From Bolinopsis microptera (Eukaryota; Ctenophora; Tentaculata; Lobata; Bolinopsidae): a stretch of 64,000 nt of DNA. Shown here in pieces: positions 1 to 64,000 of the stretch. How positions within the stretch are numbered: position 1 is the stretch's first letter; the number at the start of each line of letters is the position of its first letter. The stretch spans positions 2,513,730 to 2,577,729 of the forward strand of contig NC_087079.1 in assembly GCF_026151205.1 (NCBI RefSeq), in the 5' to 3' direction. The notes below the pieces were generated by a model. That model had not been told where the DNA came from. It made no database searches and saw nothing but the letters and a program-made list of their open reading frames with translations. The translations under genes and the position numbers were made by a program.

Positions 1-893
1 CCAATTGACCAACCCCTTTTTTAAACTGGTGGTGAATGTGTTTAGAATCGATTTCATTATACTTTTAATTAGGCTCCGTCACCTGGTTCCCTACCTGGCC
101 CATATCAAGCAGAATTTTAAATTTAAAGCTCACGAAACTGAGAAAATTTTCAATCCAAAATAAAATTGTATCTTTTAAGGTAGGTGATGCAATTAAGCCG
201 TTCGTGTGAAAGTCGCACCGACCATGGACCACATCTAAAAACAGTAGCGAGTGTTGCGAAATTTTCAAAATGCGCGTCAATATCGCGTCCAGGAGGTGAA
301 TAAAAATCAAAGTAATACAATAAAATGTCTTCAATAAGGTAAATGGATAAAAGATGGTTCAAATACATTAACAATAAATACAACCAAAATATAAACTCAC
401 ATGAAGCGACGTAATATCTAAGATAATGCACAAATATAAGAACCCGAGAAGAAACTGAAATTTATTCCGTAACCAGCATAAAATATATTATGTCATGAAA
501 TTCAAATCTGAGTACATAAATTAAAAGAGAAAAACATAGAAACTTTCAATTAAACAGCTTGGTCTTAAATAATATTGATGTCAAAACAGATACGGCCAAA
601 GTAGGACACGATTTCGTTTACAGTTTGTAAGTGCCCTTTGTCGTGAAAACTTCGGAGTCATATTATTTCGAAATATTTTGTCATTCCAAAGTCGATCAAC
701 CAGTCCAGGGTGCTGAAGAAGAAGTTTAGTATCTTTTTCGTTCACGCTTGCCCTCCTCTTTACCATTAGCTCCTACAATATACAAGTGTTAGCAAGTAAA
801 TCGAGTGCATCATTGGCGATTTTAAAAAGTAATGTTATTAAGTTATGCGAAGATACTTTGTCCTATACACAACTAAAATAATGGACAGTGCTG
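1..893. other. no supported gene
   Basis: AT-rich sequence downstream of API5. Short open stretches on the minus strand (for example 150-431 and 581-766) have no recognisable domain and no convincing splice context. A missing 3' terminal part of API5 could lie here, because the traced exons end before the Arg/Gly-rich tail usual in this family. Confidence 0.4.
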
Positions 894-1046
894 TTACTTC
901 TCACTGGCCCCGGAGACCGCTAAAAATTACACCATCCCCATTTTTAATTTGTATTTAAATCGGTTGTTCTTTTCCCCCGGCTTATCTCAGGGGCAAATTG
1001 AAAGTAACAAATCTTTAAGCTGATTGTGAAAGAACTGCTCACTAAC

Positions 1047-2695
1047 CTGAGATGTTACCACTGTAACGACCCTGAGGGGGTGCGTAGACCTGCTGCGCGC
1101 GGCGCTGACTGGTGCTGTCAGAGGGTCTCCTCCGCTTGGGGGAGGGGGACACGGGAGGCTTGGGTGCTCGCTTACTGGTGCTGGGAGACAGAGGATACAG
1201 CGGAGGAACGGGTTACTTTTACAACTTACTCCGCAGAATTAATACTATGTCAATATCATGCTCATTTCGAAAGATAAAGCTTCTAGGAAGAAAACATCAA
1301 GAAAGAATTAAAAGTGCTGAATGATCTGCGAAAATACTTGAAAAGCATATAACTAAGATGAATCAAGTCGGTCTGTAAAGAATGTTCTTTAACTTTAATG
1401 TTCCCTGTTGTATTCTATTGTAACATGATTATAAGAGCTCGCGAACTCTACAATAAAGTTACTGAAGAACTGATCACGTGTTTAACACTCAGTATCCCCT
1501 TATAAAACCCACAACACCGCGTTCTTTATCTCGACTACAACAAAATAATAAAAAGAAGACACATCATGCTACAATAAAAGGAGATTCCTCGTGCGTACTT
1601 ACGTGTCGGACACCAGGGGACTAAACAATCTGTTCCTGTTGAGCAGACTTGTCATTTTGTGAGTTTCATCACGTGATATTACGGATCATAAGTACAATGC
1701 ACTGTAAGTTAGGAATACAATGCACTGTAAGTTAGGGATACAATGCACTGTAAGTTAGGGATACAATGCACTGTAAGTTAGGAATACAATGCACTGTAAG
1801 TTAGGGATACAATGCACTGTAAGTTAGGGATACAATGCACTGTAAGTTAGGAATACAATGCACTGTAAGTTAGGAATACAATGCACTGTAAGTTAGGGAT
1901 ACAATGAGTGAAGGTTATAAAAGAAGAGATGCTTCAGTGCAGCTATTCTTTTGCATCATGAGCATTTTATAGTTATGTTACATTGTTATAACTCCGTGGA
2001 ATTGCAATTATGTTTAAATTAAATCATGTTTAAAATAAATCATGTTTAAATTAAATACGATGGCTCCACAATTTAAAGTGCCCTCTTGATTTATATTATA
2101 TGTCTTTTATCTCAGACGGTAAAAAAATATTAATTTTAGTTAAATAATACTGTTCAGTTTTGTAATACGAAGTGAGCCGCGAGAAATTCAAGTATATGCG
2201 TTTTAACCTTGCAAGTTATGATAGCCTATAGAATTATGCTTTATAACTTTACCATTCACAAAATCTCAACGATATTGCCATGATATTGTCATGATATTGT
2301 GTTTCGTGTTCTGTCTGAACTATGTACTCTAGTATACTACTCCCTGCTACATAGTATATAGTCGTTTTAAGTTTTATCTTTAATCTCTACTACCCAGGAC
2401 CCACTAGAAGTAAAGGACGGTGTTAACTTCCTTTGTAACCCTTCTGCGTATTTTTTTCGTGATCATCATTTTGATTTTGCCACCCATGACTGTTGGGCTT
2501 TGAAGCGTTTGAGTTAACAAATGCAATATATATAATGATAAATGATTGTGTATCTAACCACAGACCAATAAACGGACACACAAAATGATCTTTTAACAAC
2601 AAAAGTAACGGACAAACTTACGTGACGTTAGTGAGGTCCACTTTCCAGGAGAAGTTGGTGTCTGATTTGTAGGAGAGGGGTGTGGAGATTAGGCC
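1047..2695 (-). CDS. API5: API5 exons 12-13 (C-terminal region)
   Basis: Exon 12 (2622-2695) encodes STPLSYKSDTNFSWKVDL, equivalent to HIPPSYKSTVTLSWK in human API5. Exon 13 (1047-1180) encodes a basic tail with PSPKRRRPSD and QQVYAPPQGRYSGN, like the nuclear-localisation part of the family. The donor at 1046 is GTTAGT. The plus-strand open frames at 1026-1324 are only shadows of exon 13. Confidence 0.9.
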
Positions 2696-5600
2696 CTGAA
2701 ACAGATAATTATTACAATAATTACACAACGAAACAACGTGCGCAAGTCTTGTTCACCATGTTGCATAGATTTGTTTGCGCGCGCGAAAGTTGGCATTAAA
2801 TTAAATTAATCGATCGAATTGAAGAGAATTTAGCGCTTTTAAGTTGACAATTATGTTTTCGCGTTTTACTGAAAGTTATTTTCATACTGTGACCGCCCCA
2901 AAACTCCTCCAGAAGTCATTTATAGTTTGGTGGACGATGAGATTAAAGATAAATTGAATCCTACAAATCAAATTATTAACAAGTAATGGATCCTAAATAG
3001 CCTTTCAAAGAACCGTTATTCAGCTCGTAATGGTCAAAAACTTAAGATCAAATAGGTTCTGAAAATAGCAACAAATTGGTTAGATGTCAGTGATTGAGCG
3101 CTAGGGATTAGGGACTTGAATACAGATTAGGGACTTGAATAGAGTTGCCGCAACAACTGTGATATAGCCGTGAACTGTTACATTGAATGATATTGAATTG
3201 AAACTTCCTTTATTGTTATACAGTGGGGTGACATATGTTTTCGTCACTTCTGACAATGACAATACAAACAGTGTTAAACTAACAACTTTCATTGAACCAT
3301 AACTCTGCTTCCGGACCACCGATTTACAAAATTCAAAAATGGGTGTTTAGAGAAAATTCTGAACTTTTCTCGGACGGTAGAAATTAAGGTCATTCGTGCT
3401 TCAGAAGAGACTGTCAGGCCCATAAATAAGGGGTTACATCACGATAATGATAATATTTATGAAGGAGCACATGTTTTAATAGCAAGCGACGAATTTTTCT
3501 CTACTTCAACATTACCATGAAGTTTAAAACGGAATATCTTTGTACTGCATTGTTCGATTTCGATGAAATTAATAAGGTAACAAGACCAAACGTTTCTCAG
3601 TTGATTAAAATAAATACCGACAGAGTTGTTAATCTTCAGCCAGAGATATATATATATATATATATAAGTTTACCATGCTAAGTTGGATATTGTGAACACT
3701 TCCCTGTTCCTCAGGTTTAAGTGGTGTCAGAAATGTTACATCGCCACAAAGGGTCTGGGCCTTGTACTAGACAAATTCTCCAGACTCGTGATTACACTCA
3801 CTGCTAACAATTTCACGTGACGTGCACGCAAACTGGCGCGCTAAAATGCGCGCATTCAGAAGTGACGGAAACATATGTCACCCCACTGTATGATTCTATG
3901 TAGTAGTTATAATATTGGTGTTCGATTTTTACATAATATACAGGGTGGCCCAAAAGTAACTGCCCACACGCAACCCTTTAATAACTTACGTAATTCGTTT
4001 CAGAATTGCACACAAATTTCAGAAAATATAGATATTGGTCAAACTTAAATTTCCCGAAAGTTTCGTAAAATTTCATTGATTTAAGAGGGAACATTAGAAC
4101 ATTTGAATATAATTTGAAACATTACAGAAATGTTGTACAAATCGCTCAAACACACACACTAGGTTTTAATTCGGTAAAGTTCCATTCGAAAATTAAATGA
4201 TTCTCAAAATGTAGGTGTCTAATGAAAATGTGATACTGTGTGACAAAGTTAAGAATGTCGTAGTGAAAGAGAGTTAACTGTCGATAAATTCATGTGAGGT
4301 ACTATCGAAGTTCAAAATATTGAGATGGGTGACATGATAATGACTGATAAGAAAAAGTTTTCATGTCAACTGTGCCATATAATCCATAACAGTGTGATGA
4401 CTGTCAAAGTGTCGACCACTAGGTAAGAGGGTGTGGCACGCCCCTCCCACATTTTCACTATTATCACCATAAAGTGGGAACGCTTTCAGCTAGGAACTTC
4501 AAAGTTTCTAGACATATTTGGTTTCATTTTCTGTCATTAGACTTAGCGATATATTTTCAAGCATACGTTACCAGTTCTTATCTTATTTAAGTACTTTTCT
4601 GAGATGTTTAGATTAAACACTGCTGAGTTAAGATTTATCTTAAAAGTGGTGTTATTATAAACTTCAATTTATTATTATTACTTTCAAGTTTCAACAAATT
4701 CAATCAGACAATTATAGAGAATCGGTTTAACCCAGGATATAGTTTAGTGGTTATTGTCGTTAATGGTTACTGTGGTTACTGTGGTTACTGTGGTTACTGA
4801 GCTGTGGTTACTGTGGTGGTGAATATCCGTTATCCACCTAAAGCTATAGTTTAACTTTCTATGATTTATCTATAAACTACAAGTATGACGTGTTGTCTAG
4901 ACAATTAAAAGGCTATCTATTTATAGTTCAAATATTATTATATATCTCAACCCTAAAATGGTGGTTCTCTCCGATGAAAAGTATGATTTAGTTTTTTATC
5001 CTTACTGTTTTTTAAATTTGACGTGTGAGTGACAGATTTGTTAAACTGGAGTTTAAATGCTCAACTAGACGTCGCTAAAAAGTTCTTTATGAACGTAATA
5101 TCGTGATACTCTTTAGTATACTTTATTACTATTTTAACGTATTTATAAATCAATATCAAGATTTCATTTATGACTATATCGGCTTAAACTACTTCCAGCA
5201 GTAATTTCACGATGAACTGAACATATATATTTTGTAATATCAGTGACTACTCCTAGATTTGGATTGGTGGAGATGAGACAGCAACTAACTAATCAGCTTC
5301 CAGTATAGACCAATCAAAACGCAGATTCACTGGTGGTTTCCACACCACCGGTGTCCCGATGAAATATACATAACTTACTCGGGCGAGTTCTTTAGTGTTA
5401 TTACAGGTTTTATAAGCTTTAGTCTTTAGTTTCACTTTGTCTGGGGTGTCTTCGCCTGTTTAAGACATGTTAATTTAAATAATATTTAAAACCACTAAAT
5501 TGTTTCGTTAAATCGTTAGAAAGCTGTTAAATTTTAATTGTAGGTTCTAAATACCCGTATCAGTTCAGAACGATTGCTGGCACTGTTGCACTCTCAGGCA

Positions 5601-8600
5601 CTGCTTTACAAAACAAAAGTTTTGCGAAAGGTTTCTTTTAAACTGTAGTCACGTTATGAACACTTTCTATAGAAGTACCACTGAGGCAGGTGATGCCCAG
5701 TGGGTGTAGCGCACAGGGCAGAAGAAGTCATGTTTAAACATTTAAACTGAATTTGTATCTTACCGATAGAAGATCCTTTGAGTCGTTTTGCGAAGCATGT
5801 GCAGCAGCGTAAAACAAAGTTAAGTTTTGGTGTGATTTCTGTCATTCTAGATTCTTCTTTCAGGAACGCTGGAACCTGAATGGATGGTACTTTAGAGTAA
5901 AATACTTGTTTCAGGGGTGAACCAGTTCAGCTGCTGGAGGTTAAATCTCTGGTTTATTTTATTGTAACGGGCATGGAACTAAAATAGTTATCTGGTAACA
6001 ACAATAATACAAGCTAGTATTTTTAGATGATTTTGTCTGGTAGCACGGTTTCATTGCAATAATGGTCGCTGAGATATATTAAGATCTTTAGAGGGTGTGG
6101 GTTAGGATTGCAATTGGTTTGTGATTAGTCACGTGGCAAATAAACAGACAAAGGTAACCTTTGACAATAAAGTCTGGTGGGAGCAACACAATTTGTAATA
6201 CGTTATATAAAAGGTTGACTTGGATTGCCTTGAAAATTTTGAATTCGATCTGATCGTGATTACTGCTTGCGCCTGCAGCCTGCAGAGAATTCCAATTCAT
6301 TGCACTTAAGCTTAACTAATTCCCTTTAATATGCTCTGTCTGGTAATATTAACTGTCTATACAATTCCGGTAAAGTGTGTGGTAAACGCGGCAACCAGGA
6401 GTTCTGGAAACATTATTATATAATAAGGTTACTTTTCTAGATAAATATTTTCAACCTGTCAAAATTGACCCTTTGCATTTCCAATTCCACCTGAAACAGT
6501 AATAATTGGTATTCTGTCCGGTTTAATGTGCCCCTTTATATTTTCAAGTCTAGCCAAGAACTGATCACATGACTAATACCCAATTACTGGACTGGTCACG
6601 TGAGTAATATCCAATTACCTGACTGGCTGCTCTGTTTAGAGCGTAAAGCAAGCATTCCAGAGCGGAGAAGTTGAGAGATGGGGGGTCCTCTATCTCGTCG
6701 TCTGTGGGGGCATTCTCAGGTAGGTACGTGAGGAGTAGTGAGTAAATACCTGGGCAGACTTTTATTAATTTCTGTGGGGAATTTATTTTCGCATTTTTTT
6801 ATTATTGTATTGTTATTACTATTATTTAGGACACAAGAGAAGTTGTGTCGGAAAAGTAATTGCTTGTAACGCATTCCTCCAAATAAATCATTCAAATTCG
6901 TGACAGTTGATGCGGTTAACATGATTCCAATTTTGCAAATTCCCTAAAATGAGTGCCTGCGAAAATATTTGACTTTACAGTATAAAACAGCTAAAATAAT
7001 TGCATAACAAGCTGAACTAAGGTGTTAAATATTCCCAATGCACGGTTAAAATTAGCTCGTTCTAGTTGGTTGCCGAGTTACAATAGAACTAACAACCAAA
7101 ACGAACCAACTATATTCCCACGGCCAAATTTAGGGTGGCCATTATACATGAGCCCCCCCCCCCCCAATTATACCAAAGGTAGGCATTTATATCCACCCAA
7201 GGGGCTCAAAAGAAGAGTATGTCTAAAATATCTAAGAGGTGTGACCATTTGCAGGTAGATGATCACTGGTCAGTGGTCACATCCCCATTGAGCACGACTA
7301 AACTTGGGTAATCTCGATTCAAGCGGTACTTAAATCCAAGTTTACAAGTCCAAATGAATTTGTGATTTCAAATTAAGCTACAGTCTATTTATGAATTGCT
7401 TATTTATTTATGTGCATTCCTTGCAATAATTTTGATTGTTGATGAAAATGTTTCCTAGAACTACTCTTGAACGGTTCTTGCAATAATTTTGACGGTGTGG
7501 GGTAGGCGTGGGGTCAGCCCAAATATCGATTAATATCGAGTCAGATCCCCCCCCCCCCCAACTAAATGGTTGACTAAATGTAATCTACTAGTTCCTATCC
7601 TCCAACATAATTGATTCACAATTTGAGTACCATCCCATTAACTATAATACCAACTACTTACTCCCAACACCCACCTTAGCTCATTCAGACTGTCTGATCG
7701 TTGTGAAATTGCTTTATTTGTGAATTTCAACTTGAATCGGGTTTGTATTTTGTATAGACTGCCTGGCCTTATTGTGTTAGAACACAAAAGGCGCCCAGGG
7801 GCCAGGCCACGTGACAGTATCAGGCGCCCACGTGACAGTGTCATGAATGTTAGTCAGGCGCCCACGTGACAGTATCAGGCGCCCAGGTAACAATATCAGG
7901 CGCCCACGTGTTTATCCGTACCATTTAATGGCATTTGAATCTTCAATAATTCTTTAGAACTGTAGAACGTATAATTTTTAACTCTCTTTTTATGTTCTCA
8001 AAACAAATAATGCATTTTTGAAATACCTAGGCCCACGTCATCCACAAGTTTTAAAAACGTCAAGAAGGGACATGTCAAACAAAATTGTTGGGCAAAATTT
8101 CTTGTTTTCTAGCTATCTAGTGAAGTTTTAAAATTAAATTAATTTTGTTGAAATAACAGCTCTATGTAAGTTTAGGAATAAATCGTTCGTTCAAATAATT
8201 TGTTTGGCATCTTTTGTTTTTTTTTGTTTAAATCCACCTTACAACCCTAATTTGAAGCGTAAATTTAATTGTTTTGTACAGTGCGTGCATTCCTTGCTAT
8301 TTTCATGTTCTAGCCTTTTTTGATTTAACCAAGCCAATCCCTGGTCGCCCATTAGAGACCATAATTGAAGCATTTAAACATCTGGGACTATAAATATAAA
8401 GTCATCTTTCCAATGCATGGAAAGCTATATTGTTATGAAGCAACTCACAGTAGGAAAACCCCAAATAGTCACCAGTATAGACGTTATAATAATAAATGAC
8501 TGTCACAAGAATAACCAACTAACCTTTAAAGAAAGTTAAATATGACGTATTTTTCTTGACCCTCCAACTAAAACCAATCACGACCAAAGATTGGTTTTAA

Positions 8601-11600
8601 AATATGACGTATTTGTCTCAATTCTATAACCCTCTAGGTCTAGTCTGAAAATTACTCTAAAAAGTAGGCTATGTCATAATCGTAGCCATTTAGAATTTAT
8701 TTTAAAATCCAAAGCCAATCTCTGGCGCATTAGCTACCATTGAAGCACTTTAGATTCTCTGTTATACTGCATTATACCTATATAATATATTTGTAATATA
8801 ACTATGTTTAACCATCAGGGCACTATAAATTCAGCCGCACGCTGACTCCATAGTCCATAATATAAAGAATTTGTTTCACTTGTAGATGAAAAGCTCTGTC
8901 TTGCTACCCGGGGTGCAGGTGATGGACACTGTTACCCAGGTGCAGGTGATGGACACTGTTACCCGGGGTGCAGGTGATGGACACTGTTACCCGGGGTGCA
9001 GGTGATGGACACTGTTACCCGGGGTGCAGGTGATGGACACTGTTACCCGGGGTGCAGGTGATGGACACTGTTACCCGGGGTGCAGGTGATGGACACTGTT
9101 ACCCGGGGTGCAGGTGATGGACACTGTTACCCGGGGTGCAGGTGATGGACACTGTTACCCGGGGTGCAGGTGATGGACACTGTTACCCGGGGTGCAGGTG
9201 ATGGACACTGTTACCCGGGGTGCAGGTGATGGACACTGTTACCCGGGGTGCAGGTGATGGACACTGCTACCCGGGGTGCAGGTGATGGACACTGTTACCC
9301 GGGGTGCAGGTGATGGACACTGTTACCCGGGGTGCAGGTGATGGACACTGTTACCCGGGGTGCAGGTGATGGACACTGTTACCCGGGGTGCAGGTGATGG
9401 ACACTGTTACCCGGGGTGCAGGTGATGGACACTGTTACCCGGGGTGCAGGTGATGGACACTGTTACCCGGGGTGCAGGTGATGGACACTGTTACCCGGGG
9501 TGCAGGTGATGGACACTGTTACCCGGGGTGCAGGTGATGGACACTGTTACCCGGGGTGCAGGTGATGGACACTGTTACCCGGGGTGCAGGTGATGGACAC
9601 TGTTACCCGGGGTGCAGGTGATGGACACTGTTACCCGGGGTGCAGGTGATGGACACTGTTACCCGGGGTGCAGGTGATGGACACTGCTACCCGGGGTGCA
9701 GGTGATGGACACTGTTACCCGGGGTGCAGGTGATGGACACTGTTACCCGGGGTGCGGGTGATGGAAACTGTTACCCGGGGTGCGGGTGATGGACACTGTT
9801 ACCCGGGGTGCAGGTGATGGACACTGTTACCCGGGAGCCCGGGGTGCAGGTGATGGACACTGTTACCCGGGGTGCAGGTGATGGACACTGTTACCCGGGG
9901 TGCAGGTGATGGACACTGTTACCCGGGGTGCAGGTGATGGACACTGTTACCCGGGGTGCAGGTGATGGACACTGTTACCCGGGGTGCGGGTGATGGACAC
10001 TGTTACCCGGGGTGCGGGTGATGGACACTGTTACCCGGGGTGCAGGTGATGGACACTGTTACCCGGGGTGCAGGTGATGGACACTGTTACCCGGGGTGCA
10101 GGTGATGGACACTGTTACCCGGGGTGCAGGTGATGGACACTGTTACCCGGGGTGCAGGTGATGGAAACTGTTACCCGGAGTGCACCAATGCAACTGTTTA
10201 CTGTACTTTTGTTTGGATTTACTACGGGTACCGACTTTATAGCTGTTTAAACTCGAATAAACTACTGTGATCAATATTCTAGAAATCAAAATGCTTTATT
10301 TGACTTACCGTCTAAACAAAGCGCAGCATCTTCTTCGGTAATGGAGGATTGAACTGTCTCGGCCAACCCTTGTAACAACTGTAAAGTTTTCGGAGTATTA
10401 ACTTTTAATAATAACCATTAGATAAAGTAGATCTACACAATTAAGAATTTAACTGTTAACAAATATTGTACCAATATATAATATTACATACCAATATAAT
10501 ATAATATTGTACCAATATTACATAATATTGTAGAAAAATATAGTATTGTACTACCAATATTATATAATATTGTACCAATATTATACAATATTGTACCAAT
10601 ATATATAGTATTGTTTCAATATATAGTATTGTACTTGATCAACTTGAAATGAACGTGTCAGTTCACATCAGTCACAGTCAGCCACTCTTGACTCTAACAT
10701 TATCGCTTCTAATAATTATTATATATTATATGATTGTAGAAAGCAATAAATTAATAAAAAGCACAGAACAAAGTAAGTCCAGTACCATTATCTTGTGTTC
10801 CTCGCTCTGTATCTGAGTGAACACCGGGAGCAGACTTCCAAAGTACTTCAGAATAGCAGAGGTATTATTTGTCTTGGTGTGGTGTTTTAATACTGACGGT
10901 AGTATCATGGCAAATCTCTCTAGTTGTTCTGTGTTTGCTGGCTGAAATTAGACTGTGGTTAGATTGTGGTAATTTAGAAAAACGGAGGACTAAATCCGAT
11001 TGGTATTTTAGTGCAATTTTTAGCAAGGCTAATAAAGGATAAAATTCTCTAATATTATATATCCACCTCTCCAATTAATTTTATTCATGGACATGTTTTT
11101 AGTCTGCTTTTTGCTTAATCTAGGTAAACTATAGGTAAAAATATAATATTAATCATAAGCTAAAATGTACTAATCTTTGTATTCTAAATGGGGAAAAAGA
11201 AGAAACATTGTCAGTCAGTCGAGAAAATTGTCAGTCAGGCTATATGGCAGCTTTGTAGATGTTGTATGCTAGTAGTGGTCCCAGGCTTGCGACTGTAATT
11301 GCGGTGTTAAATCGATTTAATGGTATACCAACGATCCACCTCCCACTTGTTGTTTGGTACTTAGCATTAATAGTGTTAGCTGTAGCCATTTATAGCAAGA
11401 ATCTTAAAACTAAAGGGGACGACACCATTACCACCCACAATAAAACAACAAGTGTTCAGAAAATTTCAGGATTCCAATCCTGGCTACTGCTGAGTGCGGG
11501 TGGCGATAATTTGTTTCAATATATTACAGGGTGGCCCAGAAGTAACTCACGCAACCCTTTAATAATTCACGTAATTCTTCTTAGAATTGCACAGAAATTT

Positions 11601-14600
11601 CAGAGATTATAGATATGGGTCAAATTTAGATTTCCTGAAAGTTTCGTCAAATTTAATTAATTGCAGTGGGTGTGGCACGCCAATCCCTCTTTTTCGCTAT
11701 TGTCACCATAAAGTGATTTAACGCTTTCAGCTAGGAACTTCAAAGTTTCTAGACATATTTGGTTTTATAATTGAAGTGCGTTCCCAAAATTTCAAGTTGG
11801 TTGTTCACAATTTAACCGATTTATGACCCTTTTAAGATATTGCAGATACGTGATCTCGGCATTTAATCTCTGAAATTTCTGTGCAATTTTGACAAGAATT
11901 ACGTGAGTTATTAAAGGGTTGCATGTGGGCAGTTACTTCTGTGCCACCCTGTATATAGCATCTGATTTCTGAAAACCAATTGCTGTTGGAGTAAAAATCA
12001 GCTATGACAATTTCAATATCCTGGCGACTCTTGATAATCTGAATTTTAACCTCGGGTTGTTAAAATAAAATGATACTTTTACCTTAAGACGTCGTGTGAT
12101 CGCGAGTTCTAGCACTCTTCTGGCTGGATAACGTACCCAAACGTTTAATACTTTTATAAACGATGCTCCTATTAGACTGTAGTTCTCGTGTCTTATAACT
12201 TCATAGGTTGTCGGCAAAATGTTGCTGATATAATTACAATAAAACTATCAAAACGCGTAATTGTCGTAATGCTAACGTTTTACTGATATTAGAACGACTC
12301 TTGTCGGCAAATTGTTCTTGCCTTTCTTTTGTCCATCAAATCATCAGTTCACTGCACCTGGTTATCAGTTCACTGCACCTGGTTATCAGTTCACTGCACC
12401 TGGTTATCAGTTCACTGCACCTGGTTATCAGTTCACTGCACCTGGTTATCAGTTCACTGCACCTGGTTATCAGTTCACTGCACCTGGTCATCAGTTCACT
12501 GCACATGGCTATCAGTTCACTGCACCTGGTTATCAGTTCACTGCACCTGGTTATCAGTTCACTGCACCTGGTTATCAGTTCACTGCACCTGGTCATCAGT
12601 TCACTGCACCTGGTTATCAGTTCACTGCACCTGGTTGTCAGTTCACTGCACCTGGTTATCAGTTCACTGCACCTGGTTATCAGTTCACTGCACCTGGTTA
12701 TCAGTTCACTGCACCTGGTTATCAGTTCACTGCACCTGGTCATCAGTTCACTGCACCTGGTTATCAGTTCACTACACCTGGTTATCAGTTCACTGCACCT
12801 GGTTATCAGTTCACTGCACCTGGTTATCAGTTCACTGCACCTGGTTATCAGTTCACTGCACCTGGTCATCAGTTCACTGCACCTGGTTATCAGTTCACTG
12901 CACCTGGTTATCAGTTCACTGCACCTGGTTATCAGTTCACTGCACCTGGTCATCAGTTCACTGCACCTGGTTATCAGTTCACTGCACCTGGTCATCAGTT
13001 CACTGCACCTGGTTATCAGTTCACTGCACCTGGTTACCCAAACTCCGGACTATACAAGACTTCATCGTATCTCTCTAGTCTACCTATATTATTTATAATG
13101 AAAAATGTAGGTATTACGTTCAATTATTGATGGTGCACTGCTCAACTGTCTACGTTTGTCACGTGAGCTAAATTAAGAAAAAACTTCTTTTCCTAAATTT
13201 GAGTTCCAAAACACCTACATGAATTTAAGGAGTTTCCTAACCGGCAAATAAACGTTGCAGTGGACATGCTCCTTATTTCATATGATCTATCTGTAACGAA
13301 TTGGGGGGGGGGGGGGGGGGAATTGGTTATTTCTACCAATATTGAGGCCAGTTTTTAAGATGACGAGTTATAAGCATGGCTGTTATAATATTGGATAATT
13401 ACAGGAACTCACAAAATCCGTTTTTGGATTTAAAAAATTCCAATATGTGGTTAGCCAGTTATTGAGCAAGATTTCAACCTTTTAGCATTAAACTCCAGGC
13501 ACTTTGGACTTCCAGTCAAATTTTAGGCATCGTTTGCAACCAATGTGAGGTGGAGAATACTAAAACACGTCACGTGGGTTACTATGGTCACGTGGGTTAC
13601 CATGGTCACGTGGGTTGTCTCGACACCGCTATAAACTCCTATTTCAAATTTGAATTTATATTTGTCTAGCCACACTTTCAAAATCGAAATAGACAAAGGG
13701 ATTCATTGTTTTCCCAATGAATTATAATATAATATACGCTAAAGGATGCCTTAAATTTCGAACCTTGGAACAAACTCATTAATACGTGGCTTAAGGATCA
13801 ACAGAACAGAACAATAAAAAGCTTTCAGAGTCAACATGGAACTCCTATACAATGGTCCATATTCCAGACGAAATCTATACACCTGGTAGTAAACCAGAGT
13901 CCAGAGAGCTCTCTAATGGCCCTCTAGGTCACTAAACCTGACCAATTATCTTGCAGCTCACTACTGTTTTCAGTCCATTGTAAAAAAATTGAATCTTGAC
14001 AAACAAAACTGAACTAAAACAATCCAATATTTATATAGAGCTATAGAGCATTCATTCATGATTTTAATGATCGCTTATTTTTCAACTCACGTCGAATGGG
14101 AGATCCATTTGCAGGAGTTTAGTTAGAGATTTTACTGTTTTCCTTCTATCGATACCACCTGCTACCTGCATAAGTTCCACAAACTCCTCGTAAGTACCTC
14201 CTCGACTCATGTGGTCCAACTGTGACACGTGTTAATAAAATGGGGCACGTGTTAATTAAATGGGGCACGTGTTATTTTAACGATAGCACTTGTTAGTTCA
14301 AATAGCGGACGTCATGATAATAATGAGATCAGTGCACTGGCAAACGCACCAGGGGAATTTAACACATCCCAGCCAATGTTAGTAAATATCTCTGGCGAGC
14401 CTCAACTATGTGTGTTTCCCCCTACTATCGTTGGATGCATTTCCAAGAATTAAAAACGACTAATATAACGCACATCAGAGAACCATTTTTGATTAAAAAT
14501 AATATTATGCTTGCAAAGTACTGACAGTACGCTAAGTAAAGTTAAGCTAAGCAATCAATATAATATCATCGCACCTGGTCGATGATAAATATCTTGAGTT

Positions 14601-17600
14601 TCTCATCTGACTGAAGTGCAGGGATGTATTTGTCAGAGTCGGCTAACCGCTCCAGAAAGAACTTTCTAGCTGGTACACCAACTGATTCATCTCCCGACAC
14701 GATCTGGGCGAGTTGTTAGTATTAATTAACAAGTTATTACTATTAGTATTAATTATACGTTTAATACGTTTCATTTAATCTAGATACGATCTTAGCATAA
14801 TACAGTTTTAACTTTTAAGGCATGAAAGATGCCACATTTGCTTCTTGCTTGAAAGGAGATATAATTGGAATTGAACCATTAACAGTAATTTTGATTTTAG
14901 GCACTAAATTGCAGAGTAAGAGTTGATAAATTGTATCTTTCTTTTAATATCAATGTTGCCACGATCTGTTGATTTTATATGCGCCACAATATAATCGCAG
15001 TTGACATCGTGCATGTTATCGATTGGATTTAGCTATTTAATCAATTGGCTCCCCCAATTTTGTTACCGGGTTGATTTGCAATATCTGTAATCTGTATGGG
15101 AACATTATGTTGAATTTACGAAATTTCTTTTTATCACGTTTCTGCGAAAAAGGAGAAACTGCTTTTCTAGGGAAAGGTAAAATAGTTTTATTATAACTTG
15201 TTACATTATGGTAATATTCTCAAATTATGTGTTTAAATATTAAGAATAAGAAGCCTTGAAAGTATCATATTTTTTAATACTGTCAACACTACATGATGTT
15301 TTTAATTCAAAGACTGTGAATAAGGTTTTAATGCTAGTGCCATTTTTTGCAGCTGATTTATGTTTTTTTCTACCCCTGATAGATAATTTTGTAATTGATC
15401 TGTCAGGGGTAGGGGAATTTGAAGTGAACTCCAATTAGTTTTACTGAGCTTCACAGATTATCAGCGTTTTCATTGCCCAGTATATCTAACCTATATTTTG
15501 TTGTTCGTTGCAACCTACTATTTACCTTGTTGTGCAATAGTGTAGAGAAAGATTATTGTTAGTCTAAATACATCAATTGGCCCAAATCCTTGTTGAAACA
15601 AAATCTGAATCGAGATTATTTTAATTGTATCTGATAATAGTGAACTATAACCTGGTTAACGATGCCAGCGACAGCAGCGTTAGTATCTTGTTTTAGCAGC
15701 TGAACTAGACAGTGCTTCACAATGGTTTGATCCAGGTGGCATTCTATCGGTAATAGCTGTGACAACACACTCGACATCCTGAAATTGATGGTATTGATGA
15801 TTGTGTAAATAATCCAAAGTTAGCTTACAATTTAAAATCGATATCAAGTTTTTAAATGGGTATTAGGTATTACACAGGGTTGTGATTTAAGGTTCTCTCT
15901 TTTTTTAAAGGTTTTAAGGTTTTATTTCGAAGTTTTTTAAGGTTTTTTCAGTGTTTCCTGGGTTGTTTTTTCAAGTTTTCTTTCCGTATCGCAAAATAAA
16001 GAAAAAAAAAAGAATAAAAAAAGAGGTCACAGTTATTTTTTCCAATCCGAGGTACACCTAACTAGGTATAATTTGAGCAAATGCCAATCCGAGATACACA
16101 TTGCTAGGTATAATTTGAGAAGATGCCAATTCCGGCTTTTGAACGCTTTTTTAAGGTTCTCAAAAACTTTTTAAGGTTTTGTTCTCCTTTTGAAGGTTTT
16201 TTGAGCTAAACCGCTCTTTTTAAGGTTTTTTGGCAATTTCACGATTTTTAAGGTTTTTTAAAGGTTTTAAGGTCCGCTCCCAACCCTGGTATTACAGCAT
16301 ATTATATAAATATTAAAGTTATATAGTCGAACAATCCAAGCAATTCCTAATCTTAATTCAGCAATTTGCCCAGCTTTAAGCGTGAACTTTAAAAGGGATA
16401 GTTCGCATCGCAAGTAGGGCAAATTGCTGAATTGTGTTTCGGAATTGCTTGGATTGTTCGATAATAGCTTAATAATATTTGATCCAATGCAGCATTTTTT
16501 CCCGTAATATGCTAGGTTGTAATATCTTAGGGAAATGAAGTCAGCTGATCTTTCATTTTCTCTGAATCATTGTACCTGATATTTACATTTTCTCTGAATC
16601 ATTGTACCTGATATAATTTACATTTTCGATATTGCAGTTCCATTATAATTACTGCATTTGAGGGTAGTTCCAATAAATTATGTTACTTGCAAGTTGTAGG
16701 TTAATTGTGAAGAAGCGATCCGACATCGGTAATATTACGTTCCTTTATTAACTGGCGTGTCACCCCCCCCCCCCTGGCGAGACGGGCGGGTATCTAAAAT
16801 AACGTTTATATTTCATTTCATTTCATACCTATTTAAACCCATTCAACATAATAAGCCAACCTCTACAGTCTCAATTTATCTCAAACATGTCAATATAATA
16901 TCGTCAATCGAAGGAGTTGAATTTTCAAACTACGCAAGATTACTTCACTCAGTTAGCGGTTTATAACCAAAACAGACGCAAGGTACTTAAACTATTAAAG
17001 GTTACCATACTATTACTTAAGTCATTTCGATATTTCATTTCCATTATAATTACTGCATTTGAGGGGAGTTCCAATAAATTATGTTACTTGCAAGTTACAG
17101 GTTAATTGTGAGTAAATAGAAGAAGCGATCCGACATCGGTAATATTACGTTCCTTTATTAACTGGCGTGTCACCCCCCCCCCCCCTGGCGAGATGGAGTT
17201 GAATTTTCAAACTACGCAAGATTACTTCACTCAGTTAGCGGTTTATAACCAAAACAGACGCAAGGTACTTAAACTATTAAAGGTTACCATACTATTACTT
17301 AAGTCATTTCGATATTTCATTTCCATTATAATTACTGCATTTGAGGGGAGTTCCAATAAATTATGTTACTTGCAAGTTATAGGTTAATTGTGGGTTTAGG
17401 AGAAGCGAACGACATCGGTAATATTACGTTCCTTTATTAACTGGCGTGTCAGTTTATGTAAGTTTCGATTTAACACTTGGAACTGTACGCCAAAATCTGA
17501 TCTAGCTGTAATCATATTGGGAATTGGGATCCCAAGCTTTCAGACTTCAGAGGGTACACCTCTTTATAATTTCAGTATGTTGAGCGTTGGCTTTCTTTTA

Positions 17601-20600
17601 TCCCTCGAACCATTAAACGAACATAATTTAATTCCTTTTAACTATTGTCTAACTAGAGCAATGTCCAGACATTATTCTAGTAGTCCGCTACTAGAGTACA
17701 TCCTCTATTCACTAATGCAACGTATTTAATCTGTACGGGATCAATCGAAGTTCATTTTATATTGATCGCACAGGTAACTCAGATTGGATTGGATTTTGCT
17801 AGAATGTTGTGTTAAGTTAAGGTTTCTTGCTAGAATGTTGTGTAAAGTTAAGGTTTCTTAGAAAACAAGCCCCCACGGCCCACACGAGCCTGGTGGAGAG
17901 TTCATACTTAATATCAGTATAGTACTATGTTTATTGTTTATATCACTAGTGGAGGCATCACAATGTAAGATTTACATTGTATTACAATATTATTATAATA
18001 GTTTTCCCCTCAATATAGGAATTGTTGAAAAGTTTAGAAAGACAATAGTATAATATTACATCTTACTATCTTACTATATATAAAGCGAGACGATATATAT
18101 ATATATATATCTGTGCCATTTTACTGACACCACGGCATCAACTTTAACGCAACTTTCCGCAAAAACCGTAAAAGATATACAACTGAAACTTTTTTGACTG
18201 GGTCAAATGCTTTAATGGCCTTCAAATCAGCATGAAAAAATAAAAAATTGGCCAAGGAATAATAATTTTAGTGCCCAAAATTTGGACTCCCAAGTGGTGT
18301 CAAAAACGCGAATTAAATAGGTAATAATTATTTTAGTCTCTCGAGTCTTGACACCACTTTAGGGTTAGACGGGTTCCTGCTAGTTATATATAAAGCGAGA
18401 CGATATATATATTATATATTAATTCGAACAATTGAAACAAATCAAATTGGCGGGCAAACGATCCGTTTCATGATATGTATAAAAATAATACCAATCATCA
18501 GTGCCAAATAGAATAATGAATTGTAGCGCTATGACATGTTGCTCCTTTATAAAATAATTTTTATCGATCATGAAACATTTTCAAAATTTCCAAAAAAACA
18601 GTTTATTGTGTCCGTCCCAATTTTAAAATTGTCTATGAAGTAAGGTAGTAAGATATCTTTGGCTTTTAAAGTTGTAAACTGCGTTGGCCTTCGTGTAGTG
18701 GTAGAGGAAAATTCTTTACTGAGTTCCGTGAAGCTGGTAGAATTAGGATCCGTATTTGAGAGTTACCTAATTGTTGATTCTGGTTATCAAACGAGAGTGC
18801 TCAACAACGACGAGTCGAAGGAGCATAATATTATATATTATATATATTTAACCTATACATATATAATAGGTATATATATATAGGTATATATATATAATAT
18901 ATATATATTGTTAGTTAGCCACAACTGTCAGTAACACAACGCCTTGACTATATAATATATATTATATCCGTACCATTTTACTGACACCAAGGCATAAACT
19001 TTAACACGACTTTCCGCAAAAACCTTAAAAGATATAAAACTGAAACGTTTTTGGCTGGGTCAAATGCCTTACGTAATGGCATTTGAATCAGCATGAAAAA
19101 AATAAAAAATAGGCCAAGGAATAAGAATTTTAGTGCCCAAAATTAGGACCCCCAAGCGGTTTCAAAAACGCGAATTAAATAAGTAATAATCATTTTGGGG
19201 GGGGTGTAACCCAAAAAAACCCAATCCCAGTATGACCTTTTTCAGGGTAGGAGTTGGGTTTTTTTGGGTTTTTTTGGGTTTTTTACAAATTTTTCATTTG
19301 AAGGAAATAAAATCATGTAGGCACCTAGCAAAACAATTATCAGTACAACATCACTGTTGTTGTTCATCACTACAACATCACAATAGATATAATCGCTTAA
19401 ATATCACCCAAAAGCAGTATTTTATTCACTGATGTGCTCAGAATAAGTTGGCCATCCAGATATGATATCAGCCATATGTAATGCTCACTTCGATGGCCAT
19501 GGCAAATTGAGTTAGTAGGGACGCAACTCACTGATGACCCCAACCCTGACCGCAACCGGTACGAGAGGAATAAAGCCTTTCTTCTCACCTTCACGATCTC
19601 TGTTTCCGTTTTCCTGATCATCCGCTTAACGAGAAACCATGCTCTATCTCCAACTGAAAGAATCTTGCAGTTACCATCAGCTGCGTGATCACATGTGATA
19701 TTAAGTGATATCTTCGCTTGTTAATGGCCCTGGAGTCGCTAAAATCTTGACTGGGATGGCATTCGATCTCGCCCTCCATTGAGGCAAACCTCAACAGCCG
19801 TATCATGATGCAGAGCATCACCATTCACCATACACAGTTACTATTTTCGCCCATTCCTCTGATGAGTCAATATCCTCCACTTCCTCTTCTTCATCATCTG
19901 TTTCCGCTTCGTCACTCTCTGCTCCGTCAGAAGATGGTTGGAAAGCCTCTCCTTCAAAGTTACAGTGTTCTTATCGCATCATCAAAATTTTTACAAGTAG
20001 GCAGGTGGTCTTTCAATGGTTGTGTGAAGCTTAGGTGGCCCAAGGCGTCACCGCTGGATAGAAGCTGGGTGGAAGCCCTGGTCTGATGTGAGGCTCCCAG
20101 AACTTTGAAAAGGGGTATCCTGCTGGTGCCCTCTTCCAGACACTCATCGGACAGCATGATGAAAGCCACTACCTCCACGTGGTGAAGACTGGATACTGGA
20201 CAGGGGGTCCAGGCTAAAGGCAGGACGGTCGACGGGAGACATTGAGCCCCGGAAGTTCAATAATTTGATCTATTGACTCCTTAACTCTTGGTCTACAAGA
20301 GGCTTTGAGACTCGTAAATCTTTACTGTGGATTGCACAGTAGCTAAAGAGGTGTTGGCTGTTACCCTGTTCAACCTAGTCTACTATGACCCAGCTAGACT
20401 AGACCACACTCTGGTAGTCAGGATACGGCTCCCTATGCCCGGGGTACCGGGTAACGAGGTAGTCAGGGGAAGGGTTAGTCCCCGCTAAAGTGTAGCTCTG
20501 TTCTCACTCTAACCTCCTTATGCTTTGGGATAAAATCGGAAAGTCCCACACTGGAGCAGGTGACGATTGGGTAAGGATTACAACTGATGCTGTTTGGTAG

Positions 20601-23600
20601 AAAAAGGAAGTGTCACATTTGTCTTGTATAGCATATTATGTTTGTGCAATTACATGCTCAAGATACCCAAGATATTATGGTGAGAGTTAAAGATGGCTTT
20701 TGTTCAAGCGGATTGCCTTAACCTTTTACTCTTTTAGTGGCGCAGGAGTTAAGAACACAATCCACTGCCAATGTGCAGGGGACTGCACAGGATTGTGAGC
20801 AAACTGAAAAGTCAAGATGAATCTTATCAACAGCTTAAGGGTTAAAGCCCCTTATTTTTCTAGTGGAAGTGGTTGCCGGGGTAATTCCGCTGCTATTACA
20901 GAAGCTGATAAATCGGTCTCCACAACACGACAACCTATTTCTACAGAAAGTCAAACAAGAAAACATCAAAAAAATATGAACATCAATTGTATTGTATCAT
21001 GTAAAAGGACTGCTAAGGTTAGCACATTTAACATAAGAACAGTCAGAGAACAGCACAAACGCATCGAACTTGCAGAACTATTTTCTCGAATCAAACTGCA
21101 CATCCTTGGCCTGCAAGAACATCATGTAGTGCCTACCAGGATAGAAAAGATGAACAAAGGGATTCATCTAGTGACCTCATCTGCGTGGAGAAACGCAGCT
21201 GGCGCTTCTAATGGGAGAGTAGGAATCATCTTGACGAGGACAGCATATGAGGCTATTTAAGTCTTATAAAATCTTACAGCGCAAGGATCCTCACCATGTC
21301 TTTCAATGGAAAGCGCAGGCTCACTGTCATCACATGCTACAGTCCTACAGAAGCCTCATCTGATGAGGAGGCAGAAAATTTCTTTTGTCTAAAACCAAGC
21401 ATCTTACTGTTAATTTAGTAGAAGAGGAGCCACACACAATAACTTCTAAGGACGGACATGCCTTAGAGGAAGTTGAGGATTTTTTCTACCCAGGAGCCTG
21501 GATAAGTACAACAGAGCACGACTTTAGGGTACGCAAGGCCAAGGCATGGGCTGCCTACCACAAAATGAAGGCTATATGGAGGTCCAATTTGCGCCGAGAT
21601 TTAAAGATCCGTCTGTTTCAAGGCTACAGTTGAATCAATCTTCCTGTATGGAACGGAAACATGGACAATGACAGAATCTTTGAAAAGAATAGACGGATGT
21701 TACAGTAAAATGCTTTGGATGGCCCTAAACGTGGACTGGAGAGAACATCGCACCAACAAAGAGGTCTTTAAATCACTCCCAAGAGTTAGTTCGAAGATAC
21801 AGGCCAGAAGAATGAGGTCGGCTGGGCACATCCAGAGATCCAGCGATATGATGACCTGGCAGTACACCAACTTCTCCTTCGGGAACCTAGCCATGGGACC
21901 AGAGGGAGGGGCAGACCACCGCTCACTTTCGTTGATAACCTAATAAGTGACACCGTACTCAAGAACACTGGGGAGATTAAGGAGCTTATGGCGGACAGAA
22001 AGCTTTGGAAACACATCATTGAGACTCGGACTCTGAAGCCGCCTTAAGTCAAGTAATTTAAGTCGTGTGCTTTGACTTGCCCTTGACCTTCGTCATAGCC
22101 TCCTTCCATGACAGGAGAACACATTTGCCACATTTGGCACATTTCCACTTTGTGCATTCATATGGATTATATCTCGATGATCGAGACATCCTGTTTGCTA
22201 TCGTGATAACATACTATCAATATAAACACACTCATATACTATGTAAACTATCTATTAAGTTAAGACATGAGAACAACACGTAGGTAAGACTCAGTGGGAA
22301 ATAATCCACATTCAATACAATTAATGAAATGGCTAGAATTTTGTTTAAATTTTGTTTAAAAAACCCAAAAAAACCCAAAAAAACCCAATCCCAGTATTAC
22401 CTTTTCTTGGGTAGGAGTTGGGTTTTTTTGGGTTACACCCCCCCCCATTTTAGACATTCAGTCTCTTGAGTCTGGACACCATTTTAGGGTTAGAGTTAGA
22501 CGGATTCCTGCTAGTTATTATAACTCCTCACATGCTCCCATAGTCTGATTTTAATGGAATGTCTAGACAGTATTTATCAATCTATTCAGCAGCCTTCTGC
22601 GAATCTACATTCCATCATAGACGCATTTTTGTTCCAACAAAGGCAGAATTGAACAGGCACGTCATGTTTAGTTTTAAAACCAATTCGATCTATTTCGAAA
22701 ATATATTTAATTGTGTTGATCATTTTCACGTTTTTAAACTTGTATAATATGTTCATTATATATGTAGCCAGATCTAAAGGATATATCGAATATTGGGGGA
22801 GGGGGGGCCAATATTCAATATAATTGGCAGATTTTCACTCAGTTGATGCTGATCATATTCATTTTACAATACAGTTACACAGGGAGGCGGTAATTAACGC
22901 AATTTCATTATAATTAATATCTCAACAGTCAACATGTTACTAACCTATACTGGGTACTCACTACTCGTACATATCTAGGTTCTGGTCAAGCCTTTCATTA
23001 AATTCATATAAATTATCAATTATACTGGTAGATCTGATAAACGTACTATGAAGCAGTGATAGAGTTTTATTGTAATATTATTGACTTGACGCGGACAAAT
23101 AAGTGAAATAAGGCATTCGCCTAGTTGTTGGAATTTTCTGCATGTATCGTTTGAAAATCCGATTGATTTTTGCGGTTCAATAGTTATTCTGAAAGTCTGA
23201 AGCAAATCTGAAATAGCTTTCCAATAGAATTATACCCACTGCACTACTGCACTGCATACTATCACCACTGTTTCTCTACGTATATATATCGAGATTTTTC
23301 CCCAGTAATTGTAAATTTAGAAGGCAAACTGCGCGATAATCGTATTATATATAAAAGTTAACTTGGTACCTTGTTATTGAGTCTAAGCTTTTTAAATCAC
23401 CTTCAACTTAAGATTTGCAGTATTTCGTCTGAGTAAAATTCTTATTCCGTGCTTTTTGCTGATATTGCTACTTGATAATTTGAGAAAGTAGACACTTAAT
23501 CGTTTTCTATGAGAGACAATATGATTGTCTCGCATAAAAAACAATTAGCTGATTAGAAGAATTGCAGCTTGTGCTGCAATATTATAATTTAAATACTTTT

Positions 23601-26600
23601 AAATAGGATTTCCTAATCACAAAGTTAGCAAGTTATTAAATCAACTAGTAACTAGTAAAGAGCAAACTGCAGGATTGCATTAAAACTGCACACGCACAGG
23701 GGTCAGGGACACAGGGTGAGCACAGAGCACAAAGGTTATTGACGTCAGAATATTTTCTTTTGAATGGGCGTCGCCTCAAATTTACCAAGAATTTCTTCAG
23801 CAAAGCTAGAGGGCGGAATTTTGTTCACTCGCCATCCATTTTGTTAATATTAGATATTGCGGAGTTTATTCTAATCAAATAGTTAAATAATATCTGGGTT
23901 ATCAACACTGCTCGAGCCTGTAGAAGTGGGACTTTAACAGCTGGTCTAGTAATTATTTCTTAGACCTCTAAGTAGACAAGCTAATAGTTAAACCTTCGAG
24001 CTAGAGCAAAGTTGAAATAGATATTATCATTTAACCATGGTCAAACGTGCCGTAAAGCAGCATTACATATCAAATTTTCTATTTAGAAGTTCTGAAATCC
24101 CATGTGATAGTAAATCTAGTCGTTACAGTCATGTTCTCACGTGATTCCGACGTAGCAAATCACCTTCTCAAATAGAAAGGCACCTTGTCAGTAGTTGGAA
24201 AGAGTATATTATATAATCGTCGCATATTTTAAAAATCAACGTTCTTTTATTCTAGTAGTTGATTCGTGTCTTGGTATTCGATGCCGTATAATTAACAACC
24301 CTACATTCATGAGAAGCGGTATAGAGTCAGCTTTGTAAGACTTTACTTCAACTTTACTGTAATTTTGTAGTGGAATCTGTATTCTCTATTATTTGCGTAA
24401 ATTTCAACATTTTTCTCGTTTGCTTTCACATGTTTTTCGTTTGTGGGAAGTTTTGGGAAGGGTAGTGAACACAGCACCACCTGATAACCACGTGATAACC
24501 ACGTGATAACCACGGAATAACCACGTGATAACCACGTAATAATCACGTGATAACCACGTGATAACCACGTAATGATCACGTGATAACCACGTGATAACCA
24601 CGTAATAATCACGTGATAACCACGTGATAACCACGTGATAACCACGTGATAACCACGTGATAACCACGGAATAACCATTTACCACGTGTATTTAAGGTGA
24701 TAAGCACTAAAATTTTGATTTAATATTTAATACTTAAATTGGCTCGTCGGTTCGGAGATCGACATTTCGTTTTAGAGCTAGACATATTATTCAAACATCA
24801 TTTAATTTTAAATGCAGTTGAAATATTAATATTAATTAAATAAATAAATTCTAGTGGTAATATAATGCACTTTTGACGTGAGCAAACTTTGATTTAGACA
24901 TAATATGTCTAAATATAAAGACTTCGACTCACAATCAACCAAATTTCATATCAAAATAATACGGTGATAGTAGGTCGAGACTGCTTAAGTTCGAGATTAA
25001 CCTGTTTAATTGACACAACAGTTCGAGTTCAAGATTATTGCAACAAGCTGCTCATGAGCAACTTGCACTTGTCTCTACAGTGTCACATTTTAATAAGATT
25101 AAGAATCAGTCTAGTCTTATTGCAGATTGTATTTGTTTTAAAAGGTCACTTGTCCTGTTGTTTTGACCATATAAAGGGCTGATTCTAGTTCAGTGTTAGT
25201 TGCGAATGAGTTTTGTGAAAATCTTGTAGAATATCAGATCATGTTCGATAGGATTAAGAATATATATAATATAATATGAATGAAACTTTGACAACCGATG
25301 AAGTAATAACATGAAAGTGTGAAGGAACAAACAAGAATCAAAATAGTCTAAAACTAAAATAATCCCCCACAGACAGATAACCATGTCCAACAACTCCACC
25401 CTCCTGACCATGACCACTGACTACCTGCTGGGGACAGCTGAACTGGTATCCGTGGTAACAGGACTCCTCCTCAACCCCCTCACCATCCCACACTTCTTCC
25501 ACCACCGCAAACAGTTCACCAGCTTCCTCTACCTCCTTATCTCTGTTACTGACATCCTCATTCTTGTTTCGTGTTTTCCCACCGCTATTTCCATGCTGAA
25601 CAGGAAAGCTGCCATGTTTTTAGAAAACAGGATTATTTGTCTGCTGTCAGGTTTTATCTTCAACGTTTTTTCACGAGTTTCCGTGTTCCTCATAGCTATG
25701 TTAAGTGTTGCTAGAACCATTCAGCTCGTCTTCCCGTTCACTGTCATAAAACCCGCCATCTACCTCGCTGCTTTTATTGTTTATTTCTGTCTCAACGTCT
25801 GTCTAGCTGGGCTACCCCTGGTTTTCTCTAAAACCACCTACTACTACACTGCCTTCTTTGGGCAGTGCACGTGGGGTATTAACGAGTTGAGTTTTGTCAA
25901 CAGCACAGACAGCTCCCTGTGGTATGGCATGACTTACACCACTATCATCCTTCCCTGGCTAGTGCCCGGTTTAGTTGTTGTGGTGTCGTGTGTTGCTTCT
26001 GTCACTGTGTTGCTGAGGTCCAGTATAAATCGTAAGCAGCTGAGAAACACCTCTGATAACAACCGGAAACATATCGTGCTGAGATTTAAATCCAACGGGT
26101 TGACAAGACCCGGACCAGGCAAGGATTTGGACAGAGCCCACAGCCTACAAGTTAACATTGCCAACGATGAACCGGACCTGGCAACGGCAGCTGTGACCCA
26201 AGCCACGATAACGATACTGATAATGACACTAGTGTACATCTTGTTCAATGTTCCTTGCTGGCTTGTCTACTGTTACCTCCTCTCCACAGAGTTCAACGCT
26301 CTCACCTGGACCACCGACTTCAAGGTAGAGGAGCTTCAGCTGGTGTTCATCCTAGTGGGGAGGGTCTCTGTAGCTCTGAACAGTGCGTCTAACCCAGTGG
26401 TGTATCTGTGCCGGATGAAGCCGCTGAGGGCCAGATTGAGGAGCAGTCGGGCCATGATGTTGATCAGACGACAGATGGTGAGGAGGGGCTTGTATAAAGA
26501 GGCTAACTCCGAGAAGACGAACGTTACTAGTAAATAGTTGGAGTGAATTGGAGAAACTTGTTTTGAAAAATGAGTTGGAATATGCGGGGGAGATTGTTTT

Positions 26601-27879
26601 AGGTTCAATTTAAATAGATTAGTATTTAGTTTTTTCTGTCCGTTTTGTGCTCACTTTGGCTGATGATGGAGTAATTTTTGATGAGGTATAACCTATTGCT
26701 TTTTCTTGGAATTTTTTTCTCTTTTATTTTAGTAGTAACTGGTTATTTTCATTTAGGTATTCTTCAGACACAAAGCAATTAATTGTTATTATTTTAGAAT
26801 TTTTAAACATTGCAATTTCTGTGAAGCTGGCTGTACATGTCATGGCAATGTAGTTAAAAATATGCTATTGAATGTATGGCGTATTTAAACAGAATTTTAT
26901 TGTTTTTTTATGTTATAAAGTTATAATGATAATGCTTAAAACGTGCACCCATGAGCTACAAATGTGTATTTTCTGTTTTCAGCCCATTTCTCTACTTTAA
27001 TTTAGCGAGCTAACAATTCGTACAGTTTTTAGCTAACAGAAAATAAACATATTATATATTTTTAAACGACATATTATTCAATACGGCCACAAGGTGCAGT
27101 GAGGATCAAGCATAATAATGATATTTATATGATGTTATATAAGACAAAAGAATAATATTGACATATTATGCAAAAAATGAAATTGCAACGTGGTAACCTG
27201 GCCTGAGTCCTGAACACAATTTACAATTAACAAAGTACTGAACTATAGCTGCTCTCACCTAGACACAAGTTTAGGATCAGCTTTACACAAGTCTGGTAAA
27301 CCCTTGATAGCTTCTCTCCTGATGACTGCCTCTTCCTCTTCACACAGATCTGAACAGGAGTAGTTATTGTGAAACTTTTCTTTTTAGGAGGAAATAAGCT
27401 TTAGAATGATATCATGAATTCACTAGTCTGATCAAATATTTAGAATTTATTTCCGAAGGTTTGATAAAATCCAAAAAAGTTCAAATCCATCATTAACCAA
27501 GTTGAGCATTGAAAGCTGCCTCCTGATGATTTGGGAAAGATTTGAAGAATCGCGGAATGAAGGATGCACACAATCTCTTTTCAGCATCAGATCCATTACT
27601 GATAGTGGAGAGAATTGAGAGATACTCTTCTTCGTACTGAGGAACAAAATGTGAAATTTTATTACAAAAATAAGGAGCCTTCAAGTGGACAATCAAAGTT
27701 TTCTTGTAATAGGAGCTTGCTTGTTTAAAGACAAGTTTCAGTAGTCAGTCTTCTTAGACTTTTAGATGAATTTCAGGTTGAAGAAAAACTATCCTTTTGT
27801 CTGTACTGACCTCTCCTGCTTTGTCTTTGGCATCAGCCAAAACTCCAAACTTCTTGTAAAGTCCTTCTACTCCCTCCAT
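1047..27879 (-). CDS. API5: API5, apoptosis inhibitor 5 (HEAT/ARM-repeat protein), multi-exon
   Basis: API5 is a nuclear helical-repeat protein linked to survival signalling and RNA-associated complexes. I traced 13 exons on the minus strand: 27811-27879 (ATG), 27498-27636, 27259-27349, 15652-15778, 14575-14703, 14091-14219, 10786-10941, 10309-10378, 6619-6749, 5764-5875, 5379-5455, 2622-2695 and 1047-1180. Every junction is AG/GT and the phases join without a break, giving about 479 residues against about 524 in human. Matching blocks include the N-terminal LYKKFGVLADAKDK, the HEAT block with FIPRFFKSFP then NAQLDLCEEEE, the NFSALECLLYAL block, the SYKSDTNFSWK block, and a basic K/R-rich tail with QVYAPPQGRYSGN. 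The last exon ends in phase 1, so at least one more exon follows. A candidate at 894-919 would add seven residues and a TAA, but it lacks the Arg/Gly-rich end. Intron 3 (about 11.5 kb) contains a GPCR gene on the other strand. Confidence 0.93.
1692..1910. repeat. 23-bp minisatellite in API5 intron 12
   Basis: About nine tandem copies of a 23-bp unit read as (g/a)atacaatgcactgtaagttagg, differing mainly at one G/A site. No open frame or protein match. Confidence 0.9.
3951..4530. mobile_element. truncated CAGGGTGGCC-type MITE (API5 intron 11)
   Basis: Starts CAGGGTGGCCCAAAAGTAAC after a TA and shares long stretches with the complete element at 11527-11951, including the GCAACCCTTTAATAA block and the segment GGAACTTCAAAGTTTCTAGA. 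The right terminus is missing. These termini are like those of mariner-type MITEs. Confidence 0.7.
5379..6749 (-). CDS. API5: API5 exons 9-11
   Basis: Exon 9 (6619-6749) carries YLPENAP followed by an acidic linker and NFSALECLLYAL, the family signature FSYVECLLY. Exon 10 (5764-5875) carries VPAFLKEE and a Cys-rich helix. Exon 11 (5379-5455) is short and Lys-rich (KVKLKTKAYKTCNN), matching the conserved KIKVVALKITNN segment. Phases 1/0/1/0 fit the flanking exons exactly. Confidence 0.9.
7785..7915. repeat. CACGTG-bearing short repeats
   Basis: Four to five imperfect copies of a roughly 22-bp unit reading caggcgcccacgtgacagta. Each good copy contains the palindromic E-box core CACGTG. It lies in API5 intron 8. 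Confidence 0.75.
8905..10190. repeat. 28-bp minisatellite, about 45 copies
   Basis: A highly uniform tandem array of a 28-bp unit reading ggtgcaggtgatggacactgttacccgg, about 1.28 kb long. Only a few variants appear (gcgggtg, actgctac, ggaaactg, and one copy with an inserted gagccc). It lies in API5 intron 8. The homogeneity suggests recent expansion or ongoing conversion. Confidence 0.97.
10309..10941 (-). CDS. API5: API5 exons 7-8
   Basis: Exon 7 (10786-10941, 52 codons) includes AILKYFGSLLPVF, equivalent to the human block with the TRFVTYFCEQVLP helix. Exon 8 (10309-10378) begins LLQGLAETVQS and ends in phase 1. It joins exon 9 about 3.6 kb away, across an intron that holds a 28-bp minisatellite. 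Confidence 0.88.
10470..10640. repeat. AT-rich ATATTGTACCAATATT repeats
   Basis: Repeated partly palindromic motif (aatattgtaccaatat) in about eight irregular copies within API5 intron 7. Each copy can form a short hairpin. Confidence 0.7.
11527..11951. mobile_element. complete 425-bp MITE with CAGGGTGGC termini and TA flanks
   Basis: Left end CAGGGTGGCCCAGAAGTAAC and right end (reverse complement) CAGGGTGGCACAGAAGTAAC, each flanked by TA, in API5 intron 6. It carries no transposase frame. A truncated relative is at 3951. The TA target and terminus suggest a Tc1/mariner-type non-autonomous element. Confidence 0.85.
12345..13035. repeat. 21-bp minisatellite, about 33 copies
   Basis: Unit reads tcagttcactgcacctggtta with a few substitutions. 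Because 21 is a multiple of three, several frames on both strands stay open for 219-272 codons. These are not supported as genes: no splice context, no family match, and substitutions do not follow a codon pattern. In API5 intron 6. Confidence 0.97.
14091..15778 (-). CDS. API5: API5 exons 4-6
   Basis: Exon 4 (15652-15778) encodes a helical block starting MSSVLSQLLP. Exon 5 (14575-14703) includes the ARKFFLERL helix. Exon 6 (14091-14219) includes YEEFVELMQVAGGIDRRKT. Exon 4 ends in phase 0, and exons 5 and 6 are both 129 nt in phase 0, so they would be neutral cassettes if skipped. Order and content follow human API5 helices in the first half of the protein. Confidence 0.92.
15875..16288. mobile_element. 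414-bp hAT-like MITE with 8-bp target duplication
   Basis: Termini CAGGGTTG and CAACCCTG are flanked on both sides by the exact 8-bp duplication GTATTACA (15867-15874 and 16289-16296). The 8-bp duplication and CAGGGTTG terminus are typical of hAT-superfamily non-autonomous elements. The interior is mostly degenerate AAGGTTTTT repeats. It sits about 90 bp from API5 exon 4 in intron 3. Confidence 0.85.
16327..16461. mobile_element. 135-bp palindromic MITE-like element
   Basis: Left TCGAACAATCCAAGCAATTCC is matched by its reverse complement at the right end, and an inner AATTCAGCAATTTGCCC block is also mirrored, so the unit forms a long hairpin. Confidence 0.75.
16625..17455. repeat. about 282-bp tandem duplication, 2.5 copies
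   Basis: The segments starting at 16913 and 17195 are nearly identical over about 260 bp. A partial copy of the same unit (16625-16770) precedes them with about 120 bp of extra sequence. Each copy ends near a poly-C tract after GGCGTGTCA. The short open frames here are just copies of each other. Confidence 0.85.
18076..19196. repeat. two copies of a dispersed repeat of about 300 bp
   Basis: Copy A (about 18112-18395) and copy B (about 18965-19196, continuing at 22447-22525) share GCCATTTTACTGACACCA, TTTCCGCAAAAACC, GGCCAAGGAATAA and the ending GATTCCTGCTAGTTAT or GGTTCCTGCTAGTTAT. Copy A is flanked on both sides by TATATAAAGCGAGACGATAT. Copy B is interrupted by the large element at 19197-22446. 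Confidence 0.85.
19197..22446. mobile_element. 3.25-kb terminal-inverted-repeat element with hairpin-forming ends
   Basis: Both ends are G8/C8 runs followed by TGTAACCCAAAAAAACCC and roughly 90 bp of inverted repeat. Each terminal repeat is itself a stem-loop (AACCCAAAAAAACCCAA pairing with TTGGGTTTTTTTGGGTT). It is flanked by the 5-bp duplication ATTTT, and copy A of the host repeat (about 18330) shows the uninterrupted site. The interior contains RTE-like LINE debris but no transposase that I recognise. It lies in API5 intron 3. Confidence 0.8.
20400..22050 (+). pseudogene. degraded RTE-type LINE with internal deletion
   Basis: The frame at 20817-21260 contains the start of an endonuclease/exonuclease/phosphatase domain (VSTFNIRTVREQHKR, then ILGLQEHHVV), typical of RTE-like elements. 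It stops soon after. The frames at 21385-21633 and 21668-21943 carry the C-terminal region (FRVRKAKAWAAYHKM, YGTETWTMTESLKRIDGCY, LNVDWREHRTNKE), broken by a frameshift near 21625. The reverse transcriptase core between them is deleted. Not functional. Confidence 0.85.
22526..25382. other. API5 intron 3 sequence without a supported gene
   Basis: AT-rich, with the CACGTG minisatellite at 24478-24690. The short open frames have no recognisable domain. The last 180 bp upstream of 25383 would include the promoter or 5' UTR of the GPCR gene, but no clear element can be called. Confidence 0.5.
24478..24690. repeat. 11-bp CACGTG(A)TAAC minisatellite
   Basis: About 18 copies of an 11-bp unit reading cgtgataacca, with a higher-order pattern in which every third unit reads cgtaataatca. 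Overlapping units create many CACGTG palindromes. Two minus-strand frames stay open across it only because of the repetition. Confidence 0.95.
25383..26537 (+). CDS. intronless class A-like GPCR nested in API5 intron 3
   Basis: 384 residues, single exon, opposite in strand to API5. Seven hydrophobic segments are visible. Rhodopsin-family marks: N31 in TM1 (LLLNPLT), D57 in TM2 (SVTDIL), Cys86 before TM3 and Cys162 in the second extracellular loop (likely disulphide), P195 in TM5, and NPVVY at 337-341 in TM7 followed by a basic tail. The TM3 DRY motif is replaced by ART (110-112), and the TM6 CWxP site reads NVPCW. N-terminal NNS and loop NST are possible N-glycosylation sites. The third intracellular loop is long (about 212-270) and basic. 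Ligand unknown; probably a lineage-specific orphan receptor. The next AATAAA is around 27041. Confidence 0.9.
   Translation: MSNNSTLLTMTTDYLLGTAELVSVVTGLLLNPLTIPHFFHHRKQFTSFLYLLISVTDILILVSCFPTAISMLNRKAAMFLENRIICLLSGFIFNVFSRVSVFLIAMLSVARTIQLVFPFTVIKPAIYLAAFIVYFCLNVCLAGLPLVFSKTTYYYTAFFGQCTWGINELSFVNSTDSSLWYGMTYTTIILPWLVPGLVVVVSCVASVTVLLRSSINRKQLRNTSDNNRKHIVLRFKSNGLTRPGPGKDLDRAHSLQVNIANDEPDLATAAVTQATITILIMTLVYILFNVPCWLVYCYLLSTEFNALTWTTDFKVEELQLVFILVGRVSVALNSASNPVVYLCRMKPLRARLRSSRAMMLIRRQMVRRGLYKEANSEKTNVTSK
27259..27879 (-). CDS. API5: API5 exons 1-3
   Basis: Exon 1 (27811-27879) starts MEGVEGLYKKFGVLADA, like the N-terminus of animal API5. Exon 2 (27498-27636) gives the first HEAT repeat. Exon 3 (27259-27349) encodes DLCEEEEAVIRREAIKGLP, matching the family DLCEDE.xIRRxAIKxLP block. 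The exon 2/3 junction splits the Asp codon (G + AT). Exon 3 ends in phase 2 and joins exon 4 11.5 kb away with AG+G. Confidence 0.95.
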
Positions 27880-28609
27880 AACTATTTGACAATGATTTGA
27901 AAACTAGTACTAACAAAATATACATACATTTGATAGATTAACAATCCATTTTATAACTTATTTTACGCTTTCTTGACACATTTTTGCAGCACCTCGGCAC
28001 AATTTATTTGCACCTAGATACCATGGTCCATGACCAACCTACTTGATAGACGAAGTAAGTCAATTAGCTGCTAGGTAAAAGAAAGTTCGTTGTTTCTTCA
28101 ATAAGTAGAAACACAGGCTGATGGTATATTTTCAAAATGAACAAGATGTGAGGTTCATGTTATATATAATATCAATATGTAACTTTCAGGCTTATTGTAT
28201 GAATTATAGTAGAAATTAAATGTTTTCAATCGTTGTAAATAAATTAAATACAAAATCCTAATTACAAAACAGAACTAAGTTAACATCAAACTTTCAAATC
28301 TATAAGATTGATAAAATATAATAATCATCAAATTTGTCCTCCAGATTCTTTTTATTTTACAAGGGTCACAGGTTTGTACCTAGAATACCGAAGGACTACA
28401 ACAAGTTGACCAGAATTCCTTTTGTTTTTCTTTAACAATTGAATCCACACAATTAAGATTATCCCTAAATTTAACTCTATATAAGAAATCAGCTGATATC
28501 ACTGAAGCCGGAAGCGATTTGATAGGCACTAGCCAGCTACACTTGCCATAATCACCAGGCAAAATAGAACAGAGTGCTTTTCAATTCATAGCGCTACTTT
28601 GGGGGAAGC
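27880..28609. other. intergenic region between SDR39U1 3' end and API5 start
   Basis: 730 bp of AT-rich sequence that must hold the API5 promoter and the SDR39U1 3' UTR. No core promoter element stands out. The open stretch at 28380-28562 has no recognisable product. Confidence 0.5.
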
Positions 28610-30981
28610 CTACTTTGCAGCCTTTTTATTTCTACCAATGACCATTTTAAAGACCCTCATCCCCGGAGTTGTACAGCCCTCCAGTGAGTCCACCATGGCC
28701 TTCATGGCAGAGTCAATGTCTTTGTGCTGGAACTGAAAACCAAAGTCCAGCAGTTTCTGAGGGACAACTTTGGGACTGTCTAAAAGAATACAGTCTGCTC
28801 TTTCTGTTCCGTACATGAGCCGAACAAGAGGTGCAGGCAAGGTGATCTTCTGTACACTAGTCATACACGCATCAGCTGAAATTTTAAGAGCGGTAAAGAG
28901 TGTGTATTTTTACTAATTAAATATTTGAAATAATTACGCTGCATAGGGTTACACCGGTACATTTGTACATGAGGTATACAATCATTAATAGTATTGAAAC
29001 TATTGTAATAACAGCTACAACAAAGTAAAAGTTACCCAACGCCCGAGTGAACTGAGAGTTGTCGACAATTTGCGGAGCCACAAAGTTGACAGGCCCACTG
29101 ACTTCCTCATTCTCAATCATCATCTCCAGGGCGCTCACTGTATCGTCAATGTGTATCCAGGGGAAGGGTTGCTCACCTGATCCGACCACAGTTCCACCAA
29201 AAAGAAGGCCTTGTGGTAACAAAATTCTCATAGGATCTGTGTTGTATGCCAGCACCACCCCTGATTGCGATGTTACAGTTACTTCTCACTACTGATTAAG
29301 CAGCTGAGTTGTTTGGTCAGAACAACGTTTTATATGATATTGGAAATAGGACCATTGGACCAATCAAAGATTTAATTTATCATATTCCATCAAGACGTGC
29401 TCTCACGTTCTGATAAAGATAAAGAGGAACTTTAAAGCTTACCGAATCTAGGGTTAACAACTCTGGTTTGACATTCCTCTGTTAGTTTAGAGCTCTCCTC
29501 CCACTTCAAGCAGAGGTCGGTAAAGTAGGTTTCCTTTCCTTTAGCTACCGGAGGGTCTGACTCTGTGTATGTCTTCTCGGCATCCAGACCGTACACTCCT
29601 AAGTAATGAATAAGGAATTTAAAAATAAATCATCATCATTTCGTTTGAGCGTCTTCTGTGGCATTCACACTTGAAATCACGGGGAAAATATTAAATAAGC
29701 CACCACGATCACGAGTTTAATGAAATGTGACACTATTCCTATGAAGATATAGATTATAGATGTCTCTAACTAGTAACTAGGCAAATATTTGAAGAAGACC
29801 AACCTACCAACAGCAGAAGCAGATATAAACAGTTTTGGAGGAGCCTCAGATTTAGCAATTGCTTTGGCAAGTTTTGTTGTTGTGTCGATTCTGAAAATTT
29901 TTGAACAATTGTTATGATCTGCCAGGTGTAATTACAAAAATAAATAACTTGCGATCTAAGAATTGTTACAGTTCCCTAAAAATATTTTGAACTACTGCTG
30001 TTACTAAACTTGGCTGATGCTTTAAGATTACCCACTAAATAGTAAATAACGAACCTGCTGCTGGTAATGGATTTCTTTATTGAATTTACCCAAGGTCCCG
30101 GCTTGCCAATTGACTGGCCAGATAAATTTATAACAACATCCGTGTCCAAAGGCAGTCCATCTTTATCAATATCTTTCTGTAGAAAAAAAGTCTTTCAGTA
30201 CGCTGTACGGTGAATGAGAACAAGAACTTACAAGGGGTAAATAAGGCACATCAAACTGGTTGCCATTGATTGTGATTTGTGATCGGTTTCAAACAGGGAC
30301 AAATGGATTTCGCGGTAATTTTGGCCAAAAATCGCGATACCGCGAATTAAATTTCGCGGTATATTAAACTATACATAAAATTTGTCGCAAATAATGGGAA
30401 AAATCGCGATTCCGTACATGCTGCGATTTCCTTTTGTCCCTGGTTAAGTTTCAAACACTTAAAAAAAATTGAGTTTGACTTACCCAGCTTATGAAATTCT
30501 TTGCCATCTGATGTCTTGCTCCATCAGCAGGAGCTACTTTTGACGCTTTATTCAAGGCCTGAAAATTTAAGATATGATTTAAAGATTTAACAGTTGCTTT
30601 TGTTGGCTCATCCACTCATTCACCCCCATCTAATCAAACCTATCGAAGACAACTGTTTCAATAATTTTAATTCAATAAACAATCTGAGAAACAATAGAGG
30701 ACGGACAATAATCTACAAAACCTTAAGGTATGTAAATACTTGTAATAAGTAAGTAAAGGATTAAGTATCAGAGTATACTCCTGAGAAGAAGAACTCGCAC
30801 AGATATTCGAAATATCGCTAATCATGGCCCCCTAGCATAGCCTCTGTTATTATGTACCTACCCATGCTTGTCTGGAAATGACGGAAACATTGTGACCCCC
30901 TTTGATGAGACTGCTGACAAGGTATTTCCCTATGTTACCAGTGCCTCCACCTATCACTATGTTCTTGACACTCCCTGCCAT
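28610..30981 (-). CDS. SDR39U1: SDR39U1, epimerase family protein (YfcH type), 7 exons
   Basis: Extended short-chain dehydrogenase-like protein binding NAD(P)(H); substrate not established. Exons: 30862-30981, 30484-30558, 30055-30176, 29808-29890, 29443-29598, 29036-29260 and 28610-28875. All are bounded by AG/GT with compatible phases, giving 348 residues against about 300 usual. The N-terminus has the Rossmann motif GGGTGNIG. Then come VVINLSGQSIGKP (family VVNLAGENI), SSRIDTTTKLAKAI, SASAVGVYG with the YG site, FTDLCLKWEESS (family LADLCxxWE), FPWIHIDD and the C-terminal epimerase-family domain with LPAPLVRLMYG and LLDFGFQF. The ATG at 30981 is the first in-frame start before the nucleotide-binding motif. 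Confidence 0.93.
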
Positions 30982-31468
30982 ACTACTGCAAATTGCAATG
31001 TTACAATTTTACGCTTACAGTGGCACAAAACACTGATATTATTATATAATACATAATTAACCGGAATTCTTATATTGTATGGTATGTATGTACGAATATT
31101 GAAATACTTTTCAGCTACCAATAGTTTCCAGATGAATCATTTGAAATTGTAAATTGTTAACTGTTTTAAATAAAAAATGAAGATGCTAATTGTCAGATCT
31201 AGAAAATATAATGTTAATTAATATTTCATCAGATACAAAACATGTAGACCAATTAAACAAAACATTTAACGCATTACATAATTTAGACCGATTCTAAAAG
31301 AAATCATTAAAAGACAGTGGTCACTGATAAAAATAGGTTACAAAAGTCATGAAAAATATCTCCCACTCCAGCAATACTAATGGAAGAAGCTAAAAAAATA
31401 GACATTGACTTAAATCAATCATTTTTTGTCAAAAACCACCCCTTGAACATTTAAAAATTGAAGCGATG
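30982..31468. other. no supported gene
   Basis: AT-rich sequence upstream of the SDR39U1 start codon, expected to contain its promoter. No domain, splice pattern or repeat seen. Confidence 0.5.
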
Positions 31469-33635
31469 TATATGGACACGTTCATTTGAGTTTGAGGATA
31501 TTGGTAAATATAAGTGACCCTATTAAAAGGCACAGTGTAGTTGACTTTGTCACACTATGAAATTACATAAACCCTTGATGGTTAGGATAATCGTCTCATC
31601 CTCTAGGCTAACTTTGTCACATAACGATATCTTAATCAGGTGATAAGATATCGCTTAAATACGGCCGGCACGGAAATGGTTACATTGTCACACTATAAAC
31701 ATGTGACGGAGTAAATATGGACCCCTTGCTGCCGTTTTTGACCAAATTTTTGAGTGTCCAGTTGATTGGATGGGTACATATGACCATTACCTACATATTT
31801 GACGACTTTTTTCGTTGGATGGTGCACTCAGGTTTACTTTGTCACACATTAAAGAAAATATATGATGAATGTTTAGGGTACCCTGATAAGCAATGCTGAG
31901 TAGTGTAGGTTTATTTGATGGCCTGAAAGTGCTGGGAATTGTTATTATATCATATAGTCGTAAGGAATTATAACACAGAAGGCACAACCAAGTTTACTTT
32001 GTCACATAATCTTGATGATATCTGAACATGTGTGAAATTGAACAAATAATGATATACCAGCTTAAACCCCCTTATATTACGTACTATGGATCAAACAACA
32101 CTGCTAGTATCATGCACCAGTCACAAGAATCATTATTAGGTGGTAATATGTTAACAGTGTCACAATTAAACTACCACAACATGGTCAAAATAGGGTAATT
32201 TCGTCACAAAAAAATTATTATAACTCTGTTAGCTCCTTGCTGGCAAAATAACTAGTTTATCGAAAAAATTTTGATGATTAAGTTACATAGTATTCTAATA
32301 GAGGTATAGTTCTTCAAAATAGGGGCAAGACATGTTTATTTTGTCACATCAGTTATTATAAGAGTTAGGTAATCGTCATCAGATTAAAAAATATTTTTCG
32401 TAGTTTGGATCGATTAATATACCTGTAATAAAGCATCCTATGCCAATTTTAACGTGCACTATCTTGATATTGTTGGGGCAGGGAAAGTTAATTTTGTCAC
32501 ATTTTCAGTGTCATTGACAAATTAATCTAAAATTGTTAAAATTGAGCTCTGATGTTCTGGACAATATTCTTCCAATCCTTTTTGAAAGAATGTTGAATTC
32601 TAATAGTGTTATAGATCGCCAAAATAGGGGCAAGACATGTTTACTTTGTCACATCAGTTATTATAAGAGTTAGGTAATCGTCATCACATTAACATATATT
32701 TTGTAGTTTGGATTGATTTATATAGGCAATTAAGCATCCTATGCCAATTTTAACACACTATCTTGATATTGTTGGGGCAGGGAAAGTTAATTTTGTCACA
32801 TTTTTAGTGACTTTGACAAATTTAACCTAAAATTGTTAAACTTAAGAATGTTGAATTCTAATAGAGGTATAGAATATAGATCTTCAAAATAGGGGCAAGA
32901 CATGTTCACTTTGTCACATCAGTTATTATAAGAGACTATTTCATTCTATAATCATTGTTTTTAACTCATTTACTATTTCGTATAATTTTTTGTGACAATG
33001 TAAACATCAACTGATCTTAACTTGCATCAACTACATTGTCATCATATAAAGTTTTCCCGCCTTTCAAACCCAAAATCAAATATAAATAATTCGCCCAAAA
33101 TTTAAAATTTCATTATATATTGTGACAGAATTAACCTCATTTCCCAATAACCAAGTGCCTGTATTAGCTAACTATTCAAAACAATATATTTTAGGGCTAT
33201 GATTGGTAGAGCAACCATCAAATAATGAGTTGAAGGGGTTTTTAGGACACCTCACAATAAAATAGAGGTATGGTATCATTAGTGTGACAAAGTTACCCAA
33301 ATATTGCCTTGTAACCGTTCGATCCGTGCCCATTAACCAATGTTGTATCATAATTGTAAGATTGACCTAATTTACTATATTTCAGACCAAGGAATGATAA
33401 TTAGACAACTGCAGTTAACTAAGTCACACAAAATGTGACATTTGAAACATTATAGTGCCTAACAACAATAGATTTTCTTTCTGAGCGGTGCATATGGGAG
33501 TATGGGTTACGTGGCTAATGTTCAGAACTTCTGAACGTGCTAGGTTAATAGATGTCAAAATTAAGCCACTATCGTCGAAAACGCTATTATTTTTGTTTAC
33601 CAATATCCTCAAACTCAAATGAACGTGTCCATATA
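31469..33635. mobile_element. 2.17-kb non-coding element with perfect 40-bp inverted ends and TTGTCACA motifs
   Basis: Left end 31469-31508 is a perfect reverse complement of 33596-33635 (core GGACACGTTCATTTGAG). A TA dinucleotide at each outer edge is compatible with a TA target. The left two thirds contains at least ten copies of TTTGTCACA or close variants in one orientation, and the right third carries the reverse form TGTGACAA. Inside, a segment of about 310 bp (GGGGCAAGACATGTTTA then TTTGTCACATCAGTTATTATAAGAG) recurs at about 32320, 32627 and 32893. No transposase frame, so it is non-autonomous. Confidence 0.85.
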
Positions 33636-33697
33636 AAATATAATTATGAATTATAACGTCATAACAAATACAATCACATACAAAAATGCAAAACCAA

Positions 33698-35052
33698 TCA
33701 AAATATCACAGCAGTCTCCTCACTTTCCACACCATCACCCCCAGGACCCCAGGGTCTAAGAGGTTTGGTATACTCGGAGGCCCAGTCCCTATCAAACACT
33801 CCAGCCACAGTCCCACACACACCACACCCTCCCCCGTTCTCCATGATCATACTAATCCCCCAGTACTGGTGAAGTAGTCTCCAGACCAGTTACTTGTAGA
33901 CACGTACGTGTTCTTATCTGTAACAACGAATTTAGCATGGTTGACTCGCGCGTACTGCAGACGTTCTTGTGCGGGTGTGTAGGCTGGTATGATGAACAGT
34001 TTGACTTTACTGACGACTTTATGGTCTCTTCCGCTGCCATCAAGAGCTGCAAGGCTGGAGAGATAGTGGTATTCATCAGATCGGGACAGGTTGTGCGGCA
34101 TCAGACCTACCAGGAGCCTAAGTTCAACTCCACGGTTAAAAACAGCTCTGCGCAGCGCATCGTCTATAACTGGCCAGTATTTGTTAGGATTAGTGTAGAT
34201 AATGGCGGGAAAGTAGTCCATTACTTCAATGTGGATGAACTTCTCAGCTGAGTCCAACACATGTATCAGACCATCAATTCCAACAGTTCGGCTTTTTGTA
34301 CAAAACTGTGGTGGGCTTGAAACTAAAAAGGCTGTCATCACAGTGTTTGATTGCATAGTTTTAAACCTCATGGGATTGTTGCTGTTGTATAAAGTATCCA
34401 ACGATGCAGGGAATTTATCAGGAACTGGGTTGGTTGTAAGATACCAGTAAATTTCAAACATCTTTTGAAGATCCTGAGCGATAACTCGACAGTTTATACC
34501 CAGGATTCCCAACTCTTTGACCTGCCGAAGGGATTGCCAGTCCATGTTTGCAGACCCAAGATAGAAGCTTGTCTGATCAGCAACCCACAACTTAGTATGG
34601 ATTATCCCACCCCCTATCAGTTTCTCAAAGTCGAGATACCTCACTTCTGCTGCTCCAGCATCCGCTAAATCCTTGGTATCAGGATCAGGAAACTCCTTAT
34701 CAGGAACATTGTGCACAATCCTCAATCCACCTCCGGCTTCTTTTAATCTCAACCCAGTTCTCCGTAAACCACTCCAAATATCCCTCCCATCTTCATCAGA
34801 TCCATCCTCGGCAGGTGGGCTGGGTCTCAGATCAAAGTAATACTCAGCGATATCAAGATTAAGTTGGGCTGCATCGAGTAGCTGAGTAAGAGCCATAGTG
34901 GTGGGCTCATTTCTTGGAAGGGAGGAGTTGGCGAAGGTGAGACCGTCAGGAATTGTTTCCACAATCCTTAGTTCTTCACAAGAAGTAGGGTCAAGTGACA
35001 GGGTATACGAGGAGAGGGAGAGCAGGAGCAGGGTCAGCAGAATTTGCTGCAT
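33698..35052 (-). CDS. PLD3/PLD4-like phospholipase D family protein, frame broken near 3' end
   Basis: Single-exon gene. In animals PLD3/PLD4 are endolysosomal exonucleases of the phospholipase D superfamily. N-terminal hydrophobic segment (residues 3-19) acts as signal or anchor. First HKD site: H152, K154, D159 followed by GSANMDWQSL. Second: H372, K374, D379 followed by TSNWSG. The open frame from ATG 35052 runs to a TGA at 33847 (401 residues). The expected C-terminus, with GVFDRDWASEY like the family FLRDWDSPY, continues in another frame from about 33856 to a TGA at 33698. The shift maps to a run of five G (minus strand) at 33857-33861. A one-base loss there explains it, either as a real mutation or as a homopolymer sequence error. 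Confidence 0.9.
33857..33861 (-). other. one-base frame break in PLD3/4-like gene
   Basis: Upstream of this G run the frame reads SGDYFTSTGG. Downstream, a different frame reads SMIMENGGG and then the conserved RDW motif. One extra G would join them without other change. Confidence 0.8.
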
Positions 35053-35690
35053 CTTAGGAGTAGGGATATGATTAAAAGATATTTGTTTTCATTTTATTTT
35101 ATGTGTTTAAATCTTCTCAAATTGTTCAAATTGTTAATAAAAGTAGTCTAATTTTTCCTCTATTGAATTTTACGGTTACTTTAATAGATTGAATGAATAG
35201 TTTGCAAAGTCATTAACTGTCAGATTGCGAATGAGAGTTTTCGGAAACAGTTTAACTTAGGCTAAAAATAAAACTGACATTTAGTAGCCATTTGTAGAAA
35301 ATAAATAGTCTCAAAATTATGTTACAGCAAAACGTTTAAACACATTATCCGACAATCAATAAATAAACTTGGGTTTAATGAAATTTCAAAAAGGCGTTGA
35401 AGAACGTTACGTGCAGGTAAATGCAAAACTCGACATTATAAAATGGACAGGCAAATACTGTGTAATATTATATCGTTAAAGGTGTACTATGAAACTTGAT
35501 ACAGTATGTATCATGGGAATTTGAAATGAAAATATACCTAGCGAGTGAAGAGAACCATACTTGAAGGAAATTAAATAAATCAGGGTGGAAAAACACAGTA
35601 TCATTTATTTTCCTACTAACATTTTCTTTCAGTCTTTTCAAATCCCACTAAATAAATAGAAAATAACAGATAATATTAGCTTGAACGGAA

Positions 35691-35818
35691 CTAGATACCA
35701 AGATTGGCTTGCAGTTCCATTATTTCGAGTTCATCCAGAATAGCACGTGTCATGTCACGAGTCTTGGCTTTCCCACCGAGGTCTATTGTACGACAGCTTC
35801 GCTTGTTTAAAACATTCT
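35691..35818 (-). CDS. IDH3G: IDH3 alternative terminal exon B (distal)
   Basis: Acceptor ATTTCAG at 35819-35825, then [31 protein letters not shown] and a longer tail ending LGI before TAG at 35691. It uses the same phase as exon A at 36284-36393 and is a diverged duplicate of it. Confidence 0.85.
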
Positions 35819-38800
35819 CTGAAATATTACGTCATAATTATATCATAATTACATCACGGCCATATCTTTTTATTTATATGTTTTATTATCATCTGGAAAT
35901 TCCATTCACTGGTAATAAATGAAATAATTGAAATGATAAAATTATTTATAAATAATAATATAGTCATGTGATGAGTGATCCGTGGAAGATTAGTCTACGT
36001 AATGCGGTTTATAATACAAATTTTCAATCTTTACCGAAACAGAATTCCTTAAGTTTTAAATGTGATCGATATGTACGTCATGCTAAATACTATGAGTTTC
36101 ATTTGTGCATCATGACGTCAGGACGAGATGAGAATGGATGATCTCGAGATAACATTGTGACAAGCCGGTGCCGTGCAAGCCACAAGGTTATAAGGTGCTT
36201 CTGGCTTTCTGATAATGATGCTGGGAGTTGTGTGTATGCTTCATACTTTGAAGATCTGTTCATGGTTACCTATAATCTTATGACTAAGCATACAGGGTGT
36301 CAAGTTCGTTCAAGATAGCTCGTGTCATCTCTGGAGTGGTAGCATTCCCGCCCAGATCTCGTGTTTTACAGCTCTGCTTGTTCAACACTAACTCTGTCAG
36401 ATTGGGGTGCGTGTGATAGTGCCAGGACAGTAAAACGGTCCGTTTACAGTTGGGTTTAACCATTATTATATAATATAATATATTTGTAATGATGCAGGCA
36501 ATCACAGATCACAGATCACAGATCACAGATCACAGATCACAGATCACAGATCACAGATCACAGATCACAGATCACATATCACAGATCACAGATCACAGAT
36601 CACAGATCACAGATCAATGATCTTTCTGAAAAGTCCTATACCCCTACGATTTTACTTACTGACTGCTTGGATCAACTTGTCTCCAGCATCGTGGAGAGTT
36701 AGATGTTTCAGCATGAAAGCGGAACTGAGGACCATAGCTACAGGGTTTGCAACGTACATTCCCTTCATCTCCATCCATGTGTGACGAGCACCAGGTTCAA
36801 ATACCTGGACGTAAGAATTGAGTTGGCCGGTTTCTTTGATCAAGCTTTAAAATATATCAATTTAAAATTAGACAAGTTCATCAACCGGAACCTTTATCGG
36901 TTTAAATTTTGAAGGGCCAAAGTTAAGAATAACTTTTCCCTATCATATTGCTGAGGAAGGTACTTTGAATTAAAATGAGATCTGATATAATACCCTAATC
37001 ATACTTACAGCTATTTCACTGCCGTAACTCTTGCTGGGAACTACTCCTGCTCCGCCAACTAAACCAGCAGCCAGGTTGGATACCAGGTTACCATACAGGT
37101 TAGGCATCACCTGAAACATGTATGTACATTAAACATCTGCATCGGAATAATAATACATATTCCATAGTATGACTCATATTGTTATTATATGAAACAAGAT
37201 CGCGACTCGCGAGGAGGATTAATACTTTTCCTAACGTAGGTCACTGAGGCAGTTTGAATTGTTTTAACTACATAATATTCAAATGCTAAGATTACTTTGT
37301 GAAACCGAGTTTGTACTTACCATGACGTCAAATTGCTGTGGGTTTATGACGAGTTGCTGGCAAGTGTTGTCTACAATCTGTTCATCGTAGTCGATTGTAG
37401 GGTACAGTTCGGACACCTGGTGATAATAAAATGGTATGGGTATATATCTATATTATACAGGGTGGGCCATAAAACACTACCCATCCTTATCTCTTAAAAT
37501 TGTTTCAGCTCGCTGAGATCTTGATAATTATTTTATTTCAGAATGGAAAAGCGCCATAACTTACGTTCTGATTAATATTTTTGCTTCAAATTTTTAGAGA
37601 ATGTCAATCATAATTAGACACAACTTCGTGCCAAGTTTTGTGTGAGTCTGAGCTTGTCTGACAAAGTTAGCTGCTGAGCGTGCTAGCTTTAATTTCTCAC
37701 CCAGAACTGTTTACATTGGTTAATAGGAACCACCAAAAAAATCCTGGGTACAAAAATTAAAAAACCACCGATATATTTATGTTTCACCAATTCTATTCAC
37801 CATGATGCATCGCACATTCCATGTGAGAAGAACGATCTACACAAGTAGGAAGGATCATCTGTGATAGTCCTTATCAGTTAAAATATAGAGAGAATGGAAT
37901 GTCCGATGGATCATGGTGAATAGAATTGGTAAAACGTGAATAAATCGCTGGTTTTTTTATTTTTTTACCCAGGATTTTTTTGGTGGTTCCTATTAACCAA
38001 TGTAAACGGTTCTGGGTGAGAAATTCAAGCTAGCTCGCTCAGGGGCTAAATTGGTCAAATAAGCGCAGTGAAGCTCGCACTCACACAAAACTTGCCACAA
38101 AGGTTAAGCTAGGTACTTATTGTTAACATTCTGTGAAATTAAGAAGCAAAAATATTTATCAGAACAGTTATGCCACTTTTTGTTTTTAAAATAAATATTA
38201 AGATCTCAGCGAGCTGTAACAATTTTAAGAGATAAGGATGGGTAGTGTTTTATGGCCAACCCTGTATATATATAATATGGTATTACTCACATTCATACAA
38301 AATGTACATTTGCATTCCACATTCAAAAAAAATGTATTTAGTACATTTCGATCGGTTCTTACATTAAAATTTAAAGGATATTTATAGCACTGTAATATAA
38401 CTGGCGTGCTCCAGATGGTAGAATTCCACATTAAAATAAATTCTAAAGTGCAATGTTTCAAAACAAACCTCTTGGCAACACGACTTAAAAAGACCATCAC
38501 TCAGCTTCATAATGTTAGCCTTGTGAATGCAAGTCACTTTTTTTCTATTGTGCTCAAGGGCGTAGTCGAATGCGAACTTAGCGATCCTCATGGACTTTTC
38601 ACGAGTGATAACCTTGAAGGACTCCACGACTCCTGGCACAGACTCGTGCTCCAAACAGCTGTACTCCCCTTCTGTGTTCTCACGGATTGCAATCAGATCT
38701 ATCCCTGCAAATGGTAAAGTTTTACATATCATTGCAATGATCCATTTTATATTTATAAATCAAGAGGCTTGCATATAATGAACATATTGACACGGGTGCA

Positions 38801-40848
38801 GAGTTGAGTCTGTACGGAACCTAGTAGTTTCAGATCCTTGTTTACCTTGCCGTACAGCAAGGTCATCCACTACTTTAGCCCGGCGAGGCACATAACTCCC
38901 TCTACAACTCCATATCAAATGTTTCATATATACTAGCCAAGTTAACAAGATATATCCTTGTGTTTGAGAAGAGCTCGTTAGAACTGCTTCCTTTCCCTCC
39001 TTTAAATGCCATTTTTTCAGTGGCGAAAACCGAAATTTTTTGGATAAACAGCAAAGAACGGAAAATAAGGAGCTCTGATTGTACCTGTGTGGTGGGTTTT
39101 GATACCGTCAAAGCTCACGGCTCTAACAACATTGGCGTATGTGTCCAGGTTTCCTCTGAACTCCATGTTATGATGTCTGAAGTCACCTGACCTATTTAGC
39201 ACACCTGAAACAATTTGGTTTAGTTGAAAGAGAAATTATAACAGAACCATGATGAAGTTTTGTTATATATTATAATAACATATTAAATGATGTTCAAACT
39301 CAAAATTTGTGGAATTTGAGAATGATCTTATAAATCAAATTAAATCTTAAGTTATTTTACCTTTTAGTCCAACACCATTGCGTTTCAATGAAGTGATGGC
39401 CATGTTGAAAGAACCCTCATCATTGAGTGTGTGTTTGGTGAGCTCAATAGTTTCAAACTCTACCGGAACAGCCATTTCCTTGAAGATGGTGGTCACAGAC
39501 TCGCAGATCTCAGGACCCACTCCATCACCTGCACACACAATATAGTTATAGCTGTGGATTCCATTTGATATAAACCAAACATGAATTCTTTAGATATTTC
39601 CATTAGATTTAATGACTCCAAACATTAGAGTAAAATGGAGGGAATATAACATTAATATTTAAAGTTAGGTACTGCATAGCAAAGGAACGTTTAATGCTAA
39701 AAGAAAAAGAGACTGCAACAATCAGCTATTAGATTAAAAGGTACAGAAAATTAGCATGAATAGAAAGAATCTGAGGTCTTTATAATTGTCCATGTGAGAA
39801 AAGTGTAAAGAATTTTGATGCCAATTTGATATTGAAGTTTTGAAGGCCAAGGGACGAAATGGCATAGAAATTTCTATTCCACTGTAATGATGAAAATGCT
39901 AGATACATTTTCTCCTTGCATCCATAAGTTTCATAAAATCTAATACGTTGAAGCATACGTCATATATATCTGCCATGTTGGGAAAAGTGCAAACCAAGGA
40001 ATATTAATAAAGAACATTTTTACTATCAGCACAATGTACGGGCAACAATGATGATGAAAAAATCAGTCCCAAGCTCATCTTACCAGGAATAAGTGTACAA
40101 ACTGCAGTTCTTTTGGTCCACGATGCTACAATGACAAGAATATTAGCTGATTAGGTGCTGGCTTTTTGGCATCTAATTATAGAATTATCTTCCATAAAAG
40201 TTACCACATCACAGACACTGGTCACATAATAAGAAAAAAACTGATAGGTTTCTTTAATGTGTGATTTGGTATTCTCAAAATTTAGATATTACACTGGTAT
40301 TATTTCGAGCATTGAACACTAGTTATGACTATTCAAACCAGATATTGTAGGATACAAGATTAGAGGGTCACAGGTTTCAATGCATCTGTAAAATCTACAA
40401 TGAGATTGTTTAAAGCAATAAACTTATAAACATAGAATTAGCTCTTCCTAGCTTTGAGAGTCAATCTGAACACCTGTCATGCGGAATAACAACCCAGATA
40501 AATACCATCACAGTTAGAATAAACCCCGAACTTATTACATAGCCCATAACAGTAAATAGTTAATAACAGTACTATGTTTACAGTATGCACTGAAGGGGTA
40601 TCCAAGGAAGTTTCTTGAACTTCTAACAGGTACCCCTCCTCAGTTAACCCTCATAAAGTTTCCTATTATTCGGCTGAGTCAACCAAGGAGATTGCACGAA
40701 TATTTGCAAAATCTTAGAAGTGCTTACCTGGGATAAGTGTGACAGTTGTTTTTCCTCCGTACTTTGTCCCTGGTTTAATGCCAGTTGTTGTGCTTGCAGC
40801 TTTGCACCCAGTCAGTGAAACAAGAGGACGTGCTAGGGAACGCAACAT
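35691..40848 (-). CDS. IDH3G: IDH3 regulatory subunit (gamma/beta type), mitochondrial, with alternative last exons
   Basis: Non-catalytic subunit of mitochondrial NAD-dependent isocitrate dehydrogenase (TCA cycle). Exons: 40728-40848, 39361-39528, 39085-39204, 38469-38704, 37321-37416, 37009-37110, 36660-36804, then either 36284-36393 or 35691-35818. The phases close exactly with either last exon (365 or 371 residues). A basic presequence ([12 protein letters not shown]) precedes [20 protein letters not shown]. Then come [49 protein letters not shown] and [13 protein letters not shown] and IVDNTxxQLV favour gamma; GARH and FAFDYA resemble beta. Beta and gamma may not be separable here. An 807-bp palindromic element sits in intron 4. 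Confidence 0.9.
36284..36393 (-). CDS. IDH3G: IDH3 alternative terminal exon A (proximal)
   Basis: Acceptor CTGACAG, then [35 protein letters not shown] and TAG at 36284. The IDH3 C-terminal motif (TRDxGGxxTT) is complete here and partly altered in exon B ([10 protein letters not shown]), so A probably gives the canonical form. Confidence 0.87.
36495..36615. repeat. 7-bp microsatellite (CACAGAT)n
   Basis: About 16 copies of CACAGAT with one substitution (CACATAT), in the intron between the penultimate IDH3 exon and terminal exon A. Confidence 0.95.
37458..38264. mobile_element. 807-bp palindromic element (CAGGGTGGGCC family) in IDH3 intron 4
   Basis: Starts CAGGGTGGGCCATAAAACAC and ends with its near reverse complement, with TA on both sides. 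The arms are about 380 bp long and nearly mirror-image. The centre contains GGAAGGATCATCTGTGATAG. No coding capacity. The same family is present, disrupted, at 41586-51383. Confidence 0.9.
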
Positions 40849-41556
40849 GGTATTGACAATCCTAATAATTAAAGTGAGTTAAAATAATTTAACAATTTTT
40901 GGTTAGAATGTTCACTTTGAGACTAATGGGGGGGGGGGGGGGGGGGAGTAAAAATCAATTTTCTAGTTTTAACTTAATAAGTGGTAGAGCTGTTGGAGAT
41001 GAACAGGTCTAGGTAGGGAAAAAAACTGCATGAAAGTCTGACTTTGCGTTGCTGAGATGTTAGTGGTTTTCCTGTAAAACTTTACCTGTAACTCAAACAT
41101 GTAAATTTCAACTTTTGGAAAAGACTGGCAAAACTGTAGTCTAGCACAAATGAAACAATAAGTTTTCAACTTGAGGAAATATTCTTTGGTGATTGTATAA
41201 TATAATTATTTATTAAACTTTATTTGGTCGATTATGGTGGTTGAATTTAGTGAGACAGGGTCACCATCTGTCATTTGGATTGATAAATGATAAGGAGTAA
41301 GGAGGGTTCTATCCAAACATCTGAGCACCCTGCTTCTTTCATTATGTTTGCCATGATATCTCTCAAAGAGTTATGCCGCATTGACACATAGCCACCCTTT
41401 TTTACAGGATGGAAAATGTCATTATTTTCTCGGAGTCAGCCAATTCACAGACTTTCGAATCCTGGTTATGGAGTAGCAGTCCCCAGCCCCCCACCCGAAC
41501 GATTTAATGGGGACAAAAATTGAGAATTAGTATGAATGAGGACCCCCATCAATTCT
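40849..41556. other. IDH3 upstream region, no gene
   Basis: Contains an 18-bp G run near 40929 and AT-rich sequence. The promoter of the IDH3 gene should be here. No coding signal seen. Confidence 0.5.
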
Positions 41557-42477
41557 TTTATTTGAAAATTCAACTAATTATTATACAGGGTGGGCCTCAA
41601 AAGTCTATTCGTCCTTATCTCTTAAAATTGTAACAGCTCGCTGAGATCTCACTAATTATTTTATTTCAGAATGAAAAAAGCGCCATAACTTACGTTCTGA
41701 TTAATATTTTTGCTTCAAATTTTTAGAGAATGTCAATCATAATTAGACACAACTTCGTGCCAAGTTTTGTGTGAGTCTGAGCTTGTCTGACAATTTTAGC
41801 TCCTGAGCGTGCTAGCTTTAATTTCTCACCCATAAATGTTTACATTGATTTTAATAGGAACCACAAAAAAAACCCTGGGTAAAAAAATTAAAAAACCACC
41901 GATTTATTTATGTTTTACCAATTCTATTCACCATGATACATCGCACATTCCATGTGAGAAGAACGATATAAACAATGAAACTAATAAATCAATGAAACTA
42001 ATAAATCAATGTTTTAGCTCATTTTACAAAGTCAAATATTTAAAACAATTAAAATTGTATAGTGCTCAATTTGTGAATGACTAGTTGATCTTTGCTATTG
42101 GAAGTTTGTCAAGGACTGGCAGCTAGCGGGGCAAGGAATGCACGGGCTTAGGGGCTTTTGTGCACACCAGAACACTAGCTCGGTAGATTTTTGGAAACTA
42201 GAAGGACTGAAAACTAAAATTGTTTTTGATGGAGGCTGAGGCATGTTTTTGAAAGGGACGGTATAATAGCTTGTGGTAACAACTGGCCTTTACTTTAATA
42301 GGATGAAGTTTTAGTTTTAGGACAGGAAGAAGGCATTAAGAAGATTTGCTCTTTGTTTACAAGGCAGAATATAAGCAATGTTGGTTATAATATGTATCAA
42401 TATCTAGATCTTTGTTTATCAATTTTCACTAAATGGGTTTAAAATTTTAATAGGGAGGGAAATTCATCAACTTTATT

Positions 42478-44642
42478 AAATAATAATAATAATTTAAACT
42501 TATAGATTATAGTGGCACAACAACTTAAAATGCACAGGTGTGCCACGAAAACAAGTCAGGATACAAGAAAACCTGAAAAGCAATCCACATTTAGGTTCCA
42601 AACCATAGAAAATTGTAAAGACTTGATACACTAAATTACAAGGTTAAGGGTATGCACTTAACAGTAGAAACGTTGAAAAAGTAGTAAATTAATTAATATC
42701 AAAAGCACGTTTAAAAAGAAACGTTTTCAGATACACTTTAAAAGATTCCAGTGACATGCAATTCTTAATTTCAAGAGGCAGCTCATTCCATAATTTAGGG
42801 CCAACCTTCTGAAACGATCTTTCTCCATACTGTGAATATACTCTTGGTTCAGTCAAATAGATAAGATGATTATAATTGGCATATTTAAACATATCACTTA
42901 AATAATCTGGTCCCATACCATTAAGACATTTATAGACAAGAAGCAATAACTTATATTGAATTCTGTAACTAATAGGCAGCCAATGAAGGTCTTTCAGAGT
43001 GTCTCCTAGATGATCATATTTATATAGTCCTACTATAGCTTTAGCAGCTGCATTCTGAACGAGTTGGAGTTGGTGGATGAGGTTGTCACTAATTCCATAA
43101 TAAAGAGCATTGCAGTAGTCCAATTTGCAGACAATGATGCTGTTAATTATAAGCTTGAGCTGAGCTTTACTAAAGAGATATTTTCTCCTTATTACATTCC
43201 TAAGGAGTCTGAAACAATGCTTTTTGAGGGACATGATTTGAGGCTCAAAAGTAAGATGATGGTCAATTTGAACACCAAGGTTCTTTGTTGTGCTGACAAA
43301 TCTGATACAGGTATCATTTGATAGCTTAACTCCCCCTATACTGACCTGGTTTAGAACTTGAGGTGAGGCGATGATAAGTATTTGTGTTTTTCCAGGATTA
43401 AGTTGAAGGCAATATTCAACCATCCAGCGCTGTATGGTCCTAGCGCAATTCACAATTTGGATGCCCAGAACATTTACCTGATCACAAGGTTTGAAAGTTT
43501 TATATACCTGGTGGTCATCTGCATATCCTTGCACATTGAATCCAGATTTCTCGATGGTCCTATACAGAGATCTGATGTATATGTTGAATAGCACCGGTCC
43601 TAACACAGAACCTTGAGGTACACCAAATTCTAGAATGATCGTATCACTAGTAGAAGAGCCTATTCTGGTTCTTTGAGTGCGGCCTACCAGGAAACTCTTG
43701 AACCATTTAAGAGCAGTACCTCCGATATGGATCTCTTCAGAAAGAATTTTGAGTAATTTTCTGTGTTCCACTGTGTCAAAGGCTGCAGATAAATCGAGCA
43801 TCATGAGAACAGTGGAGGATTTGCTATCACATGCCAGCAGTAGGTCATTTGTTACTTTTAACAAGATGGTCTCAGTAGAATGGAACTTCTTATAGGCAGA
43901 TTGCTGTGGCACATTGAGATCATTTTTAGCCAGATGTTCATTTAACCTTTTCAGCACAACTCTCTCGATGAGTTTACCCAGAAAAGAGAGGTTAGATATA
44001 GGTCGATAGCTCTTGAAGTCATTTGGATCAAGTTTGTGGTCCTTGATGGTAGGAATAATGTCAGCAGTCTTCAAACCGTCGAATGTGCCCTTAGCTAGAG
44101 ACTGGTTCACCAGTTTGCACAAGACAGGAATGAAACTTGTGATATTGTCTTTGAGGACAGTTGTTGGAAGAAAATCAGATGGTGCACACTTGATTCCACT
44201 TTCTTTGATTATTTCAGACAGCTCATCCTCTGTGCATGGTTCAAATTCATATAACCGACCTTCACAGTTGGAATTGTTCTGTTGATTCATAATGTGTTTA
44301 TCAACATCAAAATCTTCTATGCTGGGGAAATCTTTCCTAATGTTCTTGATCTTTTCATTGAAATAGTGATTAAAATCACTGCAAAGTTTTGAAACATCTT
44401 CTGATTCTGGGAGAGGAGTATTCTGATGTCTGTCAAGCTCACGATTGACAATGCTATATATAGCTTTAACATCATGTTGATTTTTGTCAAGTAAACCTTT
44501 ATAATACTGTTGTTTTTTAAGATTAGCCATGTTTGTTGTTTCATCTCGGATCTCTTCAAAGAGTATCCTGTTCTCCTCACTTTTATGCTTAGTTCTCTCG
44601 GCTTTCCTTCTAAGTTTCCTTTGATCTTTGTTATTAAGTACC
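42478..44642 (-). mobile_element. 5'-truncated CR1/L2-like LINE with intact reverse transcriptase frame
   Basis: The frame from ATG 44530 to 42689 (613 residues, open further upstream to about 44640) holds a reverse transcriptase: KSYRPISNLSFLGKLIER, LDLSAAFDTVEH, FGVPQGSVLGP and GYADDHQ, then a C-terminal domain ending in FLFKRAFDIN. The endonuclease domain is missing, so it is 5'-truncated. The 3' end shows an (ATT)n tail near 42480-42495. It inserted into the left interior of the palindromic element. Confidence 0.88.
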
Positions 44643-44800
44643 TATCAAAAATAAATCTTATATCAATGTAATATATTAAAAATCATAATCCTAAGTCTAA
44701 TAATAAATCTGTTAAAAACACTTTCTCACTACACTGCGCTCACACACGTTAGTAAGACAAAGGAAAATGCACACCCAGCTAATTTTAAATTTCAAGATAA

Positions 44801-45474
44801 TCATTTTGGATGTGTGGACCCTAGGGTAGACTTAATGTCAAAATTTAGATTAGAGCATTCAAAATCTTTGTTTGTCCAATCAAGATCAGCATGGTTATGC
44901 TGGTTGACGAGCAGTGATTGCTTCATCCTAGACTTCAGGCAGGACACACTTAGACAGTAGTCACGTATACCAAGCTTAGGCACAATTACGTTCCAAATAC
45001 GAGTCGTTCTGCTATTGAAGTTGTCAGGGGGGTCTGCTTGGCTTAGTATAAGGGTGGGTTTCCTACTTGAGCAGGTGAAATTTTCATGGAGGGAAATCGG
45101 AGCACGGAATTTCATGATTTTATAGAGCTCAAGGAAACAATGGTAAGTGTACAGGTTTTGGACGGCAAGTATTCCGTGTTCCTTGAACAAAGGTTTCGTG
45201 TGCTCTTTCAAGAAAAATTTTTTGTTCAGATTTTGGTTGCCAAACGGTCGAGCACCAGCACAGGTCTTAAATTTATCTAGGTATGCCTCCCTGTCGCCAA
45301 ACAGTACCCTGAGACAATATTTTTGTGCTTTGAATACAGAACTTATACGAGTTTTGGCTGCCCCACCCCAAACCGTGATACAATAGGAGAGGTGTGATTC
45401 AAATAGAGTGTAATACAACTGGCGGTGTAAGAAATCTGGGAGGGAGCAGCGTAGGCGGCAGAGAGTTGAACAAC
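44801..45474 (-). pseudogene. C-terminal fragment of another LINE ORF2
   Basis: An open frame of about 225 residues with LHRQLYYTLFESHLSYC and TVWGG, then KAQKYCLRVLFGDREAY, is typical of the region after the reverse transcriptase of CR1/jockey-like LINEs. There is no catalytic core, so it is a dead 5'-truncated copy. Its upstream edge abuts the surviving centre of the palindromic element at 45475. The frame differs in sequence from the neighbour at 42478-44642, so it is a separate family. Confidence 0.8.
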
Positions 45475-45660
45475 AAGCAGGAAGGATCATCTGTGATAGT
45501 CCTTATCAGTTAAAATATAGAGAGAATGGAATGTGCGATGGATTCACAACATAACATAACATTATAAATAATGCCTCTCTGGGCATCTCAAAAAGAAATT
45601 CATAGAAAATGAACACTTTACGTTTGAAACCATATAATTACAAACTTTTAAAAAATTTAA

Positions 45661-48242
45661 CTAAATACCTTTGATATTAACCTTCTTCCTCTTTGCTACC
45701 AATGGATTATCTTTTATATAACTTACATAACTATTCCTATTAGACACAGACACATCTATCCTATCAAAGATGTCATATGAAAGTTCCCAGTGATGACCAA
45801 GCTTATTAGCTCGATATCCATGAAGCCGAAAGGCATCTAATCCCCTCTTGAAACCAGTAACTGACTCACTAGCTTTCACAAGTGGTGGTAGACTGTTCCA
45901 GTAGCGCAAGACCCTTTGGGCAAAGAAATCAGTCTCATTTGTGGTGAATCTATGAGTCTTTGATCTAGCAGCAACGGTCCTACCAGAACGACCAAATAAA
46001 TCGGAACCATAACCCACAAAGCCTTCCTGGATCTTGAACATCTCAATGAGATCTCCACGAACCCTGCGTTCAAGCAGGGTTGTGAGGTTCAGCTTATCCA
46101 GTCTCTCTCTGTACGTCATGAGTCCCAATCCATCAATCATACGGGTGAACGATCTTTGAACACCTTCCAATTCAAGAATCAGTGACCAGTTTCCATGCCT
46201 AGCCATTGGAGCCCATGCCTGTGAACAATACTCTATATGAGGCTTTACTAAAGACTTATACAAGCCCAGCATAACGCTTTTCTCCCTCGATATAATATTT
46301 CTTGTAAGCCAGGCAATGGTACTATTAGCTTTAGCAATGCACTTTCTCACATGACCCTCAAAGTTGAAGCTGGTGTTAAAGACAACTCCAAGGTCCTTCT
46401 CGCTTTCAACACATCTCAAAGGCACACCACCAAACAAGTACTGATTCTTAGGATTACAAGAACCAATTTGCATGACCATACACTTATCTACATTAAAATT
46501 TAAACACCAACGAGACTCCCAAAGTTCTAGCAACTTCAAATCAGCTGTTAGATTAATAAAAGGATTAACAATCATTTTAACATCATCAGCAAAAAGTTTG
46601 ATGATAGCTTTGATTCCTTCTGGAAGATCATTTACAAATAAAAGAAAGAGCAATGGTCCCAAAACACTGCCTTGGGGCACTCCTGAAAGTATATACTTAA
46701 TCTCAGAAAATTCATCTCCTACTTTAACTTTCATAGACCTCCCTATACTAAAAAGTTTTCTAAAATACCAATTATCTCCTCAGGAACACCAACATTTCTT
46801 AATTTAACTAATAAACGGTGGTGTGGTACGCTATCAAAGGCCTTAGAGAAATCAAAGTATAATATATCAGCACAGCCACCTTCAGCCAGCAAGTCATTGA
46901 CAGCGTCAATAGACTCCAGTAGGTTAGATAAGCATGACCGACCCTTCATGAAGCCGTGCTGCGTGCTACTAAGCACCTGTTCAACACCGTCGAGAATATA
47001 CTCCCTAAGAAGCTTCTCATAGGCTTTGCATAGTATACAAGTCAGTGACACAGGCCTGTAATTATTAGGACTATGTACTGACCCCTTTTTGTGCAAGGCC
47101 ACAACAGTGGCAGTTTTCCATACCTCAGGAATATACTGCTCAGAAGCACAGGCACTAAACAGCAACACAACCGCATCCACAAAGGAACTGTTCTCACTTA
47201 AATACCTCAGGAGTCTAGGATGAACACCATCAGGACCCATAGCTTTACTAATATCTAGTGATCCCAAAATCTTGGCAACACTTTCAGGGTGCACCATAAA
47301 TTTACTCCAGAAGTAATCATTATTACATTCTGTATAACAATTTTGAGGCAGAGGGCCAAAAGGTTCAGGTTTAAAAACTGACTGGAAAAAATCAGCTAAC
47401 ACTTCTGCCGTTTCAGAAGGAGACTTGGTCTCAGAACCATCATCTGTTTTAAGTCTTTCTACAGATTTTCTTAAAACACTTTTAGATTTAAGGTAATTAA
47501 AAAGAGGTTTACAATTTAACTTAAACAATTTAGTCACGTTATTCTCATATTTGATCTTTGCCTTAATCTCAGCGTTCTGGTACATCCGCTGCTCGTACTC
47601 GGCTGCGTTAAACATCACCATCGTAGGATCCTCGTCAAAATCCTTCCATGCCCGGTCCTTGCACTTTCTTTTCCTAACCAGACTAGAGCAATCCCAGGGT
47701 AACCTCTGTAAGATCTCCCCACCTTTAGTTGTTTTAAGGTGGGTGGTTGGAACACGATCTGAAATGACACTAAGTTTTTGGTGTAATTCTTCCCACATCT
47801 CTTCGACCTGAAGATCTTCTCTAGAGTACCCCCAGCTGATGTCTGATGACTGTGTGTTAACAAAGTCCTGATCCACCTTATACCAGCTTTTCTTCTTAGA
47901 TGTAAGGAACTCGACATTGTTTTTGACTTTCAGCTCGACCAGTAGTGATACATGATCGCTTTTACCCAGAGGAGCAAGGATATCAACATTATTTACAAAA
48001 CAATCATTATTGCAGAAGACCTGATCAAGCAAGGAGCATTGAGTTGTATCACCAACCTTCCTGACACGTGTCGAAGACCCAGTGACATACCACTTCAAAC
48101 CTTTCCTGGTAAAGACATTCAAGAATTCTGATTCCATCAGCAACCTTCTGTCACATGAGTTTGGTGGGCGCTCGACTAAACTTTTGTCCCAGTTAACATG
48201 AGGTAGGTTCACATCGCCAACTATCACCAACTCTTCATCCGC
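45661..48242 (-). pseudogene. LINE ORF2, reverse transcriptase part, one frameshift
   Basis: Second part of an ORF2 whose endonuclease start lies at 49557-49933. The frame 48230-46743 has GDVNLPHVNWD, SLLDQVFCN, KSDHVSLLVEL, then NYRPVSLTCILCKAYEKL and YFDFSKAFDSVPHHRL. The frame 46734-45661 continues with SGVPQGSVLGPLL and FADD in place of YADD, and a CR1-type C-terminus (RRVRGDLIEMFKI, then RVLRYWNSLPPLV). The two frames are separated by a one-base shift in a T run near 46747. The 3' end has ATGTT repeats near 45550-45565. Confidence 0.88.
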
Positions 48243-48249
48243 ATTAACT

Positions 48250-49028
48250 GTTAGAATCTTAATTCTATTTGTAGCTTGTTTTTGTACTTACATATTACTA
48301 ACCCTGTATCTCACTTTAGCAAAGGTTTAGTTCCAGTGATTGTATATACAGTGTTGGGGTAAAGGGACTCCAGAAGGCAGACAAGGCTCGACTCCAGACT
48401 CTAGTTGAAGTAACAGAAGAGAGAGGAGTGTCCAGTGTTTAGTTGACTCCAGACTCTAGCGTAGCAGAAGGGAGAGGAGTGACGTTGTCGACTCCAGACT
48501 CTAGCGTAGCAGAAGGGAGAGGAGTGACGTTGTTTTAGTGATCCCACAGATTCCAGTCGACAGATACTATCTGTGTTCTGTGACGTGGAAAGAGTGGTAA
48601 GTAGTTTATAGTTATAGTTTAGTAGTTTAGTCTAGGAGATCCCGCTTCCTCTTTCACTTTCATTTATAGTTTCACGTGGATTACCTTTCACTTTACTCAC
48701 GGTCGTTTTCCCCCAGGGTTTTTTGTTTTATAGTTATCAGTTCCAGTTTTACTTGAAGTCCTCATCATTCAGAAGTCCCTCATATAGTAAGAAGAACATC
48801 ATCATCAGGAGTAGTAGTTTTAATTTAATAGTAGTTTAATCTAATAGTAAAAAAGACATTGTTTAGTTTAGTATTGAAATGTGTTTTAACTATTAGTCAG
48901 AGCAGAGTAGTGTGAGTTACTGAGTCACACCATATCAATCATTCACTATTTAAGAGAGTACATTGTAGAGTAACAAGGTTACTTTTGACACAAGATTTGT
49001 ATAACCTCTTTATTCATCTAATTTGTAT

Positions 49029-49082
<54 letters not shown>

Positions 49083-49549
49083 CTGGGGGAAAACGACCGT
49101 GAGTAAAGTGAAAGGTAATCCACGTGAAACTATAAATGAAAGTGAAAGAGGAAGCGGGATCTCCTAGACTAAACTACTAAACTATAACTATAAACTACTT
49201 ACCACTCTTTCCACGTCACAGAACACAGATAGTATCTGTCGACTGGAATCTGTGGGATCACTAAAACAACGTCACTCCTCTCCCTTCTGCTACGCTAGAG
49301 TCTGGAGTCGACAACGTCACTCCTCTCCCTTCTGCTACGCTAGAGTCTGGAGTCAACTAAACACTGGACACTCCTCTCTCTTCTGTTACTTCAACTAGAG
49401 TCTGGAGTCGAGCCTTGTCTGCCTTCTGGAGTCCCTTTACCCCAACACTGTATATACAATCACTGGAACTAAACCTTTGCTAAAGTGAGATACAGGGTTA
49501 GTAATATGTAAGTACAAAAACAAGCTACAAATAGAATTAAGATTCTAAC
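48250..49549. mobile_element. 1.3-kb foldback element with 476-bp arms
   Basis: The left arm (48250 to about 48725) and right arm (about 49074-49549) are reverse complements over almost their whole length. The spacer is about 350 bp and ends in about 48 A residues. Flanking 7-bp duplication ATTAACT at 48243-48249 and 49550-49556. Removing the element plus one duplication rejoins the interrupted LINE endonuclease frame (LERLPVNADEELVIVGD). Inside each arm a GACTCCAGACTCTAGCGTAG unit is repeated. Confidence 0.92.
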
Positions 49550-49556
49550 ATTAACT

Positions 49557-49933
49557 GGTAAACGTTCAAGAGCACCTAACAGGCCAGCATTGTCCTTCAT
49601 ATCAACAAGTGAAGTAGACCGATACAGACAAACAACATTGAACCTAACAGAGTCGATTACAATATTTACCGCAAGTGATTCAAGACCAGTAAACCAATCC
49701 AATCGTTCTACCCTCAGTGCTTTGTGGACAAAGATAGCAGATCCCCCAAAACGTGTATCATTAGGTCTGTCTGCACGAAAGAGGTTGAAATTAGGAATAG
49801 ACACTTCAGCGTCAACAATATCTGAATTTAGCCAGGACTCTGTCACACAAATGATCTGAACGTCGTGAGTCTCTGACAAAACCATGAGTTCCGTCATCTT
49901 ATTGTACAGGGAATTAGCATTAGTGTACAGCAT
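49557..49933 (-). pseudogene. LINE ORF2, endonuclease start, split by foldback element
   Basis: The frame from ATG 49933 reads MLYTNANSLYNKMTELM, then CVTESWLNSDI and LFRADRPNDTRFGGSAIFV, the N-terminal part of an AP-like endonuclease. It is cut at LPVN by the insertion and continues at 48242 with ADEELVIVGDVN. Confidence 0.88.
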
Positions 49934-49965
49934 CCTGATACCCTGTGATTCCTTTACGCAACTCG

Positions 49966-50991
49966 CTACTCGTTTTTTGACTTCACAGCATTCTGGACAA
50001 CATCTTCTTTATTATCCGCATGCTCTACATTTGTTACAGAAGCCACATCAGTTGGCAGTTCCTCTTTGGGTGGTTTGTCAGCAGTTACTTTCGTCCTCTT
50101 ATCAGTTTCCAGTTTAGCATTGCGTGTGTTCCACCGGATATCTCGATCCGCCTTGATCAAGTCAGGATTTATCCATACATCATCACTTTTCTTTTTTCCA
50201 TGATAAGCAAACCCGCGTCCATGGTTGTGTGTGTAAGTAGCTAACTCTTCACTCTTTAGCTTCGCAATGACCATTCTTCCCCTGTACTTTGTACGGTTGA
50301 CGTTGCCAAATACACCTATTCTCTTTGCTGATACAATGTCACTCTGGTTAAGATCTGTTGCATGTCGACAGATGATAGCCTTTAGTTGTTCCTGACTCTC
50401 ATTTTCCTTATCTTCATCAGGTAAGTTTGACAGAACAATGTTATTCTCCCGCTTTTTCCTTTCCTGCATGTTAGCATCAATCTGTTGTGAGATGGTGGTT
50501 ATTGCAGGGCCTGCTGCGTGCTGACACACTTCAGCTATCAATTTCTTCTGCTGCCCACTGGCTATCTCAGCCCAACTCTTGTGTATCTTCTTATTGGCTT
50601 CTGAAACAACATCATTTACAAGAACCTTCTGGATAGATTGTTCCACACTGGCGCTGACAGCAGTCTGTATAACACTTGTCAGTTCTTTAGCAACGTCATC
50701 AGTAAGTTTTTCAAATTTGAGTTTCTCAGGCAAAACGAAACAAAAGTGGCAGTTCCACACTGTCAGCTTCTTGACATCTGTAACGGTTAGACCAGCCAAA
50801 CCGGCACAACTACTATGCCACCAATTCTCACATGTTGAACAACCTAGCCAAACAATCTTCTTTCTCGCAAGTGGTTCATCATACTTCTGACAATAGAAGC
50901 ATATCTCCTTTCTCTCGTTAGTTTCTGTACTGGCTGGGTCACTATCGATGTGACCCGTTTGCCCGCCATTGTTAGCCATCCCTGAACTCAA
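49966..50991 (-). CDS. LINE ORF1 with PHD-type zinc finger
   Basis: 341 residues. Residues 29-84 form a PHD-like Cys4-His-Cys3 finger (CFYC, CSTCENWWHSSC, CHFC). A helical stretch (92-190) and a block with RKKRENNIVLSNLPDE then SAKRIGV follow, typical of ORF1 proteins of CR1-like LINEs. Ends 33 bp before the endonuclease start on the same strand. PHD fingers in CR1-like ORF1s are known. The frame is intact although its ORF2 is dead. Confidence 0.85.
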   Translation of the reverse strand: MSSGMANNGGQTGHIDSDPASTETNERKEICFYCQKYDEPLARKKIVWLGCSTCENWWHSSCAGLAGLTVTDVKKLTVWNCHFCFVLPEKLKFEKLTDDVAKELTSVIQTAVSASVEQSIQKVLVNDVVSEANKKIHKSWAEIASGQQKKLIAEVCQHAAGPAITTISQQIDANMQERKKRENNIVLSNLPDEDKENESQEQLKAIICRHATDLNQSDIVSAKRIGVFGNVNRTKYRGRMVIAKLKSEELATYTHNHGRGFAYHGKKKSDDVWINPDLIKADRDIRWNTRNAKLETDKRTKVTADKPPKEELPTDVASVTNVEHADNKEDVVQNAVKSKNE

Positions 50992-51383
50992 TAAATGTAA
51001 TAGATTTGTAGTGTTGTAATTAGTTTAAAATTCATGTGAATAGAATTGGTAAAACGTGAATAAATCGCTGGTTTTTTATTTTGTTACCCAGGATTTTTTT
51101 TGGTGGTTCCTGTTAACAAATGTAAACATTTCTGGGTGAGAAATTCAAGCTAGCCCGCTCAGGGGCTAAATTGGTCAAATAAGCTCAGTGAAGCTTGCAA
51201 TCACACAAAACTTGCCACAAAGGTTTATCTACTTGTTATTAACATTCTGTGAAATTTAGAAGCAAAAATATTTATCAGAACATAAGTTATGCCACTTTTT
51301 GTTTTAAAAATAATTAGTGAGATCTCAGCGAGCTGTTACAATTTTAAGAGATAAGGACGGGTAGACTTTTGAGGCCCAACCTG

Positions 51384-52006
51384 TATATATATTATATTAT
51401 ATAAATCAAGCGTTACATTTCAGCCATGCAAAATCATAATTACATATTTTGATATACTAAATGATAAATAGTACTGCAATATAAGTTGCATAATGTGTGG
51501 CCGAATGAAAACTAACTAAACAAGAAAAATAAACTAGATTATATAATAATTAATTCGGCTGAACCAACACATAGCAAGAGCCACATTAACGTTGGGGCCG
51601 TCTACAAAATTTGCATGACAAACAATAACAAGAAATCAAACATATCATAAATAATTATAAGTATTTTGCTCATTACAATTCTGTCACAACTGAGCACAAG
51701 AAAAATAGGGGAGAGAAGCGGACAGAATTATACCCAACGAAAACACATTTTTGGGAATCAAATGAGAAGACTGATGAGCTAATCTGGCCAGACTGTATCG
51801 GCAGCCCAGAGGTACTTGATCAGTTTAGCCTTAAAAGTAAAATTCCGCTCTGACTGCCGGATACATACTGATAGACTATTCCATTTCAGCATAGATCTAT
51901 GTAAGAAGCTATTTCGGAAGGCATCTGAGCAGGGCACAGTAGTACTCATGTAAGTTGAAACTTGAAGTATCCGACCTATCAATTATTTGAGCATTGTGCC
52001 TTAACA
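51384..52006 (-). mobile_element. 5'-truncated copy of the AlkB-ORF1 LINE family (copy 2)
   Basis: Reverse complement of about 59500-60110 of the intact LINE. The frame 51779-51982 matches its ORF2 C-terminus (STTVPCSDAFRNSF, LIKYLWAADTVWPD) with some substitutions. Its missing 3' tail lies at 41557-41585 on the far side of the palindromic insertion. Confidence 0.9.
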
Positions 52007-52206
52007 GGAGAGTGCGCAGGATTTTTTTCCCTACTCTTGCCGAAGGCAAAAAGATCGTAGGGAATAAGTAATCGGGTTTAGATATATGAGGTGGCCCGAT
52101 GGACCTGCAATGACGACAAAAGTCTGCTCCTTCGCAATATAGACCACTCCCCTATAATTAAGTGTGTAGGAAGCGTCTGTTATGCTGCGCGCGACGCTAG
52201 CCATTT

Positions 52207-52815
52207 TTTTTTAATTTGAAAATTCAATTAATTATTATATATACAAATCAAGCGTTACATTTCAGCCATGCAAAATTACAATGACATATTTTAATATTCT
52301 AATTGTAAAATGGTGCTGCAATATAGGTTGCTTAATGTTTGGCCGGATGACAACTAACTAAAAGAAAAAATAAACTTGATTACATAATAATTAATTCGGC
52401 TGAACCAACATATAACAAAAGCCACATTAAAGTTGGGGCCGTCTACCAAATTTGAATGACATACAATAACAAGAAATCAAACATATCATAAATAATTATA
52501 TATGGATTTTGTTCATTACAATTCCGTCACAACTGATAAAAGAAAAAAGAAGGACAAGCGGACAGGAATTTGGACGGACAGAATTGTAACCAACAAAAAC
52601 ACATTTCTGAGACTAGTCTGGCCAGACTGTATCGGCAGCCCAAAGGTACTTGATCAGATTGGCCTTAAAAGTAGAAATCCGGTCTGACTGCCGGATACAT
52701 ACTGGTAGACTATTCCATTTCAGCATAATTATATGAAAGAAGCTATTTCGGAAGGCATCCGAACAGGGCACAGTGGTATTCATGTAAGTTAAAGTATCCG
52801 ACATATTTGCTTCGA
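52207..52815 (-). mobile_element. 5'-truncated copy of the AlkB-ORF1 LINE family (copy 3)
   Basis: Matches about 59525-60131 of the intact LINE in reverse complement, ending in a poly-A tail (poly-T at 52206-52214). The frame 52613-52858 carries NTTVPCSDAFRNSF and YLWAADTVWPD. Truncation point is within about 25 bp of that in copy 2. Confidence 0.9.
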
Positions 52816-53835
52816 CGATCGAAATTGAAAAGCAAAAATATAAGTTCGCGCGGCGCATCGAAGTACAGTGGCTTTTATCAGTGTATCACGTTAACGGGTG
52901 ATACTCGTAAAATATTTGTTCAATATATTATTATATATTAGGACCGTCGACGAGTCCAACTCGGCGCGCGTCCTTGACCATTGTTAATGGTCTGACCCGG
53001 CGCGCTACTTTGTAGCACTTGCCATCGGGCCATTTCGAGAAGAAAGCGGCGCGCGCCGCGCTACTTCGAAGAAATTTAGACGAGTAACATCCGTCAACGC
53101 GCGTCCTGGTAGGTTCGGTTGTAAATTTACAAGCATCAAGTCGTGACCCCCACGGTTGTTTCACTATAGTAGAGTTTCTACGCGATTTAGATACAGTTTA
53201 CATAGCCATGTGTCTACGCGTACTGCGTGACGCGCTTGTTTCACAAGGCGGTTGTTCACATAGCCATGTGTACACGCGTATTGCGTGACGCGCTTGTTTC
53301 ACAAGTTTTGCCGCCTTCGGCGGTCGCGCGCTACTGCAAGCGAGAGGGCCCTTACCTGGGGACCTCAGGCTATTATGTTCATAAACATAAAGATTAGGCG
53401 GAAAGACAGGCTGAGCGCGGCCCAGTAAGAGGGCTCTGGTTAGAGCAAAGGCGGTTGCGCGCTACTGCAAGCGAGAGGGCTCTGGTTAGAGCAATAGATA
53501 CAGGGGAGCCGCACACTCGTGCGCGGCGGTTCATTAAAATTGTATGCAAAATGCAAATTTCGCATATTAATTTTTGTGGTACGTGCGCCGTTGTATCACG
53601 TGGTGACTCCCAATGTCGTTTCATATAGAGTTTCTACGATACAGGGGAGCCGCGCACTCGTGCGCGGCGGGTCATACAACGTATGACAAGTGCGCCGCGC
53701 TTATTTTGTAAATCAACCAATTCAACCATTGTTTCACACGTTGTTACCCCCATTGTCGTTTCACTAATTGCAGGGGCGGGGGCCGTGCACTTGTGACCGC
53801 GCGGTGGGTCATACAACGTATGACAATGGCATGCA
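52816..53835. repeat. CpG-rich island made of short direct repeats
   Basis: GC- and CpG-rich sequence unlike the AT-rich surroundings. About 75 bp with ACATAGCCATGTGT and GCGTGACGCGCTTGTTTCACAAG is repeated twice (53190-53305). GCGCGCTACTGCAAGCGAGAGGGC occurs twice, and ACAGGGGAGCCGC(A/G)CACTCGTGCGC twice. No supported gene. It may be the 5' control region of the following LINE, or a different element. Confidence 0.65.
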
Positions 53836-54498
53836 TGCAACCATGTACTGATTTAATTTGATTTGATTGATGATATTTATTGCGTGTAAAATTGAAGGAT
53901 CTATAAACAACCGATTTTGCTTTGAGTTATCGCTTGTTTTTATTTTGAATTGTACTTTTTTAATATTTGATATTTGAATTTGGATCAATTTGAATCAAAA
54001 GTCATGTTTTAATACTTTCAACACTACTATATAACAAATAATTTGAGTATGATGAGGGATGGCTACCGATGAGTAATCCGTTGGAGTAAAGTCTGCCGGT
54101 GTCCTGGGTGTGATGGATCTGAGTTAGATGGCATGTTGTGGAGGTGGTAATCGTTTCTTCCTATTGCCCTGGTAGTCTTGTACTTCCAGGGCTCCTGCGG
54201 TCTGGTACGAGGTTAGTTTAATTGTTAGAGATCTAGTGATGTTTGAAATTTGTTAACTCCTTTTAGCTACTTCTCCCTTAGATAAGTATTGCATTCTTTT
54301 TTCTGCTATACAGTTCTTTACCACAACTCTGTTCATTATAATTCAATTTTTTTCACTCTGAACTATAAATCTCTGGCCTATTGACTGTTTCAGATCCAGA
54401 TTGCTAGGGTTTATAACGGTGCCACTGAAACATCCTGCTGTTGATCTCTTATCCGGATCACCCAGTCTCCTCCCGATCCTCCCACACTTCACAACAAG

Positions 54499-56016
54499 AT
54501 GCCAACACTGCCCGCCAACTTCCCCGCCTTACTGCAAAACTTATCTCTTGAAGTAAAGCAACACATGCATACCCTCCTCACTGAGAGTATCCTGGACAGT
54601 CTGAAAGAGGAAAAGCTTGCTTCAAAGATAGAACGGTTAGATGAAAAGAAGAAGGAAAAGAAAACGAAGAAGGAAACTACTGTTCAAAATGTCTCGTATA
54701 GCCCACATGCGCTCGTAGAGCACGTCCCAGTCCTCCCTGGAATGAACGAAAACCTATTCAAGAAAATCACAGAAGAATTGGATTCAATGAATCTTGAAGG
54801 CAAATCTAAAAAAGTCCACACCCTATGGCTAAGCCCTTCATCAGAAGACTACTGCTTTGGTAACATAGTTAACAAGCCACATCCCATCAACAACTTCCCT
54901 AGCATCTTTAAGTTGATGGGACTTATTAATGACCTCCCCTCCACCACCAACAACATGGATGCTTGCCTTGTTACTAGGTACAACACTCAGCAAGCTAAGT
55001 TAAGCCTCCATAAAGACGATGAAGACCTAATAATATCACAGTCCAGCTCCATTTGCACTTACTCAATAGGAGCTCCACGGTCACTTGAGTTTGTACTGGA
55101 TACAACCCAAGTAGAACAACGCACAACTAGGGCCTCTAGGTCAAGGCCAGCCCAAGAGTTGATTAACGCAGACTTCACCCTCCCTGCCACCAATGGCACA
55201 CTGAACATCATGAAGCCTGGTGCACAGCAAGTCATGAGGCACAGGATTGCCCCAGGAGTTGCACCTTCTGACAATGAAACTTGTTGGAGGTATAGTCTCT
55301 CCTTCAGAAAGTTAGCCACACCTTCCTCTTCCTCTTCCCCTTCATCTCCTATTCTTCCCTCTCCTACATCCGACAGTCCTAATAAAGTATCCCCAAAAGC
55401 CCCCATCACAGACTCTCAAAAACACCAGAAGTCTATCATTCTCATTGCTGGTGACTCCTTTGCTGCTCGATTGGACGCTGATCGCCTCAGTAGAGGTAAA
55501 GAAACTGTCACCAACATAGCTAAGGGTGGGCTTAAGATCTCAGCTATACAGAAATCTATTGAGGCCTTTTATACAAAGAACCCTCTTGTGCAGGTAAAGA
55601 AACTGTTCTTAAGCTTCGGTGCCAACGACATCCGGTACTGTACCCAGGGGGTCAATCATCTCAAGACCCCTGTGAGTGACCTTATGAAGACAGCAAAAAA
55701 ACTTTATCCAAATGCACGTGTTTTTGTACAAGCTATTCCACCAGTCCACCCCAACGGACAAGAGAAAATCCCTGGTAATGTTTGTGCTATGAATAATTTG
55801 ATCTTTGATCGCTGCTCTAGGCATAAACTGTTTTACCTTGATGTTTTTTGGGCATTCTTAGACCGCTATGGAAACAGAAACGAGAGATTATTTCCTAAGT
55901 GTGACAATAGGGGCTTTTATGATATTCATCCCAGCCCCAAGGCTGGGATGCCAGTGTTGGCAAAGTTCTATCTCAGAATCATACACTCAAAGTGGTTTAA
56001 TCCAATGGGATACTGA
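54499..56016 (+). CDS. LINE ORF1: AlkB-like dioxygenase domain fused to SGNH hydrolase domain
   Basis: 505 residues. Residues 1-60 are helical and end in a Lys-rich stretch. Residues about 105-272 look like an AlkB-family 2-oxoglutarate/Fe(II) dioxygenase: ACLVTRYNTQQAKLSLHKDD supplies H171-x-D173, then SICTYSIGAPRSLEF, NIMKPGAQQVMRHRI with H248, and WRYSLSFR with R264 and R270. That is the AlkB order RYxxGAxLSxHxDxxE, SLG, HxI, RYxLTFR. A Ser/Pro linker (275-300) follows. Residues about 312-495 form an SGNH/GDSL hydrolase: GDS with S320, GAND with N376, and D475-x-H477-P. SGNH domains are known in CR1 ORF1 proteins; the AlkB part is not usual. Predicted roles are RNA or DNA demethylation by the first domain and esterase activity by the second, both inferred. 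Confidence 0.9.
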   Translation: MPTLPANFPALLQNLSLEVKQHMHTLLTESILDSLKEEKLASKIERLDEKKKEKKTKKETTVQNVSYSPHALVEHVPVLPGMNENLFKKITEELDSMNLEGKSKKVHTLWLSPSSEDYCFGNIVNKPHPINNFPSIFKLMGLINDLPSTTNNMDACLVTRYNTQQAKLSLHKDDEDLIISQSSSICTYSIGAPRSLEFVLDTTQVEQRTTRASRSRPAQELINADFTLPATNGTLNIMKPGAQQVMRHRIAPGVAPSDNETCWRYSLSFRKLATPSSSSSPSSPILPSPTSDSPNKVSPKAPITDSQKHQKSIILIAGDSFAARLDADRLSRGKETVTNIAKGGLKISAIQKSIEAFYTKNPLVQVKKLFLSFGANDIRYCTQGVNHLKTPVSDLMKTAKKLYPNARVFVQAIPPVHPNGQEKIPGNVCAMNNLIFDRCSRHKLFYLDVFWAFLDRYGNRNERLFPKCDNRGFYDIHPSPKAGMPVLAKFYLRIIHSKWFNPMGY

Positions 56017-56210
56017 TGTGGTAATCCAACTCAATATTTCAATTTTTCATTGTCTGCATCAGTATCCTATTGGATCTGATCATTTGGATGTTATTTATAT
56101 GTATTCAAACGAAGTGATAGCATAATGTATGTTACTTCATATTATAGCACAATACCTGACAAAACACAACGGCGAGACACAATTCTGTTAATAATATACT
56201 TTAAAGTTCT

Positions 56211-59200
56211 ATGGGAATATCGGCTCAACAACACCGTGTTGCAACTGGTATGTTTTCTAGGTATGTTATCATCAGTAAAAGTAATAGAGGTAACGGGGAA
56301 AATTTGTTGTCCTGTCTTCTGTCTCGTCATATGTTATGTGCTCTATTGGGTATATTTTATTTTTATGTTATTTTGTATATATTTTCTTTGACTATCGATG
56401 CTAAAATACTCCCTGGTGCTCCCCTACAACCTAAAATACACTCTGTACCATGTTTGAGGTCATCCATAAATCTTTACTTTATGGTAATATTTTGTACCAT
56501 TTTTCTCAGACACTTTAAACTTGTGTATAGGGGGGAGGGGGGCATTGGGACAGCCTTAGCTGCAATTTCTGTAAAATTGCTATCTACCACAAAAACCAAA
56601 CTGTCACCTACCATGTCACCGAAACAGACTGTTAAGTTACTTTTCAGTATAACCAGCAGCTGGCTTGGGGTCATGTCTAGGTGTGGTCTGGTTTTTCTAT
56701 CTCTCCTTAATATTTCCCTGATAGTAATTTGTAATTGTTCCTTACTGAACCCTGGACCAAATTTATCCGTTGTTTACAATAATGTCCATGGTTTCCTAAA
56801 TACACGCGATTTAGCATCAGGAACACCACCACTAAATATGACCAAGATACATGAATTCCATGGTTATATCTACAAACATAAGCCTCACATCATTATTCTA
56901 AACGAGACATGGCTGAAAAATTCCATTCTCAGTAATGAGGTGCTCCCTGACAAATACAAAGTATTTAGGCTTGACCGATCCTTAAGATCGCATCCAGTGG
57001 ATGCAACCCAGCCCAAGAAATTCAGAAAAAACGGTGGTGGTGTTCTGATTGCCCATAGAACAGACATTGATATCTCGAGTCTAAAGTTCTCTAAAGTTAG
57101 TGTTCAAGCTGAATTATTATCCATCATAATTAAGACTCAGTGTGGAAGAAACTTTTGTATATCAACATTTTATAGAGTAGGAACGCTTGGCTTAGATAAT
57201 TTTGAATCTTTCAAGAAACATTTTGTTACTTTAGCATCTGCCAGAAAACTGCAAAGGCACATTCTGGTAGGTGACTTTAATTTGGCTTCGATTTCCTGGC
57301 CAGATGGTCAGTCATCTTGCCAGTTACATTCTAGCTTTGTAAATTTTCTCACTGATGACCTCGGACATACACAACTTATTAGCTCCCCTACTCACAAGTC
57401 AGGCAACACCTTAGATCTTGTGTTCACTAACATTCAAAACCTTATTAAGAATGTTAAAGTTTTAGATCAAAACGAAATGTGTATGTCTGACCACTTTTGT
57501 ATCACATTTGACATTGATATTAAGACCAAGTATATTAAGCAGCCTAAAAGAAAGATCTTTAATTATAGTAAAGGTAATTTTAGGGGCCTGAATTCTGAGT
57601 TATTTAGCATCGATTGGGATAGTATATTTGAGTGTAATGATCCTTATCTTGCCTGGAGTCGATTCAGAGGAGTTCTCGGTGCAGCCTGTGACCGATGGAT
57701 CCCTAAAAAGACCATTAAGTCTCAGTTCCAGCCCCCATGGTATGACTCCGAATGTGATCGTCTCCTACGAAATAAGGAGAAATGGAGAATAAGGCATAAG
57801 GGGAGCAACTCTGAGTCTCATAAACAAAAGTTTCGTGCATTTCGCACAAAATTTAAAAATTTGATGGACGAAAGAATGAGACTCAGTGTTGAGGATGACT
57901 CCGATGATGCTCTTATCTCCAAGAAGTTCTGGACCTACGTTAAATCTAAATCAAAGTCAACCAGGATCCCTGAAACTGTCAAATATCATAATCGCTTTCG
58001 AAACAATCCATCTGATCAAGCTGCCCTTTTTAACGAATATTTTTATGAGCAGTTTTCTCAAGAGAGCGATTATGGCATTGACATAGATTTTCGTGATGAT
58101 TGTTTTTCAAGTCTTGTGTTTAGTAGAGAAGATGTTCTGTTGATTCTTAAAAAGTTAAATCCTAACAAGGCCCCTGGCCCTGATGGGATTCATGGGAGAG
58201 TCCTCAAAAACTGTGCCCAAAGCCTTGCATACCCACTTAGTGTTTTATTTAACCTGTCTTTCTCGAGCGGATGCATACCCCCTGATTGGAAGCTGGCACT
58301 TGTAGTACCAGTGCACAAAAAGGGCGATAAGTCTTCGGTTGAGAACTACAGGCCTATCTCGTTAACATCTCTTGTAATGAAAGTCTTTGAAAGGTGCATA
58401 AAGACTGCATTATACGCTGCGTGTTCTGATCTGTTGGATGACCGACAACACGGTTTTGTTAATGAACGTTCATGCACAACCCAAATGATACCTTTCACGG
58501 ACAATCTTGCACTTGCATTGAATAACAGGTCCAGGACTGATATAATATATTTTGATTTTGCGAAAGCCTTTGATAGCGTTTCGCATGACCTCATTTTAAG
58601 TAAATTAAAGAATATTTTTAATGTCGATGGACTAATGCTTAAATTTATTAAGTCCTATCTTGAGGGGCGACAACAACAAGTAGTGATAGGAGGCCAAACG
58701 TCTTCTTCTCTACCAGTTCGGTCTGGTGTCCCTCAAGGTTCTATACTTGGCCCTTTATTGTTTGTAATATTTATAAATGACATGTTCTCCTGTGTCTCTG
58801 AAGGCACCAATATCGCCCTTTATGCAGATGACACTAAAATTTGGAGGGAGATTCTTGGTTACCCTGACCATCACATAATCCAAAATGACATCAATAGATT
58901 ATATGATTGGTCAGTGAGAAATCGAATGAAGTTCCACCCACAAAAGTGCAAAGCCCTCTCTGTGTCCCTGCAAAGAAACGTGCTGGATAACTTGCCATTC
59001 AATACCTTCTTTTATAAACTTTCTGGAAGTGATATTGACTTTGTGCCCTCTCAGTCAGATTTAGGAGTCGCAATAAACTCCAGGTTTAATTGGGGTGCAC
59101 AATGTAAAGCGCTTGTTTCCAAAGCTACATCTAGACTTGGACTACTTAAGAGAACATGTCATTTCACTACTGATAAAAGGCAGAAAAGATCGTTCTATTT

Positions 59201-59717
59201 AGCGTTAATTAGGTCTATATTTGAACATTGTTCTGTCATATGGTCCCCTCAATCTGCAACTCATCTTCAACAGTTTGTTGCTATCCAAAAGAGGGCTATT
59301 AAATGGATCAATGGTGAACCTTACTCCAGTTATAATGACGATAAACTTGCTACAGAGCAAAAGAAACTAAATATTCTCCCTGTTAAACAGAAGTTTATTT
59401 ATAACGATCTTATGACCTTCTATAAAATAGTGAAAAGCATAATTCCAGTTTCGCTCCCTACATATATAGTCCTATGCCGTCCAGAGGGCACCCGATACAC
59501 TAGGCACAATGCTCAAATAATTGATATGTCGGATACTTCAACTTACATGAGTACCACTGTGCCCTGCTCGGATGCCTTCCGAAATAGCTTTTTTCATAGA
59601 TCTATGATGAAATGGAATAGTCTACCAGTATGTATCCGGCAGTCAGAGCGTATTTCTACTTTTAAGGCCAAACTGATCAAGTACCTCTGGGCTGCCGATA
59701 CAGTCTGGCCAGATTAG
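56211..59717 (+). CDS. LINE ORF2: endonuclease and reverse transcriptase, intact
   Basis: 1168 residues from this ATG. Residues 1-185 are unusually hydrophobic, with three possible membrane segments (IFYFYVILYIFSLTI, LYFMVIFCTIFL, LVFLSLLNISLIVI). A later Met may be the true start. Endonuclease about 188-440: VVYNNVHG, LNETW (E232), GDFN (D355, N357), LDLVFTN, SDH (427-428). Reverse transcriptase about 660-930: NPNKAPGPDGIHGRVL, ENYRPISLTSLVMKVFE, YFDFAKAFDSVSHD, SGVPQGSILGPLLF (839 on) and YADD (871-874). C-terminal domain to 1168 ends AADTVWPD. All catalytic motifs are present. It starts 195 bp after ORF1. Confidence 0.92.
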   Translation: MGISAQQHRVATGMFSRYVIISKSNRGNGENLLSCLLSRHMLCALLGIFYFYVILYIFSLTIDAKILPGAPLQPKIHSVPCLRSSINLYFMVIFCTIFLRHFKLVYRGEGGIGTALAAISVKLLSTTKTKLSPTMSPKQTVKLLFSITSSWLGVMSRCGLVFLSLLNISLIVICNCSLLNPGPNLSVVYNNVHGFLNTRDLASGTPPLNMTKIHEFHGYIYKHKPHIIILNETWLKNSILSNEVLPDKYKVFRLDRSLRSHPVDATQPKKFRKNGGGVLIAHRTDIDISSLKFSKVSVQAELLSIIIKTQCGRNFCISTFYRVGTLGLDNFESFKKHFVTLASARKLQRHILVGDFNLASISWPDGQSSCQLHSSFVNFLTDDLGHTQLISSPTHKSGNTLDLVFTNIQNLIKNVKVLDQNEMCMSDHFCITFDIDIKTKYIKQPKRKIFNYSKGNFRGLNSELFSIDWDSIFECNDPYLAWSRFRGVLGAACDRWIPKKTIKSQFQPPWYDSECDRLLRNKEKWRIRHKGSNSESHKQKFRAFRTKFKNLMDERMRLSVEDDSDDALISKKFWTYVKSKSKSTRIPETVKYHNRFRNNPSDQAALFNEYFYEQFSQESDYGIDIDFRDDCFSSLVFSREDVLLILKKLNPNKAPGPDGIHGRVLKNCAQSLAYPLSVLFNLSFSSGCIPPDWKLALVVPVHKKGDKSSVENYRPISLTSLVMKVFERCIKTALYAACSDLLDDRQHGFVNERSCTTQMIPFTDNLALALNNRSRTDIIYFDFAKAFDSVSHDLILSKLKNIFNVDGLMLKFIKSYLEGRQQQVVIGGQTSSSLPVRSGVPQGSILGPLLFVIFINDMFSCVSEGTNIALYADDTKIWREILGYPDHHIIQNDINRLYDWSVRNRMKFHPQKCKALSVSLQRNVLDNLPFNTFFYKLSGSDIDFVPSQSDLGVAINSRFNWGAQCKALVSKATSRLGLLKRTCHFTTDKRQKRSFYLALIRSIFEHCSVIWSPQSATHLQQFVAIQKRAIKWINGEPYSSYNDDKLATEQKKLNILPVKQKFIYNDLMTFYKIVKSIIPVSLPTYIVLCRPEGTRYTRHNAQIIDMSDTSTYMSTTVPCSDAFRNSFFHRSMMKWNSLPVCIRQSERISTFKAKLIKYLWAADTVWPD

Positions 59718-60330
59718 CTCATCAGTCTCAGAAATTTGTTTTTGTTGGTTACAATTCTGTCCGTCCAATTTCCTATCTGCTTGTCCTTTTCTTTTTCTTT
59801 TTTTTTATCAGTTGTGACGGAATTGTAATGAACAAAATCCTTATAATTATTCATGATATGTTTGATTTCTTGTTAATGTTTGTCATTCAAATTTGGTAGA
59901 CGGCCCCAACGTTAATGTGGCTCTTGCTATGTGTTGGTTCAGCCGAATTAATTATTATATAATCAAGTTTATTTTTCTCGTTAGTTGTCATCCGGCCAAA
60001 CATTAAGCAACTTATATTGCAGTACCATTTATCATTTAGTAACCAAAATATGTCATTGTAATTTTGCATGGCTGAAATGTAACGCTTGATTTATATATAT
60101 AATGATTAATTGAATTTTCAAATAAAAAAAAATGTAACATTTTTGGGCGAGCGAATCAGTTTGAGCCATACTAAATGAATGATTAAATTTGCAGTTGTTC
60201 TTTTCGATCGCTGCCTGACCCATCATATGTTTTAATTTTATGGAATGCATGTACAATGTAAAGCTGCACAAAGTTGTACAAGTTCTTGAAAACATTCGTT
60301 ATGGAACTAAGTATACATTACATAAATGTA

Positions 60331-60351
60331 CAGGGTGTGCCAAAAGTCAGT
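60331..60351 (+). mobile_element. solo CAGGGTG-type terminus
   Basis: CAGGGTGTGCCAAAAGTCAG preceded by TA. No matching right end found in the window, so a fragment of a mariner-type MITE. Confidence 0.4.
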
Positions 60352-60989
60352 GGGTATACGTTGGCCTTAATAACTCAGTCACTGAGTGCCCAATTGAAAT
60401 ATTTCTTTCTGGTATGACTTACTACCACCACTGGTTCGAGGAATTTGTCTAATCGAAAAATATTCGAGTTCATTTTTTTCAAATGAAGGTTAATTTTTGC
60501 ATTTATTTGATAGTTTGGATAGTCAAATCGAGCTAAATTTTATTGAATAGTGTTTGGCCATTCGAATTACGTTTGTCCTGAACAAATTAGAACTGTAGCT
60601 TCTCAGATGACAGAGATATGAAGCATAACGATTTTATTCATTACGTGTGATCAGGTGATTGGTTTACCTAATCACGTGATTAGGTGACCCCGTTAACCAC
60701 CCCGTTGAACATTATGGGAATTGTTAAGGGTGCCCAATTAAGGTGTCGTGTCAAGGTGTCACATAGTCATCCAGTCAATTTTGTTAACGAGATATAGAAA
60801 ATGCTTGATAACTTCTTCATTTCTAATCCGTTTTGCCTCATTTTTTCAGATCATATGCAAAATTTAATAATCTACCGTTTCTGAAAAAAATTAGGTGTCA
60901 GCATGTTCAGAGAAAACAATATATGTGTTCTAATATTGAATGGGCGTGGTATAAAATATTCGAATTTTCAAATTTTGACGACGGAATCC

Positions 60990-61495
60990 TCAAACCAGCA
61001 AATACAGTATGCTGGTAGTAGTAGACTGAAAATCCTCAATTTGACAACGCTGGCAGAGCAGCGAATACGTGGGGACCTCATAGAAGCTTTTAAAGTAATA
61101 AGTGGTTTGACTGATTATGGATCGGGGAGATCTGGTCTTAATCTTGTTTCAAGCAACATATGTAAAGAAGTTTAACTAAAATTAAGAATATCCAGAAGTC
61201 TTTTATACTGAAGCGAGTTATTCCATATTGGAACAAACTCCCTCCGGACGTCAAGAACTCTGTGACAGTTTTAGGCTTTAAAATTAAATTAGAAGGATTT
61301 AAGAAAGATATGATTTCTAAAAGTATTACAAATGATTGCTTTTTTTGGAATGTTTCTAATGAAGTTTTAGTAAGAATTGAGGGAGCCAGTTATGTCAGTA
61401 ATAGAGAGAAACATAACGATTATCTTTGGTTTCATCCTTATGTGGCAAAGAAGCGTTTCATAAATCTTTATTCCACTGGGAAGTTTGATTAGGTT
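60990..61495 (+). pseudogene. 3' remnant of a CR1-like LINE ORF2
   Basis: SRLKILNLTTLAEQRIRGDL and IEAFKVISGLTDYG (61020-61120) are followed, after a frame break near 61170, by KRVIPYWNKLPPDVKNSVTV and ending NLYSTGKFD at 61490. This is the C-terminal domain seen in the LINE at 45661, from a different copy. No reverse transcriptase core. Confidence 0.8.
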
Positions 61496-64000
61496 TTTAA
61501 AATAGGATAATGTTTTGATAAATTGTTTAAAATATTGTATTTGATAAATAATTAATGTCCTAGTGGGGAAATATGTAATATATATTTTTTTTCACATAAG
61601 GCGTGATATGACATTATCTCGTTAAGAGTTAATGTCATTAAATATAATGACTATATGAGTTAGCATTTTCATTTAAACACTCATTTCGATAACATTTTTG
61701 ATGGTTTTAATTCTTAAGTATCTTGTGTAGCACACCTCTCCCCTCTCTCTTAGTGACCCAATGATGATAACGATTTATAACATATTGTTAAGTTAGGAAT
61801 GAACCTGCAATGATATTCCTGGACCAGCTGTGGTCCAAAGTGGCTCAAGAAAGCTGTGCAGCCTGCAGGCACCTGGGTCTGTGCCGCTAATCATAAGTGT
61901 GATCAACTTGCACTGAAAACCGTTTGTAGGAAAAAAACCAGTGGAGGGGACATTCCCATTATAGCTGTTCAGAATAAAACAAATATTCAGAATAAAACAA
62001 ATATTATATTCAAATCTCTTTATTCAACAATATTAAATCATTATAGAACCTAATTTGTGGCTTGATCGTTATGTTAGGGCTATTCTGTTAGCTGATGCTG
62101 ACAGGCACTGCATGGGGCAGAGACTTAGGACCATTACGCTGGAGGCTTACAATGACCCTTTTTGAACCCCATGGCAGTGCTAGTTTTATTATGGTACAAA
62201 TTGTAAATCGAAGTTATGAGAACGATCAAGTCACTCCTGTTTTACACTATCAACAGCTACTTAAAACAACCTAGATTGTACAACTCACTTTGAAGATTAA
62301 ACTGTTAAGTGATGAGTGATTGGGCTCATTAAACATTTTAGTAGCGGAGACATGCGGATCAGCTTCTTGAGGTTCTAATAGTTCATTCAGACAAGAAGTT
62401 TTATTTTTTCAAATTTAGTCGTTCAAGCTGCCTGAGTTCAGAAAGTTTGCCAAAGGGGCCCAGGTATTCTTGACCCTGTTAATGCATTGGGTATATAATT
62501 GTCGTTATATATTAAATATAACGACAATATACCCAACGCATGTTGTGTATATGTTAAGTGTTATCTATTATAGCCTCTATGTCCGTGATATATTCTGGAT
62601 TTTGGACCAAACAGTGATATTCACTCACTCTGCACCCTGATTTTGAAGAGTCGGCATTAGAAATGGTGATCAGTCTCTGAAAACGCAGAGGACCCTCAGT
62701 GACATAGTCCTTGGTGATTAAATCGCTGGATGTGAGGCATCCAAGAGCAGTCTTGTGATAGAATCACATCCCTGACAGTTTCTACTGGCTCAATTACTTC
62801 ACTTGTTGTAAGACTGTAGCAGTTCATTTGTGAATGGCAGATTTCATAGGAGAAGCCAATTATTGTGTGTGCAGTTGAGGATCTCAAATTTAGCTTCATT
62901 AAGCTGCATATTATTTTTTAGAGCCCAGATAAATTATAGTGAGATCTACCATGTATGGTTACTGACTATTCTACCAGTTGCAATTTAGAATATTATTTTT
63001 GTTTAAATTTTAATCGGTGATATTCTCAATTGGTGAAATGTAGACACTAGGAAATGTTTGTTCCCTTTTGTTAGACTAGGTCCTGATACAGCTCCTCTAT
63101 TAAATGGCTGGTTACAATTTAACCATATATGACTGTTTGGATAATACATAGTGTACCTGGTCCACTTTAGGTACCCTAAAATTTGAAATTTTCGATATTC
63201 TGTTCAAGATAAATACTTATACCTAATCTTTGCAGCATGAAATAAGACGAGACATGGTGGACATGGAAGAAGATGTAAGTAGTTCTTTTTATCTTCGTTA
63301 ATTTGATTAATACTGCACAATACAACACCTGTACTTTAAATAGCATAGCTTCACTATGAAGACATTGACACAAATGCCTACACTAAGTAACACCAGAATT
63401 AGAAAATACTTAAAATTATTACTTTTTTATTCGAAATTTGCACAGTTGATTGTTTTCTCTTACATTTCACTGCAATGATTAATATTCTGGCGGGAAGACG
63501 TTATTAATTAACACACATTCAGTGCGCAAACGACACCATCACTAAAAGTCAAACATCGTTTTCGATCATATTTAAAAATTCTTATATTGATTCACTGGAT
63601 CATCAAGCTGTAAGAACCACTCAATTAAACACTCTTAACCTCATGATATTCTACCTCACATTATTTTTTCGAGCCTCAAAAGAGTAAAGAGCTTTAAAAT
63701 TGTAAGAGTTATGAAATTTCCAGCATTCCGTTTCCAGCTGTTTGGGTAAAATCGAACACTCTAGACTCCACCATCATCAATCACATGACGCAGCTATAAC
63801 ATGACGTTAACCACTAAACTAGCTACTGAAAATTAACTACTAAACTCATTAATTTTAATTTAACACCTAAAGTGCTTTACGGGCTCATGATTCAAGAACT
63901 TACTTATATATTAGCTGAAGGGCATTCACTACAACTACAGTAAAACCTCTACATACCGTATCTCTCTAATGGAGTCTAATCTCTATACCTTGAACCTATA
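61496..64000. other. no supported gene
   Basis: Apart from the palindrome at 62484, the sequence is AT-rich with only short open frames lacking recognisable domains. Exons of a neighbouring gene cannot be excluded (for example around 61810-61960), but no splice-consistent coding match was found. Confidence 0.5.
62484..62540. repeat. 57-bp near-perfect palindrome
   Basis: GCATTGGGTATATAATTGTCG is mirrored by CGACAATATACCCAACGC around an AT centre. It may form a hairpin or be a tiny MITE. Not part of a recognised element. Confidence 0.7.

Follow-up and report, generated by a model that had tools for sequence, protein, structure and literature searches.

The window, a stretch of 64,000 nucleotides of the Bolinopsis microptera genome, carries on its forward strand a copy of a LINE retrotransposon (Table 1) composed of a 5′ UTR, ORF1, ORF2 and a 3′ UTR with a short terminal A run. 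Its assignment to the LINEs follows from an endonuclease–reverse transcriptase (EN-RT) ORF2 downstream of ORF1, from the presence of many copies in the genome and from the A-rich 3′ end. As the initial annotation had described, ORF1 is an uninterrupted frame (505 open codons) ahead of an intact EN-RT ORF2 of 1168 amino acids, the two being 194 bases apart. The 5′ start is not uniform, as some copies start differently or further in. The intact copy is preceded, at a distance of about 1.2 kb, by an inverted 3′-end piece of the same LINE family (window 52204-52806, minus strand).

Table 1 Features of the LINE copy, in window positions (conservation counts: 120 homologues plus the window protein)
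Feature	Position	Strand	Basis
Whole LINE copy, about 6.1 kb	54006..60132	+	limits common to long same-genome copies, about 96–99% identity
5′ UTR, starts GTTTTAATACTTTC	54006..54498	+	5′ start common to several long copies
ORF1, 505 aa: helix + AlkB + SGNH	54499..56016	+	open frame
Long N-terminal helix (predicted), residues 17–53	54547..54657	+	AlphaFold model m0f7440576420
AlkB (2OG-Fe(II) dioxygenase) domain, residues 67–274	54697..55320	+	
H171-x-D173-D174-E175: iron ligands 1 and 2, conserved acid at H+4	55009..55023	+	homologue conservation
H248, third iron ligand	55240..55242	+	profile alignment, 120/121
R264-YSLSF-R270, aligned with ALKBH3 RVNLTFR	55288..55308	+	profile alignment, conservation
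SGNH hydrolase domain, residues 310–499	55426..55995	+	
S320, SGNH nucleophile (GDS)	55456..55458	+	119/119
N376 (GAND)	55624..55626	+	117/117
H477 (DIHP)	55927..55929	+	109/110
ORF2, 1168 aa: endonuclease + reverse transcriptase	56211..59717	+	open frame, Pfam
ORF2 endonuclease domain	56781..57503	+	PF03372/PF14529
ORF2 reverse transcriptase domain	58314..58964	+	PF00078, E 5.5e-30
3′ UTR	59718..60132	+	limits common to long copies

Across the source genome (264.65 Mb, 232 contigs), the window ORF1 has at least 42 DNA matches, many at 97–100% identity. Twenty loci with their flanks were picked among the longest of these, and in this sample, biased to intact copies, 16 of 20 copies keep ORF1 uninterrupted from end to end and 8 of 20 keep ORF2 so. 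This is a young family that probably remains active. The flanks of one copy (L019) belong to a repeat that is also present, uninserted, near window 60716-60770; this single comparison indicates zero or at most a few duplicated target bases, which would fit the CR1/L2/Jockey superfamily and is no proof of it. Further sub-families of the window lineage occur at about 46–48% and 38–41% identity, most of them with several open copies; in one at 44–45% identity, all three listed copies carry six or seven stops.

The initial annotation had proposed that ORF1 fuses an AlkB-like dioxygenase to an SGNH hydrolase, and such a fusion in one LINE ORF1 is well supported, with profile, structural model and conservation in agreement. 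The expected AlkB profile match fails for the window protein alone (no PF13532 match in Pfam at E ≤ 10; no AlkB chain at E ≤ 1 by phmmer against the PDB, where the top match is ZfL2-1 ORF1p, E 0.17) but is obtained from its relatives: the profile of ORF1 alignment A2 matches AlkB among PDB chains at E 1.4e-17, and 50 of the 56 members of A2 match PF13532, the window protein lying outside those 50. The best profile and structure matches of the domain are human ALKBH3 and ALKBH2. ALKBH5 and FTO are absent from the PDB chains that the A2 profile matches at E ≤ 1; in structure comparison of the ORF1 model these two also align, lower in the match lists. The double-stranded beta helix anticipated for the domain is predicted in AlphaFold model m0f7440576420.

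ORF1 holds both the HxD...H iron triad and the R-x5-R motif, and in the profile alignment the HSDDE, QHRV and RVNLTFR blocks of ALKBH3 align with its AlkB residues. The residues singled out initially (H171, D173, H248, R264 and R270 of AlkB; S320, N376 and H477 in the GDS, GAND and DIHP blocks of SGNH) were found at their proposed positions and are near-invariant. Counted over 120 homologues and the window protein, gaps excluded, H171 is kept in 117/118, D173 in 117/117, H248 in 120/121, E175 in 113/117 (the exceptions being three D and one Q), R264 in 116/121 (C in three) and R270 in 121/121. We take R264 and R270 to bind 2-oxoglutarate and substrate, and E175 presumably occupies the position of AlkB Asp135. 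The role of Asp135, and His191, Asp193 and His257 as the iron ligands of ALKBH3, are described in the available portion of PMC10816986. Copies without the motif residues, which had been named as an argument against the domain, are absent from the transposon representatives, where HxDxE...H...Rx5R is whole in 13 of 13, an intactness partly due to their selection for open frames; deviations do occur in five long homologues with at least one changed AlkB position (H171 replaced by Y; R264 by C in three; H248 by Y together with D at 175).

On either side of the AlkB domain, ORF1 resembles ZfL2-1 and other esterase-type ORF1s of CR1/L2/RTEX LINEs, in which, according to the accessible parts of PMC3905857 and PMC4120745, ORF1 likewise lies ahead of an EN-RT ORF2 and an N-terminal helix precedes SGNH; the window ORF1 differs in that AlkB is interposed between these two. 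Searched for the words AlkB, dioxygenase and 2OG, PMC4120745, which surveys 448 elements, returned none. The predicted helix is a possible coiled coil for self-association. The SGNH part retains its catalytic residues, has a profile match to 4c1b and, by analogy with the proposal for ZfL2-1, probably serves membrane or particle assembly. Compared with human ALKBH3 and ALKBH2, the window domain shares the fold, the HxDxE...H...Rx5R pattern and a GATR-like block, but is about 20% identical over the domain and lies inside a transposon particle protein. The OSK domain family (Oskar) is also matched by 13 of the 56 members of A2, with a best E of 1e-6.

Searching the genome with PF13532 gave 587 first-look candidates; 150 of these were scored, yielding 151 matches. 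Those listed are the best-scoring and hence biased to intact copies, all being above cut-off and all but one free of internal stops. Nine loci (L029–L037), mostly differing in open-frame size, were examined, L036 being a second copy of the L034 type, and the proteins of all except L031 and L036 were scanned with Pfam. PF13532 exceeds its cut-off in all seven scanned proteins (L029, L030, L032–L035, L037), and PF13472 (SGNH) reaches E ≤ 0.1 in six of the seven and the Pfam cut-off in none. Decay of SGNH in the other LINE types was considered and rejected, because a looser motif pattern and reading by eye recover the S, N and H in each scanned protein. EN-RT frames lie downstream of ORF1 at L029, L031, L032, L034 and L036 (Pfam-matched at L029 and L032). 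At L030, ORF1 is followed by an RT frame lacking an endonuclease match, and at its relative L037 by an endonuclease frame with no RT in the same direction; the two probably, not surely, represent a fourth LINE type carrying the pair. The ORF2s of the window, L029/L034, L032 and L030 types share 24–33% identity in their best aligned part, those of L029 and L034 being 50% alike, and PF13532 is listed in 33 of 33 homologues of the L029-type ORF1. At L035, an ORF1 with a weak PHD-like match is followed by a short endonuclease piece and then by another EN-RT frame of uncertain belonging; this ORF1 (L035:4034-5998, minus strand) joins the PHD-like match to AlkB and SGNH and is perhaps a three-module version.

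The same two domains occur in a DNA transposon. A single frame of >3,190 codons at L033 (383-10000) encodes SGNH (Pfam E 9.7e-5), AlkB (7.1e-21), DUF6570, Helitron_like_N and PIF1, and the union of Rep/Helitron_like_N and a PIF1 helicase in one protein marks it as a Helitron. SGNH here precedes AlkB, the reverse of the order in the LINEs, and both are N-terminal to Rep and PIF1; the GDS of the SGNH part is in frame, yet upstream of the first ATG. The best match of this AlkB is ALKBH3 (2.7e-11). The region has five homologues elsewhere (7977 candidates scored), four of which list Helitron, PIF1, AlkB and SGNH families in a single protein. The AlkB–SGNH pair is thus common to several LINE types and a Helitron in one genome. 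Open frames of >3,200 aa surround AlkB at no fewer than three further places in the genome.

By computed substitution rates, the AlkB part is under purifying selection in each of two pairs of related families: between L030 and L037, dN/dS is 0.05 for AlkB, 0.15 for SGNH, 0.20 for the N-terminal part and 0.23 for the middle, and between L041 and L040 it is 0.16 for AlkB and 0.11 for SGNH. The corresponding values for the window ORF1 against L038–L041 were left unused because most parts are saturated at synonymous sites. A third pair bears on exchange between elements. The ORF2s of L029 and L031 are 98.5% identical in amino acids (dS 0.046), and their ORF1s reach 59.5% identity, with saturation at synonymous sites; DNA identity rises from about 55–75% to 98% near L029 base 3037 (L031:2879), just before ORF2, and this sharp junction shows that ORF1 and its 5′ side were swapped as a block between elements.

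Two other stretches of the genome are ALKBH2-like (L042, E 1.7e-59 to the human protein) and ALKBH3-like (L044, E 3.9e-40); from their sequences we take both for the host's own genes. The genome further has 17 Wnt matches at about five places, which identifies the host as an animal. In a tree of 31 rows, where rows from protein searches were counted as LINE on the assumption of EN-RT downstream, LINE and Helitron AlkBs fall on one side with support of 88/82, adjoining the ALKBH3 group, and the Helitron AlkB is placed among the LINE rows on a branch supported at 96/92. That an ALKBH3-like gene was captured once and then exchanged between transposons would fit this tree and is not proven by it; given the 88/82 support and two long branches, we do not claim a single origin of the transposon AlkBs. 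No ORF1 relatives were confirmed in a genome-contig collection (searched with the single sequence and the alignment) or in viral contigs, and one of the 120 ORF1 homologues, labelled as a Gammaproteobacteria MAG, is probably eukaryotic contamination.

We lean, with modest confidence, towards reading the LINE as recently active and ORF1 as its particle protein, whose ALKBH2/ALKBH3-type AlkB domain removes N1-methyladenine (m1A) and N3-methylcytosine (m3C) from coated element strands, sparing the reverse transcription or single-stranded DNA step. ORF1p would coat the single-stranded nucleic acid of the element, and its AlkB part would oxidatively strip the two marks, whether they come from chemical damage or host enzymes, so that the reverse transcriptase (LINE) or the single-stranded DNA intermediate (Helitron) would not be stalled; an ALKBH3-like enzyme tied to the particle protein may in this way keep the strands readable. 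These two bases are proposed because the domain groups with ALKBH2/ALKBH3 and carries an acid four residues past the first iron histidine. At a key step, LINEs pass through single-stranded RNA and Helitrons through single-stranded DNA, and R2, whose reverse transcriptase serves in the OTTR protocol, is itself a non-LTR element. In the available text of PMC10816986, the substrates of ALKBH3 are m1A, m3C and m1G, chiefly in single-stranded DNA or RNA; in that of PMC12140624, reverse transcriptases are hindered by m1A, m3C and related bases, m1A impedes the R2 enzyme used in OTTR, and AlkB treatment increases the capture of most 3′ tRNA halves and modestly changes that of intact tRNA.

That the element may demethylate its own RNA or cDNA had been suggested initially; we retain this as a fair inference narrowed to m1A/m3C. 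A reading confined to RNA would be too narrow, since the pair also occurs in Helitrons, which have no RNA template. Help to reverse transcription as the sole explanation was accordingly dropped once L033 proved to be a Helitron. The Helitron occurrence suggests a problem common to single-stranded intermediates, and the same pair in other kinds of transposon may be a shared tool that keeps copying intermediates readable. Extending this further, SGNH–AlkB might be a mobile cassette traded among unrelated animal transposons, both several LINE types and rolling-circle Helitrons, and retained because their hosts mark or damage the single-stranded intermediates at the Watson-Crick face (m1A/m3C); the elements would then bring an ALKBH3-like eraser of their own to a nucleic-acid methylation arms race that has gone unrecognised, a proposal that we make tentatively and hold to be rather doubtful.

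Counter-defence against host-imposed methylation, the second function suggested initially, would have AlkB erase m6A on the RNA, or 6mA on the DNA, of the element and so blunt host silencing. We consider it unlikely: m6A erasers do exist among AlkB members, ALKBH5 and FTO align with the ORF1 model, and an orchid Gypsy AlkB has m6A demethylase activity in vitro (available portion of PMC9289625), but by sequence the domain sides with ALKBH3/2, the profile search giving neither ALKBH5 nor FTO at E ≤ 1, and in mammals the sign is opposite, the eraser ALKBH5 suppressing L1 and METTL3 favouring it (accessible part of PMC7873242). Quite improbable is a role of the AlkB domain mainly as a nucleic-acid-binding part of the particle, in place of the RRM of other ORF1s and with catalysis incidental. 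Such a role would suit esterase-class ORF1ps, which have no known RNA-binding domains according to the extracts of PMC3905857, and the changed catalytic position in five long homologues. Binding alone would not demand the near-invariance of the iron and 2OG residues or their intactness in the 13 representatives. The 2OG dioxygenases include protein hydroxylases, and the domain might instead hydroxylate or demethylate a protein such as ORF2p or a host silencing protein, which its affinity to the nucleic-acid enzymes ALKBH2/3 renders very improbable. Chance motif residues in an ordinary LINE ORF1 without any AlkB, a reading that could draw on the missing PF13532 and PDB AlkB matches of the window protein alone, are refuted by the A2 profile, the AlphaFold model, the structure matches and residue conservation.

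SGNH is already known from LINE ORF1, and AlkB from plant viruses and an LTR element. The Phalaenopsis Gypsy element is likewise a retrotransposon coding an AlkB-type demethylase; as presented in the available text of PMC9289625, it is an orchid LTR element in which AlkB ends a separate ORF, with no SGNH mentioned, whereas the carriers here are animal LINEs of many families and a Helitron. Plant Flexiviridae and other plant RNA viruses are also genetic parasites with AlkB in a protein and, unlike the LINEs here, do not reverse transcribe (accessible parts of PMC544882 and PMC9452765). In bdelloid retroelements, GDSL/SGNH ORFs form an accessory enzyme across several retroelement types, as here; the available part of PMC5408684 mentions no DNA transposon, in contrast to the Helitron found here, and a word search of that paper returned no AlkB. 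Among the open-access papers listed for the subject, titles and abstract starts describe no AlkB in LINE ORF1 or Helitrons. Within the reach of these searches, three things are new: that AlkB is a standard LINE ORF1 domain, that it is paired with SGNH in different LINE types and that it occurs in Helitrons.

LINEs and Helitrons thereby lengthen the list of parasites with a known AlkB domain. Of the two LINE proteins, ORF1p is understood less well, and removal of RT-blocking bases would give it a directly testable catalytic job. The homologues also offer RT-based RNA sequencing a large natural repertoire of small dioxygenases, and apparent expansions of the AlkB family in such genomes should not be tallied as host genes.

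Elsewhere in the window, 42689-50991 (minus strand) holds the remains of at least one other LINE, among them several fragments of EN and RT and an ORF1-like frame in which a PHD-like match is weak. A tandem array at 12343-13036 consists of 33 copies of a 21-base unit (97% matches) and is open in three plus frames and one minus frame, and a 401-aa open frame with PLD-like matches at 33847-35052 (minus strand) is perhaps, at a guess, an intronless host gene.
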